NCBI RefSeq assembly: GCF_009711185.1
Contig: NZ_WMIF01000016.1
Location: 1-64,000, forward strand
DNA: 64,000 nucleotides
Direction: 5' to 3'
Origin: Paracoccus limosus
GTDB taxonomy: Bacteria; Pseudomonadota; Alphaproteobacteria; Rhodobacterales; Rhodobacteraceae
Part shown: piece after piece, positions 1-64,000 of the stretch
Layout of the letters: each line of letters starts with the position of its first letter
Position numbering within the stretch: position 1 is the stretch's first letter
Program-made: the position numbers and the translations under genes
The notes under the pieces: model-generated
What the model saw: the letters and a program-made list of their open reading frames with translations, nothing else
The model's database searches: none
Told to the model about the DNA's origin: nothing

Positions 1-1
1 C

Positions 2-124
2 CGAAACGCAGGCCCGCGTCGGCTGCGCCAGCTGGAAAGCTACGCCGCCACGGGCCTGCTCAACCGCGCGCCAAAGGGGTCACTTTTGGGCGCCGATCGG
101 GGGGGCCGTTTGGATGCCGATTGA
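2..124 (+). CDS. C-terminal end of an unknown protein (partial)
   Basis: Open frame entering from the left edge and ending in TGA at 122-124. The visible tail is about 40 residues, has a plausible helical stretch (RRLRQLESYAATGLL), and cannot be assigned to a family. Its stop overlaps the TTG start of the next gene (TTGA at 121-124), the arrangement expected for two translationally coupled genes. That overlap is the main reason to think this frame is real, since all three forward frames are open here. The frame used by the next gene is also open to the left edge, so the alternative is that the downstream gene simply begins further left. Confidence 0.4.
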   Translation, partial: RNAGPRRLRQLESYAATGLLNRAPKGSLLGADRGGRLDAD

Positions 125-612
125 CAGTCGCGCGTTTCCGCATGCTGACCAACTTCAGCCGCGATCTGGGGCCGAACGGTACGATGATCTTCGGCGGCCA
201 GGCCGCCCACTTTGCCTGGATCGAGGCACGCTCGTCCTACGTCCACGGCAACTTCGCCGCCACAATCCTGCTGTGCCAGGGGCTGGTCGAGCATCTACTG
301 GCGGCCTGGTTGCACGTCGGCCTTCTGATTGACGACATCCCCAACCGGATCTCCTTTCGTGAAACCCTGCGCCGCTGCCGCGAGCGGGACGTGATCTCCG
401 ATCTGGACGTGACCGACCTGCAAAGGCTGATGGGCCTGCGCACCCCGCTGTCCCATTTCCGGCACGCCGATGATGCCGGCAATCTCGACCGCCGCTCGCT
501 CGACACCGGCCAGCACGCCGCCGACGTCGTTCGCCACGACGCCATCTTCGCCATCGGCCTCGCCGTCAGAATGCTGGCCAAGCCCGCCTTCCGCCTTGGA
601 CCGACCGCCTGA
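121..612 (+). CDS. HEPN-like domain protein, unknown function
   Basis: Predicted 163-residue protein. Residues about 33-66 form a helix-rich segment (EARSSYVHGNFAATILLCQG) and residues 107-112 read RTPLSH, which fits the R-x4-6-H signature of HEPN domains. It is followed by a further predicted helix (about 135-155). HEPN proteins are often ribonuclease toxins or parts of phage-defence systems, but some are structural, so a nuclease role is inference. The start is taken as TTG at 121 because it overlaps the previous stop; ATG at 142 is an alternative. It lies on the 3' side of tRNA-Ser, a common integration position for accessory DNA. Confidence 0.5.
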   Translation: MTVARFRMLTNFSRDLGPNGTMIFGGQAAHFAWIEARSSYVHGNFAATILLCQGLVEHLLAAWLHVGLLIDDIPNRISFRETLRRCRERDVISDLDVTDLQRLMGLRTPLSHFRHADDAGNLDRRSLDTGQHAADVVRHDAIFAIGLAVRMLAKPAFRLGPTA

Positions 613-776
613 GCCGGGTGCCGCGACGCCATTACGGTTCGACTCCGGTTCCATCCCGCTAACGCCCCTCTCGTCGAAGTGCTCAGCCTGGCCCTGAAAT
701 AAACAATCCCTGCCAATGGCTTGCAGAACTTTACCAAATCCGCGCAGTCAACAGGTCCGGAGAATATCGGCCCGGA

Positions 777-886
777 GAGAACGCTTTCGGGCCTACTGGC
801 ACCGGGGCCAGTGCTCAGCCCCTCCCGCATAACCCTCGAAAACAACGGAATAATCCGGCCGCAGCCGGATCGGGAGAACGCTTTCG
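777..886. repeat. 13-bp direct repeat beside tRNA-Ser
   Basis: GAGAACGCTTTCG occurs at 777-789 and again at 874-886, 97 bp apart, just outside the 3' end of the tRNA gene. The 284 bp between the HEPN-like gene and the tRNA hold no convincing gene. The repeat may be a remnant of recombination or part of two similar hairpins; its function is unknown. Confidence 0.5.
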
Positions 887-896
887 CAAGGGCAAG

Positions 897-986
897 TGGC
901 GGAGAGGGTGGGATTCGAACCCACGGAACCCTTGCAGGCTCAACGGTTTTCGAGACCGCCCCGTTCGACCACTCCGGCACCTCTCC
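897..986 (-). tRNA. tRNA-Ser (anticodon CGA)
   Basis: On the minus strand the gene begins GGAGAGG and ends CCTCTCC-G-CCA, giving a perfect 7-bp acceptor stem with an encoded CCA (plus-strand 897-899 reads TGG). The anticodon arm GCGGT-CTCGAAA-ACCGT places CGA in the loop, reading UCG codons. A long variable arm and the T-loop TTCGAAT are visible. The total of about 90 nt is normal for a class II tRNA such as serine. Confidence 0.96.
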
Positions 987-1113
987 GCGCTTCTTGGGTG
1001 GTGGCGGGGATTTAGACGGGACGGGGTTGAAGCGCAAGGGGCTTCGCGCGAAAAAAACGGCGAAACTTTCAAGGCGGTGTCCCAATGTCCGATTTTCCCC
1101 GAAAACCTGCGCC

Positions 1114-2172
1114 ATGCTGCTGATCGGCGCGCTTGCTCATCCGGCGCTGCGGCTGCGGCTGGCGCCTCAGGCGGTGGCGGCGCCGCCGATTGCGTGCCGG
1201 CTCTCGGGCGGTGGCCGGGCCGGGATTCTGGCCGGAGGCTTTGCCGCGCTGCGGCCCGGTCTGGGTCAGATCCCGGCATGGCGCACCGATTGGACGCCGC
1301 AATTGCGGCGCTATGCGGCGATCTTCGACCTGCACCCGCAAGAGGTCGAGGGCCAGCAGGTGCTGGGCGTGCAGACCGGCGATTCCGATCCCGATCTGGC
1401 GTGGCAGCCCGAACTGGCCGGCGCCATGGCGGACTGGTTGCTGAACCTGCCCGAAACCCGCCCGGCCGAGGCCATCCGCCAGCGCCTGAACGGCATCGCC
1501 ATTTGGGTCGCCTCGCGCCTTCGGGCGGCGCAGGACAGCGCGCATCTGCCGCAGCTGGGCCCCGAGGGGGACGAGCGGTTGCAGGTGCTGGACCGGCACG
1601 AGCCCTATGCGAATTTCTTTTCGGTCGAGGAACTGACCCTGCGCCACCGCCGCCATCGTGGCGACTGGACGCCCGAGGTGCTGCGGGCGGTCTTTGTCTC
1701 GGGCGATGCCACGGTGGTGCTGCCCTGGGATCCGGTGCGCGACACCGTGCTGCTGATCGACCAGTTCCGCGCGGCCCCGGCGGCACGGGGCGATCTGCAA
1801 CCGTGGTTCTATGAAACCGTTGCCGGCCGCGTCGATCCGGGCGAGACGCCCGAGACCGCCGCCCTGCGCGAGGCGCTGGAGGAGGCCGGGCTGCCGCTGC
1901 GCCAGCTGCTGCCCGGGCCGCACAACTATCCCAGCCCCGGCATGCTGGCCGAGTTCCTGTATCTTTACGTTGGCATTGCCGATCTGCCCGAGACGGCGGC
2001 GGGTTTCGGCGGGCTTGATGCCGAGGACGAGGACATCCGCAGCCATATCCTGCCGCGCGCCGAGCTGACGCGCATGGCCATGTCGGGCCAGATCCGCAAC
2101 GGGCCGCTTCTGTCGCTGGCGCTGTGGCTGGAACTGGCGCATGAGGATCTGCGCAGGAAACTTCCGGGCTAA
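1114..2172 (+). CDS. trgB: Nudix hydrolase, TrgB-like (tellurite resistance type)
   Basis: Protein of 352 residues. The C-terminal half carries a complete Nudix box (GRVDPGETPETAALREALEE, about residues 240-260), the metal site of enzymes such as ADP-ribose pyrophosphatases. The N-terminal part (MLLIGALAHPALRLRL) looks like a degenerate gamma-glutamylcyclotransferase/AIG2 fold, the two-domain layout I recall for TrgB of Rhodobacter sphaeroides. A cysteine synthase gene follows about 100 bp downstream, as in the trgAB-cysK tellurite locus. No trgA is visible upstream; a tRNA is there instead. ATG at 1114 has no strong ribosome site and the start is uncertain. The exact substrate is unknown. 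Confidence 0.8.
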   Translation: MLLIGALAHPALRLRLAPQAVAAPPIACRLSGGGRAGILAGGFAALRPGLGQIPAWRTDWTPQLRRYAAIFDLHPQEVEGQQVLGVQTGDSDPDLAWQPELAGAMADWLLNLPETRPAEAIRQRLNGIAIWVASRLRAAQDSAHLPQLGPEGDERLQVLDRHEPYANFFSVEELTLRHRRHRGDWTPEVLRAVFVSGDATVVLPWDPVRDTVLLIDQFRAAPAARGDLQPWFYETVAGRVDPGETPETAALREALEEAGLPLRQLLPGPHNYPSPGMLAEFLYLYVGIADLPETAAGFGGLDAEDEDIRSHILPRAELTRMAMSGQIRNGPLLSLALWLELAHEDLRRKLPG

Positions 2173-2269
2173 ATCCCGGGTTTACTTCGGCGGCGACGGC
2201 CCGGCCGGGGTTGCCGCCATCCGACGCACCCGTGTAAACCGGGGCGATCCATTCGCGAAAGGCCAAGCC

Positions 2270-3301
2270 ATGCGCATCTGCCCCGACCTCGCCTCTGCCA
2301 TCGGCAATACCCCCCTGATCCGCCTGCGCCGGGCGTCCGAAGAAACGGGCTGCGAGATTCTGGGCAAGGCCGAATTCATGAACCCCGGCCAGTCGGTCAA
2401 GGACCGCGCCGCGCTTTATATCATCCGCGACGCGGTGGCGCGGGGCGAATTGAAGCCGGGCGGCACCATCGTCGAGGGCACCGCCGGCAACACCGGCATC
2501 GGTCTGGCGCTGGTCGGCGCCTCGATGGGCTTCCGCTCGGTCATCGTCATCCCCGAGACGCAGAGCCAGGAGAAAAAGGACATGCTGCGTCTGGCCGGTG
2601 CCGAACTGGTCGAGGTTCCGGCGCAGCCCTACAAGAACCCGAACAACTATGTGCGCTATTCCGGCCGTCTGGCCGAGGAACTGGCGCGGACCGAACCGAA
2701 CGGCGCGATCTGGGCCAACCAGTTCGACAATACCGCCAACCGTCAGGCACATGTCGAAACCACCGGCCCCGAGATCTGGGAACAGACCGGCGGCCGGGTC
2801 GATGGCTTCATCTGCGCCGTGGGCTCGGGCGGCACGCTGGCCGGCGTCGCCGATGCCCTGCAACCCAAGGGCGTCAAGATCGGCCTTGCCGACCCCGAGG
2901 GCGCGGCGCTTTACAGCTTCTACACCGAGGGCGTGTTCGACAGCCCCGGTTCCTCGATCACCGAGGGCATCGGCCAGGGCCGCATCACCGCGAACCTCGA
3001 AGGCTTCACCCCCGATTTCGCCTATCGCATCTCTGATGCCGAGGCGCTGCCGGTGATCTTTGACCTGCTGGAGTACGAGGGGCTTTGCTTGGGTGGCTCG
3101 TCCGGGGTCAACATCGCCGGCGCGATCCGCATGGCGCGCGATATGGGCCCGGGCCATGTCATCACCACCGTGCTCTGCGACTACGGCACGCGCTACCAGA
3201 CCAAGCTCTTCAACCCGGACTTCCTGCGCGCCAAAAGCTTGCCCGTGCCGCAATGGATGGTGCGCAAACCCGCCGAACTGCCCGAAGTCTTCGAGGATTG
3301 A
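2270..3301 (+). CDS. cysK: Cysteine synthase
   Basis: Pyridoxal-phosphate enzyme of 343 residues that makes L-cysteine from O-acetylserine and sulfide in the cytoplasm. Visible signatures are the start IGNTPLIRL, the Schiff-base lysine in NPGQSVKDRA (Lys44), the loop EGTAGNTGIGLA and the phosphate-binding VGSGGTLAG. The length is a little above the classical 310-320 residues, mostly at the C terminus. It follows the trgB-like gene in the same direction, matching the Rhodobacter tellurite locus, where extra cysteine synthesis was linked to tellurite tolerance. The MscS-type gene starts 9 bp downstream, so the two may share a transcript. Confidence 0.93.
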   Translation: MRICPDLASAIGNTPLIRLRRASEETGCEILGKAEFMNPGQSVKDRAALYIIRDAVARGELKPGGTIVEGTAGNTGIGLALVGASMGFRSVIVIPETQSQEKKDMLRLAGAELVEVPAQPYKNPNNYVRYSGRLAEELARTEPNGAIWANQFDNTANRQAHVETTGPEIWEQTGGRVDGFICAVGSGGTLAGVADALQPKGVKIGLADPEGAALYSFYTEGVFDSPGSSITEGIGQGRITANLEGFTPDFAYRISDAEALPVIFDLLEYEGLCLGGSSGVNIAGAIRMARDMGPGHVITTVLCDYGTRYQTKLFNPDFLRAKSLPVPQWMVRKPAELPEVFED

Positions 3302-3309
3302 GACCTGCC

Positions 3310-5790
3310 ATGCCCCGGCTGACCAAGCTGATCGCGGCTTTCGTAACCGCGCTGTCGCTGTTTCTTGCCGTGTCCGCCTGGGCGCAGGACCAGCCGCAGG
3401 CGCCGGATTACGACGCCTGGAACAAGCTGGCCGGGCAGGCCGAGCAGATTCTTGAAAGCGGGCAGGCCAATGATGCCCGCCTGCAATCCATCCGCGATCA
3501 GGTCGTGGGCTGGCGCGACCGGTTCAAGGCGGCCGAGGGCACCAATTCAACCCGCATCGCCACCCTTAAGGATCAGATCAACGCCCTTGGGCCGCCACCG
3601 GCCGAGGGCCAGACCGAATCGGACGATATCGCCGCCCGGCGCAAGGATCTGAACGACCAGCTGTCGCAATTGCAGGCCCCCGGCCTGCAGGCGGTCGAGG
3701 GGTTCGGTCGCGCCGACGGCATCGTGCAGCAGATCGACCAGACGGTGCGCCAGCGCCAGACCTTCGCGCTGATCCGTCGCACGCCGACACCGCTGAACCC
3801 CGCCAACTGGGGCCCGGCGCTGGCCGAGGCCGGCGGCGTCGGCATGCATGTCTATGACGAGGTTCAGACCGGCTGGGCCGATTTCGGCAACAGCCCCGAC
3901 CTGACCAGCCGGATTCTGGTGACACTGGGCTTTCTGGCTGCGGCTCTGCTGTTGCTGTCGCGGGGCCGGCGCTGGGTGGATTCGCTGCCCGGGCGGCTGT
4001 CGGCGCGGGCCAGCGAACGCTCGCGCGCCGCACTGATCTTTGCGGTGTCGCTGGGCCAGATCGCCATTCCCTTCATCGGCATCGTGCTGGCGACCGCCGC
4101 CCTGATCGCGACCGAGCTTTTCGGCGATTGGGGCGTGCCGCTGTTGCGCTCGATCCCGCAGGCGGGGATGGCATTCTTTGGCGGCTTCTGGCTGGCGCGG
4201 CGGCTCTTCCCCGAGCCGGGCACCGCCGTCACCCCTCCCTTGCCTTTGCCCGAAGAGAACCGCCGGCAGGCCGCGTTCCGCGCCACCATGCTGGCGCTGT
4301 CGGTGGCGCTGCATCAGCTGTTTTCGCGCACGGTGCTGCCGCTGTCGGGGTTCCACAGCCAGAACGATTCGCTGACCGTGCCGCAGCGCCTCAGCGAGGC
4401 CTCGGCCGGGGTCTGGCATTTCCTGATGATTCTGGTGGCGGCGTTTTTCCTGTTCCAGCTCAGCAATGTCCTGCGCCGGCTGCGGCCCACTGACAGCGAG
4501 GCCCCCGATTATCGCATCCGGCTGGTGGCCTTTCTGGCCGCGCTGGGCCGGGTCGTCGCCGTGGTCTCGCCGCTGCTGGCGGCGGCGGGCTATGTGACCG
4601 GAGCGAATGCGCTTTTGTGGTCGACGATCCTGACGCTGGCGCTGGTCGGTCTGCTGCTGGTGCTGCAGGATTTCATCGGCGATCTTTACGCGCTTGCCAA
4701 GGGCGGCGACCAGAAGGCGGCGCGCGACGCGCTGATGCCGGTGCTGATCGGCTTTGCACTGGTGCTGTTGTCGGCGCCACTGTTTGCGCTGATCTGGGGG
4801 GCTCGGACCAGCGATCTGGCCGAGGCCTGGACCCGCGCGCAGCTGGGCTTCAGCTTTGGCGGGGTGACGCTGTCGCCCTTTGCCATCCTGACCTGCCTTG
4901 TGGTGTTCATCATCGGCTATTCGCTGACCGGCTTTGTGCAGGGCGCGATGCGCAGCTCGATCCTGCCCAAGACCAAGCTGGATCCGGGTGGCCAGAACGC
5001 CGTCAGCTCGATCATCGGCTATGTCGGCATCGCGCTGTCGGCGCTGCTGGCGATCACCTCGGCGGGGATCAACCTGTCCTCGCTGGCGGTCGTCGCCGGT
5101 GCCCTGTCGGTCGGTATCGGTTTCGGCATGCAGCAGGTGGTGTCGAACTTTGTTTCGGGCATCATCCTGCTGGTCGAGCGTCCGATCGCCGTCGGCGACT
5201 GGATCGAGGTCAGCGGCCAGCAGGGCATCGTCAAGAAGATGGCGGTGCGTGCGACCCAGATCCGCACCTTCGACCGCAACGACATCATCATCCCGAACTC
5301 GAACCTGATCACGCAGCCGGTGACCAACTGGACGCGGGGCAGCCTGCAGGGGCGCATCATCATCCCGCTGACCGTCAGTGTCACCGCCGACAGCCGCGAG
5401 GTGGCGCGACTTATGATCGAGATCGCCGAGGATCAGCCGACCATCATGGTCAACCCCGCGCCGGTGGCCTTCCTGCGCACGATCACCTCGACCGGGCTGA
5501 CCTTCGAGCTGCGCGCGGTGGTGGCCGACATCAATGGCGGCACCGCCGTGGTGTCCGAGATCAACCACCAGATCCTCAAGCGTTTCGCCGAGGCCGGGAT
5601 TTCCCTGCCGGGCAGCACGCGGGCGTCGCAGGACGTCTATCTTTACAAGACCGCCGAGGCACCGGCACCCGCAGCCGGCGAGGATGGCGGGGACGCAGAT
5701 CTGCCGGCTACTGTGCCCAGCCAGACCGACCCGCCGTCGCATGTCTCGCGCGATTTCGGCCCGGCGGCGGGGCAGGACGGGCGGGCCTAG
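3310..5790 (+). CDS. Mechanosensitive ion channel, DUF3772 plus MscS domains
   Basis: Inner-membrane channel of 826 residues, far longer than MscS itself. A signal peptide (to about residue 25, ending SAWAQ) is followed by a periplasmic, coiled-coil-rich DUF3772 region to about residue 190. Many transmembrane helices come next, then the MscS core at about 580-720 with the glycine-rich pore helix (SVGIGFGMQQVVSNFVSGII) and the beta domain (VERPIAVGDWIEV). Such large MscK/MscM-like channels release solutes on hypo-osmotic shock. The acidic, alanine-rich tail is probably disordered. It starts 9 bp after cysK. Confidence 0.9.
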   Translation: MPRLTKLIAAFVTALSLFLAVSAWAQDQPQAPDYDAWNKLAGQAEQILESGQANDARLQSIRDQVVGWRDRFKAAEGTNSTRIATLKDQINALGPPPAEGQTESDDIAARRKDLNDQLSQLQAPGLQAVEGFGRADGIVQQIDQTVRQRQTFALIRRTPTPLNPANWGPALAEAGGVGMHVYDEVQTGWADFGNSPDLTSRILVTLGFLAAALLLLSRGRRWVDSLPGRLSARASERSRAALIFAVSLGQIAIPFIGIVLATAALIATELFGDWGVPLLRSIPQAGMAFFGGFWLARRLFPEPGTAVTPPLPLPEENRRQAAFRATMLALSVALHQLFSRTVLPLSGFHSQNDSLTVPQRLSEASAGVWHFLMILVAAFFLFQLSNVLRRLRPTDSEAPDYRIRLVAFLAALGRVVAVVSPLLAAAGYVTGANALLWSTILTLALVGLLLVLQDFIGDLYALAKGGDQKAARDALMPVLIGFALVLLSAPLFALIWGARTSDLAEAWTRAQLGFSFGGVTLSPFAILTCLVVFIIGYSLTGFVQGAMRSSILPKTKLDPGGQNAVSSIIGYVGIALSALLAITSAGINLSSLAVVAGALSVGIGFGMQQVVSNFVSGIILLVERPIAVGDWIEVSGQQGIVKKMAVRATQIRTFDRNDIIIPNSNLITQPVTNWTRGSLQGRIIIPLTVSVTADSREVARLMIEIAEDQPTIMVNPAPVAFLRTITSTGLTFELRAVVADINGGTAVVSEINHQILKRFAEAGISLPGSTRASQDVYLYKTAEAPAPAAGEDGGDADLPATVPSQTDPPSHVSRDFGPAAGQDGRA

Positions 5791-5819
5791 GCCGGGCAAG
5801 GCGCGCCTCGGCGGGCCGG

Positions 5820-6890
5820 TCAGGCCCGCAGCCGGCGCGGCGGCTCCTGCTCGGGCACGCCCTCTTGCGACAACAGCACCGCCACCGGCCGCAACCACGG
5901 GATCTGCGCGCAGACGATCATCACCGCCACCATGATCGGCACCGCCAGAAAAGTGCCGGCAATGCCCCAGACCGCGCCCCAGAAGGCCAGCGCCAGCACG
6001 ATCCCGAACGAGGACAGCCGCAACGTCTGACCCAGCAGCATCGGGTCAAAGATATTGCCGATGACGAAATGCACCATGGTCGCCAGCCCGCCCACGACAA
6101 CCGTGGTGGTGGGATCGCCGGTCTGCGCCAGAATAACCGCCGCCGTGATCACCATGGCGATGATCGAGCCGATGGTCGGGATAAAATTCAGGATGAAGGT
6201 CAGCGTGGCGATGGCCCCCGCCAGTTCCAGCCCGGCGGCGCGGAACAGCGCCCAGATCAGCGCCGCCGTCACCGCGCTGATCGCGGCCTTGACCACCAGA
6301 TAGCGGTTCACCCGGCGCATGATGGTATGGATGATGCCCATGACCTCGCCGGCGCGGGTGGCATCGCCCGTCAGCCGCTCGATCTTGATCGGGAACCAGA
6401 TCCGCTCGCTGAACATGAAGCCCACGAAGGTCAGGATCAGCACCGAGCCTGAGATCAGGTTCGAGGCCTGCGCGGCCGCCGAACGGATCCAGCCCGCCAC
6501 GTCGATATTGCCAAGGAAGGTGGTGATGCTTTCCTGCGCCTTCGGCCCCCAGCGCTGGCTAAGGCTGGACAGCACCGCCTGCGCGCGGTCCGAATAGGCG
6601 ATCGAGGTCGAGACCACCTCGTTGATCTGGCTGACCACGGCGGTTGCGGCCCAAAGCACGCCGACGGTGATCGCGATCAGCGCCAGCGTCGTTGCCAGCC
6701 AATTGGGCACTTTCAGCCGGGCAAAGGCAGAGATCGCATCCGATGTCAGGGAAAAGATGATGATGGCAAAGGCAAGGCAGATCAGGATGAAGCGCGCCTG
6801 CACCAGCAATGCCAGAATCAGGCCAAAGGCAATGACCCCCAGAAAGCCGGTCTGCAACCGCTCGCTCAGCTGCGAGTCACGCGCCTTCAA
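5820..6890 (-). CDS. AI-2E family (PerM/TqsA-type) membrane transporter
   Basis: Membrane protein of 356 residues with about eight hydrophobic segments: two pairs near the N terminus (residues 15-40 and 60-85) and a cluster at about 200-330. The pattern and the conserved stretch FILNFIPTIGSIIA fit the AI-2E/UPF0118 family. Family members export autoinducer-2 or act as Na+/H+ antiporters, and the substrate cannot be told here. The start is TTG at 6890, since an in-frame stop lies four codons upstream and GAGG sits about 8 nt before it. It lies 62 bp downstream of gyrA on the same strand and may be read through from it. Confidence 0.85.
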   Translation of the reverse strand: MKARDSQLSERLQTGFLGVIAFGLILALLVQARFILICLAFAIIIFSLTSDAISAFARLKVPNWLATTLALIAITVGVLWAATAVVSQINEVVSTSIAYSDRAQAVLSSLSQRWGPKAQESITTFLGNIDVAGWIRSAAAQASNLISGSVLILTFVGFMFSERIWFPIKIERLTGDATRAGEVMGIIHTIMRRVNRYLVVKAAISAVTAALIWALFRAAGLELAGAIATLTFILNFIPTIGSIIAMVITAAVILAQTGDPTTTVVVGGLATMVHFVIGNIFDPMLLGQTLRLSSFGIVLALAFWGAVWGIAGTFLAVPIMVAVMIVCAQIPWLRPVAVLLSQEGVPEQEPPRRLRA

Positions 6891-6952
6891 TGGCCATCCT
6901 CATGTCCTTTGCGGGCCGGGGCAGGGCGGTTCCCACCCCGGCGGGGCCGGGA

Positions 6953-9700
<2,748 letters not shown>

Positions 9701-9783
9701 AGGGTTCGCCTCAACATCTTGTTGAGAAACGGTCTATCCCATACCAGCCCAAGGTGCAATCTTTGCCCGTCCCGCCGCCAAGG

Positions 9784-9805
9784 AAAAGCCGGCGAAAGGC
9801 CGGTT
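9784..9805 (-). terminator. Rho-independent terminator of the dsbB-like gene
   Basis: On the minus strand a stem CCGGC/GCCGG with a 5-nt CTTTC loop, extended by A-T pairs and one wobble, is followed by CTTTT. It sits directly after the stop codon of the dsbB-like gene and upstream of gyrA. Confidence 0.55.
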
Positions 9806-10300
9806 TCAGGCCAGCCCGCCGACCCGGTTGCGCCGACGCAGGCAGGCCGCCCAGATGCCCGCCAGCATGGCCGAGCAGATCGCGTTCCAGCCCGCCATCG
9901 AGATGCCGAACAGGCTCCATGCGATCTGGTCGCAGCGCACCACCGGCGCGGCCTGCAGCGCGGTCACCAGATCCTGCGTGGACATGTTGGCCAACCCGCT
10001 GACCCCGCCCGAGCAATGCTGCGGCCCGGCCCAAAGTTTCAGCTCGACCCCGGCGTGATAGGAGGCAAGGCCAAAGGCCGCCAGCGCTGCCAGCAGACCC
10101 AGCGCGACCAGCGAGCGCCGCCAGCCGACCACCGCGATGGCAAGCCCCGACAGCGCCGCGACCACATGCGGCCAGCGCTGCAACAGGCACAGCTCGCAGG
10201 GCGCATATCCCAGCGCCTGAAAGGTCAGCGCGGCGGCCAGCAGCGCGGCCGAACCCGCGCCTGCCAGCATGGCCAGTTCTCTTTGGGTCATCTGCTTCAT
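9806..10300 (-). CDS. dsbB: Disulfide bond formation protein B (DsbB family)
   Basis: Inner-membrane protein of 164 residues with four predicted helices. DsbB passes electrons from periplasmic DsbA to quinone and so drives disulfide formation. Both cysteine pairs are present: Cys35-Cys38 in PCELCLLQRW near the first periplasmic loop, and Cys96 and Cys123 in the second loop. Arg/Gln after the CxxC fit the quinone site. No dsbA is adjacent. ATG at 10300 is used; a second ATG four codons later is also possible. The gene appears to be a single unit ending in its own terminator. Confidence 0.88.
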   Translation of the reverse strand: MKQMTQRELAMLAGAGSAALLAAALTFQALGYAPCELCLLQRWPHVVAALSGLAIAVVGWRRSLVALGLLAALAAFGLASYHAGVELKLWAGPQHCSGGVSGLANMSTQDLVTALQAAPVVRCDQIAWSLFGISMAGWNAICSAMLAGIWAACLRRRNRVGGLA

Positions 10301-10352
10301 CCGTTCGGGTTAGGGCCTCTGCCGCAAGCCGGCAAATCCCAATGGTGTGATC

Positions 10353-10949
10353 TCAGTGCCGCTTCCAGGTCACGACACGATAAAGATAGGCCGCAACCAC
10401 GGCGATGACGACCAGCTTGGACAGCGGATCGACATAGCCTTCGACGCGGGTATAGTTTTCATGCAGCAGCAGGCCGGCAAAAGTCAGGGCGGCGGTCCAG
10501 ACCGCGCTGCCTGCCGCGGTAAAGACCAGAAACTTGCCAAAGGGCATCCGCGCCAGCCCCGCCGGGACCGAGATCAGCGTCCGGATCGCCGGGATCATGC
10601 GGCCAAAGAACACCGCCGCCGCGCCATGACGCTCGAACCAGCCGCGCGCATTGTCGATATCGGCGGGCGACAGCGCCATCAGCCGGCCATAGCGGCCCGC
10701 AAAGCGCTTGATGCGCGCCTCGCCGATCCACATGCCGATGAAATACCATGTCATGGTGCCGACGGTCGAACCCAGCGTGCCGATCAGGATGGTCAGCCCC
10801 AGCGACAGCTTGCCCTGCGCGGCCAGAAATCCGGCCAGCGGCATGATCACCTCCGAGGGAATCGGCGGGAACAGGTGCTCGGCCACCATCAGCAGGAAAA
10901 CCCCCAGATAGCCCCAGCTATCGATCGTCGAGACAACCCAGTCGAACAT
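10353..10949 (-). CDS. DedA/SNARE-associated family membrane protein
   Basis: Protein of 198 residues with the DedA signature: an N-terminal EHLFPPIPSEVIMPLAG re-entrant segment, a glycine-rich helix (GTLGSTVGTMTWYFIG), and the later FFGRMIPAIRTLISVPAG with its conserved arginines. DedA proteins affect membrane potential and cell division, and some are polyprenyl-phosphate or phospholipid flippases; which applies here is unknown. It lies 52 bp upstream of dsbB on the same strand, so the two could be co-transcribed. Confidence 0.9.
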   Translation of the reverse strand: MFDWVVSTIDSWGYLGVFLLMVAEHLFPPIPSEVIMPLAGFLAAQGKLSLGLTILIGTLGSTVGTMTWYFIGMWIGEARIKRFAGRYGRLMALSPADIDNARGWFERHGAAAVFFGRMIPAIRTLISVPAGLARMPFGKFLVFTAAGSAVWTAALTFAGLLLHENYTRVEGYVDPLSKLVVIAVVAAYLYRVVTWKRH

Positions 10950-11095
10950 CAGCTTCTCCTGCTTGCGCCTGCCTGCATCCTTGCGCGGCCTTGCTGGCCA
11001 GCATGGCCGCGACTGTCAAGCCTGCGTGGCAGTTGCAGCAGGGGGGATTTCGGGCCACTCTGCGGCCCTGAGGTGCTTCAACGCGGGGGAAAACC

Positions 11096-11944
11096 ATGGA
11101 ATGGCGAGGCAGGCGGGGCAGCCGCAACGTCGAGGACCGGCGGGGGATGGGCCGGGCCGGTGCCGGCGGGGTCGGCATCGTCGGCATGCTGGCGATTCTG
11201 GCCGTGGGATATTTCTTTGGCATCGACATCACGCCGATCGTGCAGGGAATCGATGGCGGCAGCCAAAGCGGGCAAAGCCGCGAGCTGACGCAGGAGGAAA
11301 AGGAATCGGGGCAATTCGTCTCGGTCGTGCTGGCCGATACCGAGGAGGTCTGGAGCAGGGTGCTGCCCGAACAGGCCGGGGTGAAATACACCGACCCGCA
11401 GCTGGTGATGTTCTCGGGCGTGGTCAACTCGGCCTGCGGCAGCGCGCAATCGGCGATGGGGCCGTTCTATTGCCCCAATGACCGCAAGGTCTATCTGGAT
11501 ACCGATTTCTTCAAGATCATGTCGCAAAAGATGGGGGCGGGCGGCGATTTCGCCTATGCCTATGTCATCGCGCATGAGGTGGGCCACCATGTCCAGAACC
11601 TTCTGGGCATCCTTGGCCAGACCATGAAGGCGCGCCAGCAGACCGATGAGGTGACGGCCAACCACATCTCGGTCGCGACCGAATTGCAGGCCGATTGCTT
11701 TGCCGGCATCTGGGCGCGGCAGGCCAATGAGCAATTCGGCACCATCCAGCCCGGCGACATCGAAGAGGCGATCAATGCCGCCGCCGCCGTGGGCGACGAC
11801 ACGCTGATGACCAAGGCCGGCCGGGCGCCGATGCCCGATGCCTTTACCCATGGCTCGTCGCGCGACCGCATGACCTGGTTCAAGCGTGGCTTTGACAGCG
11901 GCCAGCTGGCCAATTGCGACACGTTCAAGGCCGCGGGCTTCTGA
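11096..11944 (+). CDS. Neutral zinc metallopeptidase, YpfJ family
   Basis: Protein of 282 residues with one N-terminal membrane helix (about 23-43) and the zinc protease motif HEVGHH at 160-165, in the context AYVIAHEVGHHVQNLLG. Cys114 and Cys126 in the preceding region (NSACGSAQSAMGPFYCPND) are typical of the family, as is the later DCFAGIWA that supplies the third metal ligand. The domain is predicted to face the periplasm. Physiological substrates of YpfJ proteins are not known. The gene is monocistronic, divergent from dedA, and followed by a clear terminator. Confidence 0.9.
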   Translation: MEWRGRRGSRNVEDRRGMGRAGAGGVGIVGMLAILAVGYFFGIDITPIVQGIDGGSQSGQSRELTQEEKESGQFVSVVLADTEEVWSRVLPEQAGVKYTDPQLVMFSGVVNSACGSAQSAMGPFYCPNDRKVYLDTDFFKIMSQKMGAGGDFAYAYVIAHEVGHHVQNLLGILGQTMKARQQTDEVTANHISVATELQADCFAGIWARQANEQFGTIQPGDIEEAINAAAAVGDDTLMTKAGRAPMPDAFTHGSSRDRMTWFKRGFDSGQLANCDTFKAAGF

Positions 11945-11950
11945 CCCGGT

Positions 11951-11971
11951 GGGGGCGCGTCAGGCGCCCCC
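11951..11971 (+). terminator. Rho-independent terminator after the zinc metallopeptidase
   Basis: Perfect 8-bp stem GGGGGCGC / GCGCCCCC with a 5-nt loop, followed by GTTT, seven bases after the stop codon. Confidence 0.7.
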
Positions 11972-11979
11972 GTTTCGGC

Positions 11980-12168
11980 TCAGGGGCGCAGCAGGCGCAT
12001 GCCGCGCGGGCGCTCCATCACCGCCCAGTCGGGCCACCAGCCGAAATGCTGCAGGCCCGCGATGGCCAGCGCCACGGCGACGATCCCCAGCACCAGCACG
12101 ACCCGGCTGGCTTTGGGTGGATTTCTGGCCCAGCGTGACGCTCGGATCAGCCAGATTAGGTTGTTCAT
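11980..12168 (-). CDS. Small single-pass membrane protein, unknown
   Basis: Predicted 62 residues: a basic N terminus (IRASRWARNPPKASR), one hydrophobic helix (about residues 22-40, VVLVLGIVAVALAIAGL) and a short tail rich in Trp, Pro and Arg. The ATG at 12168 is preferred because AAGG lies 9 nt upstream; the ATG at 12177 has no room for a ribosome site. Similar short proteins occur in related genomes as far as I recall, but no function is known. It is divergent from the RatA-like gene and convergent with the metallopeptidase terminator. Confidence 0.65.
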   Translation of the reverse strand: MNNLIWLIRASRWARNPPKASRVVLVLGIVAVALAIAGLQHFGWWPDWAVMERPRGMRLLRP

Positions 12169-12223
12169 CCGCCCCATCCTTTGCTAGGGAACGCCGAAAC
12201 GGAATCCGCCCCGGAACAGCTCT

Positions 12224-12688
12224 TTGCCTCAGCATAGCGACAGCCGCATCCTGCCCTATACCGCCGACCAGATGTATGCCCTGGTCGCCGATGTCGAAAG
12301 ATACCCCGAGTTCCTGCCATGGAACAGCGCCGCCCGCATCCGCGCGCGCCGGCCCGGTCCCGAAGGCAGCGAGGTGATCGAAGCCGATCTGGTCATCAGC
12401 TTCAAGGTGTTTCGCGAACGCTTCGGCTCGCGCGTAACGCTGTGGCCGCAGCGCAAGCGCATCGACACCGAATATCTGGACGGGCCGTTCAAATACCTCA
12501 AAAGCGGCTGGACCTTTGCCGATCTGCCGGCGCAGGACGGCAAGCCTGCCTGCAAGGTCGAGTTCTTCGTCGATTTCGAATTCCGCAACGCCATCCTTGG
12601 CAAGGTGATCGGCGTCGTCTTTGGCGAGGCGATGACGCGCATCGTGCGCGCCTTTCAGGACCGGGCCCGCGCGCTTTACGGCTCCTGA
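12224..12688 (+). CDS. ratA: RatA/COQ10-like START-domain protein
   Basis: Protein of 154 residues covering one polyketide cyclase/START domain. The signature YTADQMYALVADVERYPEFLP near the N terminus is typical of the COQ10/RatA group. In eukaryotes COQ10 binds ubiquinone for respiration. In E. coli RatA was reported to inhibit 70S assembly, but most bacterial members are better regarded as quinone-binding proteins, so the toxin label should not be taken as a function. The start is TTG at 12224. The last 13 bp overlap the 3' end of the convergent sulfotransferase-like gene. Confidence 0.85.
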   Translation: MPQHSDSRILPYTADQMYALVADVERYPEFLPWNSAARIRARRPGPEGSEVIEADLVISFKVFRERFGSRVTLWPQRKRIDTEYLDGPFKYLKSGWTFADLPAQDGKPACKVEFFVDFEFRNAILGKVIGVVFGEAMTRIVRAFQDRARALYGS

Positions 12689-13287
12689 CGCGCGCCCTGC
12701 CACAGCGCATGTTCGTCCGACAGCGCGGCGCGCAGCCGCGCCTCGGCCTGAGGCGCCAGATCGGTCGCTGCCGCGGGCGAGACATTGGCGCGGGGCAGGG
12801 TGATCGGCTGCCCCAGACGTGCGGACAGGAAATCGACCAGCGCCGGCAGCGCCTCATAGCGGAAAAGGTGATCGACGGCGAATTCGCCGGCATTGTTCTG
12901 CATGAATTCCGATTGCCGGCCCAGCCGGGCGTGGGCCGGCCGCCGGCCCGGCGTCAGATAATCGGTGACGAAGCGTTCAAAGCTGATCGCGGCTGTGCTG
13001 TTGGGCTGGCCGATCAGCTCGTCGCGGGCGCGAAAGCGATACCAGCTGCGCAGCCAATCCAGCGGCTCGCGGATCACGGCCACGGTCTCGAAGGGCGCGC
13101 CGCCCAGCGGCTGCAACAGCGGCTGGATGCGGTTCTGATATTGCCGCAGGTTCAGGTGCTTGATTTCGGGCCGGCCGCGAAAGGCGATCTCGGCCCGCTC
13201 GGACAGCGCCTGCTCCAGCGCGGTGGTGCCGGTCTTGGGCACCGACAGCAGGACGATCCGTGGCTTGAGAAAGATCAGCATGGACAA
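12676..13287 (-). CDS. Sulfotransferase-like family protein
   Basis: Protein of 203 residues. The N terminus PRIVLLSVPKTGTTALEQAL contains the phosphosulfate-binding loop (PKTGTT) of PAPS-dependent sulfotransferases, and the later VIREPLDWLRSWYRFR matches the second (3'-phosphate) motif. It is shorter than typical 250-300-residue sulfotransferases but the core is present. The acceptor is unknown; family members in related bacteria modify glycans or lipids. A second ATG two codons in is also possible. It is convergent with and overlaps the RatA-like gene by 13 bp. Confidence 0.75.
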   Translation of the reverse strand: MSMLIFLKPRIVLLSVPKTGTTALEQALSERAEIAFRGRPEIKHLNLRQYQNRIQPLLQPLGGAPFETVAVIREPLDWLRSWYRFRARDELIGQPNSTAAISFERFVTDYLTPGRRPAHARLGRQSEFMQNNAGEFAVDHLFRYEALPALVDFLSARLGQPITLPRANVSPAAATDLAPQAEARLRAALSDEHALWQGARQEP

Positions 13288-13361
13288 CCCGTGGTCGAAA
13301 GCATCCCTGCGGATTAACCGGCAAGGCGCGGGCTGGCAAGGTCGTCGGGTCGCAATGGGCA

Positions 13362-13383
13362 GCGGGCCGCAGATCCGGCCCGC
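13362..13383 (-). terminator. Hairpin after gdhA, possible terminator
   Basis: Inverted repeat GCGGGCC / GGCCCGC with an 8-nt loop, lying between the gdhA stop and the start of the sulfotransferase-like gene. On the minus strand no U-run follows; on the plus strand CGCGTTTTG follows. The direction is therefore uncertain. Confidence 0.35.
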
Positions 13384-13394
13384 CGCGTTTTGCT

Positions 13395-14771
<1,377 letters not shown>

Positions 14772-14829
14772 TTAAAAAGTCGGATTTGCGCATAGCCCAA
14801 TGTTTCGGCAATTTGAATGGGTGTTTGGC

Positions 14830-14855
14830 GAATTTTGGGCAGTTTGCCAAAATTC
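14830..14855. promoter_or_regulatory. Palindrome upstream of gdhA, candidate operator
   Basis: Perfect 9-bp arms GAATTTTGG / CCAAAATTC separated by 8 nt, about 75-100 bp upstream of the gdhA start. Neighbouring sequence repeats the elements TTGGC/GCCAA and GAATT several times. A weak promoter (TTCAAA, 17 nt, TATGCG on the minus strand) can be read between the palindrome and the gene. The regulator is unknown. Confidence 0.55.
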
Positions 14856-14896
14856 TTGCCGAATTGGCGGGCAGGCCGCCCCCCGGCGCAGGTCAA

Positions 14897-14924
14897 GGGC
14901 CGGCCCGGTTGCTCCGGCCGGCCC
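14897..14924 (-). terminator. Terminator hairpin after ccr
   Basis: Perfect 9-bp inverted repeat GGGCCGGCC / GGCCGGCCC with a 10-nt loop just downstream of the ccr stop codon. Only a short TT follows on the minus strand, so termination strength is uncertain. Confidence 0.5.
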
Positions 14925-14932
14925 GTCATGGT

Positions 14933-16222
14933 TCAGCGCCGCCCTGCCTCCAGAGCGTCCTCGAAGGTGCGCAGCCCGGTGACCGGCGACTGCACCAGCA
15001 CCGCCATGTTGCCGGGCTTGTGCTGGTTGCGCAGCATCTTCAGATGCGCGGCCGGGATCTCGGCCCAGGGGAAGACTTCGGACATGCAGGGGTCGATCCG
15101 GCGCTCCAGCATCAGTTTGTTGGCTGCCGACGCCTGTTTCAGATGCGCGAAATGGCTGCCTTGCAGGCGCTTCTGGTGCATCCACATGTAGCGCACGTCA
15201 AAGGTGCAGTTGAAACCCGAGGTGCCGGCGCAGATCACCACCATGCCGCCCTTTTTGCAGACCAGCGTCGAGACCGGGAAGGTCGCCTCGCCGGGATGCT
15301 CAAAGACGATGTCGACGTTGTTGCCCTTGCCGGTGATGTCCCAGATCGCCTTGCCGAACTTGCGCGCCTCGGTGAACCAGTCCTTGTATTCGGGCGTGTT
15401 CACCGTGGGCAGTTGCCCCCAGCACTTGAAGTCCTTGCGGTTGATGACGCCCTTGGCGCCCAGCGACATGACGAATTCGCGCTTGTCCTCTTCCGAGATG
15501 ACGCCGATGGCATTGGCGCCGGCAGCGTTGATCAGCTGGATCGCGAACGAGCCAAGCCCGCCCGAGGCGCCCCAGACCAACACGTTCATGCCCGGTTTCA
15601 GCTCATGCGGCTCATGGCCGAACAGCATCCGGTAGGCGGTGGCCAGCGTCAGCGTGTAGCAGGCCGATTCCTCCCAGGTCAGATGCTTGGGCCGCTTCAT
15701 CAGTTGCTGCGCCTGCACGCGGGTGAATTGCGCGAACGATCCGTCCGGCGTCTCATAGCCCCAGATGCGCTGGCTGGGCGAGAACATCGGATCGCCGCCG
15801 TTGCATTCCTCGTCATTGCCGTCGTCCTGATTGCAATGGACCACGACCTCGTCGCCGACCTTCCAGTTCTTGACCTTGTCACCGACCGCCCAGACGATGC
15901 CCGAGGCATCCGAGCCCGCAATGTGATAGGGCGCGCCATGGCCGTCAAACGGGCTGATCGGAACGCCCAGACCGGCCCAGATGCCGTTGTAGTTGACGCC
16001 CGCCGCCATCACCAGAACCAGCACCTCGTTGCTGTCGATGCTGGGGGTTTCGACGACTTCGACCTGCATGGCCTTGTCGGGCTCGCCATGGCGCTCGCGG
16101 CGAATGGCCCAAGCATACATCGAGCGGGGCACATAGCCCAGAGGCGGCATTTCGCCGACCTCGTAAAGATCCTTTTGCGGCGCATCGTAAGGTGCGATCG
16201 TCGTCGGTGCGTCGAGGGCCAT
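14933..16222 (-). CDS. ccr: Crotonyl-CoA carboxylase/reductase
   Basis: Protein of 429 residues that reductively carboxylates crotonyl-CoA with CO2 and NADPH to ethylmalonyl-CoA, the key step of the ethylmalonyl-CoA pathway for acetate assimilation. It belongs to the medium-chain dehydrogenase fold: a GroES-like start (VMAAGVNYNGIWAGLG), the nucleotide motif WGASGGLGSFAIQL, and Ccr-specific stretches such as HCNQDDGNDEECNGGDPMFS and FEHPGEATFPVS. ATG at 16222 follows AGGAG at good spacing. The pathway partner ecm lies 2.6 kb away, and the divergent intergenic region carries several repeats that may bind a regulator. Confidence 0.96.
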   Translation of the reverse strand: MALDAPTTIAPYDAPQKDLYEVGEMPPLGYVPRSMYAWAIRRERHGEPDKAMQVEVVETPSIDSNEVLVLVMAAGVNYNGIWAGLGVPISPFDGHGAPYHIAGSDASGIVWAVGDKVKNWKVGDEVVVHCNQDDGNDEECNGGDPMFSPSQRIWGYETPDGSFAQFTRVQAQQLMKRPKHLTWEESACYTLTLATAYRMLFGHEPHELKPGMNVLVWGASGGLGSFAIQLINAAGANAIGVISEEDKREFVMSLGAKGVINRKDFKCWGQLPTVNTPEYKDWFTEARKFGKAIWDITGKGNNVDIVFEHPGEATFPVSTLVCKKGGMVVICAGTSGFNCTFDVRYMWMHQKRLQGSHFAHLKQASAANKLMLERRIDPCMSEVFPWAEIPAAHLKMLRNQHKPGNMAVLVQSPVTGLRTFEDALEAGRR

Positions 16223-16287
16223 CTGCTTCTCCTGCATTGCCGCGCCGCAGAATCGGCCCGGCCATTGCGGTATAGCTAGCGGTGCTC

Positions 16288-16327
16288 GCGCAACATTGCA
16301 ACCGTTTGCGACGGTAAATGCGCAACA
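16288..16327. promoter_or_regulatory. Repeat cluster upstream of ccr
   Basis: Two copies of GCGCAACA (16288-16295 and 16320-16327) flank TTGCAA (16296-16301), TTTGCGA (16305-16311) and the inverted repeat ACCGT/ACGGT around 16302-16316. TTTGCAAA-type half sites are known for ScfR/RamB-family acyl-CoA regulators in this group. The match here is partial, so the assignment is inference. Confidence 0.45.
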
Positions 16328-16400
16328 ATATGACCAAAGGTCAGGGTTTCGGCGGGCTTCTAGCTGCGATGCAGCACAGGGTCTGGCGGTAACTCTTTTG

Positions 16401-16414
16401 AAATGCGGCGATTT
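16401..16414 (+). promoter_or_regulatory. 14-bp motif shared with the ecm promoter region
   Basis: AAATGCGGCGATTT lies between the divergent ccr and acyltransferase genes and recurs exactly at 18693-18706 upstream of ecm. It is a candidate binding site for a regulator common to the two ethylmalonyl-CoA pathway genes. Confidence 0.5.
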
Positions 16415-16445
16415 CTGATATGTAGAATATGCCTGCCAGCTGCAT

Positions 16446-17564
16446 TTGCGGGCAGTTTCCCCTGTTCCTGTATCGAGTGCGTCTGTGACATCGACAGCTT
16501 TTCCCGCGACAAGCCGCCCGGCGGCCCCGGCCCGTCCGGCCGATCTGCCCATCGAAACCGTTCGCGCCATCGCCATTCTGGTGCTGGTCAGCTTTCACGT
16601 CATTGGCGGGGATGGCGGCGGCGGCGGGCGCGGGCTTGGCGTCACCTATCCGCATCCGCTGCGCTACTATGCCGATCTGCTGGTCGACATCCGCATGCCG
16701 CTCTTTGCCTTCGTCGCAGGCGTCGTCTACGCGCTGAAGCCGGTCGAGCCGGCGCAGCTTGGCCGCTTTCTTCTGGGCAAGCTGCGCCGGCTGGCCGTGC
16801 CCGGCATCACCGTCTTCATGCTGATGGCCGTGGTCATGGGCTCGCGCGAGGGGCGGATCATCACCCATCCCTGGGATGCCTATCTGCATCATTACGCGAT
16901 CTTCTGGTTCCTGCAGGTGATGCTGGTGATCTTTGTCACCTATGGCACGCTCGACATCCTGACGCGGGGCCGGGTCCTGCTGCCCGCGCTGGCGCTGGCC
17001 CTGCTGGCGCTGGCGATGGGCTGGCGCTTTGACGCCACTTTCCTTGCGCTGAACCGCTATACGCATCTGATGGCCTATTTCCTGCTGGGCGTGGCCTTCT
17101 GCCGCTATCAGCCGCTGGTGCAGCGCCGGCGCGGCCTTGTGCTTGCGGTGGCGCTGGCCGCACTGGCGGCGGGGCTTGCGATGAATCTGGCAGTGCTGAA
17201 CCAGACCGGCGCCTTTTCGACCGAGCGGCTGGACCTGCAAAGCCTGCTGCTGGGTAGCGGCACCAGCGTCGCGGCCTTTCTGCTGCTGCCGTCGCTGCGC
17301 TGGCTGTCCTGGCTGGGGGCCTATTCGCTGACCATCTATCTTTACCACATCCTGTTCACCTCGACGGCGCGGCGGGTGCTGTTCTCGGCCGGCATCGATT
17401 CGCCATGGGCGCATGTGCTGATCGGCACGGCGCTGGGCATCAGCCTGCCGATCGCGCTGCATCTGCTCAGCAACCGCTTCCGGCTCAGCCGCCTGCTGGT
17501 GCTGGGGCTGCGCGACCGCAATGCGGGCCAACGCCGCGCGGCCGGGGCCATGGCCACCGCCTAG
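16446..17564 (+). CDS. Acyltransferase 3 family membrane protein
   Basis: Membrane protein of up to 372 residues with about ten hydrophobic helices. The N-terminal helix with a conserved His (AIAILVLVSFHVIGG) and the arginine-containing IRMPLFAFVAG segment are marks of the acyltransferase-3 family, which O-acylates surface sugars, peptidoglycan or lipids. The start is unclear: TTG at 16446 and GTG at 16485 are both in frame, without a strong ribosome site. The gene lies between ccr and ecm but no link to that pathway is evident. It is convergent with the alpha/beta hydrolase, 11 bp away. Confidence 0.8.
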   Translation: MRAVSPVPVSSASVTSTAFPATSRPAAPARPADLPIETVRAIAILVLVSFHVIGGDGGGGGRGLGVTYPHPLRYYADLLVDIRMPLFAFVAGVVYALKPVEPAQLGRFLLGKLRRLAVPGITVFMLMAVVMGSREGRIITHPWDAYLHHYAIFWFLQVMLVIFVTYGTLDILTRGRVLLPALALALLALAMGWRFDATFLALNRYTHLMAYFLLGVAFCRYQPLVQRRRGLVLAVALAALAAGLAMNLAVLNQTGAFSTERLDLQSLLLGSGTSVAAFLLLPSLRWLSWLGAYSLTIYLYHILFTSTARRVLFSAGIDSPWAHVLIGTALGISLPIALHLLSNRFRLSRLLVLGLRDRNAGQRRAAGAMATA

Positions 17565-17575
17565 GGGCGCGCCGT

Positions 17576-18466
17576 TCAGCTTCTGGTCGCGCCCAGATGG
17601 CGCGACAGGAACGCCGCCAGCTGCTCCATCAGCGCCGGGCTGCCAAAGGCGCGGGTGCCATGCCCTTCGCCCTGCAACAGCGCAAAGTCGATCTCGGCCG
17701 AGGGGTCGGCGCGGTGCCATGCCTTGCGCAGCCGCTCGGCCTGACCGGCCGAGACGATGCTGTCGGCGGTGCCATGCCGGATCATCAGCGGCGGCAGGCG
17801 CAGCCCGTCCAGCCCCGCCAGCCTGCCGACCGGGCCCATGGCGGTGGCCTCGCTGCGGCGCTGGCCGACGGCATAGCCGATCAGCAGCGATTCGACGCTG
17901 CCCGGGTCATCGGCGGGCGGGCGCTGAAAGCGGATGCCAAGGCTGGCCATGTCGGCATCCATGCTGCCGAAATCCATCGGCCCATAGAAATCCACCACCG
18001 CCGCCAGAGGATGACCGCTTTCCACCATGCTCAGCGCCGCCGAAACCGCCATGAACGCCCCGGCCGACCGCCCGCCGATGGCCAGCCGCCCCGGCACCAG
18101 TCCCAGCTCGGCGGCGTGGGCCTGCAGAAAACCCGCCGCGTTCAGCACGTCCTCTTGTTGCGCCGGCCAGCGCGCCTGATTCGACAGCCGGTAGTTCATC
18201 CGCACCACGGCGATGCCCGCCTCCAGCAGCCGCTGCGGCACCGGCAGTTGCCGCTTGTCGCCGGTCAGGAAGCCGCCGCCATGGATGTCCAGCAGCGCCG
18301 GAAACGGGCCCGCGCCTTCGGGGCGGTGAATGTCCAGCAGGTTGCGTGGCGAATGATCGGAATAGGCCATTTCGATCAGCTGCGCCTTGGCCAGTCCGGC
18401 CTGCGCCAAAGCCGTCGCCGGAATCGATCCGGCCAGAACCGCAAGCATCCTGCGGCGGGTCAGCAT
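17576..18466 (-). CDS. Alpha/beta hydrolase (esterase-like), exported
   Basis: Protein of 296 residues. The N terminus MLTRRRMLAVLAGSIPATALAQA resembles a twin-arginine or Sec signal, so export is likely. The hydrolase core shows the oxyanion loop DIHGGGFLTGDK and the nucleophile elbow IGGRSAGAF (GxSxG); the later RHGTADSIVSAGQ and GEGHGTRAF supply the likely Asp and His. This matches the BD-FAE/esterase-lipase group, cleaving small carboxyl or acetyl esters. The true substrate is unknown. Its upstream region is shared with the divergent ecm gene. Confidence 0.82.
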   Translation of the reverse strand: MLTRRRMLAVLAGSIPATALAQAGLAKAQLIEMAYSDHSPRNLLDIHRPEGAGPFPALLDIHGGGFLTGDKRQLPVPQRLLEAGIAVVRMNYRLSNQARWPAQQEDVLNAAGFLQAHAAELGLVPGRLAIGGRSAGAFMAVSAALSMVESGHPLAAVVDFYGPMDFGSMDADMASLGIRFQRPPADDPGSVESLLIGYAVGQRRSEATAMGPVGRLAGLDGLRLPPLMIRHGTADSIVSAGQAERLRKAWHRADPSAEIDFALLQGEGHGTRAFGSPALMEQLAAFLSRHLGATRS

Positions 18467-18787
18467 CCTGGTCTCCTGCCCCTGCGTTCGATTGCGCTCA
18501 GGCTAACATTCCTGACGCCAGCCGCAACCGCGCCGCAGCGCGGCACGGGGCAAGGCAGCCGGGGAATTGCCGGCAAAACCGGCGCCGTGCGTGGAGTTGC
18601 ATGACCAAAGGGCAGGGCCAGAGCGTCGCCCGGCGACCGGCCGCACACCGACGCCAGACCCGCCGCAGCCGCAGATCACCCCATCGCCGCGCAAATGCGG
18701 CGATTTTCTGCAATGCGGCGAATTGACGGCGCATCATTGTTACGATACCGCTATTCATGTCGTAATAATCTTGCGAAGGGACTGGCC
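18467..18787. promoter_or_regulatory. Intergenic region between the alpha/beta hydrolase and ecm, with operators
   Basis: This 321-bp gap holds no gene. Near ecm it carries a 7-bp-arm palindrome TCGCCGC-N6-GCGGCGA (18684-18703), a second half site GCGGCGA (18715-18721) exactly 18 bp on, and a TTGACG at 18723-18728 that could be a -35 element. Inverted repeat TTACGA/TCGTAA occupies 18740-18765. The 14-mer AAATGCGGCGATTT (18693-18706) is shared with the ccr side. Ribosome site AAGGGA precedes the GTG start of ecm. Confidence 0.55.
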
Positions 18788-20746
18788 GTGGCCGAGAAAG
18801 ACAAACCCTGGCTCTTCCGCACCTATGCGGGGCACTCGACCGCCGAGAAATCGAACGCGCTTTACCGCACCAATCTGGCCAAGGGCCAGACCGGGCTTTC
18901 GGTGGCCTTCGACCTGCCGACCCAGACCGGCTATGACAGCGACCATGTGCTGGCGCGGGGCGAGGTCGGCAAGGTCGGCGTGCCGGTCTGCCATCTGGGC
19001 GACATGCGCGCGCTCTTCGACCAGATCCCGCTGGAACAGATGAACACCTCGATGACGATCAACGCCACCGCGCCGTGGCTGCTGTCGCTTTACATCGCCG
19101 TAGCCGAAGAGCAGGGCGCGGACGTGTCCAAGCTGCAAGGCACGGTCCAGAACGACATCATCAAGGAATACCTGTCGCGCGGCACCTATATCTGCCCGCC
19201 GAAACCGTCGCTGAAGATGATCACCGACGTCGCGGCCTATACGGCAAAGAGCCTGCCGAAATGGAACCCGATGAACGTCTGTTCCTATCACCTGCAAGAG
19301 GCCGGCGCGACGCCCGAGCAGGAGCTGGCCTATGCCTTGGCCACCGGCATCGCGGTGCTGGACGACCTGAAAGACAAGGTCGAACCCAAGGACTTCCCGA
19401 ACATGGTCGGCCGCATCTCGTTCTTCGTGAACGCCGGCATCCGCTTCGTGACCGAACTGTGCAAGATGCGGGCCTTTACCGAGCTCTGGGACGAGATCTG
19501 TCAGGAGCGCTACGGCATCGAGGAGGAAAGATACCGCCGCTTCCGCTATGGCGTGCAGGTGAACAGCCTCGGCCTGACCGAGCAGCAGCCCGAAAACAAC
19601 GTCTACCGCATCCTTCTGGAAATGCTGGCAGTGACGCTGTCGAAAAACGCCCGCGCCCGCGCTGTTCAGCTGCCGGCCTGGAACGAGGCGCTGGGCCTGC
19701 CGCGCCCCTGGGACCAGCAATGGTCGCTGCGCATGCAACAGATCGTCGCCTATGAAACCGACCTTCTGGAATACGGCGATCTCTTCGACGGCAACCCCGC
19801 CATCGCCGCAAAGGTCGAGGAACTGAAAGCCGGCGCCCGCGCCGAGCTGGAGACGCTGGACCAGATGGGCGGCGCCATCGCCTCGATCGAATACATGAAA
19901 TCGCGGCTGGTCGAATCGAATGCCGCCCGGCTGAACCGGATCGAGGCCAATGAAACCGTCGTCGTCGGCGTCAACCGCTGGCAACAGGGCGAACCCTCGC
20001 CGCTGACGGCGGGCGATGGCGGCATCATGGTGGTCGATCCGGCGGTCGAGCAGGACCAGATTGCCCGGCTTGACGCTTGGCGGCAGGCCCGCGACGAGAC
20101 GGCCGTCGAGGCCGCCCTCGTCGCGCTGCGCGAAGCCGCGCAGAAGGGGCAAAACGTGATGCCGTTCTCGGTCGTCGCCGCCAAGGCGGGTGCCACCACC
20201 GGCGAATGGGCACAGGTCATGCGCGAGGTCCATGGCGAATATCGCGGCCCGACGGGCGTGTCGCAAAGCCCCTCGAACCGCACCGAAGGGCTTGAGCCGA
20301 TCCGCGAGGCCGTCGATGCCGTCAGTCAGCGCCTTGGCCGCCGGCTGAAATTCCTGGTCGGCAAGCCCGGCCTCGACGGCCATTCCAACGGCGCCGAACA
20401 GATCGCCTTCCGCGCCCGCGACTGCGGCATGGACATCACCTACGAAGGCATCCGCCTGACCCCCGAACAGATCGTCGCCCGCGCGGCCGAGGAAGACGCC
20501 CATATCGTCGGCCTGTCGATCCTGTCGGGCAGCCACCTGCCGCTGATCGAGGATTTGATGGCCCGCATCCAGGCGGCGGGCCTTGCGCATGTGCCGGTGG
20601 TGGTCGGTGGCATTATCCCCGACGAGGATGCCGCCCGGCTCCGCGCCATGGGCGTGGCCCGCGTCTATACGCCCAAGGATTTCGAGCTGAACCGCATCAT
20701 GATGGATATTGTGGCGCTGGTCACGCCCAGCGAGGCGGCTGCCTGA
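18788..20746 (+). CDS. ecm: Ethylmalonyl-CoA mutase, B12-dependent
   Basis: Protein of 652 residues that converts ethylmalonyl-CoA to methylsuccinyl-CoA, the step after Ccr and epimerase. It is a one-chain acyl-CoA mutase: a barrel domain beginning WLFRTYAGHSTAEKSNALYR, then a C-terminal cobalamin domain with the DxHxxG motif DGHSNG at about residue 530 and VVGGIIPDEDA near the end. Length and the single chain fit the Ecm/MeaA group rather than two-subunit methylmalonyl-CoA mutase. GTG at 18788 has AAGGGA at good distance; an upstream ATG would add about 30 residues not expected for the family. Confidence 0.93.
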   Translation: MAEKDKPWLFRTYAGHSTAEKSNALYRTNLAKGQTGLSVAFDLPTQTGYDSDHVLARGEVGKVGVPVCHLGDMRALFDQIPLEQMNTSMTINATAPWLLSLYIAVAEEQGADVSKLQGTVQNDIIKEYLSRGTYICPPKPSLKMITDVAAYTAKSLPKWNPMNVCSYHLQEAGATPEQELAYALATGIAVLDDLKDKVEPKDFPNMVGRISFFVNAGIRFVTELCKMRAFTELWDEICQERYGIEEERYRRFRYGVQVNSLGLTEQQPENNVYRILLEMLAVTLSKNARARAVQLPAWNEALGLPRPWDQQWSLRMQQIVAYETDLLEYGDLFDGNPAIAAKVEELKAGARAELETLDQMGGAIASIEYMKSRLVESNAARLNRIEANETVVVGVNRWQQGEPSPLTAGDGGIMVVDPAVEQDQIARLDAWRQARDETAVEAALVALREAAQKGQNVMPFSVVAAKAGATTGEWAQVMREVHGEYRGPTGVSQSPSNRTEGLEPIREAVDAVSQRLGRRLKFLVGKPGLDGHSNGAEQIAFRARDCGMDITYEGIRLTPEQIVARAAEEDAHIVGLSILSGSHLPLIEDLMARIQAAGLAHVPVVVGGIIPDEDAARLRAMGVARVYTPKDFELNRIMMDIVALVTPSEAAA

Positions 20747-20766
20747 TCCGGTGGTGGGGTCAGCAT

Positions 20767-20848
20767 GGGTATTTGAAAAATGGTGAAGACAGGCGCCGCG
20801 CTGCAGGAGAGGCGCGTGGCCTGCAGCTTCACCATTTCAAAAATACCC
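20767..20848. repeat. Dispersed palindromic repeat, copy 1
   Basis: Inverted arms GGGTATTTGAAAAATGGTGA (from 20767) and its near-complement ending AAAATACCC (20848) enclose about 40 bp. Located between ecm and the AhpD-like gene, convergent 3' ends, where it could act as a bidirectional terminator. A close copy lies at 48092-48156. Confidence 0.8.
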
Positions 20849-20885
20849 AATGCGACCGCTGCAAAAGGCGTGGCGACGTCTGGTT

Positions 20886-21455
20886 CTAGCTGCGGCCCAG
20901 CATGTAGAATTCGTCATTCGGCCGGATGTCGCCGGCATTGACCAGTCGGTTCGACATGCCGAAAAAGGCCGCGATGGCGCCGATGTCCCAGATCTCGTCT
21001 TGCGAGAAGCCGGCCTCGGTCAGGGCCGCGTGGTCCTTGGGCTCGATGTGCTGGGCGGTAAGGGCGACCTGTTCGGCATAGGTCAGCATGGCGCGTTCGC
21101 GGGCGGTCAGATCCGCCTTGCGCCAGTTCACCGCCACCTGATCGGCGATCAGGGCGTTCTTGGCCCGGATGCGCAGGATGGCACCATGCGCCACCACGCA
21201 ATATTGGCATTGGTTCAGGCCTGAGGTGGCGACGACGATCATCTCGCGTTCGGCCTTGCTCAGGCCACCCTCGCGCTCCATCAGCGCGTCGTGATAGGTA
21301 AAGAAGGCGCGGAACTCGGTCGGGCGATGCGCCAGCGCCAGAAAGATGTTCGGCACGAAGCCGGATTTTTCGGCGACCTTGCGGATGCGCTGGGCGATAT
21401 CCTCGGGCATCTCGTCAAGCGAGGGCACCGGGAAGCGGCTGATCGGATGGGTCAT
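20886..21455 (-). CDS. Peroxidase-related enzyme, AhpD/CMD family
   Basis: Protein of 189 residues with the alkylhydroperoxidase D signature CxxCxxxH (Cys83, Cys86, His90 in NQCQYCVVAH), embedded in the typical run EREMIVVATSGLNQC. Such proteins reduce peroxides or act as carboxymuconolactone decarboxylase-like antioxidants; the electron donor is unknown. ATG at 21455 follows AAAGGAGA at good spacing. It is divergent from ffh, whose promoter lies about 65 bp upstream. Confidence 0.88.
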   Translation of the reverse strand: MTHPISRFPVPSLDEMPEDIAQRIRKVAEKSGFVPNIFLALAHRPTEFRAFFTYHDALMEREGGLSKAEREMIVVATSGLNQCQYCVVAHGAILRIRAKNALIADQVAVNWRKADLTARERAMLTYAEQVALTAQHIEPKDHAALTEAGFSQDEIWDIGAIAAFFGMSNRLVNAGDIRPNDEFYMLGRS

Positions 21456-21520
21456 GCGGGATCTCCTTTGCCGGGGCAGCTTCGGCAAGGCCGGGCCTTG
21501 GGTCAACCCGGCCCCGGCGG

Positions 21521-21549
21521 TTGACTCGCACCGGCATTCGGCCTATGCA
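21521..21549 (+). promoter_or_regulatory. Sigma-70-type promoter of ffh
   Basis: TTGACT (21521-21526), a 17-bp spacer and TATGCA (21544-21549). The predicted 5' untranslated region is about 130 nt and contains small GC hairpins (for example CCCCG-CCTG-CGGGG) before the GGAGG ribosome site of ffh. Confidence 0.6.
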
Positions 21550-21685
21550 TCCCCGGATTCCCGGAAGGACAGCCCTTCCGGTCCCCGCCTGCCGGGGATC
21601 GCCCTCCGTCAGCGCGTTGCGCCCACGGGGGCGTATCTGTTTATTCGCGCCCTTGCGGGCAACGGCAACCATTGGAGGGCCGCCG

Positions 21686-23182
21686 ATGTTTGAAAACCTG
21701 TCCGACCGCCTTGGCGGCGTCTTCGACCGGCTGACCAAGCAGGGCGCACTGACCGAGGATGACGTGACCGCCGCCATGCGCGAGGTGCGTGTCGCCCTGC
21801 TTGAGGCCGACGTCTCGCTGCCGGTCGCGCGCAATTTCGTGAAATCGGTGACCGCCAAGGCCACCGGCAGCGCCGTCACCAAGTCGATCACCCCAGGCCA
21901 GCAGGTCGTCAAGATCGTCCATGACGAGCTGATCAAGGTGCTGCAGGGCGAGGGCGCGCCCGACGCGCTGCGCATCGACAACCCGCCCGCGCCGATCCTG
22001 ATGGTCGGCCTGCAGGGCTCGGGCAAGACCACCACCACGGCGAAACTGGCCAAGCGGCTGAAGGAACGCGAGAAAAAGCGCGTCCTGCTGGCGTCTCTTG
22101 ACACCAACCGCCCGGCCGCCATGGAGCAGCTGGCGATCCTTGGCCAGCAGATCGGCGTCGACACCCTGCCGATCGTGCCGGGCGAAAATGCCGTGCAGAT
22201 TGCCAAACGCGCCAAGCAGCAGGCGAGCCTTGGTGGTTACGATGTCTATATGCTCGACACCGCCGGTCGTCTGCACATCGACCAAGTGCTGATGGACGAG
22301 GTGCAGGCGGTCCGTGACGTGGCCCAGCCGCGCGAGACGCTGCTGGTCGTCGACGGCCTGACCGGTCAGGACGCGGTGAATGTCGCGACCGAATTCGACG
22401 GCAAGGTCGGGATCTCGGGCGTGGTGCTGACCCGGATGGACGGCGACGGCCGTGGCGGTGCGGCGCTGTCGATGCGCGCGGTCACCGGCAAGCCGATCCG
22501 CTTCGTGGGTCTGGGCGAAAAGATGGACGCGCTGGAAGCCTTTGACGCGCAGCGTGTCGCCGGCCGTATCCTTGGCATGGGCGATATCGTCGCTCTGGTC
22601 GAGAAGGCGCAGGAAGTGCTGGAGGTCGAACAGGCCGAACGCATGATGAAGCGTTTCCAGAAGGGCATGTTCAACATGAACGACCTGCGCAGCCAGCTTG
22701 AGCAGATGCTCAAGATGGGCGGCATGCAGTCGATCATGGGCATGATGCCGGGCATGGGCAAGATGGCCAAGCAGGCCGAGGCCGCCGGTCTGGACGACAA
22801 GGCGATCAAGCGCCAGATCGCGCTGATCAACTCGATGACGAAAAAGGAACGCGCCAACCCGGACATGCTGCAGGCCAGCCGCAAGAAGCGGATCGCCAGC
22901 GGCGCCGGCATGGATGTGGCCGAGCTGAACAAGCTTTTGAAGATGCAAAAGCAGATGGCCGACACCATGAAAAAGCTGGGCAAGATGGGCAAGGGCGGCA
23001 TGCTGAAGCAGGCCATGCGCGCCATGACCGGCAAGGGTGGCGGTCTGCCCGACATGGCCAATGTCGATCCGGCGCAGATGGCCGAGGCCACCAAGATGCT
23101 GCAAGACCCCAAGGGTCTGGGCGGCGATCTGGGCAAGCTGGGCCTGCCCGGCGGTCTGTCGGGGCTGTTCGGGAAGAAATAA
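21686..23182 (+). CDS. ffh: Signal recognition particle protein
   Basis: GTPase of 498 residues that binds 4.5S RNA and signal sequences and targets membrane proteins to FtsY/SecYEG. N domain at 1-90, G domain with P-loop GLQGSGKTTT at about 108, DTAGRLHID and TRMDGDGRGG, then the methionine-rich M domain (about 320-498, for example GGMQSIMGMMPGMGKM). The C-terminal tail is long and rich in Gly, Met and Lys, usual in this group. GGAGG lies just before the ATG. It heads a run of genes reaching rpmE; the 4.5S RNA gene was not seen. Confidence 0.97.
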   Translation: MFENLSDRLGGVFDRLTKQGALTEDDVTAAMREVRVALLEADVSLPVARNFVKSVTAKATGSAVTKSITPGQQVVKIVHDELIKVLQGEGAPDALRIDNPPAPILMVGLQGSGKTTTTAKLAKRLKEREKKRVLLASLDTNRPAAMEQLAILGQQIGVDTLPIVPGENAVQIAKRAKQQASLGGYDVYMLDTAGRLHIDQVLMDEVQAVRDVAQPRETLLVVDGLTGQDAVNVATEFDGKVGISGVVLTRMDGDGRGGAALSMRAVTGKPIRFVGLGEKMDALEAFDAQRVAGRILGMGDIVALVEKAQEVLEVEQAERMMKRFQKGMFNMNDLRSQLEQMLKMGGMQSIMGMMPGMGKMAKQAEAAGLDDKAIKRQIALINSMTKKERANPDMLQASRKKRIASGAGMDVAELNKLLKMQKQMADTMKKLGKMGKGGMLKQAMRAMTGKGGGLPDMANVDPAQMAEATKMLQDPKGLGGDLGKLGLPGGLSGLFGKK

Positions 23183-23713
23183 GTGGTCACGCTCTCTGAC
23201 ACGCCTGTGCTGACGACCGAGCGTCTGGTCCTGCGCGCGCCGCAGGCCGGCGACTGGCCGGTCTGGCGTGAGTTTGCGCTCGGACCGCGTTCCGCCTGGG
23301 TCGGCGGCCCGATGGTGGGGCCGGGCATCGCTTGGCGCGCCTTTGGCCATATCATCGGCCATTGGGTGCTGCGCGGCTATGGCCTGTTCACCGTGACCGA
23401 CCGCGACAGCGGCGCGGTGCTGGGTAGCGTTGGGCCGTGGTTCCCGGACGGCTGGCCCGAGCATGAGATCGGCTGGACGCTTTGGAACGCCGAGGCCGAA
23501 GGGCGTGGCATCGCGCATGAGGCGGCGCTGGCCAGCCGCGATTTCGCCGCCCGCAAACTGGGCTGGAAAACCGCCGTCAGCTATATCCTGCCCGCCAATG
23601 ACCGGTCGGCGGCGTTGGCCCGGCGTCTGGGCGCGGCGGTGGATGCCGGCGCCGCCCATCCCGGCACCGAGCCCTGTACCGTCTGGCGCCACCCGGCGGA
23701 GGCCATGGCATGA
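23183..23713 (+). CDS. GNAT family N-acetyltransferase (RimJ/RimL-like)
   Basis: Protein of 176 residues starting with GTG immediately after the ffh stop codon. It opens with LTTERLVLRAPQAGDW, the usual start of RimJ/RimL-type acetyltransferases, and carries the acetyl-CoA region WNAEAEGRGIAHEAALA (a variant of R/QxxGxG/A) and the downstream NDRSAALARRLG. The acceptor could be a protein N terminus or a small molecule; it cannot be told. It is translationally coupled to ffh and ends in an ATGA overlap with a 31-codon ORF. Confidence 0.85.
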   Translation: MVTLSDTPVLTTERLVLRAPQAGDWPVWREFALGPRSAWVGGPMVGPGIAWRAFGHIIGHWVLRGYGLFTVTDRDSGAVLGSVGPWFPDGWPEHEIGWTLWNAEAEGRGIAHEAALASRDFAARKLGWKTAVSYILPANDRSAALARRLGAAVDAGAAHPGTEPCTVWRHPAEAMA

Positions 23714-23805
23714 GCTACGCGCGCTGCATCCCGGGTGTACGCCCTGTGTACGGGTGGTGTACAGCCGCTTTGAATGAAATCAAATGCTTGGAGATTTCCG
23801 CGTGA
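23710..23805 (+). CDS. Possible 31-residue coupled ORF
   Basis: ATG at 23710 overlaps the stop of the acetyltransferase gene (ATGA), and its TGA at 23803-23805 overlaps the GTG start of chorismate mutase (GTGA). The encoded peptide begins MSYARCIPGVRPVYGWC and resembles no family I know. The stretch contains GTGTAC three times (around 23740-23762). Overlaps at both ends suggest it may carry ribosomes across the gap. It may also be chance. Confidence 0.35.
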   Translation: MSYARCIPGVRPVYGWCTAALNEIKCLEISA

Positions 23806-24098
23806 GTGATGACGCCGCCCGCGCTGCGCAGCTTCTGAAAGAGCATCGCGCCAGCATCGACCGGCTGGACGCGATCCTGGTCTATACGCTGGCCGAACGC
23901 TTCAAGCACACCCAGAATGTCGGCCGCCTCAAGGCCGAACACGACCTTCCTCCGTCCGATCCCGCCCGCGAGGCGAGCCAGATCGAGCGGCTGGAACGCC
24001 TCGCGCGCGAGGCCGATCTCGACCCGGAATTCGCGCGCAAATTCCTGAACTTCGTGATCGCCGAAGTGATCCGGCATCACGAGACTTTCCAATCCTGA
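23802..24098 (+). CDS. Chorismate mutase, AroQ type
   Basis: All-helical protein of 98 residues that rearranges chorismate to prephenate on the way to Phe and Tyr. The pattern [22 protein letters not shown]...[22 protein letters not shown] matches monofunctional AroQ enzymes, including the first-helix Arg, the [11 protein letters not shown] segment and the R-x-x-Q equivalent later. GTG at 23802 is preferred because GGAG lies 8 nt before it; ATG at 23784 would add six residues but has no ribosome site. It is followed 46 bp later by rpsP. Confidence 0.9.
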
Positions 24099-24144
24099 CG
24101 CGGGGATTCCCACGTCAACCCCCGCCATTCAAAGGAGAAAACCT

Positions 24145-24507
24145 ATGGCAATGAAGATCCGTCTGGCCCGTGGTGGTTCGAAAAAACGTCCGCACTACGC
24201 CATCGTCGCCTCTGATTCGCGCATGCCGCGCGACGGCCGCTTCCTGGAAAAGCTGGGCACCTACAACCCGCTGCTGGCCAAGGATTCCGAAGACCGCATC
24301 AAACTGGACGTCGAGCGCGCGAAATACTGGCTGAGCCAGGGCGCCCAGCCGACCGACCGCGTTGCCCGTTTCCTGGAAGCCGCCGGCGTCACCCCGAAAA
24401 CCGAGCGCAAGAACCTGAAAAAAGGCGAGCCGGGCAAGGCCGCGAAAGAGCGTGCCGAGAAGCGCGCCGCCCGTGAAGCTGCCGCTTCGGAAGCTGCTTC
24501 GGAATAA
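24145..24507 (+). CDS. rpsP: 30S ribosomal protein S16
   Basis: Protein of 120 residues. The first 80 are the conserved S16 domain ([30 protein letters not shown]), and the last 40 form a Lys/Glu/Ala-rich tail seen in alphaproteobacterial S16. It binds 16S rRNA early in small-subunit assembly. AAAGGAG precedes the ATG. The order rpsP-rimM-trmD-rplS is the classical ribosome/tRNA-modification operon, here continued by rpmE. Confidence 0.97.
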
Positions 24508-24511
24508 TCCC

Positions 24512-25018
24512 ATGGCCGAGCGGATCTGTGTCGGTGCGATTGCGGGCGCCTTTGGCGTCAAGGGCGAGGTAAGGCTGAAAAGCTTTACTTCTCAACCAGA
24601 TGATATCGCAGCTTACGGTCCGCTCTGGTCCGAGGATGGCAAGCGCAGTTTTACCATCCGCCTGACCCGCCCGGTAACGGGCGGGCTGGGTGCCCGGCTG
24701 TCGGGGGTGGAAACCCGCGACGATGCCGAGGCGCTGAAGGGCGTCACGCTCTGGGCCGACCGCGAGCGGCTGCCCTCGCTGCCCGATGACGAATTCTATC
24801 ATACCGACTTGATCGGCATGTCGGTCTATGATGCGGGCGGGGTGCTGATTGGCACCGTGCGCGCGATCTATGACCATGGCGCCGGCGATATCCTTGAAAT
24901 CTTTGGCCCCGGTCGCAAGCAGACGCTGCTGCTGCCCTTTACCCGCGCCTTCGTGCCGACGGTGGATATCGCGGCGGGCCGCATCATCGCCGACCCGCCC
25001 GAGGAAACCGAGGAATGA
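24512..25018 (+). CDS. rimM: Ribosome maturation factor RimM
   Basis: Protein of 168 residues that assists maturation of the 30S head and binds S19. The N-terminal RimM domain begins [21 protein letters not shown], and the PRC-barrel part follows ([42 protein letters not shown]). It starts 4 bp after rpsP and its stop overlaps trmD (ATGA), so it is part of the same message. Confidence 0.95.
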
Positions 25019-25869
25019 CCGACGAGGGCGCCTCGGCAGGGATGAAATCGCATGGCCGGCTGTCGATCCGCGACAGCCTGCAACCGCGCGACCTGATGGC
25101 CGAGCCGCAGGTCAAGGGGGCATGGACCGCGCAGATCATCACCCTGTTTCCCGAGGCCTTTCCGGGGGTTCTGGGACTGTCCCTGACCGGCCGCGCGCTG
25201 GCCGAAGGGCTGTGGAATCTGCGCACCACTGACCTGCGCCCCTTTGGCATCGGCAAGCATCGCAATGTCGACGACACGCCCGCAGGCGGCGGCGCCGGCA
25301 TGGTGATCCGCGCCGATGTGATGGATGCGGCGCTGCGCGAGGCGGGCGGGCATCTGCCGGTGATTTACCTTTCGCCGCGCGGCAAGCCGTTTACGCAGGA
25401 CCGTGCACGCCAGCTGGCCAGCGGTCCCGGCATGACCCTGATCTGTGGCCGGTTCGAGGGTGTGGACCAGCGCGTTCTGGACGCCCACGGGGTCGAGGAA
25501 ATCAGCATCGGCGATTACGTCCTGACCGGCGGCGAGCTGGCCGCTCAGGTCTTGATCGACACGACGGTTCGGCTTATACCGCGCGTGCTGGGGAATCAGG
25601 ACTCTCTGGCCGAGGAATCCTTTTCCGACGGTCTGCTTGAGCATCCGCAGTATACGAAGCCCGCCCTTTGGGAAGGCCGCGCGATACCCGAGGTTCTGCT
25701 TTCGGGAAATCACGCGGCTATTGCCAGTTGGCGACGCGACATGGCCGAAAGGCTGACCAAGGAACGCCGCCCCGACCTGTGGCGGGCATACGGGGAAACC
25801 CGCATGGACCCGACAAAGGACCGACAGCTCTCGGGCGCATCAGACCAAGCGCGGGACTACCGCGAGTAA
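25015..25869 (+). CDS. trmD: tRNA (guanine-37-N1)-methyltransferase
   Basis: Protein of 284 residues that methylates G37 next to the anticodon, preventing frameshifts. The SPOUT core is clear: [13 protein letters not shown], the substrate loop [12 protein letters not shown], the trefoil knot residues [33 protein letters not shown], and [13 protein letters not shown]. About 35 residues precede the usual start, so internal ATG at 25063 or 25096 is possible, but the ATGA overlap with rimM favours 25015. The C-terminal tail ends [15 protein letters not shown]. Confidence 0.95.
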
Positions 25870-25885
25870 CCGAAGGAACCATGCG

Positions 25886-26266
25886 ATGAACCTGATCGCC
25901 CAACTGGAAGCCGAGCAAATCGCCTCGCTCGGCAAGGAAATCCCGGACTTCAAGGCCGGCGACACCGTCCGTGTCGGCTATAAAGTCACCGAAGGCACCC
26001 GCACCCGGGTGCAGATGTACGAAGGCGTGGTCATCTCGCGCAAGGGCGGCGGCATCGGTGCCTCGTTCACCGTGCGCAAGATCTCGTTCGGCGAAGGCGT
26101 GGAACGTGTGTTCCCGCTGTATTCGACCAACATCGATTCGATCACCGTCGTGCGCCGTGGCCGCGTCCGCCGCGCCAAGCTGTACTACCTGCGTGACCGT
26201 CGCGGTAAATCCGCCCGTATCGCCGAAGTCAGCAACTACAAGCCCAAAGCCGAAGCCAAGGCCTGA
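25886..26266 (+). CDS. rplS: 50S ribosomal protein L19
   Basis: Protein of 126 residues located at the 30S-50S interface. The family signature [14 protein letters not shown]-type start (here [17 protein letters not shown]), [23 protein letters not shown] and [23 protein letters not shown] are all present. AAGGA lies about 10 nt before the ATG. It continues the rpsP operon and is followed 11 bp later by rpmE. Confidence 0.97.
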
Positions 26267-26277
26267 GGAGACGCGCC

Positions 26278-26499
26278 ATGAAAGCAGATATTCACCCCGA
26301 CTACCACTTCATCACCGTGAAGATGACCGACGGCACCACCTACGACGTGCGCTCGACCTGGGGCAAGGAAGGCGACACCATGTCGCTGGACATCGATCCC
26401 AGCGTGCACCCGGCATGGACCGGCGGTTCGGCCAAGCTGATGGACACCGGCGGCCGCGTGTCGAAGTTCAAGAACAAATACGCCGGCCTGGGCTTCTGA
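26278..26499 (+). CDS. rpmE: 50S ribosomal protein L31
   Basis: Protein of 73 residues. The start [19 protein letters not shown] is typical. It lacks all cysteines, so it is the zinc-free form of L31, which in many bacteria replaces the zinc form under zinc limitation. In this group the zinc-free form is commonly the ordinary copy. GAGGAG precedes the ATG. It closes the ribosomal gene run and is followed by a strong terminator. Confidence 0.95.
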
Positions 26500-26552
26500 T
26501 CCCGGCTTGGCCCGCGCCCGGATCCGGGCGCAGGCCATCAGGCGAGAAAGCG

Positions 26553-26580
26553 AAACGCCGCCCCCCAAGGGGCGGCGTTT
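26553..26580 (+). terminator. Rho-independent terminator of the rpsP-rpmE operon
   Basis: Perfect 12-bp stem AAACGCCGCCCC / GGGGCGGCGTTT with a CCAA loop, about 55 bp after rpmE. It is symmetrical enough to act in both directions, so it may also stop the facing minus-strand genes. Confidence 0.85.
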
Positions 26581-26649
26581 CCAGTTCCGGGCTTGGCTTG
26601 CGGAACGGTGGGCCTGTCCGCAAACCTGAAGGGGAGGCGCCCGGACGGT

Positions 26650-26877
26650 TCAGATCAGCCCGGCAAACAGCGGCGACCAGATCGGCGCCTCGACCGGCTG
26701 ATGGCCCAGCGGCATGCCGGACAGCCGTTGCGTGCCGGTGTCGATCACCACGCGGCCGTCGCGATAGCGGCGCACCACCGGGCCCTGCGCGCTGCGATGC
26801 GTGGACAGCATGATCGTCGCATAGCGCTGGATGGACGTGGCGGGTGCGGGCTGGGTGGCAAGGGCAAAACGGATCAT
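26650..26877 (-). CDS. Small unknown protein, second of a coupled pair
   Basis: Predicted 75 residues, soluble, with no recognised domain. The sequence begins MIRFALATQPAPATSIQRYA and contains a short beta-rich centre (GPVVRRYRDGRVVIDTGTQR). Its ATG overlaps the stop of the upstream gene (TGATG at 26879-26875), so the two are translated together. No function can be proposed. It ends about 70 bp from the rpmE terminator, which may also end this transcript. Confidence 0.55.
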   Translation of the reverse strand: MIRFALATQPAPATSIQRYATIMLSTHRSAQGPVVRRYRDGRVVIDTGTQRLSGMPLGHQPVEAPIWSPLFAGLI

Positions 26878-27113
26878 CACTGGTTTCCTTTCCATTTGGC
26901 GGGCCGGACGGTGGCGTCCCAGCGCCGCGTGTCGCGGTGGCGCATCATCTGTTCGCGGGTCAGTTGCGGCTCACAGGTCAGCACGGCCAGCCGGAAACCG
27001 GCGACGGCATGGGGCTGTCCGGTCAGGCGGTCAATCAGCGCAACCTCGTAAAGCGGCGCGAGCCATTGGCGCGCAGTCCTGGCAAGGTTCGCAAGTCGGG
27101 TCGGTTTCGGCAT
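26877..27113 (-). CDS. Small unknown protein, first of a coupled pair
   Basis: Predicted 78 residues, basic, with no recognised domain (starts MPKPTRLANLARTARQWLAP, ends RPAKWKGNQ). A strong ribosome site AAAGGAG lies 6 nt before the ATG, supporting expression. It is coupled to the next gene by a TGATG overlap. Upstream, an unusually AT-rich 100 bp with several palindromes separates it from the divergent mipZ gene. The pair could be a small regulatory or toxin-antitoxin-like unit, but nothing in the residues shows this. Confidence 0.6.
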   Translation of the reverse strand: MPKPTRLANLARTARQWLAPLYEVALIDRLTGQPHAVAGFRLAVLTCEPQLTREQMMRHRDTRRWDATVRPAKWKGNQ

Positions 27114-27156
27114 CCTTGGCTCCTTTCCTTTGCGCAGGCGTGGCCGGCTTCTTCAT

Positions 27157-27251
27157 GTAACTATTACGACATAAGCAATCGTGTTTTTCAACTGAAATAT
27201 CTACTCAACGGGTCGTCTTAAATCCGCATGTGATTTCAGCCGGTTGAAATC
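27157..27251. promoter_or_regulatory. AT-rich divergent promoter region with palindromes
   Basis: Contains GTAA-CTA-TTAC (27157-27167), TTTCA-AC-TGAAA (around 27186-27197) and GATTTCA-N6-TGAAATC (27232-27251, with an inner CCGG). The last two share TTTCA...TGAAA, as expected for two sites of one dimeric regulator. It lies between the small gene pair (minus) and mipZ (plus). Confidence 0.5.
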
Positions 27252-27387
27252 GAGCGGCCGCGGCCCCTGCCGGATTTTCCCTTGTTTCGAGATTGCCGCA
27301 GTTGCGGCGAATCTTTGCCGCGCTTGGCTTTCCTTGGCCCGGGGGCGGACCTAATCTGCGCCAACAGCATGCGGGCAGGGGGGATTC

Positions 27388-28161
27388 GTGGCGCATATCA
27401 TCGTCGTCGGGAACGAAAAGGGCGGCTCGGGCAAGTCCACCACCTCGATGCATGTCGCGACGGCGCTGGCGCGGATGGGGCACCGGGTGGGTGCGCTGGA
27501 TCTGGACGTGCGCCAGCGCAGCTTTGGCCGCTATCTGGAGAACCGCGCCCATTTCGCCGCGCGCGAGGGGCTGGAGCTGCCGATGCCGCGTCTGGGCGTG
27601 CTGGACCCCGAACAGGCGGATCCGCTGTCGCAGGCCATGGCCGAGCTGGAGCCGGACTGCGATTTCATCCTGCTGGACTGCCCCGGCTCGCATACCCGGC
27701 TTAGTCAGATGGCGCATAGTCTGGCCGATACGCTGATAACGCCGATGAACGACAGTTTCATCGATTTCGACCTGCTGGCCCGCATGTCGCCCGATGGCAA
27801 GATCCTTGGCCCCTCGATCTATGCCGAGATGGTCTGGGGCGCGCGGCAGCTGCGTGGCGAGGCGGGCGCGGGGCCGATCGACTGGCTGGTGCTGCGCAAC
27901 CGGCTGGGCACGCAGGCCATGCACAACAAGCGCAAGGTCGGCAGCGCGCTGACGACGCTCTCCAAACGCATCGGCTTTCGCGTCGCGCCGGGGTTTTCCG
28001 AGCGGGTGATCTTTCGCGAGCTGTTTCCGCGCGGCCTGACGCTGCTGGATCTGCGCGACATCGGCACCGAGCAGCTGTCGATGTCGAATATCGCCGCAAG
28101 GCAAGAGCTGCGCGAACTTGTCGCAGAATTGAACCTGCCGGGCGTCACCGTTTCGTTCTGA
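27388..28161 (+). CDS. mipZ: Division-plane positioning ATPase MipZ (ParA family)
   Basis: Protein of 257 residues. The deviant Walker A GNEKGGSGKSTTS at about 8-20, Walker B DFILLDCPG and the long insert with RNRLGTQAMHNKRKV match MipZ, which forms a gradient from the poles with ParB and keeps FtsZ at mid-cell in alphaproteobacteria. The start is GTG at 27388, preceded by a G-rich ribosome site (GGGGGGA). It is divergent from two small unknown genes and 67 bp upstream of the RND adaptor gene. Confidence 0.9.
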   Translation: MAHIIVVGNEKGGSGKSTTSMHVATALARMGHRVGALDLDVRQRSFGRYLENRAHFAAREGLELPMPRLGVLDPEQADPLSQAMAELEPDCDFILLDCPGSHTRLSQMAHSLADTLITPMNDSFIDFDLLARMSPDGKILGPSIYAEMVWGARQLRGEAGAGPIDWLVLRNRLGTQAMHNKRKVGSALTTLSKRIGFRVAPGFSERVIFRELFPRGLTLLDLRDIGTEQLSMSNIAARQELRELVAELNLPGVTVSF

Positions 28162-28228
28162 GCGCATTGCCGCCGCTGGCGCTGCCGCCTATCGTTGCGG
28201 CTGGCATTGGCAAAGAGGGCTGGAACAG

Positions 28229-29389
28229 ATGACGTTGATCGGCAGGATCGCCGCAATGGCCATGGGCCTTGGCCTTGGGTGCCTGCCCGTTCTGGCCCCG
28301 GCGCTGGAGGCCGATGCCGCCGCCGTGGTGCAGGATCTGCCCGTCGTCACGCTGGCGCCCGCCACCCGCGAACGCATTCAGGAACGGGTGCCGGTGTCGG
28401 GCTCGTTGCGAGCGCGGCAATCGGTGCTGATCCACGCCAATGTCTCGGGCCATGAAATCCGCGAGATCCGCGCCGAGGTTGGCGACAGGGTCAAGGCCGG
28501 CGATGTGCTGGCGGTGCTGGCCGATGACACGCTGCGCGCGCAGCTGGCGCAGGCCGAGGCCGAGGATGCCCGCGCCGTCGCCAGCGTGCGGCAGGCCGAA
28601 AGCCAGATCGCCAGCGCCGAGGCGACGCTGACGCAGGCCGCGACGGCGCTGGAGCGCACCCGCGCCCTGCGTCAAAGCGGCAATGCCAGTCAGGCGGTGC
28701 TGGATCAGGCCATCGCGACCGAGGCGGCGGCGCGGGCATCCTCGGCCTCGGCCTCGGACGGGCTGAGCGTGGCGCAGGCGGCGCAGCGTCAGGCGGCGGC
28801 GGCGCAGCGGATTGCGGTGCTGAATCTGGATTACAGCCGCATCGTCGCGCCGGTTGATGGGCTCGTGGTGGCCCGCGGCGCCGAGCTGGGCGCGTTGTCG
28901 GGCGGGGCCGATCCGCTGTTCACGCTGATCGACGGCGGCGAGATCGAGATGGATGCCGATGTGATCGAAACCGCTCTGGGCCAGATCAAGCCCGGCGATG
29001 CCGCGCTGATTCAGGTTGCGGGTCTGGGCGAGGTCCGGGGTCGGGTCCGGCTGGTGCCGGCCGCCGTCGATCCGGTGACGCGGCTGGGGCAGGCCCGGAT
29101 CGCGCTGGACGCGGATCCGCGGCTGCGCATCGGCCTGTTCGCGCAGGGTTGGGTGGTCACCGATGAACGCGAGGCGGTGACCGTGCCGGCCTCGGCGATC
29201 CTGTCCGATGACAGCGGCGACCGGGTGCAGGTGGTCGCGGATGGCAAGGTCGAAAGCCGCCCGGTCCGCGCCGGCATCATCTGGCAAGACCGTCGCGAGG
29301 TCATCAGCGGCCTGTCCCCCGAGGAAACCGTGATCGCCCGCGCCGGCGCGTTTTTCCGCAGCGGCGATGCGGTCAGGGCGGCGCCATGA
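28229..29389 (+). CDS. RND efflux periplasmic adaptor subunit
   Basis: Membrane-fusion protein of 386 residues. An N-terminal signal (to about residue 28) is followed by the split lipoyl domain (VSGSLRARQSVLIHANVSGHEI ... IVAPVDGLVVARGAELG) and, between them, an alanine-rich helical hairpin of about 100 residues. A beta-barrel domain follows. It joins the inner-membrane pump to an outer-membrane channel. It overlaps the pump gene by ATGA. No outer-membrane factor gene is present nearby, so a shared TolC-like protein is likely used. Confidence 0.9.
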   Translation: MTLIGRIAAMAMGLGLGCLPVLAPALEADAAAVVQDLPVVTLAPATRERIQERVPVSGSLRARQSVLIHANVSGHEIREIRAEVGDRVKAGDVLAVLADDTLRAQLAQAEAEDARAVASVRQAESQIASAEATLTQAATALERTRALRQSGNASQAVLDQAIATEAAARASSASASDGLSVAQAAQRQAAAAQRIAVLNLDYSRIVAPVDGLVVARGAELGALSGGADPLFTLIDGGEIEMDADVIETALGQIKPGDAALIQVAGLGEVRGRVRLVPAAVDPVTRLGQARIALDADPRLRIGLFAQGWVVTDEREAVTVPASAILSDDSGDRVQVVADGKVESRPVRAGIIWQDRREVISGLSPEETVIARAGAFFRSGDAVRAAP

Positions 29390-32300
29390 ACTTTTCCGCC
29401 GGTTCCATCCGTCATCCGGTGCCGCCGATCGCGGTCTTTCTGGTGCTGCTGCTGGTCGGACTTTACAGCTTTTCGCGGCTGGCGGTCACGGCCATGCCCA
29501 ATATCGACCTGCCGCTGGTCCAGATCACCGTCAGCCAGCCCGGCGCCGCCCCCAGCGAGCTGACCCGGCAGGTGGTGCAGCCGATCGAGGATTCGCTGGC
29601 CTCGATCACCGGGGTGCGCCATATCACCGCCGCCGCGACCGACAGCGCCGCGCATATCTATGTCGAATTCGAGCTGGCGACCGATACCGACCGCGCCGTG
29701 AACGATGTCAAGGATGCGGTGGCCAATGTCCGCGCCGACCTGCCGGAATCGATCATCGAGCCGCTGGTCCGGCGGCTGGACGTGACCGGGCAGGCGATCC
29801 TGACCTATGCCGTCAGCGATCCCGGCAAGTCGATGGAGGCGCTGTCGAAATTCGTCGATGACGTGGTTGCGCGCGAGCTGACCACCGTCAAGGGCGTGGC
29901 CAGCATCACCCGCATCGGCGGCGCCGACCGCCAGATCAATGTCGAGCTGGACGCCGGACGCGTGCAGGCGCTGGGGCTGACGGTGGCCGAGGTCTCGGAC
30001 CAGCTGCGGGCCAAGAACATCGACATGGGCGGCGGGCGCGGCGATCTGGCCGGCACCGAATATTCGATCCGGGCGCTGGGTTCGGCGCAGGATGTGGCGC
30101 GGCTGGCAGCGACGCCGATCCTGATCGGCGCCGATGCCAAGGGCGGCGGGCGCACGGTGCGGCTGGACCAGCTGGGCACCGTCACCGACGGCCCCAGCGA
30201 CGAACGCAAATTCGCCCTGCTGGGCGGCCAACCGGTGGTGGCCTTTGGCGTCTTTCGCGGCAGCGGCCAGTCCGACCTTGAGGCCGGCGACGGTGCCAAG
30301 GCCCGCATCGCCCAGATCGAGGCCGCCCATCCCGGCACCCGCATCCAGCTGATTGACGACGCCACCACCCATACTTTGGCCAGCTATACCAGCGCGATGA
30401 CCACGCTTTACGAGGGCGCGGCGCTGGCGGTGATCGTGGTCTTTCTGTTCCTGCGCAACTGGCGGGCGACGGTGATCGCCGCCGTCGCGCTGCCGCTGTC
30501 GATCATCCCGACGTTTTTCGTGATGCATTGGCTGGGATTCACACTGAACGGCATCAGCCTGCTGGCGATCACGCTGGTCACCGGCATCCTTGTCGATGAC
30601 GCCATCGTCGAGATCGAGAACATCGTGCGCCACATCGGCATGGGCCGGCCGGCCTATCAGGCCAGCATGGAGGCGGCGAATGAAATCGGCCTGACGGTCA
30701 TCGCGATCAGCTTTTCCATCGTCGCGGTCTTTGCCCCGGTCAGCTTCATGGGCGGGATTCCGGGGCAGTATTTCAAGCAGTTCGGGCTGACGGTCGCGGT
30801 CTCGGTGCTGTTCTCGCTGTTGGTGGCGCGGTTGATCACGCCGATGATGGCGGCCTATTTCCTGCGCGACAACTCTACCCCGGTCGAGGAACGCGACGGG
30901 CCGCTGATGCGCGGGCTGATGGCGATCCTGGCCTGGACGCTGCGCCATCGCGGGCGGACGATGCTGCTGGGGCTGGGTGTCTTTGCCGGCTCGATCTATT
31001 CGGCGACTTTGCTTCCGACCGAATTCATTCCGCAGCAGGACGTCGGCCGCAGCCAGATCAGCGTCGAGCTGCCGCCCGGTTCGACCATCGCCGAGACCGA
31101 GGCGGTGGCCCGGCGCATCTCGGCCCGGATCGCGCAGGAACCCGAGGTGAAGGCGGTCTTTGTCAACGGCGGCGACGGCGATGTGACCAAGGCCACGATC
31201 ATGGTCAATTATGGCTCGAAGGATGATCGCGCCCGGTCGAGTTTCCAGATCGAGGACGTGCTGAAGCGCGATCTGGCCGAGATGCCGGACTTGCGCGTCA
31301 ACTTCCAGAACGAGGCCGGGCAGAATGATTTCGAGATCTCGGTGCTGGGCGATACCGAAGAAGGCGCTGCCGAGGCGGCCGAGCGGCTGATGGCGGCGAT
31401 GAAGCGTCTGCCGAGCCTTGAAGGCGTCAGCTCATCGGCCGCGCTGCAACGGCCCGAGATCCAGATCCGGCCGCGTCAGGGCGTGGCTGCCGAGATGGGC
31501 GTCACCGCCAGCGCGCTGGCCACCACGCTGCGGGTGGCGACGCTGGGCGACAATGAATCGAACCTTGCCAAGTTCAACACCGGCGACGAGCAGATCCCGA
31601 TCATGGTGCGGCTGAATGCCGACGCCCGCCGTGACCTGATGGCGGTGCGCGACCTGCGCGTGCCAAGCTCTGCGGGGCAGGTGCCGCTGGAGGCAGTGGC
31701 CGATATCGGGCTGTCGGCCGGCGCGACCGAGATCGGCCGCTATGACCGGCGCTATCGCACCACGGTTTCGGCCAACCTTGCGCAAGGCGCGCTGCTGGGT
31801 CCGGTGAACGCGCAGGTGACCGAGTTGCAGCACAAGGTCGAGCTGCCGCCCGGCACGCAGATCCAGCCCGCCGGCGATGTCGAGATTATGGGTGAGGTGT
31901 TTCAGGCCTTTGCCGTGGCGATGATCTCGGGGGTGATGCTGACCTATGTCGTGCTGGTGCTGCTGTTCCACAATTTCGTCACGCCGGTCTCGATCCTGAT
32001 GTCGCTGCCGCTGGCGATTGGCGGGGCGATTCTGGCGCTGTTCCTGACCGGCAATTCGATCAGCATGGCGGTGGTGATCGGGTTCCTGATGCTCATGGGG
32101 ATCGTGACCAAGAACGCGATCATGCTGGTCGAATTCGCGCTGAGCGCCATTGACCGGGGCGTCGACAAGCGGGCGGCGATTCTGGATGCGGTGCACAAGC
32201 GCGCCCGGCCGATCGTCATGACCACGATCGCCATGACGGCGGGGATGGTGCCCTCGGCCATCGGACATGGCGAGGGGGCCGAATTCTCGGCGCCGATGGC

Positions 32301-32454
32301 GATTGCGGTGATCGGCGGGCTGCTGTTGTCGACCATGCTGTCGCTGTTGTTCGTGCCCTCGCTGTTTTCGCTGATCCATGGGGCGCAGCGCCGGCTGGGC
32401 GGTTGGCTGCGGCGGCGGATCGGGCTGAACAGCCGGCCCGAAGCGGCGGAATAG
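29386..32454 (+). CDS. RND family efflux pump permease
   Basis: Protein of 1022 residues with the 12-helix, two-porter layout of AcrB/MexB-type pumps. Features include the N terminus FSAGSIRHPVPPIAVFLVLL, the proton-relay helix GILVDDAIVEIENIVRH with its Asp pair, and the repeated second-half GIVTKNAIMLVEFALSA. It uses proton motive force to expel drugs, dyes or metabolites; the substrate is not predictable. Heavy-metal CusA-type methionine motifs were not obvious. It shares an operon with the adaptor; a terminator hairpin lies about 80 bp after the stop. Confidence 0.93.
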   Translation: MNFSAGSIRHPVPPIAVFLVLLLVGLYSFSRLAVTAMPNIDLPLVQITVSQPGAAPSELTRQVVQPIEDSLASITGVRHITAAATDSAAHIYVEFELATDTDRAVNDVKDAVANVRADLPESIIEPLVRRLDVTGQAILTYAVSDPGKSMEALSKFVDDVVARELTTVKGVASITRIGGADRQINVELDAGRVQALGLTVAEVSDQLRAKNIDMGGGRGDLAGTEYSIRALGSAQDVARLAATPILIGADAKGGGRTVRLDQLGTVTDGPSDERKFALLGGQPVVAFGVFRGSGQSDLEAGDGAKARIAQIEAAHPGTRIQLIDDATTHTLASYTSAMTTLYEGAALAVIVVFLFLRNWRATVIAAVALPLSIIPTFFVMHWLGFTLNGISLLAITLVTGILVDDAIVEIENIVRHIGMGRPAYQASMEAANEIGLTVIAISFSIVAVFAPVSFMGGIPGQYFKQFGLTVAVSVLFSLLVARLITPMMAAYFLRDNSTPVEERDGPLMRGLMAILAWTLRHRGRTMLLGLGVFAGSIYSATLLPTEFIPQQDVGRSQISVELPPGSTIAETEAVARRISARIAQEPEVKAVFVNGGDGDVTKATIMVNYGSKDDRARSSFQIEDVLKRDLAEMPDLRVNFQNEAGQNDFEISVLGDTEEGAAEAAERLMAAMKRLPSLEGVSSSAALQRPEIQIRPRQGVAAEMGVTASALATTLRVATLGDNESNLAKFNTGDEQIPIMVRLNADARRDLMAVRDLRVPSSAGQVPLEAVADIGLSAGATEIGRYDRRYRTTVSANLAQGALLGPVNAQVTELQHKVELPPGTQIQPAGDVEIMGEVFQAFAVAMISGVMLTYVVLVLLFHNFVTPVSILMSLPLAIGGAILALFLTGNSISMAVVIGFLMLMGIVTKNAIMLVEFALSAIDRGVDKRAAILDAVHKRARPIVMTTIAMTAGMVPSAIGHGEGAEFSAPMAIAVIGGLLLSTMLSLLFVPSLFSLIHGAQRRLGGWLRRRIGLNSRPEAAE

Positions 32455-32477
32455 CACGCAGGCGGGCGCAGGCAGGC

Positions 32478-32530
32478 CGGGGGTTTCACACCCCCGGACC
32501 CCTGTGGGGTATTTGTGAAATGGCGAAATG
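32478..32530 (-). repeat. Dispersed repeat, single-head copy
   Basis: On the minus strand reads CCATTTCACAAATACCCC followed by the GC-rich hairpin GGGGTCCGGGGG. It is related to the heads of the palindromic copies at 20767 and 48092 and to the copies at 58518-58621. It lies in the convergent gap between the RND pump and pdhC. Confidence 0.6.
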
Positions 32531-32532
32531 AA

Positions 32533-32556
32533 AAAGGGGCCGGTCTGGCCCCCTTT
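32533..32556. terminator. Bidirectional terminator between the RND operon and pdhC
   Basis: Stem AAAGGGGCC / GGCCCCCTTT with a short GGTCT loop and one bulged C. A-run on the left and T-run on the right allow use from both strands, fitting its place between convergent genes. Confidence 0.65.
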
Positions 32557-32578
32557 CGTTGTCATGTTCCGGTCTGGG

Positions 32579-33871
32579 TCAGGCCAGCATGCCCATCGGG
32601 TTTTCCAGATGCTTGACGATGGCGTCGAGCAGCTGGGCGCCGAGCGCGCCGTCGATGACGCGGTGATCGACCGAGAGCGTCATCGACATGACGTTGCGGA
32701 TCACCACTTCGCCATTTTCGACGACCGGGGTCTGGATGCCGGCGCCAACGGCGAGGATCGCGCCATGCGGCGGGTTGATGACCGCGTCGAAATTCTCGAT
32801 GCCGAACATGCCGAGGTTCGAGATCGCGAAGCTGCCGCCCTGATATTCATGCGGGGCAAGCTTTTTCGTCTTGGCGCGGTTGGCGAGATCCTTCATTTCA
32901 GCCGAGAGGGCCGACAGCGTCTTTTGCTGCGCGTCCTTGAGGACCGGGGTAAAGAGCCCGCCTTCGATCGCGACGGCAACCGCCACGTCCGAGGGTTTCA
33001 GTTTCAGGATGCGGTCGCCGGCCCAGACGGCATTGGCATCCGGCACCTCTTGCAGGGCCAGCGCGCAGGCCTTGATGATGAAGTCGTTGACCGACAGTTT
33101 CACGCCGCGCGATTCCAGCTGCTTGTTCAGCATGGCGCGGAACTTCATCAGTTCGTCCAGTTTGGCCGATTTGCGCAGGTAGAAATGCGGGATGGTCTGT
33201 TTGGCTTCGGTCAGGCGGGCGGCGATGGTGCGGCGCATGCCGTCCAGAGCCACCTCGGTCGTCTCGCGGTCGGCATACATCTTGAGGATGGTTTCCGCCG
33301 AGGGACCGGCTGCCGGGGCCGCAGCCTTGGCCGGGGCGGCGGCTGCCGGGGCGCTGGCCGCCGCTGCGGGCTTGGCCGCACCGGGTTTGGCGCCTTCGAC
33401 ATCGGCCTTGACGATGCGGCCATGCGGACCCGAGCCCGCTACGCCGGCAAGGTCGATACCCTTTTCGGCCGCGATGCGGCGCGCCAGCGGCGAGGCGAAG
33501 ACGCGGTTGCCGTCGGCACCTTTCGGCGCTGCCGGGGCAGGGGCCGCGGCGGTCGCAGCCTCGGCCTTGGGGGCCTCGGGCTTGGCTTCGGCCTTGGCGG
33601 CCGGGGCGGCGACGGCATCGGCCGATTCGCCTTCCTCAAGCAGCAGGGCGATGGGGGTGTTGACCTTGACCCCCGCCGAGCCCTCGGCGATCAGGATCTT
33701 GCCGATCTTGCCCTCATCGACGGCCTCGAATTCCATCGTGGCCTTGTCGGTCTCGATCTCGGCCAGGATGTCGCCGGCCTTGACCTCGTCACCCTCTTTC
33801 ACCAGCCATTTGGCCAGCGTGCCTTCCTCCATGGTGGGGGAAAGCGCGGGCATCAGGATTTCGGTAGCCAT
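32579..33871 (-). CDS. pdhC: Pyruvate dehydrogenase E2 (dihydrolipoamide acetyltransferase)
   Basis: Protein of 430 residues forming the core of the pyruvate dehydrogenase complex. One lipoyl domain at 1-80 with the lipoylated Lys43 in [10 protein letters not shown], an Ala/Pro-rich linker, a peripheral-subunit-binding domain ([19 protein letters not shown], about 130-165), a second linker, and the catalytic domain ending with [13 protein letters not shown] (the HxxxDG active-site motif). Acetyl groups pass from E1 via the swinging lipoyl arm to CoA. It is the last gene of pdhA-pdhB-pdhC, 12 bp after pdhB. Confidence 0.96.
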
Positions 33872-33883
33872 CTTGATAACCCC

Positions 33884-35251
33884 TTACTTGTAAGTGACTT
33901 TTTTCACGGCCGCGACAACCTCGTCCGAGGTGATCAGGGCGTGTTTTTCAAGGTTGGCGGCATAGGGCATGGGCACGTCCTTGCCGGTGCAGTTGATCAC
34001 CGGGGCATCGAGATAATCGAAGGCGTTTTCCATGATATAGGCCGAGAGGTGGTTGCCGATCGAGGCGACCGGAAAACCTTCTTCGACGGTGACCACGCGG
34101 TTGGTCTTTTTCACCGATTCGATGATCGTCGCATAGTCGAGCGGGCGCAGGGTGCGCAGGTCGATGACTTCGGCGTCGATGCCATCGGCAGCCAGCTTGT
34201 CCGCCGCTTCCAGCGCATGGGCCATGCCGATGCCAAAGCTGATCAGCGTCACGTCCTTGCCCTCGCGGGCGATGCGGGCCTTGCCGAAGGGAATGGTGAA
34301 GTCCGGCAGGTCCGGCACCTCGAACGAGCGCCCGTAGAGGATCTCGTTTTCAAGGAAGATCACCGGGTTCGGGTCGCGGATCGCCTGTTTCAGCAGGCCC
34401 TTCGCGTCGGCGGCCGAATAGGGCATCACCACCTTGAGGCCCGGGATCTGGGCATACCAGGCGGCGTAATCCTGGCTGTGCTGGGCACCCACGCGGGCAG
34501 CGGCCCCGTTCGGGCCACGGAACACCATGGCCGCACCCATCTGACCGCCCGACATGTAAAGCGTCTTGGCGGCCGAGTTGATGATGTGGTCGATGGCCTG
34601 CATGGCAAAGTTGAAGGTCATGAACTCGACGATCGGGCGCAGACCGGCCAGCGCGGCGCCGGTGCCGATGCCGGCAAAGCCGATTTCCGAGATCGGGGTG
34701 TCGACCACGCGGCGGGGACCGAACTTGTCCAGCAGCCCCTGCGAGATCTTGTAGGCGCCTTGGTATTCGCCGACTTCCTCGCCCATCAGGAACACGGTCT
34801 CGTCGCGTTCCATTTCCTCGGCCATGGCTTCGCGCAGGGCTTCCCGCACGGTCATGGTCTTCATCTTGGTGCCTTCGGGCCAGTCCGGCGAGCGGTCGGC
34901 CTTGGGGGCAGGGGCAGCGGCTGCGGCGGGCGCCGGCGCCTCGGCGCGGGCCTCGGCGGCAGGGGCTGCTTCGGCCGGAGCGGCGGCCTTGATGTCATCG
35001 GCGGATTCGCCTTCCTCGACCAGAACGGCGATCGGGGTGTTGACCTTGACGCCCTGGCTGCCCTCGGCGATCAGGATCTTGCCGAGGATGCCTTCATCCA
35101 CGGCCTCGAATTCCATCGTCGCCTTGTCGGTTTCGATCTCGGCGATGATGTCGCCAGCCTTGACCGCGTCGCCTTCTTTTTTCAGCCATTTCGCCAGCGT
35201 GCCTTCCTCCATGGTCGGAGACAGGGCGGGCATCAGGATTTCGGTTGCCAT
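33884..35251 (-). CDS. pdhB: Pyruvate dehydrogenase E1 beta, with N-terminal lipoyl domain
   Basis: Protein of 455 residues. The first 80 residues are a complete lipoyl domain nearly identical to that of the neighbouring E2 (Lys43 in [10 protein letters not shown]), followed by an Ala/Pro linker and the transketolase-like beta subunit (about 130-455, with [18 protein letters not shown] and the [18 protein letters not shown] region). The lipoyl fusion to E1-beta is a known feature of alphaproteobacterial complexes. It pairs with PdhA in the thiamine-dependent decarboxylation of pyruvate. The nearly identical lipoyl regions of pdhB and pdhC form a long DNA repeat. Confidence 0.96.
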
Positions 35252-35265
35252 CTTGTCGTCCCCCC

Positions 35266-36276
35266 TCAGGCTTTCTCGTCGGCGTAGATATCGGTCCAGA
35301 GCGCATCCAGCGACGGCTCGGGGCTTTCCTTGGCGAATTCGGCGGATTCGTTCACGATATCCTTGATTTCCTTGTCGATGGCCTTGAGGTCATCTTCGGT
35401 CGCATGGTTGCCGGTCAGCAGCAGGTCGCGGACATGCTCGATGGCGTCGCGTTCGTCGCGCATCTTCTGCACTTCTTCGCGGGTCCTGTATTTCGCCGGG
35501 TCGGACATCGAGTGGCCGCGATAGCGATAGGTCATCATTTCAAGGATGTAGGGGCCCTTGCCCGCGCGGCAATGCGCCACGGCCTTTTCGCCGGCGGCCT
35601 TGACGGCCAGCACGTCCATGCCGTCCACGCGCTCGCCCGGAATGCCGAAAGCCTCGCCGCGACCGTAAAGTGTCGTCGATTTGGTCGAGCGGGTCATCGA
35701 GGTGCCCATGGCATACTGGTTGTTCTCGATCACGAAAACCACCGGCAGCTCCCAGAGCTCGGCCATGTTGTAGGTCTCATAGACCTGACCCTGGTTGGCC
35801 GCGCCGTCGCCGAAATAGACGAAGGTGACGTTGTCATTGCCGCGATACTTGTCGGCAAAGGCCAGACCCGCGCCCAGCGGCACCTGCGCCGCGACGATGC
35901 CGTGGCCGCCGTAGAAATGCTTCTCGCGCGAGAACATGTGCATCGAGCCGCCCTTGCCCTTGGAGTAGCCCCCCTCGCGGCCGGTCAGCTCTGCCATGAC
36001 GCCATTGGCGCTCATGCCGCAGGCCAGCATGTGGCCGTGGTCGCGGTAGCTGGTGATGCGCTTGTCACCTTCCTTCGACGTGGCCTCAAGGCCGACGACG
36101 ACGGCTTCCTGACCGATGTAGAGGTGGCAGAAACCGCCAATGAGGCCCATGCCATAAAGCTGGCCGGCCTTTTCCTCGAATCGACGGATCAGAAGCATGT
36201 CTCGGTAGTATTTAAGCAGGTCGTCCTTGGAGACGTTGGACGTGCTTTCTTTGGCTGCGGCTGGCTTTCGTACCAT
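35266..36276 (-). CDS. pdhA: Pyruvate dehydrogenase E1 alpha
   Basis: Protein of 336 residues that binds thiamine diphosphate with PdhB and decarboxylates pyruvate. The ThDP motif [20 protein letters not shown] (GDG...N) at about 165-185, the start [31 protein letters not shown] and the phosphorylation-loop-like [10 protein letters not shown] are present. A strong GAGGAGG lies before the ATG. A partial palindrome (TAGTT/AACTA around 36303-36321) sits in the 122-bp gap to ftsB. It heads the pdh operon. Confidence 0.96.
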
Positions 36277-36398
36277 GCGGGCCCCTCCTCGGCACAGGAA
36301 ATAGTTCAGCGTTAAACTACTTCTAGGACGGAGTTTGCGGGAAAGTAAACATGCCTTCTGCGCGCCGGTAGCAAATTGGGCATGGCCCGGCGGGCGGC

Positions 36399-36692
36399 TT
36401 AGCGGATGATGATTTCGTCGGGGCGCATATAGCCCAGCACGTCGCGCGCGCGCTCGTCCAGCAGGTCGAGGTCCAGGAATTCGTCCGACAGCCGCCGGGT
36501 CAGGTTGCGCATGTGGTCGACATCGGCCTGCAGCTTGTCACGCTGGTCGATCAGGGCGCGGGTGTCGGCCTTGATCTGTTCGCGGCGCAGCACGCCCGAG
36601 GGGCCCTGCACGGCGGCAAAGGCGAAATAGGCCGCCAGAAGGGCCATGATGACAAAGAACACCAGGGCGCTGATCGACAGTCTTTCGGGCAT
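36399..36692 (-). CDS. ftsB: Septum formation initiator FtsB/DivIC-like
   Basis: Protein of 97 residues: a short cytoplasmic start, one membrane helix (about 8-27) and a periplasmic coiled coil (REQIKADTRALIDQRDKLQADVDHMRNL). This matches FtsB, which joins FtsL and FtsQ to activate septal peptidoglycan synthesis. The tail (LLDERARDVLGYMRPDEIIIR) carries the family-typical ARxxLGY-like motif. It lies upstream of pdhA on the same strand, a position it also has in related genomes as far as I recall. Confidence 0.88.
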   Translation of the reverse strand: MPERLSISALVFFVIMALLAAYFAFAAVQGPSGVLRREQIKADTRALIDQRDKLQADVDHMRNLTRRLSDEFLDLDLLDERARDVLGYMRPDEIIIR

Positions 36693-36819
36693 CGGGGCTG
36701 CTCGCTTTCTTTTTGCGGCGATCATGCCATAGCTGGCGGGCGGGGGAAAAGCCCCGTCGGCCGTTGACAGTGCGCCATGGGCGGCTTTCCATGGGCGGGC
36801 ATGGCAGGGGACGGGGCAG

Positions 36820-37101
36820 ATGATGGCATTCTTGCGCCTGATCGGCATGGTGCTGGTGATCGAGGCGCTGTTCTACGCGCTGCTGACCGTATATCTGCGC
36901 AGCACGCGGCGCGAGGCGCTGGAAAAGGAATGGGACCGGCGCCACCCAGGGCGCGCCGGCGATACGCCCGAACGGCGCGAATTCATCCGCCGTTCGATGC
37001 GGGGCTTCAGCCGCCGCCTGCGCGGGCGGCTGGCGTTTCTGGTGCTGGTGCTGCCGGTGGTCGCGATCGTCGCGATCATCATCATCGTGAACTATGACTG
37101 A
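36820..37101 (+). CDS. Small two-helix membrane protein, unknown
   Basis: Predicted 93 residues with hydrophobic helices at about 4-25 and 70-90, separated by a strongly charged loop (RRHPGRAGDTPERREFIRR). No family is recognised with certainty. Two ATG codons in tandem open the gene. It is 12 bp upstream of the DUF1523 gene and probably shares its transcript; it is divergent from ftsB. Confidence 0.7.
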   Translation: MMAFLRLIGMVLVIEALFYALLTVYLRSTRREALEKEWDRRHPGRAGDTPERREFIRRSMRGFSRRLRGRLAFLVLVLPVVAIVAIIIIVNYD

Positions 37102-37113
37102 GAAGGAGCGTCG

Positions 37114-37776
37114 ATGCGCTGGTTTCTGACCGTGATCGGTGTGCTGTTCGGCATCACCGTCTTCCTGTTTCTGGACTATGCGCTGCCCTATCGGCAGACG
37201 GTGCGGATCACCAACACCTACAACCGGCTGACCGAGATTTCGACCAGCAACGCGATCTTCTTTGCCTCGCCCGATACCGGCACGGTGCAGAATGCTCAGG
37301 GCCAGCGCGATATCCGCTTTATCGACGCGGTGCGCCCCAACGGCAAACCCTATGTCTATCGCAACGAGGACACCGGCTGGATCTGGCCACCCTATTTCAA
37401 ATACGACAGCTCGAACCTGCATGCCAAGGCGACCGATCTGCGCTCGACCTCGGCCAGCCCGGAATGGGTCAGCGTGACCTCCTATGGCTGGCGGCTCGCC
37501 TGGTTGTCGATCTATCCCAATGCCATCTCGATCCGGCCCGTCGCCGGTCCGTCGGAGCATCCGTTCAACTGGCCGGCGGTGATCATCCTGCTGCTGCTGG
37601 GGCTGCTGCTGTTCCTGCTGTGGCGGATGTGGAACCAGTTCCGCGAGCGCAGCATCGACCCGGCCATCGCTTCGGCTGATGCGGCCTGGGACCGGCTGGA
37701 TGCCCGCGCCGACGCTGCCCGCGACCGCGCGCGCGGCCGCCTGTCGCGCTGGTGGGCGCGGCTTTCGGGGCGCTAG
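37114..37776 (+). CDS. DUF1523 family membrane protein
   Basis: Protein of 220 residues with an N-terminal membrane helix (about 4-22), a periplasmic domain of about 130 residues (starting YRQTVRITNTYNRLTEIS, with RNEDTGWIWPPYFKYDSSNL) and a second helix at 153-172, then a charged, Ala/Arg-rich cytoplasmic tail. The layout and these motifs match DUF1523 proteins of Rhodobacteraceae. Function unknown. GAAGGAG precedes the ATG. It follows another small membrane protein gene, suggesting that the two products act together. Confidence 0.8.
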   Translation: MRWFLTVIGVLFGITVFLFLDYALPYRQTVRITNTYNRLTEISTSNAIFFASPDTGTVQNAQGQRDIRFIDAVRPNGKPYVYRNEDTGWIWPPYFKYDSSNLHAKATDLRSTSASPEWVSVTSYGWRLAWLSIYPNAISIRPVAGPSEHPFNWPAVIILLLLGLLLFLLWRMWNQFRERSIDPAIASADAAWDRLDARADAARDRARGRLSRWWARLSGR

Positions 37777-37858
37777 GCCGGGACGGGGGCCGATCCGCAG
37801 GCCGGCTCAGCGCTGGCTGATGGGATCGCCCTGCCGCCGGGGCGGGGCGTCCGGCCCC

Positions 37859-38614
37859 TCAGGCCGTGCGCAGCCAGCGCAGGCCCGCCTCGGTCGAGGT
37901 GCGGGGAATGTATTCCGCGCCGACCCAACCATCATAGCCCGAGGCATCCAGCGCCCGGAAAAAGGCGGTATAGTCGATCTCGCCCGGGCGCGGCTCGTGA
38001 CGGCCGGGAAAGCCCGCGATCTGGACATGGCGCGCCAGCGCGCCGTGCCGTTCCCACAGGCCCACCGCGTCGCCATGGATCATCTGCGCCTGATAGGCGT
38101 CGAATTGCAGGCCAAGGTTCGGCGCGCAGACCTCCGAGATGATCTCGGCGGTCAGGTCGAAATTGCACAGGAAATAGCCGGGCATGTCCTGCGGGTTGAT
38201 CGGCTCGATGGTCAGGCTCAGATCGGGGACGCGCTGGCAGGCCCAACGCAGGTTCTCGACCAGCGTGCGATGCGCCAGCGCACCCTCGGCCTTGCCCGAC
38301 ATGACATGCAGATGGCGCACGTTCAGCGCCCGCGCAAAGCGCACCGCCCGGTCGAAGTCGCTGCGGAACCGCGCCTCATTGCCGGGCTCGGCGGCAAAAC
38401 CGCGCGGCCCGCCGGCCCAGTTCGGCGGCGGCGCATTGATCAGCACGAATTCCAGCCCCGCCGCCTGTGCCGCCGCGGTCAGCTCCTTGGTGGCGAGGTC
38501 ATAGGGAAACAGGATCTCGACCCCGTCGAACCCCGCCCGGCGGGCGGCGGCAAAACGCTGCACCATCGGCAATTCGGTGAAAAGATAGGTCAGGTTCGCG
38601 GCAAAGCGCGGCAT
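37859..38614 (-). CDS. hyi: Hydroxypyruvate isomerase family protein
   Basis: TIM-barrel protein of 251 residues. The start FAANLTYLFTELPMVQRFAAARRAGFDGVEILFPYD and the later VENLRWACQRVPDLSLTIEPINPQDMPGYFL match Hyi-type isomerases, with the metal-binding Glu in TIEPIN and the Asp in LQFDAYQAQ. Hyi interconverts hydroxypyruvate and tartronate semialdehyde in glyoxylate metabolism. No glyoxylate carboligase lies nearby, so the pathway context is not shown. ATG at 38614 comes one base after the stop of the DUF1285 gene. Confidence 0.88.
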   Translation of the reverse strand: MPRFAANLTYLFTELPMVQRFAAARRAGFDGVEILFPYDLATKELTAAAQAAGLEFVLINAPPPNWAGGPRGFAAEPGNEARFRSDFDRAVRFARALNVRHLHVMSGKAEGALAHRTLVENLRWACQRVPDLSLTIEPINPQDMPGYFLCNFDLTAEIISEVCAPNLGLQFDAYQAQMIHGDAVGLWERHGALARHVQIAGFPGRHEPRPGEIDYTAFFRALDASGYDGWVGAEYIPRTSTEAGLRWLRTA

Positions 38615-38615
38615 G

Positions 38616-39152
38616 TCAGGTCTCCAGCGGAAAGGTTTCCCCGCCCGAGTGCAACACCATGCGCCCGTCGTCGCCGGGCACAGACGCATCGGCCAGTCGA
38701 TAGAACGTCTTGCGGTCGATCCTGGCCCAAAGCCCGCGGCGGATGTGCACATAGGGCCGGGGCGCCTCGGGCGTGCCGCGAATCTCGATCGCATGGTCGG
38801 GACCGGCCTTGACCGTATCGCCGACATTGGTGGTGAACAGGATATCCTGACCGATTTCGGCATCCTCGGCGATGAAGGGCGCATCGACGACGCGGATGCC
38901 GACCTTTTCGACCGGGGTGACCAGAAAATAATCCTCGCCCTCGCGCTTGAGGATCGAGGCGAACAGCCGCACCATCGCCGGTCGGCCGATGGGCGTGCCC
39001 TGATAGAACCAGCTGCCGTCCGCGCGGATCTCCATGTCGAGATTGCCGCAAAAGGGCGGGTTCCACAGATGCACCGGCGGCGGTCCCTTTTTCGAGGCCG
39101 CTTGCGCCGCGCTGGCCAGCCCGGCCGCATCGCTCACAGGATTGTCAGTCAT
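38616..39152 (-). CDS. DUF1285 domain protein
   Basis: Protein of 178 residues. The core VHLWNPPFCGNLDMEIRADGSWFYQGTPIGRPAMVRLFASIL with GEDYFLVTPVEKVGIRVVDAPF is typical of DUF1285, a two-domain beta-rich family found widely in proteobacteria with no known biochemical role. ATG at 39152 is chosen over 39188 because the extra N-terminal residues are not family-like. It is divergent from moxR by about 70 bp and its downstream gene hyi follows by one base, so the two are coupled. In related genomes DUF1285 is often next to the MoxR cluster. Confidence 0.82.
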   Translation of the reverse strand: MTDNPVSDAAGLASAAQAASKKGPPPVHLWNPPFCGNLDMEIRADGSWFYQGTPIGRPAMVRLFASILKREGEDYFLVTPVEKVGIRVVDAPFIAEDAEIGQDILFTTNVGDTVKAGPDHAIEIRGTPEAPRPYVHIRRGLWARIDRKTFYRLADASVPGDDGRMVLHSGGETFPLET

Positions 39153-39223
39153 TCGACCCATTACCAGTGGAGCCCCGCTCATGCTCATCCTATGCTGTCC
39201 TAGATCAGATAAGAGACGTTGTC

Positions 39224-40225
39224 ATGGCCGAGAATGAGAACCTGGTTTCCGAAGTCCTTGCGCTGACTGCGCGACTGGCCGAGGCGCGGGCCAGCGTCGA
39301 GCGGCGATTCGTCGGCCAACACGCTGTTGTGGAACAGGTTTTATCCGCCATCCTGTCGGGTGGCCATGCCTTGCTGGTCGGTCAGCCGGGTCTGGGCAAG
39401 ACCATGCTGGTCGATACGCTGTCGGTGGTTCTGGGCCTTGACAGCGCGCGGGTGCAGTTCACCCCGGATCTGATGCCCGCCGATATCCTTGGCTCCGAGG
39501 TGCTGGACGTTCTGGCCGACGGCAGCCGTGCCTTTCGCTTCATCGAGGGGCCGGTGTTCACCCAGCTTCTGATGGCCGATGAGATCAACCGCGCCAGCCC
39601 GCGCACGCAATCGGCGCTGCTGCAGGCCATGCAAGAGGCCGAAGTGACCATCGGCGGCGCGCATCGCCCGCTGGGCCGGCCGTTCCATGTGCTGGCGACG
39701 CAGAACCCGATCGAGCAAGAGGGCACCTATCCCTTGCCCGAGGCGCAGCTTGACCGCTTTCTGATGCAGGTCGACGTGGACTATCCCGACCGCGACACCG
39801 AGCGCGCGATCCTGATGGCGACCACCGGGGTCGAGCAGGGCGCGGCGCATGCCGTCTTTGACGCGCCGGGGCTGATTGCGGCGCAGGCGCTGATCCGGCG
39901 CATGCCGGTGGGCGATTCGGTGCTGAACGCGATTCTGGATCTGGTGCGGGCGGCGCGTCCCGGTGCCCCCGAAGCACCGGGCTGGATCGCCGAGACGCTG
40001 GTCTGGGGGCCGGGGCCGCGCGCGGCGCAGGCGCTGACGCTGGTGGCGCGGGCGCGGGCGGCGTTGAACGGCCGCTTTGCCCCGACGCTTGACGATGTCG
40101 AGGTCATGGCCGCCCCGGTGCTGCGTCACCGCATGGCGCTGTCCTTTGCCGCCCGCGCCCGGGGCGAGACGGTCGAGGCGGTGATCGCGCGCCTGCTGGG
40201 CGACCGGATGCAGGCGGCGGCGTGA
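39224..40225 (+). CDS. MoxR family AAA+ ATPase
   Basis: Protein of 333 residues with Walker A GQPGLGKTML (about 62-70), Walker B LLMADEINRASPRTQSALLQAMQE and sensor-1 ATQNPIEQEGTYPLPEAQLDRF. MoxR ATPases act as chaperones that load metals or cofactors or remodel partners carrying VWA domains. Here it heads five genes overlapping by a few bases: DUF58, BatA-like, DUF4159 and VWA/amidotransferase-like, the usual MoxR partner set. The actual client protein is unknown. Confidence 0.93.
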   Translation: MAENENLVSEVLALTARLAEARASVERRFVGQHAVVEQVLSAILSGGHALLVGQPGLGKTMLVDTLSVVLGLDSARVQFTPDLMPADILGSEVLDVLADGSRAFRFIEGPVFTQLLMADEINRASPRTQSALLQAMQEAEVTIGGAHRPLGRPFHVLATQNPIEQEGTYPLPEAQLDRFLMQVDVDYPDRDTERAILMATTGVEQGAAHAVFDAPGLIAAQALIRRMPVGDSVLNAILDLVRAARPGAPEAPGWIAETLVWGPGPRAAQALTLVARARAALNGRFAPTLDDVEVMAAPVLRHRMALSFAARARGETVEAVIARLLGDRMQAAA

Positions 40226-41103
40226 ATTCGCGGACCGGTCAGGACAGTGCGGGGCTGCGCGCCCGGGCCGAGGCGGCCAGCGGCGGCCTGCCCGCGCTGA
40301 TGCTGTCGGCAGAACGGCTGGCGGCCAGCCTGACGGTCGGCGCGCATGGTCAGCGCCGCGCCGGCACCGGCGAGGATTTCTGGCAATACCGCCCCGCGAC
40401 GGCGGGCGATACCGCACGCAGCATCGACTGGCGCCGCTCGGCCCGCTCGGACGGGCAGTTCGTGCGCGACCGCGAGGCGCAGGTGGCGCAATCGGCGGTG
40501 CTTTGGGTCTCGGCTGCTGCGGGGATGGAGTTCGCCGGCGGTCCCGATCGGGTGGCCAAGCGCGACCGCTGCGACCTGCTGGCGCTGGCCGTGGCCCTGG
40601 CGCTGCTGGCGGGTGGCGAGCGGGTAGCGCTGGCCGGCCAGCCGCCCCGACCGGGCCGGATGCAGGCCGACCGCATCGCCGAGGCGCTGGTTTCGCGCAT
40701 GCCGCTGAACGCCGATGACGATGTCCCGCCTGCCGAGGCGCTGCGTCCCGGCCAGCGCGTGGTGCTGTTTGACGATTTCCTGGGCGATCCGGCCCCGCTG
40801 CTCGCCTATCTTGAGCGCGCTGCCGGTCTGGGGGTGCAGGGCGCGCTGATGCAGGTGCTCGACCCCGACGAAGAGGGCTTTCCCTACGGCGGCGCGGTGC
40901 TGTTCCGGTCGGCGGCGGGTGCGCTTCGCCACGACACCCGCGATGCCGGCGGGCTGCGCGCGGCCTATCTGGCCCGGCTGGCCGAGCGGCGCGAGCTGCT
41001 GGGCCGCGCTGCTTTGGCGGCAGGCTGGCATTTCGGCACGCATGATACCGCAAGCCCGCCCGCGCAGGCGGCACTGTGGCTGTGGTCGATGCTGGAGGGC
41101 TGA
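40222..41103 (+). CDS. DUF58 domain protein
   Basis: Protein of 293 residues starting at GTG that overlaps the moxR stop (GTGA). The DUF58 signature YRPATAGDTARSIDWRRSARSD...VRDRE is present near residues 54-85. DUF58 proteins are partners of MoxR ATPases and often carry a VWA-like fold without clear metal site. It ends in TGATG overlap with the next gene. Role unknown; probably cytoplasmic. Confidence 0.88.
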   Translation: MNSRTGQDSAGLRARAEAASGGLPALMLSAERLAASLTVGAHGQRRAGTGEDFWQYRPATAGDTARSIDWRRSARSDGQFVRDREAQVAQSAVLWVSAAAGMEFAGGPDRVAKRDRCDLLALAVALALLAGGERVALAGQPPRPGRMQADRIAEALVSRMPLNADDDVPPAEALRPGQRVVLFDDFLGDPAPLLAYLERAAGLGVQGALMQVLDPDEEGFPYGGAVLFRSAAGALRHDTRDAGGLRAAYLARLAERRELLGRAALAAGWHFGTHDTASPPAQAALWLWSMLEG

Positions 41104-43034
41104 TGCTGGTTCTGGGCCCCCTCGGCTTTCTGGCGCCATGGCTGCTGGCGGCGCTGGCGGCACTGCCAGTGCTGTGGCTGATCCTGCGCGCCATGCCGCC
41201 GACGCCAAGGCGCGTGCTGTTTCCCGGCACCCGGCTGCTGGTCGGTTTGCGCGATGCCCATCCGGTGGCGCGGCACACGCCGTGGTGGCTGTTGCTGATC
41301 CGGGTTCTGGCCATCGCGGCGCTGATCTTCGGCTTTGCTGGTCCGGTCTGGAAGCCGGCGCCGCATCTGGCCGGGCAGGGGCCGCTGCTGATCGTTATGG
41401 ATGCCGGCTGGGCAGCGGCACCGGATTGGGCGGCGCGGCAGGCCCGCGCCTTGCAGGCGCTGGATCTGGCCGGTGCCAGCGGCCAGCCTGCGGCGCTTTT
41501 GGTGGCCGATGGCGCGGCCGAGGGCGCGCTGCCGTTTCAACCCGCCGCCGAGCTTGCAGCGCGGCTGCGCGCGGTGCAGCCGCAGCCATGGGAAACCCGC
41601 TATCCGGGCGATCTGGCCCAGCTTCTGGCGCAGGCCCCGGCGGGGCTGTCGGTGCTGTGGCTGTCGGACGGGCTGGACCATCCCGGTCGTGCGCCGCTGC
41701 TGGCCGAGCTGACACGGCGCGGCGCGGTGACAGTGGTGCCGCCGCAAGGCCCCCGCCGCTCGCTGCAACTGGTGGCGGGCGATCAGCCCATGCTGCGGAT
41801 GCGCAGCATTGGCGAGGCGGCAGGGGCGCTGCCCCAGATCCTAGCCATGGGCGTTGATCCCCAGGGGGCGCCACGCGAACTGGCCCGGTTGAAGCCTTTG
41901 CAGACCGAGCCGGACCCCGGCGTCGACACGCGGCTGGTACCGATCGACCTGCCGTCCGAGCTGAAAAACCGCATCACCCGGCTCCAGATCGAGGGGCAAG
42001 AGAGTGCTGGCGCCGTGGTGCTGGCCGACGATTCGGTGCGGCGACGAAAGGTGGCGCTGGTCGGCGATGCCTCGGCCAGCGAAGGCCAGCAATTGCTGTC
42101 GCCGATGCACTATCTGCGCCGGGCTCTGGCGCCGACCACCGATCTGATCGAGGGGGGCTTGGGCGATGTGCTGCAGGCCTCGCCCGATGTGATCGTGCTG
42201 GCGGACCAGATCGGCCTGCCCGAAGCTGCGGCGTTGCAGGAGTGGGTGGAAAAGGGCGGATTGCTGATCCGCTTTGCCGGCCCGCGCATGGCGGCATCCG
42301 AACATCTGGCCGAGGAGCCGCTGTTGCCGGTGCGGCTGCGCGCCGGGGGGCGCGACATCGGCGGCGCGCTCAGTTGGGGCGATCCGCGCGGCATCGCGGC
42401 CTTCCCGCCAGAGGGGCCCTTTGCCGGCTTGGCCGTGCCGCCCGACGCCGCGATCCGCGCCCAGCTCCTGGCCGAACCCTCGCCCGATCTGGCCGGGCGC
42501 ACGCTGGCGCAACTGTCGGACGGCACGCCGCTGGTCACCCGCGCGGCACTGGGGCAGGGGCAACTGGTGCTGTTTCACACCACGGCCAATGCGGAATGGT
42601 CGAACCTGGCGATCTCGGGCCTGTTCGTCGAGATGTTGCAGCGGCTGGTGCAGACGGCACGCGCCGGCGCGGCTTCGGTCGAGGCACCGGCCAGCGCGCA
42701 AACCTTCTGGACGCCGGTGCAGGTGCTCGATGGCTTTGGCCGCGCGCTGGACCCTGCCGATCCGGTGCCGGTCTCGGCCGCCGATTTCGGCAAGGGGCCG
42801 GGGCCGGGGCGACCGGCCGGGCTGTATCGCGCCGGCGAGCGCATGGCGGCGTTGAACGCAGGCGGCCGGATGCAATCCGCGACATGGCCCGGCGCCCGCG
42901 TTGAGGCGCGGGCCCAGACCCCGGGCACCGACCTGCGCGGCGGGCTGTTGGCGCTGGCGGTGGTGCTGTTTGCGCTGGACGCCCTTGGCAGCGTATGGCT
43001 CGCGCGTGGCCGCAGCCCGAGGGCCATCGCATGA
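41103..43034 (+). CDS. BatA-like membrane protein of the MoxR cluster
   Basis: Protein of 643 residues. The N terminus GPLGFLAPWLLAALAALPVLWLIL and RRVLFPGTRLLVGL match the aerotolerance (BatA) N-terminal region, with a second helix at about 60-80. A large domain follows that resembles the amidotransferase-like part of such proteins (VALVGDASASEGQQLLSPM, DVIVLADQIGLPEAAALQEWVEKGGLLIRFAGPRM). One more helix lies at the C terminus (about 615-632). The next gene, carrying DUF4159, starts in the overlap ATGA. In many related genomes the two are one long protein, so this may be a natural split. Confidence 0.8.
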   Translation: MLVLGPLGFLAPWLLAALAALPVLWLILRAMPPTPRRVLFPGTRLLVGLRDAHPVARHTPWWLLLIRVLAIAALIFGFAGPVWKPAPHLAGQGPLLIVMDAGWAAAPDWAARQARALQALDLAGASGQPAALLVADGAAEGALPFQPAAELAARLRAVQPQPWETRYPGDLAQLLAQAPAGLSVLWLSDGLDHPGRAPLLAELTRRGAVTVVPPQGPRRSLQLVAGDQPMLRMRSIGEAAGALPQILAMGVDPQGAPRELARLKPLQTEPDPGVDTRLVPIDLPSELKNRITRLQIEGQESAGAVVLADDSVRRRKVALVGDASASEGQQLLSPMHYLRRALAPTTDLIEGGLGDVLQASPDVIVLADQIGLPEAAALQEWVEKGGLLIRFAGPRMAASEHLAEEPLLPVRLRAGGRDIGGALSWGDPRGIAAFPPEGPFAGLAVPPDAAIRAQLLAEPSPDLAGRTLAQLSDGTPLVTRAALGQGQLVLFHTTANAEWSNLAISGLFVEMLQRLVQTARAGAASVEAPASAQTFWTPVQVLDGFGRALDPADPVPVSAADFGKGPGPGRPAGLYRAGERMAALNAGGRMQSATWPGARVEARAQTPGTDLRGGLLALAVVLFALDALGSVWLARGRSPRAIA

Positions 43035-43864
43035 GGCTGCTCATGATCCTTATGGCCTGCATCTGGGCCGCGACCGCGCGGGCGCAGGACGATCCCGATC
43101 CCCGACTGGTGCGTGCCGCCGACGAGGTGGCGCTGGCCTATGTCGTGACCGGCGACGCCGAGGTTGACCGCGCCAGCGAGGCCGGCTTGCGCGGGCTGTC
43201 GCAGGTCTTGACCCAGCGCACCACCATCGAGCCGGGCGCGCCCTTGGGCATCGACCTCGACCGCGACGACCTGTCACTGCTGACCTTTCTTTACTGGCCG
43301 GTGACCGAGGCGCAGCCCTCGCCGACCCCGCAAGCCTATGTGCGGCTGAACCATTTCCTGAAATCCGGCGGGGTGATCCTGTTCGACACCCGCGACGGCG
43401 ATATCGCCGGTCTGGGCGGTCCCGATGGCTCGGCCGCGCTGCAACGGCTGGCGGCACCGTTGGATATTCCCCAACTGGCGCCGATCCCGGCCGACCATGT
43501 GCTGACGCGCAGCTTTTACCTGCTGCATGACTTTCCCGGCCGCTATCAGGGCCGCGAGGTTTGGGCCGAGGCACCGCGCGCCGGGGCCGAGGCTGCCGAG
43601 GGCGTGCCGTTCCGCAATCTGAACGACGGCGTCTCGCCGGTCATCATCGGTGGCAATTCCTGGGCCGAGGCCTGGGCGGTGGATGACAACGGTCTGCCGA
43701 TCTACAGCATGGGCGCCGGCTTCGAGGCCGAGGAGGGGCGTGAGATGGCCTACCGCTTTGGCGTCAACCTGATCATGTATGTGCTGACCGGCAACTACAA
43801 ATCCGATCAGGTGCATGTGCCGGCGCTGCTGGAACGGCTGCGGTCCGAGGAAGTGCTGCGATGA
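43031..43864 (+). CDS. DUF4159 domain protein
   Basis: Protein of 277 residues with an N-terminal signal (MRLLMILMACIWAATARA) and a DUF4159 domain (FLYWPVTEAQPSPTPQAYVRLNHFLKSGGVILFDTRDGD, FYLLHDFPGRYQG, ...FGVNLIMYVLTGNYKSDQ). It starts in ATGA overlap with the BatA-like gene and ends in ATGA overlap with the next one. DUF4159 usually forms the C-terminal part of BatA-like proteins in this group. The periplasmic location and partnership with the two membrane proteins are inferred from the cluster. Confidence 0.85.
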   Translation: MRLLMILMACIWAATARAQDDPDPRLVRAADEVALAYVVTGDAEVDRASEAGLRGLSQVLTQRTTIEPGAPLGIDLDRDDLSLLTFLYWPVTEAQPSPTPQAYVRLNHFLKSGGVILFDTRDGDIAGLGGPDGSAALQRLAAPLDIPQLAPIPADHVLTRSFYLLHDFPGRYQGREVWAEAPRAGAEAAEGVPFRNLNDGVSPVIIGGNSWAEAWAVDDNGLPIYSMGAGFEAEEGREMAYRFGVNLIMYVLTGNYKSDQVHVPALLERLRSEEVLR

Positions 43865-45960
43865 CCGGCCTGTCCTTCGATCCTCTGTTGCCATGGGCGC
43901 TTGTCGGTGCGGTTGCCGTGTTGTCGACGCTGGTGGCTGTCTGGTCGCTGTGGCGCGGGTTGCGCGGCTGGTTGTGGCGCGGGCTGGCCGGGCTGGCGGC
44001 GGCGGCGGCGCTGTCGGGGCCGGCGCTGCAATCGGGCATCCGCAACGCGCTGTCCGATATCGTGATCCTGCTTGACGACCGCAGCGCCAGCCAGTCGCTG
44101 CCGGGCCGGGCCGCGCAGACCGACGCGGCTCTGAACGGGCTGACGCGCCAGCTGTCCGCGCTGCCCGATACCGAGATCCGCCGTGTCACCGTGGGCGACG
44201 ATCCTGACGGCACCTTGCTGGGCACCGCACTGACCAAGGCGCTGGCCGCCGAGCCGCAGACCCGTATCGCCGGCGTCATCGCGCTGACCGATGGGCTGGC
44301 GCATGATGCCAGCCAGATCCCCGCCAATGCGCCGGCGCCGGTACATGTGCTGCTGACCGGCACGCCCGCCGACTGGGACCGCCGGCTGGTGATCGAAGAG
44401 GCCCCGGCCTATGGGCTGATCGGCCAGCCCGTCACCATCCGCCTGCGCATCGAGGATCAGGGCGCGGTCCCGCCCGAGGCCGCCTCTGCCCCCGCGCGGC
44501 TGCATGTGCTGCTGGATGGCGAGGAAAGCCGGGTCTTGGATCTGCCGCCGGGCGTGCCCCTGGATCTGCCGGTGGTGCCGGAACATGCCGGACAGAACGT
44601 GGTCTCGATCGGCTTCGATGCGCCGGGGGGCGCGGTGCCCGAACTGACCGACCGCAACAACTCGGCCGCCCTGCAAATTCAGGGCGTGCATGACCGGCTG
44701 CGCGTCCTGCTGATCTCAGGCGAGCCGCATGCGGGCGAACGCACATGGCGCAACCTGCTGAAATCGGACGCGAATGTCGATCTGATCCATTTCACCATCC
44801 TGCGGCCACCGGACAAGCTGGACGCGGTGCCGGTCGACGAGATGTCGCTGATCGCCTTTCCGACGCATGAACTGTTCATGGAGCGGATCCGCGATTTCGA
44901 CCTGATCATCTTTGACCGGGACCGGGTGCGCGGCATCCTGACGCCGCAATATTACGACAACATCCGCCGCTATGTCGAAGAGGGCGGCGCGGTGCTGGTG
45001 TCTGCCGGCCCCGAGATGTCCTCGGTCGAAAGCCTGAACCTGTCGCCGATGGGCGCGATCATTCCGGGCCGGCCCACGGGGCGGGTCTATGACCAGCCGT
45101 TCCTGCCGCAGCTGACCGATCAGGGCCGCCGCCACCCGGTCACCGCCGGCCTGACCGGCGCGCCCGAGCCGGGTCGCGCGGACCATTGGGGCCGCTGGCT
45201 GCGCATGTCGCAGGTGATCCCCGATCCGCGTGCGCAGGTGGTGATGACCGGCGCCAATGACGAGCCGCTGTTGATCCTGAACCGCGTGGGCAAGGGCCGG
45301 GTGGCGCTGCTGACCTCGGATCAGGTCTGGCTTTGGGGGCGCGGCTTCGAGGGCGGCGGGCCGCAGCTGGAATTGCTGCGCCGCATCGCGCATTGGTCGA
45401 TGAAAGAGCCCGAACTGGAAGAGGAATCGCTGCTTGCCGATGTTTCGGGCGAGGTGGTGACGATCACCCGGCGCACGATGAAGCCAGAGGCGCCGCCGCT
45501 GCGCATCACCCATCCCGATGGCAAGGTCGAGACGCTGGATCTGGCCGAGGCCGGGCCCGGCCGCTTTTCCGCGCGCTGGACGGCACCGGGGCCGGGGCTC
45601 TACCGGATGACCGATGGCGAGATCAGCCGCGTGCTGGCGCTTGGCCCGGCCGCGCCGCGCGAATTCGAGGAAACCGTGGCCTCGGGCACCCGGCTGCAAC
45701 CATTGGTCGAGGCGACGCGCGGGGCGGTGCTGCATCTGTCGGACGGCATTCCCATGCTGCGCACCCTGCGCGAGGGGCGGCCGGCGCATGGACAGGGCGT
45801 TTCTGGCGACTGGATCGGCATCACGCCGCGCGGCGCGGCTTCGGTTTCGGGCATGACGCATCGCCCGCTGTTGCCGGCCTGGGCCTGGCTTGCGCTGATC
45901 GCGGCGCTGGCCCTGATCGGCTGGCTGGCCGAGGGGCGCGGCTGGCGGCGGGGCGCATAG
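43861..45960 (+). CDS. Large membrane protein with VWA-like and amidotransferase-like domains
   Basis: Protein of 699 residues with two helices near the N terminus (about 10-30 and 35-55), an extracytoplasmic VWA-like region that begins VILLDDRSASQSLPGR (DxSxS metal-site pattern) and a class-I glutamine-amidotransferase-like fold at about 270-520 (VLLISGEPHAGERTWRNLL, YVEEGGAVLVSAGPEM, PVTAG). A last helix lies near 680. It ends the five-gene MoxR cluster. Similar proteins are annotated only as hypothetical; function unknown. Confidence 0.8.
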   Translation: MTGLSFDPLLPWALVGAVAVLSTLVAVWSLWRGLRGWLWRGLAGLAAAAALSGPALQSGIRNALSDIVILLDDRSASQSLPGRAAQTDAALNGLTRQLSALPDTEIRRVTVGDDPDGTLLGTALTKALAAEPQTRIAGVIALTDGLAHDASQIPANAPAPVHVLLTGTPADWDRRLVIEEAPAYGLIGQPVTIRLRIEDQGAVPPEAASAPARLHVLLDGEESRVLDLPPGVPLDLPVVPEHAGQNVVSIGFDAPGGAVPELTDRNNSAALQIQGVHDRLRVLLISGEPHAGERTWRNLLKSDANVDLIHFTILRPPDKLDAVPVDEMSLIAFPTHELFMERIRDFDLIIFDRDRVRGILTPQYYDNIRRYVEEGGAVLVSAGPEMSSVESLNLSPMGAIIPGRPTGRVYDQPFLPQLTDQGRRHPVTAGLTGAPEPGRADHWGRWLRMSQVIPDPRAQVVMTGANDEPLLILNRVGKGRVALLTSDQVWLWGRGFEGGGPQLELLRRIAHWSMKEPELEEESLLADVSGEVVTITRRTMKPEAPPLRITHPDGKVETLDLAEAGPGRFSARWTAPGPGLYRMTDGEISRVLALGPAAPREFEETVASGTRLQPLVEATRGAVLHLSDGIPMLRTLREGRPAHGQGVSGDWIGITPRGAASVSGMTHRPLLPAWAWLALIAALALIGWLAEGRGWRRGA

Positions 45961-46023
45961 GCAAACTTGCCAAGGCAGCGGCCCGTTGCTAGGCAAAAGC
46001 CAAACCTATTGATGAGGACCGAT

Positions 46024-46503
46024 ATGCCCGCCGACGAGACCACCTACATCCCGCCGACCGAGGTGGACCTCGCGCAGATCAAGCGGATCCTGCCGCATCG
46101 CTACCCGTTCCTGCTGGTGGACAAGGTGCGTGACATCGTGCCGATGAAAAGCTGCGTAGGGATCAAGAACGTCACCTCGAACGAGCCGCATTTCGAAGGG
46201 CACTTCCCGCAAGAGCCGGTGATGCCGGGCGTTCTGATCATCGAGGCGATGGCACAGGCCGCCGCCGTTCTGGTCGGCGTCTCGCTGGATCTGGCCGGCA
46301 AGGGCATGGGCACCTATTTCATGTCGATCGACAAATGCCGGTTTCGCCAGAAGGTGGTGCCGGGCGACGTGCTGGAACTGCACATGACCACGCTGCGCGG
46401 TGGCGGCAAGATCTGGAAATTCGAGGGCCGCGCCATGGTCAACGGCCAGCTCGCCGCCGAGGCCGAGGTGATGGCGATGCTGAACCGGGGCGACAATGGC
46501 TGA
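46024..46503 (+). CDS. fabZ: 3-hydroxyacyl-ACP dehydratase
   Basis: Hot-dog enzyme of 159 residues that dehydrates 3-hydroxyacyl-ACP in fatty acid synthesis. The catalytic His60 in PHFEGHFP and Glu74 in IIEAMAQ are present, along with [16 protein letters not shown] at 46024 follows GAGG; an in-frame ATG four codons earlier is possible. The last 8 bp overlap lpxA. fabZ and lpxA draw on the same 3-hydroxyacyl-ACP pool, which explains their pairing; lpxD, often just upstream, is not here. Confidence 0.96.
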
Positions 46504-47281
46504 GCCGCGTATCCACCCCACAGCCGTGATCGAAACCGGCGCCGTGATTGGCCCCGATTGCGAGATCGGCGCATTCTGCGTGATCGGCCCCGAGGTCAGG
46601 CTGGGCCGTGGCGTGGTGCTGAAATCGCATGTCGTCGTCGCGGGCAATACCTCGATCGGCGATGAAACCGTGCTGTTCCCCTTTGCCTCGATCGGCGAGG
46701 TGCCGCAGGACCTGAAGTTCCGCGGCGAAAAGGTGCGGCTGGAGATCGGCGCGCGCAACCGCATCCGCGAATATGTGACGATGAACCCCGGCACTGAGGG
46801 TGGCGGCAGTGTCACCCGCGTCGGCGATGACGGGCTGTTCATGGCCGGCAGCCATGTCGCGCATGATTGCCAGATCGGCGACCGGGTGATCCTGGTCAAC
46901 AATGCCTCGGTCGCAGGTCACTGCCACCTCGAGGATGACGTGATCGTCGGCGGTCTCTCGGGCGTGCATCAATGGGTCCGCATCGGTCGCGGTGCAATGA
47001 TCGGCGCAGTCTGCATGGTGACGGCCGACGTGATCCCTTTTGGTCTGGTGCAGGGGCCGCGCGGCCATCTGGACGGGCTGAACCTCGTCGGGCTGAAACG
47101 CCGTGGCGCCTCGCGCGAGGAAATCCACGCGCTGCGCGACATGCTGGGCCGGCTCGGCTCGGGCAGTTTCCGCGATACCGCCCGGCAGATGGCGGAAACC
47201 GCGAATGGCCCGATGGTGCAAGAGGTGCTGGACTTCATCCTCGGCCCCTCGGACCGCAGCTTTCTGGCCCCGCATCCATGA
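46496..47281 (+). CDS. lpxA: UDP-N-acetylglucosamine acyltransferase
   Basis: Protein of 261 residues, a left-handed beta helix built from hexapeptide repeats ([16 protein letters not shown]...), which adds a 3-hydroxyacyl chain to UDP-GlcNAc in the first step of lipid A synthesis. The catalytic His is His123 in [13 protein letters not shown] (E. coli His125). The C-terminal helical part carries [17 protein letters not shown]. It overlaps fabZ and is followed 10 bp later by lpxI. Confidence 0.96.
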
Positions 47282-47291
47282 GGGCGCATCC

Positions 47292-48089
47292 ATGAGCCGC
47301 ATCGCCCTGATCGCCGGAGAGGGTCGTCTGGCCCCGGCCATCGCAGAGGCGCTTGGCCAACCGCTGGTCTATGCGCTGGATCACCTTTGCCCGGAAGTCG
47401 CGGCCAAACCCTTCCGCCTTGAACGTCTGGTGCCGTTTCTGGACGAACTGACGGAGCAGGGCGTCGATCAGGTCGTCTTTGCCGGCGCCATCCGTCGCCC
47501 CCGCATCGAGCCCGACCTGTTCGATCCGCGCACCATGGCCATCGTGCCGAAAATCCTGATGGGCATGCAATCGGGCGATGACGCTGCATTGCGCGCTGTT
47601 CTGGATGTCTTCGAAGAGGCCGGCATCCGCATCCGCTCGGTCGACGAAATCCTGCCCGAACTGGTGCCGGGCGAAGGCGTTCTGACCGGCGAACCCAGCC
47701 CCCGCGACCAGAAGGACGCCGCCCGCGCCGCCGAGATCGTCGCAGGCCTCGGCCCGCTCGACATCGGTCAGGGCGCGGTCGTGGTGCAAGGCCTGTGCCT
47801 GGCGGTTGAGGCGCTGCCCGGCACGCAGGCCATGCTGGCCTTTGCCGGATTGCACGCCGGGCTGAAACCCGATCCGAGCGGCGCCCGAGGCGTGCTCTAT
47901 AAGGCACCGAAACCGGGTCAGGACCGCCGCATCGACCTGCCGACCATTGGCCCCGACACCGTGCGACAGGCGGCTGAAGCCGGGCTGGGCGGCATTGCCT
48001 GGCAGGCCGGCAGCGTCATCCTTCTGGACCGCGAGGCCGCAATCGCCAGCGCTAAGGAGGCGGGCTTGTTTCTTTGGGCGCGCGGGTGA
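47292..48089 (+). CDS. lpxI: UDP-2,3-diacylglucosamine pyrophosphatase LpxI
   Basis: Protein of 265 residues (DUF1009). The start IALIAGEGRLAPAIAEALG and SVDEILPELVPGEGVLTGEPSPRD with the later TIGPDTVRQAAEAGLGGIAWQAGSVILLDRE match LpxI, which hydrolyses UDP-2,3-diacylglucosamine to lipid X in alphaproteobacteria that lack LpxH. It sits between lpxA and lpxB as usual in these genomes. A palindromic repeat separates it from lpxB, which may weaken read-through. Confidence 0.93.
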   Translation: MSRIALIAGEGRLAPAIAEALGQPLVYALDHLCPEVAAKPFRLERLVPFLDELTEQGVDQVVFAGAIRRPRIEPDLFDPRTMAIVPKILMGMQSGDDAALRAVLDVFEEAGIRIRSVDEILPELVPGEGVLTGEPSPRDQKDAARAAEIVAGLGPLDIGQGAVVVQGLCLAVEALPGTQAMLAFAGLHAGLKPDPSGARGVLYKAPKPGQDRRIDLPTIGPDTVRQAAEAGLGGIAWQAGSVILLDREAAIASAKEAGLFLWARG

Positions 48090-48091
48090 AT

Positions 48092-48156
48092 GGGTATTTG
48101 AAAAATGGTGAAATCCCGCAGGCCGGCCTGTGGCATTCATCATTTCCCAAATACCC
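48092..48156. repeat. Dispersed palindromic repeat, copy 2
   Basis: Arms GGGTATTTGAAAAATGGTGA (48092 on) and the near-complement TTCATCATTTCCCAAATACCC (ending 48156) around a short GC-rich centre. Close relative of the element at 20767-20848. Placed between lpxI and lpxB, two genes of one pathway read in the same direction, so it may act as a partial terminator or RNA-stability element. Confidence 0.8.
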
Positions 48157-48186
48157 CCAGCATGAGCTTGACGCAGGAGCGGTGCC

Positions 48187-49350
48187 ATGAAGTTCTTCCT
48201 GATCGCGGGCGAGCCTTCGGGGGACAATCTGGGCGGTCCGCTGATGGCTGGGCTGCGCAGTCTCGATCCAGCGGCCGAGTTTCTGGGCGTTGGTGGCCGT
48301 GCTATGGCCGCGCAGGGGCTGGAGAGCCTGTTTCCGATGGAAGAGCTGTCGGTCATGGGCATCGTCGAAGTGCTGCCGAAATACCGCCAGCTTAAGGCGC
48401 GGATCCGACAGACTGCCGAAGCGGTGGCCGCAGCCCGGCCCGATGTGCTGATCACCATCGACAGCCCGGATTTCTGTCTGCGGGTCGCGCGTGAGGCGCG
48501 GGCCCTGCTGCCGGATCTGCGCACCGTGCATTATGTGGCGCCCTCGGTCTGGGCATGGCGGGCGGGACGGGCCGGCAAGATGGCCAAGGTCATCGACCAT
48601 GTTCTGGCGATCCTGCCATTTGAGCCCCCCTATATGCGTGCGGCCGGCATGAGCTGCGATTTCGTCGGCCATCCCATTGCAACTGAGCCGGTGGCGGGGC
48701 CGCTCGAGGCCGCGGAGTTCCGCGCTGCGCATGGGATCGCGGCCAATGCGCCGCTGGTCCTGTGTCTGCCCGGATCGCGCCGGGGCGAGGTGGCGCGGCT
48801 GGGGCCGCGCTTCGACGAGGCGCTGATGCGGCTGCGCGACCGCGTGCCCGAGATCCGGGTGGCGATTCCCACCGTCAGCGGAGTCTCGGCGCTGGTGCGC
48901 GACATGGCGCGGCGCTGGCCGATGACGCCGATCGTGGTCGAGACGGCCGAGGAGCGGCGGGCGGCCTTTGCTGCGGCCGATCTGGCGCTGGCGGCCTCGG
49001 GCACGGTCAGTCTGGATCTGGCGGCCAATGACGTGCCCATGGTGATCGGCTATGACGTGGCGCCGCTGAGCCGGCTGATCATCGGTCTGTTGCTGAAAAC
49101 CGACACCGTCACCCTAGTCAATCTGGTCAGTGAGACGCGGGTGGTGCCCGAATTCCTTGGCCGGCGCTGTCAGCCGGCGCCTTTGGCGCAGGCGCTTCTG
49201 GAACTGATCGAAAGCCAAGAGGCGCAGGCCGAGCAACATGCCGCCATGGCGCTGACCATGCAGCGGCTGGGGCGCGGCGGCGAGGCTCCGGGCCTGCGCG
49301 CCGCGCGGTCGGTGCTGGCGGCGATCAGTTCTGCGCCGCGACCACGATGA
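48187..49350 (+). CDS. lpxB: Lipid-A-disaccharide synthase
   Basis: Glycosyltransferase (GT19) of 387 residues that joins lipid X and UDP-diacylglucosamine to the lipid A disaccharide. The start KFFLIAGEPSGDNLGGPLMAGLR, the segment VHYVAPSVWAWRAGRAGKMAKVIDHVLAILPFEPPY and LCLPGSRRGEVARLGPRF are diagnostic. AGGAG lies shortly before the ATG. Its last 26 bp overlap the 3' end of the convergent ridA gene. Confidence 0.96.
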   Translation: MKFFLIAGEPSGDNLGGPLMAGLRSLDPAAEFLGVGGRAMAAQGLESLFPMEELSVMGIVEVLPKYRQLKARIRQTAEAVAAARPDVLITIDSPDFCLRVAREARALLPDLRTVHYVAPSVWAWRAGRAGKMAKVIDHVLAILPFEPPYMRAAGMSCDFVGHPIATEPVAGPLEAAEFRAAHGIAANAPLVLCLPGSRRGEVARLGPRFDEALMRLRDRVPEIRVAIPTVSGVSALVRDMARRWPMTPIVVETAEERRAAFAAADLALAASGTVSLDLAANDVPMVIGYDVAPLSRLIIGLLLKTDTVTLVNLVSETRVVPEFLGRRCQPAPLAQALLELIESQEAQAEQHAAMALTMQRLGRGGEAPGLRAARSVLAAISSAPRPR

Positions 49351-49675
49351 TCTCGACCTTGTAGTCCGGCGTCGCCAAAGCCGATTCGCCAGTGGCGCGG
49401 GCCGGGGCGTGGCCGGCGGGCACCCAGGCGTCCCAGACGGCGTTCATTTCGGCGAAATGCGCCATGTCGGCCATCCAGACCTGCGCCGTCAGGATGCGGG
49501 TCTTGTCCGAGCCGCATTCGGCCAGCAGCCGGTCGATCTGGGCCAGAACCTCGCGGGTCTGATCGGCGACCGATTCGCCGGGTTTGCCGACTTGACCGGC
49601 CAGATAGACGATGCCGTTATGCACGACGGCCTGGCTCATGCGGGGGCCGGTTTCGACGCGTTTGATCTCGGACAT
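49325..49675 (-). CDS. ridA: RidA family enamine/imine deaminase
   Basis: Protein of 116 residues of the YjgF/RidA family, which hydrolyses reactive 2-aminoacrylate and related imines made by PLP enzymes. Visible are MSQAVVHNGIVYLAGQVG, the helix TREVLAQIDRLLAECGSDKTRIL and the catalytic-type Arg in PARATGES. ATG at 49675 is used because AAGGAAT lies just before it. About 105 bp upstream on the same strand there is a complete rho-independent terminator, so its message may have an attenuated leader. Its 3' end overlaps lpxB by 26 bp. Confidence 0.92.
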   Translation of the reverse strand: MSEIKRVETGPRMSQAVVHNGIVYLAGQVGKPGESVADQTREVLAQIDRLLAECGSDKTRILTAQVWMADMAHFAEMNAVWDAWVPAGHAPARATGESALATPDYKVEIIVVAAQN

Positions 49676-49780
49676 GATGATTCCTTCCTGGGTTGGGGCC
49701 ACGGCACCTTGCGGCCGTCGGGCGCTGCGCCCTCATGCCAAAGCCGATGCAGCGCTTCAATGGCCGCGACCCGATTCGCG

Positions 49781-49815
49781 AAACAAAACGCCCGGCGAAG
49801 CGGGGCCGCCGGGCG
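49781..49815 (-). terminator. Orphan minus-strand terminator upstream of ridA
   Basis: Stem CGCCCGGC / GCCGGGCG (8 bp, 11-nt loop) followed on the minus strand by TTTTGTTT. No gene on the minus strand ends here; ridA begins about 105 bp downstream. It therefore marks the end of an unannotated short transcript or an attenuator in the ridA leader. Confidence 0.65.
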
Positions 49816-50025
49816 CAGGGATATGTGATGGGGGACATCAGGGACAAGACTAGCCGGTCCAGACGACAGCAGGATGACAGCGCCCGGCACCGCCTTGCGC
49901 AGGGGTTTCCTTTGGTCCGGGGGATTGTCTGCGGAATGAACGACTTGGCGGTTCGGGCAGGCCGCCCATTGACCTTGGCGCCGCAAGCCGGTCAGATGGC
50001 GCCGATACACGTCACGGAGGGACAT
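49816..50025 (-). other. Possible small RNA or ridA leader region
   Basis: About 210 bp without a convincing protein gene, lying upstream (minus strand) of the orphan terminator and downstream (plus strand) of nothing. It also holds the promoter side and ribosome site (ACGGAGGGACAT) of the plus-strand lipoprotein gene. No known riboswitch class was recognised. A weak minus-strand promoter (TTGTCC, 16 nt, CATATC) could be read close to the terminator. Confidence 0.35.
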
Positions 50026-50421
50026 ATGCGACTGATTGCGGTTCTGGCCTGCGGGATCTCGCTGCTTTCGGCCTGCAGCAGCCCCGACAAATATACCGAG
50101 GTGATCGCCGCCTCGCAGCCGCCCAGCCCGGCGCTGAAGGCGCAGATCGTCACCGGAGCCAAGAAGCTGCTGTTCGATCCCGCCTCGATCAAGGACGCCG
50201 AGATCTCGAACGTCGCCACCTTCCCCAGCGGCGGGCAGGGCGTCTGCGTCCGCGCCGACAGCAAGAACGTGAAGGGGGTCTATGTCGGGCCCCAGATCAT
50301 GGGTCTGGCGATGCGCGACGGCAAGCTGATCGATGGCACGCTGAACCATCCGATCTGCAACCGGATCGACGTGCCCTGGCAGCCGTTCCCCGAGCTGAAC
50401 GCGCTGGCTCGGCGCAAGTAA
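50026..50421 (+). CDS. Small lipoprotein, unknown
   Basis: Predicted 131 residues with a lipoprotein signal (MRLIAVLACGISLLSACSS; lipobox LSAC, Cys17). The mature part starts with helical residues and has a repeated motif of small beta strands (VCVRADSKNVKGVYVGPQIMGLAMRDGKLIDGT). No family is recognised with confidence; similar short lipoproteins occur in related genomes. A strong GGAGG lies before the ATG. tRNA-Leu follows 69 bp downstream. Confidence 0.8.
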   Translation: MRLIAVLACGISLLSACSSPDKYTEVIAASQPPSPALKAQIVTGAKKLLFDPASIKDAEISNVATFPSGGQGVCVRADSKNVKGVYVGPQIMGLAMRDGKLIDGTLNHPICNRIDVPWQPFPELNALARRK

Positions 50422-50490
50422 AGGCCGCGCGGCGTGATGCGAAGGCTTGAGTGGCGGCAGGAATTGTGATTCTTCGCCGCAGGCCTCGCT

Positions 50491-50572
50491 GCGGGTGTGG
50501 TGGAATGGTAGACACAAGGAACTTAAAATTCCCGGCCTAGGCGTGAGGGTTCGAATCCCTCCACCCGCACCA
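50491..50572 (+). tRNA. tRNA-Leu (anticodon UAA)
   Basis: Acceptor stem GCGGGTG / CACCCGC, discriminator A and encoded CCA (50570-50572). The anticodon loop reads CTTAAAA with TAA at its centre, so it reads UUA/UUG. T-arm GGGTTCGAATCCC is perfect. The 82-nt length with CCA and a small variable arm fits a leucine tRNA. A short hairpin (CCGGC/GCCGG) follows about 5 nt later and may be its terminator. Confidence 0.96.
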
Positions 50573-50793
50573 GTTCCGGCGAGCTTGCCGGGATGGCTTT
50601 CAGACCCGGCCGCAGGCTTTCGCCGGGGTTGGGCGGCCTGATTTCGTCCCCTATGCAGCCCCGGCCCTGTGGCCGGCGGGGCATCGGCGGCGGGGCGTTA
50701 TCTGCGGCATTTTAGCGGCCGGATTGATCGGTGGGCGCGATGGTGCTCTCACGGGAACACGTATTTCTCTGTGTTTTCATTGTGAGGTTCCCT

Positions 50794-51171
50794 ATGCGGC
50801 ACTCTTTGCTTTTGTCTTTCCTTGGGCTGGCGGTGATCGCCGGCTGCGCGCAGACCACGATCCAGCCGATGTCGAAGGACACGTTCAAGATCGCCACCAA
50901 TGCCGCGCCCGCCTGCGGCCCCAATGGCGCGCGCAACGTGGCCTTCAAGTCCGCCTCGGTCGAGGTCATTCGCCGGGGTTACGACAAGTTCGTGATTGTC
51001 GGCGACAACCACAACTCGGACTTCTGGTCCGGCGCGCATGAGCAGGACATGGTGGTGCGGATCATTCCCGAAGGCAGCCGCGAGGCGGCGAATGCCCTGT
51101 CGGCGCGGCAGCAGCTGGGCGACGATTGGCAAGAGCAACTGGCCAAGGGCTCGCCGACGACCTGCGGCTGA
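50794..51171 (+). CDS. Small lipoprotein, unknown
   Basis: Predicted 125 residues with signal MRHSLLLSFLGLAVIAGCAQ (lipobox IAGC, Cys18). The mature sequence contains two cysteines (Cys41 and the penultimate Cys), KDTFKIATNAAPACGPNGARNVAFKSASVEVIRRGYDKFVIVGD, compatible with a small periplasmic beta-rich domain. GAGG lies 8-9 nt before the ATG. No known family. The upstream 220 bp to tRNA-Leu hold no gene. Confidence 0.8.
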   Translation: MRHSLLLSFLGLAVIAGCAQTTIQPMSKDTFKIATNAAPACGPNGARNVAFKSASVEVIRRGYDKFVIVGDNHNSDFWSGAHEQDMVVRIIPEGSREAANALSARQQLGDDWQEQLAKGSPTTCG

Positions 51172-51192
51172 CCGCAAGCGCGGCAGGCCCAG

Positions 51193-51209
51193 CCCCCGCC
51201 AAGCGGGGG
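51193..51209. terminator. Hairpin between the lipoprotein gene and metG
   Basis: Stem CCCCCGC / GCGGGGG with a CAA loop, between convergent genes. It lacks a U-run on either side, so it could be only a weak terminator. Confidence 0.4.
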
Positions 51210-51224
51210 GCCGGGCCGGGCGGT

Positions 51225-52943
51225 TCAGGTGCGGATGCCCTTGAACCGCTCTTGCCATTCGTCGCGTTGCTCGTCGCTGATCTTGGCAAACAGCACCTCG
51301 GGCACGGTAAAGGCATGGCCGGCGGGCAGGGCCTGCAGGGCGGCGGCGACGTCGCCCGGCCAGTCGCGGATTTCGGTCTGCATCGCCGCCAGCATCGCAT
51401 CGGCGGCAAAGGGAATGAACGGTGCCGACAGGACCGCGTAAAGCCGGATCAGGTTCAGGCCCAGCCGCACCTGCATGGCGGCGCGCGCCTCGTCGGTCTT
51501 GATCGTGGTCCAGGGGGCGGCGGATTGCAGATATTCGTTGCCCAGGACCCAGATCGCGCGCAGCTCGGTGGCGGACTTGCGGACCTCCATATGGTCCATG
51601 AAGCCTTCATAGGCGCGGACGCGGGCGGTCAACGCCGCGATCAGCGCCTCTTCCTCGGGGCCGTAGCTGCCGCCTTCGGGGATGACCTCGCCGAACTTTG
51701 CGCGACAGAACTTGGTGATGCGGCTGACGAAATTGCCCAGCACATCGGCCAGGTCCTTGTTCACCGATTGCTGGAAATTGTCCCAGGTGAACTCGCTGTC
51801 ACCCGATTCCGGGGCGTGCGACAAGAGCCACCAGCGCCAGTAATCGGCGGGCAGGATCGACAGCGCCTGATCCATGAACACGCCACGCCCCTGCGAGGTC
51901 GAGAACTGGCCGCCATCATAGGTCAGGTAGTTGAAGGACTTGATGTAATCGACCAGCTTCCACGGCTCGCCCGAGCCGATGATGGTGGCCGGGAAGCTGA
52001 GCGTGTGGAAGGGCACGTTATCCTTGCCCATGAACTGGGTATAGGTCACGTCCTCGGCGCCCTCGTCCAGACGCCACCAGCGGCGCCATGCGCTGTCGGG
52101 CAGGCCCTTGGCGTCGGTGCCCTCGGCGGTGCCGGCAATATATTCGATGGGTGCGTCGAACCAGACGTAAAAGACCTTGCCCTCCATCCCCGGCCAGGGC
52201 TGGTCGCCCTTTTTCACCGGGATGCCCCAGTCCAGATCGCGGGTGATGCCGCGATCCTGCAAGCCGTCGCCGTCATTGAGCCATTTGCGCGCGATCGAGG
52301 TGGTCAGGATCGGCCAGTCGGTCTTGCTGTCGATCCATGCCGCGATCTGATCCTTCAGCGCGCGCTGGCGCAGATACAGGTGCTTGGTCGCGCGCACCTC
52401 CAGATTGGTCGAGCCGCTGATGGCGCTGCGTGGGTTGATCAGGTCGGTCGGGTCCAGCTGTTTGGTGCAGTTTTCGCACTGGTCGCCGCGCGCCTTGTCA
52501 TAGCCGCAGTTCGGGCAGGTGCCCTCGATATAGCGGTCGGGCAGGAAGCGGCCATCGTCGATGGAATAGACCTGGCTTTCCGCGACTTCGGTGATCCAGC
52601 CGTTTTCGTCCAGCTTGCCGGCGAAATGCTGGGTCAGGACGTGGTTGCGTTCCGACGACGAGCGCCCGAAATGGTCGAAGGACAGGCCGAAATTGCGGGC
52701 GATCTCGGCCTGCATCTCATGCATCTCGGCGCAATAGACCGGGACGGGTTTGCCGGATTTCTTGGCGGCCAGCTCGGCCGGGGTGCCGTGCTCGTCGGTG
52801 GCGCAGATGAACATCACCTCATGGCCGCGTTCCCGCAGATATCGGGCGTACAGATCGGCCGGCAGTTGCGAGCCGACCAGATTGCCGAGGTGCTTGATCC
52901 CGTTGATATAGGGGATCGCCGAGGTGATGAGATGCCGGGCCAT
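51225..52943 (-). CDS. metG: Methionyl-tRNA synthetase
   Basis: Protein of 572 residues that charges tRNA-Met. The HIGH-type motif region reads [25 protein letters not shown], a zinc knuckle [17 protein letters not shown] at about 145, and [12 protein letters not shown]. The KMSKS position reads [11 protein letters not shown], a variant lacking both lysines of the classical motif. The C-terminal anticodon-binding domain follows, and there is no extra dimerisation domain. ATG at 52943 begins [15 protein letters not shown], the family start. Confidence 0.95.
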
Positions 52944-53153
52944 ATGCGCGTCCTTGTCTGTTGCGCGATTTCTAGCCCGGCAGGCTGGCAAGGGAAAGGG
53001 TCAGGCGGCGGCGGCAAACACCTCCTTGGCCGCGAAAAGCCCGTTCAGCGCGGCGGGCCAGTTCGGCAATCTTCATGCGTCCCGATTCCTGTCAGACTTT
53101 GCACAGGGCTACGGGTTTGAGCGCGCTCTAAGTCAAGCGGCGGCTGCCGGGGA

Positions 53154-53702
53154 TCAGTCGGGCAGGATAAAGCCCTGCACCGGGTATTTGGCGCCCAGCT
53201 GGCCGGGGGCGCTTTCCAGCCGCACCATCGACCAGTCATTGGCCGGCGAGACATCGACCGCCAGCATGTCGCGCGAGACCCTGTTGCGCTGCCAGTTGCT
53301 GTGATCCAGCCGCACCTGCCGGTCCGACACCATCTGCGAGACGACGGCGACATGGCCGTTGGGGTTCTTGCGCGTGGGCAGGAAGCTCATCACCGCGCCG
53401 ATCTCGGGTTCATTGCTGCGCGCGTATTTGCCGCGCGCCTGATCCCACCATGTCCGGGCATTGCCAAACAGGTTGATGCCGCTGAGATCGCGGGCAAAGG
53501 GCACGCACCAGACGCGCTGGCCGGTCTTTTGCTTGCGCTGCACCTCGACAAGGGCATTGGTCAGCCGGTCCTCGGAAATGCGGCCCATGCGGATGTCGGG
53601 GCCCGCGTTCTGCGTGGGCGTGGTCGTGGCGCATCCGGCCAGAGTGGTCAGGCAAAGGGCGGCCGTCGCAGCCATGATGCGGAACTTGCAAAGCGCGGAC
53701 AT
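53154..53702 (-). CDS. CHAP-domain lipoprotein
   Basis: Protein of 182 residues with a lipoprotein signal (lipobox LAGC, Cys24) and a CHAP amidase/peptidase domain: catalytic Cys66 in QRVWCVPFARDLSGI and His117 in NPNGHVAVVSQM. CHAP enzymes cleave peptidoglycan amide bonds, here probably from the periplasmic face of a membrane. Related proteins in this family are often called amidases, but activity is inferred only. No partner gene is adjacent. Confidence 0.85.
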   Translation of the reverse strand: MSALCKFRIMAATAALCLTTLAGCATTTPTQNAGPDIRMGRISEDRLTNALVEVQRKQKTGQRVWCVPFARDLSGINLFGNARTWWDQARGKYARSNEPEIGAVMSFLPTRKNPNGHVAVVSQMVSDRQVRLDHSNWQRNRVSRDMLAVDVSPANDWSMVRLESAPGQLGAKYPVQGFILPD

Positions 53703-53795
53703 AAGAGAGGCGATCTCGCTATCTTGGTCTTGGTTCGCGCGAGAGCTACCATCCGTGGTAATTTTATCGCAATAGGCCCTTTGTCTGCGCGGCCG

Positions 53796-54236
53796 TCATC
53801 GGCGGGATCTTGCGCGTTCGGCGTCCTGCGCCATAGCGCGGCGCAGAATCGCGGCGACGCTGGCGCTTTGGGGCAGGGCGCCCGACAACACCTCGCCGAC
53901 CGGCACCCAAGCCGCGTCCAGGGCGTCGTCGCCGGCCACCGGCTGACCCGAGACATAGTCACAAAGCACCGCCGCCAGCAGGAAATGAAAACGCAGGGCG
54001 CCATCGGCCCCGCGTTCGATCACGTCCACATTGTCCAGATACGCCAAGGGCTTGGCGATGACGCCGGTTTCCTCGGCCAGTTCGCGGGCCGCCGCATCAA
54101 GCGCGGTTTCGCCCGCCTCGACATGGCCGCCCGGATAGCCCCATAGTCCGGCATCGGGCGGATTGCGCCGCCGCACCAGCAGCACCCTGTCGCCCTGCAG
54201 CGTCACCGCCAGCGCGGCAAGGCGGGGAAAGGACAT
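53796..54236 (-). CDS. Nudix hydrolase
   Basis: Protein of 146 residues with a complete Nudix box (GHVEAGETALDAAARELAEE, about 37-56, then TG) after the strand RVLLVRRRNPPDAGLWGYPGG. This sequence type resembles ADP-ribose/NADH-like or general housecleaning pyrophosphatases; the substrate is unknown. The gene follows gcrA on the same strand with a 1-bp gap, so the two are probably co-transcribed. Confidence 0.9.
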   Translation of the reverse strand: MSFPRLAALAVTLQGDRVLLVRRRNPPDAGLWGYPGGHVEAGETALDAAARELAEETGVIAKPLAYLDNVDVIERGADGALRFHFLLAAVLCDYVSGQPVAGDDALDAAWVPVGEVLSGALPQSASVAAILRRAMAQDAERARSRR

Positions 54237-54237
54237 G

Positions 54238-54855
54238 TCAGCGCCGGCGGTCGCGGCGCGCGCTCATCGGCTGGAAGGCCACGCCGACATGGGCCTCGCA
54301 ATAGGGTTTGCCGGGGGCCGAGGGCAGGCCGCAGAACCAGAACTTGTCGGTCGCCGGATCGCCAATCGGCCATTTGCAGGTCCGCTCGGTCAGCTCCATC
54401 AGCGTCAGCTTGCGGGCGCGCTTTTCCACCTCGCGCACCGAGGCCAGCGCCTCGGGGCTGATTTCATTGGCCGAGGGTTGCGGCGGCAGCGGCTGGCCGG
54501 CCGGCACGATCGGGCGGCGGTTGAAGCTGACGGCCTGCTGCGGCGCGGGCTCGGGAGCGGCGGCGGGCTCGGCGGCCTTGGCCGGCTCAGGCGCGGGTTT
54601 CGGCTCGGGCGCCGGGGCGGCGGCTGCGGCCGGTTTCGGCTCGGGCTTGGGTTCAGGCGCGGGGGCCGGGGCGGCAGCGGCGGCCGGGGCGGCGGCGCTT
54701 TCGTCCTCGTTGCGGTTCGACAGGCCCAGCCGGTGGACCTTGCCAATGACGGCGTTTCGGGTGACGCCGCCCAGTTCCTTGGCGATCTGGCTCGCGGACT
54801 GACCCTCGGCCCACATGCGTTTCAGAGTCTCGACGCGCTCATCGGTCCAGGACAT
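54238..54855 (-). CDS. gcrA: GcrA cell cycle regulator
   Basis: Protein of 205 residues. The N terminus MSWTDERVETLKRMWAEGQS is the GcrA DNA-binding helix-turn-helix, followed by GGVTRNAVIGKVHRLGL. A long Ala/Pro/Glu-rich linker (about 50-125) separates it from the C-terminal RNA-polymerase-binding part with CKWPIGDPATDKFWFCGLP and CEAHV. GcrA binds sigma-70 RNA polymerase and methylated GANTC promoters to time cell-cycle genes. No GANTC site was seen in the 130 bp before the gene. It is divergent from an ABC-2 permease. Confidence 0.93.
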   Translation of the reverse strand: MSWTDERVETLKRMWAEGQSASQIAKELGGVTRNAVIGKVHRLGLSNRNEDESAAAPAAAAAPAPAPEPKPEPKPAAAAAPAPEPKPAPEPAKAAEPAAAPEPAPQQAVSFNRRPIVPAGQPLPPQPSANEISPEALASVREVEKRARKLTLMELTERTCKWPIGDPATDKFWFCGLPSAPGKPYCEAHVGVAFQPMSARRDRRR

Positions 54856-54985
54856 GGCTTGCCTTTCCTGCGCCAGACCCTGTCCGACGCCCTTCTTGTT
54901 CGTGGCTTCAATTCCGCTAGACCCGGGCTTAAATCCGGGGATAGCCAGATTTACCTGCACAAGCCCGCAAATTCAAGGAGCGCCG

Positions 54986-55807
54986 ATGCAACCCCTGCAG
55001 TCCCGTCCCGGATTCCGCCAGATGGGCGTGCGCCGTTTCGGCCGCGTGAACTGGCTGGGTCTCTATACCCTGTCGCGGCGCGAGATCATGCGCTTCATGA
55101 ATGTCTGGCAGCAGACCATCTTTGCGCCGCTGATGACCTCGGCGCTGTTCGTGGTGGTCTTTGCCTTGGCGCTTGGGCGTTCGCGCGGCGAGGTGATGGG
55201 CCTGCCCTATCTGGCCTTCCTTGGGCCGGGCATCCTGATGATGACGGTGATCCAGAACGCATTCGCCAATACCTCGTCCAGCATCATCTCGGCCAAGATG
55301 CAGGGCAATATCGTCGATACGCTGATGCCGCCCCTGTCGGCGGCCGAGATCCTGACCGGCTATCTGACCGGCGCCGTGGTGCGGGCGCTGATCGTGGCGG
55401 TGGCGATCGGTGCCGGCATGGCGCTGATGCTGGGGCAGGGCATCGCGCATCCGCTGTGGGCGCTGGCCTTCGTGCTGCTGGGCGCGGTGCTGATGGGCGG
55501 GCTGGGGCTGCTGAGCGGGATCGTGGCGCAGAAATTCGACCAGATGGCGGCGATCACCAATTTCATCGTCACGCCGCTGTCATTCCTTTCGGGCACGTTC
55601 TACTCTGTCGAAGCCCTCCCCGAGCCTTTCCGGACGCTGGCCCATTGGAACCCCATCTTCTACCTGATCGACGGCGCGCGCTATGGCATTGCCGGCGTCT
55701 CGGATGCCCCGCCGCTGCGCGGTCTTGTGGTCTGCGCGCTGACCGTGGCGCTGGTGGTCTGGCTGGCGTGGCGCTGGATCGCCTCGGGCTATCGCATGAA
55801 GCCCTGA
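54986..55807 (+). CDS. ABC-2 type transporter permease
   Basis: Inner-membrane protein of 273 residues with six predicted helices, of the ABC-2/YadH type (IMRFMNVWQQTIFAPLMTSALFVVVFALALG, FLGPGILMMTVIQNAFANTSSSIISAKMQGNIVDTLMPPLSAAEIL, FLSGTFYSVEALPEPFR). Such permeases export lipids or polysaccharide precursors, or drugs. The ATP-binding partner is not adjacent on either side (gcrA and argD are the neighbours), so it must be supplied elsewhere. AAGGAG precedes the ATG. Confidence 0.85.
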   Translation: MQPLQSRPGFRQMGVRRFGRVNWLGLYTLSRREIMRFMNVWQQTIFAPLMTSALFVVVFALALGRSRGEVMGLPYLAFLGPGILMMTVIQNAFANTSSSIISAKMQGNIVDTLMPPLSAAEILTGYLTGAVVRALIVAVAIGAGMALMLGQGIAHPLWALAFVLLGAVLMGGLGLLSGIVAQKFDQMAAITNFIVTPLSFLSGTFYSVEALPEPFRTLAHWNPIFYLIDGARYGIAGVSDAPPLRGLVVCALTVALVVWLAWRWIASGYRMKP

Positions 55808-55914
55808 GCCCTCGGGGGCACCAGACATGAGGCGCCGAAAGCCGTTGCGCCCTGTGCGGTTCCGCGCTATGCGGTCGCCATGATCGCCCGGACCGCCCTT
55901 GTCGCCCGTCCCCG

Positions 55915-55933
55915 ACGTTGATCCTGTCAACGT
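55915..55933. promoter_or_regulatory. Inverted repeat upstream of argD
   Basis: ACGTTGA-TCCTG-TCAACGT, a 7-bp-arm palindrome about 75 bp before the argD start, in a 198-bp gap after the permease gene. Suitable for a dimeric repressor; the identity of the regulator is unknown. Confidence 0.4.
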
Positions 55934-56005
55934 TCGATCCTGCCTGTCTTTTCCCGATTCCATCCCGAGCCGCTGCCTGCGGCTGCCATCCGTGAGGACA
56001 ACTCC

Positions 56006-57178
56006 ATGATCTCGCACGTCCTGCCGACCTATAACCGCGCGCCCCTTGCCTTTGAGCGGGGCGAAGGCACCTGGGCCATCGCCACGGACGGCACCCGCTA
56101 TCTGGACCTGGGTGCCGGGATCGCGGTCAATGCGCTGGGCCATGCCAACCCCGAACTGGTCGCCGCCCTGACCGAGCAGGCCAACCGCATCTGGCATGTC
56201 TCGAACCTGTATCAGATCCCGCAGCAGGAACGGCTGGCCGATCTGCTGGTCGAGCACACCTTTGCCGACACCGCCTTCATCACCAATTCCGGCACCGAGG
56301 CTGCCGAGCTGGCGATCAAGATGGTACGCAAATACTGGTCCGAACAGGGTGAGCCCGACCGGATCGAGATCCTGACCTTCGAAGGCGCCTTCCACGGCCG
56401 CTCGACCGGGGCCATCGCGGCATCGGCGTCGGAAAAGATGGTCAAGGGCTTTGGCCCGCTGATGCCCGGCTTTCGCCAGCTGCCCTGGGGTGACATGGCG
56501 GCGCTTGAGGCCGCGATCTCGGAGCGCACCGCCGCCGTCATGCTGGAGCCCGTGCTGGGCGAGGGCGGCATCCGCCCGCTGCCCGATGCCGATCTGCGCC
56601 TGATCCGCGAGCTCTGCGACCGGACCGGCGCGCTTTTGGTGCTGGACGAGGTGCAATCGGGCATGGGCCGGACGGGCAAGCTGTTCGCGCATGAATATGC
56701 CGGCATCACGCCCGACATCATGATGGTCGCCAAGGGCATCGGCGGCGGCTTTCCGCTGGGCGCGGTGCTGGCCACCGAAAAGGCTGCAGCGGCCATGGTC
56801 GCGGGCACGCATGGCTCGACTTATGGCGGCAACCCGCTGGCCTGCGCGGTCGGCAGCAAGGTCATGGAGATCATCGCCACGCCCGAATTCCTGGCCGAGG
56901 TGAACCGCAAATCGGCCCTGTTCCGGCAAAAGCTGGAAGGGCTGGTCGCCGCCCATCCCGATGTCTTTGAAAGCGTGCGCGGCCAGGGGCTGATGCTGGG
57001 CCTGAAATGCAAGGTCGCGCCGACCGATCTGGTCAAGGCCGGCTATGCCGAACATCTGCTGACCGTTCCGGCCGCCGACAACACGCTGCGCCTGTTGCCG
57101 CCGCTGACCATCACGGATGCGGAAATCGCCGAGGCGGTGGCACGGCTGGACCGGGCCGCCGGCAGGCTGGATGGCTGA
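56006..57178 (+). CDS. argD: Acetylornithine aminotransferase
   Basis: Class-III PLP aminotransferase of 390 residues acting in arginine synthesis (N-acetylglutamate semialdehyde to N-acetylornithine), possibly also in lysine synthesis. The start [20 protein letters not shown], the Asp in [21 protein letters not shown] and the Schiff-base Lys243 in [18 protein letters not shown] are visible. It shares a direction with argF, 254 bp downstream, as in the common argD-argF pair. Confidence 0.95.
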
Positions 57179-57432
57179 CGGATCGTCAGGGTCGCTGCAA
57201 TTCGCCGATCCGCCCCTGCCGGCGGGTCGGTTGCGCCTGTCCGGCGCTCTCGGGTTCGGCGGCGGATCGGCATCCTGCGCCTCAGGCTCGCTTCAGCACG
57301 GCACCATGGTCCGCGCCCTGACGCGGCACCGATGAGGCGGGCGATATCTCCCGCGAAATAGGGGCTTCGGCCCTTGACCTCATCCCGGCAAAGCGGCTTG
57401 CTGAGCGCACCGATCCGAAAGACAGTCTCACG

Positions 57433-58359
57433 ATGAACAATTTTCTCGACATCCACACCACCGCCAAGGCCGATCTGCGCGGCATGATCGACACCGCCCG
57501 CCGCATGAAGGATGCCCGGGCCGGCCAGCCCAAGGGCGCGCCGGATGCCGAACAGCCGCTCAAGAACCGCATGGTCGCGCTGATCTTTGAAAAGCCCTCG
57601 ACCCGGACCCGCGTCAGCTTTGATCTGGGCGTGCGTCAGATGGGCGGACAGACCATGGTGCTGTCGGGCAAAGAGATGCAGCTGGGCCATGGCGAGACCA
57701 TTGCCGACACCGCCCGCGTGCTGTCGCGCTATGTCGACCTGATCATGATCCGCACCTTCGAAGAGGCGACGCTGCTGGAAATGGCGGAATATGCCTCGGT
57801 GCCGGTGATCAACGGCCTGACCAACCGCACCCATCCCTGCCAGATCATGGCCGATGTGATGACCTTCGAGGAACATCGCGGCCCGATCGCCGGGCGCAAG
57901 GTTGTCTGGTCGGGCGACGGCAACAACGTCTGCGCCAGCATGATCCATGCCGCGGGCCAGTTCGGCTATGACTTCACTTTTACCGGCCCCCCGACGCTGG
58001 ACCCCGAGGCCGAGGCGCTGGAGTTTGCCCGTGCCCAGGGTGTGCGGGCGGTGATCGAGCGCGACCCGGCCAAGGCGGTCGAGGGTGCTGATCTGGTGGT
58101 CACGGACACCTGGGTCTCGATGCATGACCCGCAATCGGCGCGCGAGCGGCGGCACAACCAGCTGCGCGCCTATCAGGTCAACGAGACGCTGATGGCGCAG
58201 GCCAAGCCCGATGCGCTGTTCATGCATTGCCTGCCGGCACATCGCGATGACGAGGTGACCAGCGCGGTGATGGACGGCCCGAACTCGGTCATCTTCGATG
58301 AGGCGGAAAACCGGCTCCACGCGCAAAAGGCCGTCATGCGCTGGTGTCTGGACGTCTAA
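57433..58359 (+). CDS. argF: Ornithine carbamoyltransferase
   Basis: Protein of 308 residues that joins ornithine and carbamoyl phosphate to citrulline. The carbamoyl-phosphate motif [13 protein letters not shown] (about 53-64), the ornithine-side DTWVSM and the [11 protein letters not shown] loop are all present. The 254-bp gap behind argD holds no gene, and a terminator follows. In related genomes hslO often follows argF; here an intergenic repeat region does instead. Confidence 0.96.
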
Positions 58360-58367
58360 GCGCCAGC

Positions 58368-58398
58368 AAGCCGCGCCGGCACCCCGCCGGCGCGGCTT
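58368..58398 (+). terminator. Terminator after argF
   Basis: Perfect 13-bp inverted repeat AAGCCGCGCCGGC / GCCGGCGCGGCTT with an ACCCC loop, 9 bp after the stop codon. Only two T residues close the stem on the plus strand. Confidence 0.7.
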
Positions 58399-58517
58399 GT
58401 CCGGGCGTCATGCGTTCATGGGTGTAGAGCGTCCTTGGTCGCGCTCTGGCTTGACGGTGCGCGCATAGCTCTGGTCACCGGGCTTACGGCCCGCGCCAAT
58501 CTTCGTCCGCCAACATG

Positions 58518-58621
58518 CCAATATCACCCGGGTCCGGAGCAAGACCCGGCACCCATCGGCAAAATGCCCCGAGCGCCCTTCTTTCATGCAAAAATATCCC
58601 GGGGTCCGGGGCAGAGCCCCG
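58518..58621. repeat. Two degenerate copies of the dispersed repeat family
   Basis: Copy A at 58518-58550 (CAATATCACCCGGGTCCGG, then CCCGGC) and copy B at 58591-58621 (AAAATATCCCGGGGTCCGGG, stem CGGGG/CCCCG). Both resemble the head AAATACCC plus GGGGTCCGGGG of the element at 32478-32530, in the same orientation as each other. They lie in the geneless stretch behind argF. Confidence 0.55.
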
Positions 58622-58682
58622 ATCCGGCGGCGCCGTCCAGATATTCCACCCCGGCAGCTTGACGCCACGGCCTGATCCGGCA

Positions 58683-58815
58683 CGTATCGCCGTATCGCCG
58701 TATCGCCGTATCGCCGTATCGCCGTATCGCCGTATCGCCGTATCGCCGTATCGCCGTATCGCCGTATCGCCGTATCGCCGTATCGCCGTATCGCCGTATC
58801 GCCGTATCGCCGTAT
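58683..58815. repeat. 8-bp tandem repeat, 16 exact copies
   Basis: CGTATCGC repeated head-to-tail without error from 58683 to 58810 (128 bp), then a partial unit CGTAT. Because 8 is not a multiple of 3, it translates on any frame into an 8-residue repeat (for example PYRRIAVS), which explains spurious ORFs here. It lies between convergent argF and the type I secretion genes. The unit is not palindromic. Copy number is likely to vary by slippage. Confidence 0.97.
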
Positions 58816-59253
58816 TGGGCGGCCCTGCGTTTCGTGCGGGCAGAGTCTGCACCGGGATCTACGCGCCTTTACCCTTTACCCTGATGCCGACGGCTCGTGA
58901 AGCCTGCCGAGGCCCGCGCATCGCACCATTTCAAATGCGGCACAAAAGACCAGAGCATCCATCCGCCCCTGCAACGCGGTTCGGAGAATGCGGCCGTGAA
59001 GCTTCGGACGTTTGTCAAAGGGTTGGGGGCGTCACGAATATCCGTGCTTGCAGTTAGCCGGCGGCTCTCACTGTGAAAGCAATGGAGCGGCACCGCCATC
59101 GGGCAGTGTTCTGGCTCCCGGTTCCTGAAGCACCCGCAAAACCTTCGCGACACGCCCCATGACATGACAAGCCCGCCGAACCTGCCAATCCTTGCGCATC
59201 GCAACGCGACCGGGCCAGCCTACCCTGCAAGCCAGCCCGGCCTGCTCTCGCAA
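58816..59253. other. Geneless interval behind the type I secretion operon
   Basis: About 440 bp with no convincing gene on either strand. Short ORFs exist but have no family resemblance and no ribosome sites. Base composition seems slightly less GC-rich than the flanking genes. It may hold decayed accessory DNA, but no identifiable remnant was found. Confidence 0.5.
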
Positions 59254-60651
59254 TCAGCTTTCGCGGAAAGCGCGGATGAAATAGTCGCTCAAGGGTTTGA
59301 CCAGATAGGCGAACGGGCTGCGCTCGCCGGTCTGGACATAGACCTCGACCGGCATCCCCGGCACCAGCGTCAGCTTGCCCAGCTTGGCGATCTGGTCCGG
59401 CGGGATCGTCACCTCGGCGCGGTAATAGGACACATGCGCGGTCTGATCGACCAGCGCATCAGCCGAGACGCGGGTCAGGATGCCGTCGATCTCGGGCGTG
59501 GTGCGCGAGGAAAAGGACGAAAACCGCAGCACGACCTGCTGGCCCGGATGCACCTCGTCGATGTTGATGGTGGCGATACGCGCCGCCACCACCAGCGGGC
59601 GGTCCTGCGGGATGATGAACATGATCGGATCAGCCGGCCGGATCACCGAGCGCGGCGTGGTCACCTGCAACTCCTGCACAATGCCCGAGACGGGCGCGCG
59701 GATTTCCAGCCGCGCGATCTGCTCGGTCAGCGCGCGGCGGCGCTCGGCCAGCTCCAGCTCGCGATAGCCCAGATCGCGCAGCTCGGTCTCGGCCTGTTCG
59801 CGATAGGTGGCGGATTTCTCCAGCCGCGACAGGTCGATCTGCGACAGCTGGGTTTCGGCCTGCGCCTCCGAGGCGGTGGTTTCGCCCAAAAGCCCGTCCA
59901 GCCGCGCCCCTTCGCGCTCCAGCGCCAGCACGCGCGGCGCCTGCGCCAACCCCTTTTCCAAGAGTGAACGCTGATCGCGCAATTCCTGCGCGATGAAGTC
60001 GCGCTGCTGTTGCAGGGCGCGGTTCTGCGCCTGAATGCCGGCAATCTGCGAGCGGACCTGTTCGGACTGCTTGGCAAGCTGGCCCAGCGATTGCGACAGC
60101 GTGTCCAGCCGCGCGTGGAACAGGCTGGTCTGGCCGTCCATCAGCTCTTGCAGCTGTGGCCGGGTCTTGGCCAGTTCGACCAGCTCGGCCGGGAACAGGA
60201 TCTCTTTTTTATCGGCGCGCTCGGCCTCCAGCCGGCCACGGCGGGCGAGAACCTCGAAATACTGGCCCTCGACGATGGTGCGCTCGGTGTCGAGCAGCGC
60301 GCCATCCAGCCGGATCAGCGGCTGGCCGGCGGTCACGGTCTCACCCTCATGCACGAGGATCTGATCGACGACACCGCCATCGGGATGCTGCACCACCTGC
60401 CGGCGCTGTTCCACCTCGACCTGTCCGGCGGCCACCACGGCACCGGCGATCCGCGCGGTCACCGCCCAAAGGCCAAAGCCCCCGACCAGCAGCGCCATGG
60501 TCACCAGGCCAAGGATCACCGCGCCGCGCGCCGACCATTCTGGGCGGGGCGGTGTCGGTGTCGGCCGGATCAGCGGCATGGCGGGACGTTCGGGCCGCGC
60601 CGGTTCGGCGGCCCGGGTTTCGGTCGGGTTCGGCATCTTGGGATTGCTCAC
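59254..60651 (-). CDS. Type I secretion periplasmic adaptor (HlyD family)
   Basis: Membrane-fusion protein of 465 residues. A proline-rich cytoplasmic start is followed by one membrane helix (about 47-70, GAVILGLVTMALLVGGFGLWAV), a split lipoyl domain (VQHPDGGVVDQILVHEGETV ... IRAPVSGIVQELQ) and a long coiled-coil region of about 200 residues. The C-terminal beta part ends GMPVEVYVQTGERSPFAYLVKPLSDYFIRAFRE, diagnostic of the PrtE/HlyD group. GTG at 60651 overlaps the ABC gene stop (GTGA) with GGAGG upstream. Confidence 0.93.
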   Translation of the reverse strand: MSNPKMPNPTETRAAEPARPERPAMPLIRPTPTPPRPEWSARGAVILGLVTMALLVGGFGLWAVTARIAGAVVAAGQVEVEQRRQVVQHPDGGVVDQILVHEGETVTAGQPLIRLDGALLDTERTIVEGQYFEVLARRGRLEAERADKKEILFPAELVELAKTRPQLQELMDGQTSLFHARLDTLSQSLGQLAKQSEQVRSQIAGIQAQNRALQQQRDFIAQELRDQRSLLEKGLAQAPRVLALEREGARLDGLLGETTASEAQAETQLSQIDLSRLEKSATYREQAETELRDLGYRELELAERRRALTEQIARLEIRAPVSGIVQELQVTTPRSVIRPADPIMFIIPQDRPLVVAARIATINIDEVHPGQQVVLRFSSFSSRTTPEIDGILTRVSADALVDQTAHVSYYRAEVTIPPDQIAKLGKLTLVPGMPVEVYVQTGERSPFAYLVKPLSDYFIRAFRES

Positions 60652-62390
60652 GACACACCTCCGCCCTGGCCCTGCGCCCGGTTGATCTGTTCGGCATTGC
60701 GGACCATGGAGTTCAGCACCTCGTCCCTTGGGCCAAAGGCGCGGCGCATGCCCTGATCCAGAAACAGCAGCAATTCGCATTCCGAGATCGCGGCCGGGCG
60801 GTGCGCCATGATGATGACTGCGCCGCCGCGCGCCTTGATGTTGCGGATGGCGAGGTTCAGCGCCTGCGAGCCCTCGTTGTCGAGGTTCGAGTTCGGCTCG
60901 TCCAGCACGAAGAGCACCGGATCGGCATAAAGCGCGCGCGCAAGGCCGATGCGCTGGATCTGCCCGCCCGAAAGCCGGCCACCGGCTTGGCTGACCTGGG
61001 TGTCATAGCCCTGCGGCAGGTCAAGGATCATGCGATGCGCGGCCGCCGCGGTGGCGGCGGCGACGATGCGCTGCGGGTCGGGATCGGGCGAGAGCCGGGC
61101 GATGTTTTCGGCAATCGTGCCGTCGAACAGCGTGACCTGTTGCGGCAGATAGCCGATCAGGCTGCCCAAAAGGTCGGGGTCGTATTGGTCCAGCGTCGCG
61201 CCCGCCAGCCGGATCGAGCCGCCGGCGATGGGCCATGCGCCGATCAGGGCCCGGGCAAGCGTGGTCTTGCCCGCGCCCGAGGGGCCGATCACCCCCAGAG
61301 CCAGCCCCGGCGTGATGTCAAAGCTGACGCCGCGCAGCGTCGGCACGGTTTGACCCGGCGGCACGACGGTCAGGTTGCGCACCTCGATCTGGGCGTCGGG
61401 CCGGGGCAGGGCGGTGCGCGGCACCACCGGCGGGCGGCGCCCCAGCAGCTCGCCCAGCCGCTTCCAGCCGTCCTGCGCGCGCTGCACCAGCGACCAGCCG
61501 CCCACGACCTGCTCGATCGGCGACAGCGCCCGGCCCATCAGGATGGATGAGGCGATCATCGCGCCCGGCGTCACCTCTTGGCGCAGCACCAGCCATGCAC
61601 CGGCGGCCAGAAGCGCGCTTTGCAAAAACAGCCGGAAGGTGCGGGAAAACACCGTGAAGCCGGTCGCGCGGTCCTGGCTTTTCACCGTCGCCTCGGTGGC
61701 GCGGTCGCGCATGGACTGCCAGCGGCGGAATGTTGCCTCGCGCATCCCGAGCGAGCCGATCAGCTCGCCCTCCTCGCGGTAAAGATCTGACATCCGTTCG
61801 GCCGATTGCGCGGTGATCGTGGCCTTTTGCAGCGATTCGCGGCCCAGCCACTGGTTCAGCACCGTCGCCACCACCAGTACGATCAGCCCCGCCGTCGCCA
61901 CCGCCCCCAGAACCGGGTGGAACACATAGACCGCCCCCAGAAACAGCGGTGCCCAAGGCAGGTCGAATAGCGCCATCAGCACCGGCGAACCGATCAGGCG
62001 CATTACCGCCTCAAGATCGCGCATCCCACCCTTGACCGCCACATCCGAGGCGCCGGCGGCGCCGTCCTGCAGGGCTGCGGTGAACACCCGCCCCTCCATC
62101 CGTTCCTGAAAACGGGCGGCGACCCGCGACATGACGCGGCTGCGGGCGAAATCCAGCACGCCCATCATGATGAACAGGAACACCACCAGCAAGAACAGCG
62201 CCGTCAGCGTTTCGACCGAGCGGCTGCCCAGGACGCGGTCATAGACCTGCATCATGAACAGCGGGCCGGTCAGCATCAGCAGGTTCACCATGAACGAAAA
62301 CAGGCCGACGATCAGGTAGAGATGGCGCGCATTGCCGCGCGCCTCAACCAGTTCACTACGGCCATCGTGGCGCATCGGCGGCAGGGCCAT
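60648..62390 (-). CDS. Type I secretion ABC transporter (PrtD-like)
   Basis: Protein of 580 residues with an N-terminal six-helix transmembrane domain (about 25-320) and a C-terminal ATPase: Walker A GPSGAGKTTLARALI, signature GGRLSGGQIQRIGLARALYADP, Walker B VLFVLDEPNSNLD and the H-loop AHRP. No C39-type peptidase precedes it, so it belongs to the RTX-exporter class without leader cleavage. Together with the adaptor it forms an exporter for a protein with a C-terminal secretion signal. No substrate gene or TolC homologue lies in the window. AAGGA precedes the ATG. Confidence 0.93.
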   Translation of the reverse strand: MALPPMRHDGRSELVEARGNARHLYLIVGLFSFMVNLLMLTGPLFMMQVYDRVLGSRSVETLTALFLLVVFLFIMMGVLDFARSRVMSRVAARFQERMEGRVFTAALQDGAAGASDVAVKGGMRDLEAVMRLIGSPVLMALFDLPWAPLFLGAVYVFHPVLGAVATAGLIVLVVATVLNQWLGRESLQKATITAQSAERMSDLYREEGELIGSLGMREATFRRWQSMRDRATEATVKSQDRATGFTVFSRTFRLFLQSALLAAGAWLVLRQEVTPGAMIASSILMGRALSPIEQVVGGWSLVQRAQDGWKRLGELLGRRPPVVPRTALPRPDAQIEVRNLTVVPPGQTVPTLRGVSFDITPGLALGVIGPSGAGKTTLARALIGAWPIAGGSIRLAGATLDQYDPDLLGSLIGYLPQQVTLFDGTIAENIARLSPDPDPQRIVAAATAAAAHRMILDLPQGYDTQVSQAGGRLSGGQIQRIGLARALYADPVLFVLDEPNSNLDNEGSQALNLAIRNIKARGGAVIIMAHRPAAISECELLLFLDQGMRRAFGPRDEVLNSMVRNAEQINRAQGQGGGVS

Positions 62391-62542
62391 GCCGGTTCCT
62401 TCCGTGTTCGTCTCGCCGGGCTTGCCCGGATCCGCGTCAGCGCATATCCGAACCTTGCCGTCGGCGACAGTGGGCCCTGTCCCGCGCTGGGCGGAGAATC
62501 GCCGGGTTGCCACGACCATAGCCACAGAAGGTTAGCAGAGTA

Positions 62543-63286
62543 TTGAAGCGAAGTATCGCACTTGCCGCTGTTCTGGCGCTGGCCGCCTGCCAATCGGCCC
62601 CCCGGGAACAAGAGATCAACGACCCGCTGGAGCCGCTGAACCGGCGCGCCCATGCCTTCAACGTCGGGCTGGACCAGCAGGTGGTCAAGCCGCTGAGCGC
62701 CAGCATGGCCGGGGGCAAGGGCGGCAGCAGTGACGGGGGGCAGGGCGGCATCGGCAGCCATGTCGTGACCGGGCTTGGCAATTTCGGCTCGAACCTTGCG
62801 CAGCCGGGCAAGGCGGTGAACCATCTGCTGCAAGGCCGGCCGGAGCCGGCGATCAAGACCACCTTCCGGTTTCTGGTCAACGGCACGCTGGGTCTGGCCG
62901 GTTTCCTTGACCCGGCGAGCGCGGATTTCGCTTTGCCCGAGCAGGATACCGATTTCGGCCAGACGCTTGCGGTCTGGGGCGTCGGCGAAGGCCCCTATCT
63001 GGAGCTGCCGCTTTTGGGCCCCTCGACGCTGCGCGACAGTGCCGGGCGGGTGGTGGATCTGGTGATCGATCCGATGCATTCGGTGCTGAACCGCGACCAA
63101 TATGCGATCGGCCTAGGGGCACGCGCCGTCTCAAAAGCCGGTGAACGGGCGCGTTTTGGCGATTCCGTCGATAGCGTCCTGCATGAAAGCGCCGATAGTT
63201 ATGCCCAGACCCGGCTGATCTGGCTGCAACATCGCCGCCACGAACTGGGCGAGCAAGGAGACGAGATTGACCCTTATGCCGAATGA
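62543..63286 (+). CDS. mlaA: MlaA/VacJ family outer-membrane lipoprotein
   Basis: Protein of 247 residues with a lipoprotein signal (MKRSIALAAVLALAACQSA, Cys16) and the VacJ signature NDPLEPLNRRAHAFN. MlaA sits in the outer membrane with porins and removes misplaced phospholipids, passing them to periplasmic MlaC. A Gly/Ser-rich insert (about 54-74) is unusual within the conserved region (GGKGGSSDGGQGGIGS). The start is TTG at 62543. It overlaps mlaC and is divergent from the type I secretion genes by about 150 bp. Confidence 0.92.
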   Translation: MKRSIALAAVLALAACQSAPREQEINDPLEPLNRRAHAFNVGLDQQVVKPLSASMAGGKGGSSDGGQGGIGSHVVTGLGNFGSNLAQPGKAVNHLLQGRPEPAIKTTFRFLVNGTLGLAGFLDPASADFALPEQDTDFGQTLAVWGVGEGPYLELPLLGPSTLRDSAGRVVDLVIDPMHSVLNRDQYAIGLGARAVSKAGERARFGDSVDSVLHESADSYAQTRLIWLQHRRHELGEQGDEIDPYAE

Positions 63287-63872
63287 CACCCGCCGCGGTT
63301 TTCTGGGCCTGATCGCCGCAGGCTGCGCCTTTGTCGCGACGCCGGCCCTGGCGCTGGACGAAAAACAGGCCAGCGCTCTGGTGCAGAAATCGCTGGACGA
63401 GGTCTATGCCGTCATCAACTCGGGCCAGCCGCCGGCGCAGATGTACAAGGCCTTCGAGGCGATCTTTGCGCGCTATGCCGATGTCGACATCATCGCCCGC
63501 TCGGCGCTGGGTCCGGCGGCGCGTCGGGTCAAGCCGGCCGAGTTCGCCGCCTATAAACACGCCTTCCAGGGCTATATCGGGCGCAAATACGGCAAGCGCT
63601 TCCGCGAATTCATCGGGTCCAAGATCGAGGTGACCGGCGCGCGACCGGTGAAAAGCTTCATCGCCGTGACCTCGATCGCCTATCTGAAAGGCCGCAGCCC
63701 GATGGAGATGGAATGGCACGTCTCGGACAAGTCCGGGCAGGGCCGCTATTTCAACATCATCATCGAAGGGGTGAACATGCTTGCCTCGGAGCGGGCCGAG
63801 GTCTCGGCCATGCTGGCCAAGCGCAAGGGCGACATCGCCGCGCTGACGGCGGATCTGCAAAAGGCCGGTTGA
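63267..63872 (+). CDS. mlaC: Phospholipid-binding periplasmic protein MlaC
   Basis: Protein of 201 residues. The start NDTRRGFLGLIAAGCAFVATPALA is a twin-arginine-like signal peptide; the mature domain shows FARYADVDIIARSALGPAARRV and GRSPMEMEWHVSDKSGQGRYFNIIIEGVNM, which match MlaC. It carries phospholipid between MlaA and the inner-membrane MlaFEDB complex, whose genes are not here. TTG at 63267 has AAGGAG at ideal distance; ATG at 63276 is the alternative. It overlaps mlaA by 20 bp and ends before a strong terminator. Confidence 0.92.
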   Translation: MTLMPNDTRRGFLGLIAAGCAFVATPALALDEKQASALVQKSLDEVYAVINSGQPPAQMYKAFEAIFARYADVDIIARSALGPAARRVKPAEFAAYKHAFQGYIGRKYGKRFREFIGSKIEVTGARPVKSFIAVTSIAYLKGRSPMEMEWHVSDKSGQGRYFNIIIEGVNMLASERAEVSAMLAKRKGDIAALTADLQKAG

Positions 63873-63894
63873 TCGCTGCACCCGTGTAAAATGA

Positions 63895-63918
63895 AAAGGC
63901 GGCCCGCAGGCCGCCTTT
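63895..63918 (+). terminator. Rho-independent terminator after mlaC
   Basis: Perfect 10-bp stem AAAGGCGGCC / GGCCGCCTTT with CGCA loop, followed by CTTATT. It lies between mlaC and the convergent gene at the right edge and can act in both directions. Confidence 0.85.
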
Positions 63919-63919
63919 C

Positions 63920-64000
63920 TTATTGGTTGTAGACGCCGTCGATGCCGCGCAGCGCCTGTGTCAGCGGATCGTCCGGCGACAATTCGGTATCGCCGCTGGA
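63920..64000 (-). CDS. C-terminal end of an unidentified protein (partial)
   Basis: The window ends inside a minus-strand gene. The visible last 26 residues are SSGDTELSPDDPLTQALRGI followed by DGVYNQ and a TAA stop at 63922-63920. The acidic, polar tail is not diagnostic of any family. It is convergent with mlaC and shares its terminator hairpin. Confidence 0.6.
   Translation of the reverse strand, partial: SSGDTELSPDDPLTQALRGIDGVYNQ

Follow-up and report, generated by a model that had tools for sequence, protein, structure and literature searches.

Conserved candidate operators shared by the ccr and ecm upstream regions of Paracoccus limosus

The ccr-ecm locus and its repeated 14-mer

The window, which is the whole 64,000-nucleotide stretch of Paracoccus limosus DNA analysed here, contains two genes of the ethylmalonyl-CoA pathway, through which Paracoccus-type bacteria make cell material out of acetate. 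The two are divergent, ccr starting leftward at 16222 and ecm rightward at 18788, and an acyltransferase and a hydrolase gene lie between them (Table 1). The ecm product shares 93.4% identity with a 'protein meaA' annotated in P. ferrooxidans. For the conservation analysis we used 80 ecm relatives with flanks, fetched from named records. In 72 of them ccr is divergent from ecm and about 0.2-4 kb away, and in many Paracoccus loci the two genes share a single intergenic region. Six relatives have the hydrolase alone between ccr and ecm, and two have a distant acyltransferase alone. The ecm upstream set comprised 80 regions, the window included and L029 dropped (its record begins inside the gene). 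Eight of the 80 fetched loci (L008, L016, L029, L061, L062, L070, L072, and L078) yielded no ccr gene, which left 73 ccr upstream regions with the window.

Table 1. Genes and sequence elements of the ccr-ecm locus (window coordinates)
Feature	Position	Strand	Basis or remark
ccr, crotonyl-CoA carboxylase/reductase	14933..16222	-	TIGR01751, 609.5 bits (cut-off 378.55)
PhaR-type box in ccr leader, CTGC-GGC-GCGG	16240..16250	-	73/73 ccr upstreams; matrix score 19.5
Second palindrome before ccr, GGTCATATTGTTGCG	16321..16335	-	Pattern, matrix, alignment with relatives
Distal PhaR-type box of ccr, CTGC-ATC-GCAG	16364..16374	-	Matrix score 11.0
First 14-mer copy	16401..16414	+	Not kept in relatives; without full PhaR box
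Acyltransferase (Acyl_transf_3), between ccr and ecm	16446..17564	+	Pfam
Alpha/beta hydrolase, between ccr and ecm	17576..18466	-	Pfam
Second 14-mer copy	18693..18706	+	Not kept in relatives
PhaR-type box of ecm, CTGC-AAT-GCGG	18708..18718	+	80/80 ecm upstreams; matrix score 19.7
-35-like TTGACG of ecm	18723..18728	+	Sequence; conserved column block GAATTGAC
Inverted copy of second palindrome, directly after ecm -35-like hexamer	18730..18744	-	Pattern and matrix
Second shared palindrome CGTAATAATCTTGCG, ecm 5' region	18761..18775	+	Pattern and matrix
ecm (meaA-type B12 mutase), GTG start	18788..20746	+	Pfam MM_CoA_mutase and B12-binding

The preliminary description proposed that a 14-bp motif, AAATGCGGCGATTT, shared by the two upstream regions marks a common regulator. 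The motif is exact at both places, and a scan of the 3.9-Mb genome allowing one mismatch returned these two alone. At ecm it overlaps a palindrome with the 7-bp arms TCGCCGC/GCGGCGA (18684-18690 and 18697-18703), whose 6-bp spacing is unlike the N3 of the PhaR box discussed below. A copy with two mismatches lies at 18711-18724. With up to two mismatches there are 3 matches in the window against 0.51 expected from window shuffles, and 2 of 100 shuffles reach 3. The window holds 507 repeated 14-mers, compared with 95-130 in ten resampled windows. Those with at least 8 A/T, as in AAATGCGGCGATTT, number 16 (0-2 in the resampled windows), ten of the 16 belonging to one longer repeat at 20765/48090. 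The longest word common to the ccr-side and ecm intergenic regions is 14 letters, which 2 of 400 resampled pairs equalled. Because of these repeat counts, the resampled pairs, and the post-hoc choice of the word, the shared 14-mer is unusual but not overwhelming.

The placement of the motif was also revised. The first copy had been assigned to the ccr promoter, which is doubtful because it lies 179 bp upstream of the ccr start and closer to the divergent acyltransferase gene. The 'second half site' reported before ecm, at 18711, is the right arm of the conserved box at 18708-18718. Conservation of the 14-mer before ccr and ecm of relatives did not hold up, the window being the only one of 153 ccr or ecm upstream regions that contains it. 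A search of 124 other genomes of the genus with the 291 bp around the ccr-side copy matched 9 relatives, in all of which the alignment stops by 16341, short of 16401. Neither copy is aligned in the few near relatives examined. The 13-mer core AATGCGGCGAWTT gave 61 matches in 121 genomes of the genus and none for the reversed control, which is biased because it contains TTWA, a rare word in such DNA. Thirty of the 61 matching loci were fetched. One was the window's own, three were the ecm site (L088, L089, and L112), one lay before phaR (L109), and 25 were near none of ecm, ccr, and phaR. The 14-mer thus falls to the refuting condition set in the preliminary description, 25 of the 29 other loci being elsewhere. 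The 14-mer was rejected as a conserved operator, since it is absent from the relatives' upstream regions and its copies score -23.8 and -21.8 with the phaP-trained matrix described below. That matrix reaches 2.5 in the wider stretch 16380-16440, at a place other than the 14-mer.

A PhaR-type box before ecm and ccr

A different palindrome is conserved before both genes. The pattern YYGC-RNY-GCRR, chosen post hoc like its distance limits, occurs in the 200-bp upstream regions of 80/80 ecm and 73/73 ccr genes, compared with 5.6% of 610 other upstream regions, which were defined with a gene finder of our own that sets some starts wrongly. Shuffling gave means of 5.0 regions (ecm) and 3.3 (ccr). 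Shorter windows were also used, because short common intergenic regions put both boxes in one 200-bp window. The pattern is present within 160 bp in 80/80 ecm upstreams (others 4.6%) and within 100 bp in 73/73 ccr upstreams (others 3.1%). A stricter form occurs in 60/80 ecm and 73/73 ccr upstreams against shuffle means of 0.2 and 0.2 and 0.7% of the other upstreams. Among other half-site spacings, N2 (ecm 4, ccr 1) and N5 (8, 5) are below the shuffle means of 10-13 and N7 (17, 12) is slightly above. N1 (48, 43), N4 (22, 39), and above all N6 (76, 59) are raised; the excess at N6, and perhaps at N1, is due to the extended GC-rich palindrome itself. The recurring block is TGCCGC-RNY-GCRGCGAATTGAC before ecm and CGATTCTGC-RNY-GCGGCA in the ccr leader, where the R and Y of the centre are given by construction, the logos being anchored on a pattern that demands them. 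Three ecm loci (L026, L027, and L033) keep GC-N3-GCAGC although their -35 is altered, and in L056 and L067 the box is at a different position.

In the window, the ecm box ends 4 bp upstream of the -35-like hexamer and the ccr box lies 18-28 bp ahead of the ccr start, so that both would be placed in a predicted promoter or leader. Boxes similar to the distal one of ccr are present in four aligned relatives (L291, L292, L293, and L295). Genome-wide, TKCYGCRNYGCRGMR is found at 36 places (49 strand matches, against 13 for the reversed control). Of these 36 places the gene finder put 14 in coding sequence, but the ccr leader and one phaP box are among the 14, so that at least two of its calls are wrong; a site list without conservation is therefore weak.

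The core of the palindrome equals published PhaR motifs. These are CTGCNNNGCAG in R. sphaeroides and the core YGCRNYGCR in S. meliloti (both given in excerpts of PMC12542648), and the B. diazoefficiens consensus is NGCN3GC[GA]N3 (excerpt of PMC10888616). The box of the PhaR (AniA) regulon, CTGCN3GCAG, is the same palindrome with the R-N-Y centre of the ccr and ecm sites. S. meliloti PhaR sites are described near the -35 or between the -10 and the transcript start (PMC12542648, in part), comparable to the predicted placement here. The window genome encodes PhaR (L114:4725-5318; TIGR01848 156.2 bits, cut-off 109.45; PF07879/PF05233 above cut-off), and PhaR was found in 57 of 61 genomes of the genus. 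The phaP promoter, a known PhaR target, holds two boxes in 30/30 loci (the best 30 of 57 matching genomes, 61 searched), and two boxes are also present in the phaC-phaP intergenic region of the window genome. In the remaining four genomes (G016, G033, G040, and G060), all fragmented assemblies, neither PhaR nor PhaP was found.

We trained a matrix on 61 phaP boxes only, with ccr and ecm excluded. With this matrix, 74/80 ecm and 73/73 ccr upstreams exceed the control 99th percentile, and the ccr and ecm sites are picked out with AUC values of 0.996 and 0.997. The three best places in the window are 18704-18722 (19.7), 16236-16254 (19.5), and 16360-16378 (11.0), followed by 45372 (8.4). P. denitrificans scores lower (ccr 7.8, ecm 12.5) but still above the control 99th percentiles (4.2 and 7.3). 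By its letters, then, the conserved palindrome matches the PhaR box, and PhaR is the best candidate regulator for this first operator. RamB was considered as a binder of the GC palindrome and rejected, because the letters of its box differ by eye.

The box was also sought before other genes. A CitE/HpcH-family gene, for which NCBIfam gives citE below threshold only, is taken here to be an Mcl2-like malyl-CoA thioesterase gene and is also termed malyl-CoA-lyase-like. It carries the box in 25 of 30 loci (the best 30 of 60 matching genomes, 61 searched), in most of the 25 at about -75. Two of the fragmented genomes without detected PhaR or PhaP, G016 and G040, keep the box before this gene and G060 does not. 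The gene that we take to be mcl1 (Pfam HpcH_HpaI) has no PhaR-type box. A box common to all pathway genes was thereby rejected, the genes covered being ccr, ecm, the Mcl2-like gene, and mcl1. In the promoter of phaR itself a loose box is limited to 9 of 30 distinct loci (10 of 31 rows, one site being present twice as L109 and L175) and the core to 6 of 30, again among the best 30 of 57 matching genomes. The phaR promoter of the window genome, TGCGGCGATTTTCT, resembles the 14-mer region of ecm, a likeness that we did not count as evidence, the boxes being mostly absent in the 30 phaR loci. Many of the closer phaR loci share GGCGATTTTCTTTGC, perhaps a -35 region.

A second palindrome, GYAA-N5-TTRC

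A second palindrome, GYAA-N5-TTRC, is common to ccr, ecm, the Mcl2-like lyase gene, pntA, and phaB, the last two named from annotated relatives. Before ecm it forms an inverted pair (18730-18744 and 18761-18775, 16 bp apart) that flanks the presumed -10. The same 15 letters as CGTAATAATCTTGCG stand on the opposite strand before the Mcl2-like gene. Genome-wide, the strict pattern GWMANAWTSTTGCG matches at four places, upstream of pntA, ccr, ecm, and the Mcl2-like gene. Since three of these sites (ccr, ecm, and Mcl2-like) had served to write the pattern, along with ecm sites from two relatives, pntA is the only independent strict match. Allowing one mismatch gave 37 matches against 13 for the reversed control, including the second ecm arm, phaB, and sites inside genes.

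A matrix for this element was trained on 79 ecm sites (L056 left no room), and its ecm score is therefore no test. Among the ccr upstreams, 59/73 exceed the control 99th percentile within 130 bp. The mcl1 element is weak (10.8, below the control 99th percentile of 13.1). For pntA and phaB, 8 records were chosen from 151 and 44, respectively. The pntA element is present in 4 of 5 other records (P. denitrificans, P. pantotrophus, P. ferrooxidans, and P. versutus, the last two being nearly identical there) and is not in the plasmid copy of Paracoccus sp. MA. The phaB element is present in 2 of 3 (P. tegillarcae and Ruegeria sp. TM1040) and is not in the P. zhejiangensis plasmid copy. In Methylobacterium aquaticum neither the PhaR-type box nor the second palindrome scores well (1.9 and -2.2). 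Neither the origin of the patterns nor the selection of loci affects the phaP-trained matrix or the sites of pntA and phaB.

Possible co-regulation of ccr and ecm and its alternatives

The idea of a common regulator for ccr and ecm is well supported by shared conserved sites, which are other sequences than the 14-mer. We consider it probable that the two genes are co-regulated through two conserved operators, the PhaR box and GYAA-N5-TTRC, with the 14-mer as a bystander that partly copies one of the two. PhaR most likely ties the ethylmalonyl-CoA pathway to the polyhydroxybutyrate (PHB) status of the cell, together with a second putative regulator. For the Rhodobacterales as a whole, we lean slightly towards a two-input circuit in which PhaR gates ccr, ecm, and the malyl-CoA-lyase gene and the putative second regulator joins phaB, ccr, ecm, the lyase gene, and pntAB.

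PhaR is reported to repress phasin genes and to quit the DNA for PHB granules (PMC12542648, in part). In the proposed mechanism, PhaR would occupy the ccr leader and the ecm -35 region when the cell has no PHB. As PHB accumulates, PhaR would leave, and ccr, ecm, and probably the malyl-CoA-lyase-like gene would be released along with phasin. The C4-CoA branch point, where carbon enters PHB storage or ethylmalonyl-CoA assimilation, would thereby be coupled to storage status. The two box positions, one at the ecm -35 and the other within the ccr leader, are consistent with repression, and PHB accumulation would therefore be expected to raise Ccr and Ecm. The sign could be repression or activation, however, because B. 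diazoefficiens PhaR is reported to activate (PMC10888616, in part). The second operator may mark phaB, ccr, ecm, the lyase-like gene, and pntA (NADPH supply) for the second regulator, and its bracketing of the presumed ecm -10 would also suit a repressor. The products, acetoacetyl-CoA reductase, Ccr, Ecm, the lyase, and NADPH transhydrogenase, form one metabolic unit.

The PhaR box is of a known kind, and the phasin promoters here hold two copies of it as expected of that regulon. The targets differ, being ethylmalonyl-CoA pathway genes. None of these was found as a PhaR target in the openly licensed PubMed Central literature, within which, as far as searched, ccr and ecm would be new targets. 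In P. denitrificans, RamB of the ScfR family governs acetate assimilation and its loss alters ccr and ecm expression (PMC10370305). In the excerpts of that work the ethylmalonyl-CoA genes move together, and the glyoxylate-cycle operon is the one place where a site of the regulator is mapped. By word counts, PhaR and PHB are absent from the paper's main text. The mapped RamB box, read by eye from the oligonucleotide letters, is unlike either element here. In the same work the ramB mutant shows mcl-1 changing along with ccr and ecm; the window genome's mcl1 has no box, which argues against PhaR as the sole link. CcrR of Methylobacterium extorquens, a TetR-family protein, is described as an activator of ccr.

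Among the other explanations, an ScfR-family protein (RamB, PccR, or a paralogue) or a CcrR-like TetR protein might bind the second palindrome and coordinate ccr and ecm alone, which we regard as possible but less likely than joint control. The ecm pair is 16 bp apart, comparable to two RamB boxes 18 bp apart, and ramB deletion raises ccr and ecm (PMC10370305, in part). However, the ecm pair is inverted, by eye the letters of the RamB box are not those of GYAA-N5-TTRC, and such a regulator would leave the conserved GC palindrome unexplained. An ScfR regulator of the second palindrome is possible. It is also unlikely that some regulator distinct from PhaR, but with the same core preference, binds the GC palindrome. 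The ccr and ecm boxes do have flanks of their own (CGATTCTGC... and ...GCGAATTGAC), and mcl1 and most phaR promoters lack the palindrome, but a matrix built from phasin boxes alone recovers the ccr and ecm sites and the core equals the published motifs.

The 14-mer has readings of its own. That it is the operator of a dedicated ccr/ecm regulator seems very improbable: both of its genome places lie in the ccr-ecm cluster and few resampled pairs equal the common word, but all other ccr and ecm upstreams lack it, its core matches across the genus are mostly elsewhere, and both copies score poorly as phaP-type boxes. The copy at 16401 may instead derive from the ecm box and promoter edge, as a duplicate that stayed behind on the insertion of genes between ccr and ecm and then decayed, although we think this doubtful. 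TTGA-AAT-GCGGCGATTT at 16401 is comparable with CTGC-AAT-GCGGCGAATT at ecm, and the near-repeat ATGACCAAAGG(T/G)CAGGG at 16330 and 18601 would be another trace of duplication, the two near-repeats having the same order at both regions. The window has two genes where many Paracoccus loci have a single common intergenic region. Against this, comparison by eye suggests no relation between the sequences that separate the two near-repeats, and no intermediate was found in the relatives examined.

If joint control by PhaR and a second regulator is right, the operators would link carbon storage with acetate assimilation at a common branch point. With two precisely defined, conserved operators and one named candidate, control of the ethylmalonyl-CoA pathway becomes directly testable, and the small regulon predicted from the second operator (phaB, ccr, ecm, lyase, pntAB) could be used to fish out its regulator. 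Further box-like sites in the genome lie before two genes that we take to be patatin genes, before a presumably amtB-like transporter gene, and before a small ORF after sdhB.

Sequence repeats around ccr and ecm

Both copies of the 14-mer are preceded upstream by a near-repeat, ATGACCAAAGG(T/G)CAGGG, with the same order at either place and an identity of 16/17 between the two near-repeats. This near-repeat is perhaps a trace of the insertion event between ccr and ecm. A different repeat, starting with ATGGGTATTTGAAAAATGGTGAA, lies 3' of ecm and occurs a second time in the window. By eye, the ecm copy belongs to a long stem-loop, and it may be a terminator or a small repeat element.

Further PhaR-type boxes

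Palindromes of the PhaR type were also found at other genes of the genome, and a box-like palindrome at the hydrolase gene of the window. The two patatin-family genes that follow such boxes (loci L147 and L140) are candidates for a role in PHB turnover. The gene preceding the ~50-aa ORF at L137/L138 is one that we take to be sdhB-like.

Features in the window, the genome and relatives
Feature	Position or locus	Strand	Context
Near-repeat	16330-16346; 18601-18617		Upstream of 14-mer copies
ATGGGTATTTGAAAAATGGTGAA repeat	20765-20850; 48090		First copy 3' of ecm
Box-like palindrome TGCCGCGCTGCGGCG	18531-18545	-	65 bp upstream of hydrolase start
Tandem PhaR-type boxes (n=2)	L137/L138, G000:C3:29094-29130		Upstream of ~50-aa ORF, itself 3' of sdhB-like gene
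PhaR-type box	L147		122 bp upstream of patatin-family gene
PhaR-type box	L140		33 bp upstream of second patatin-family gene
13-mer AATGCGGCGATTT	L109, G031:C5:141835-141847		~60 bp upstream of phaR
GGTGCAGTGCAAT	L306		~50 bp upstream of ccr start

Related genomes

PhaR and PhaP were both without a match in the same four of the 61 genus genomes (G016, G033, G040, and G060), whose assemblies are fragmented (270-620 contigs). The 13-mer was found near phaR in one relative. The ccr upstream region of Methylobacterium aquaticum carries GGTGCAGTGCAAT, with a weak TGC-N3-GCA core.
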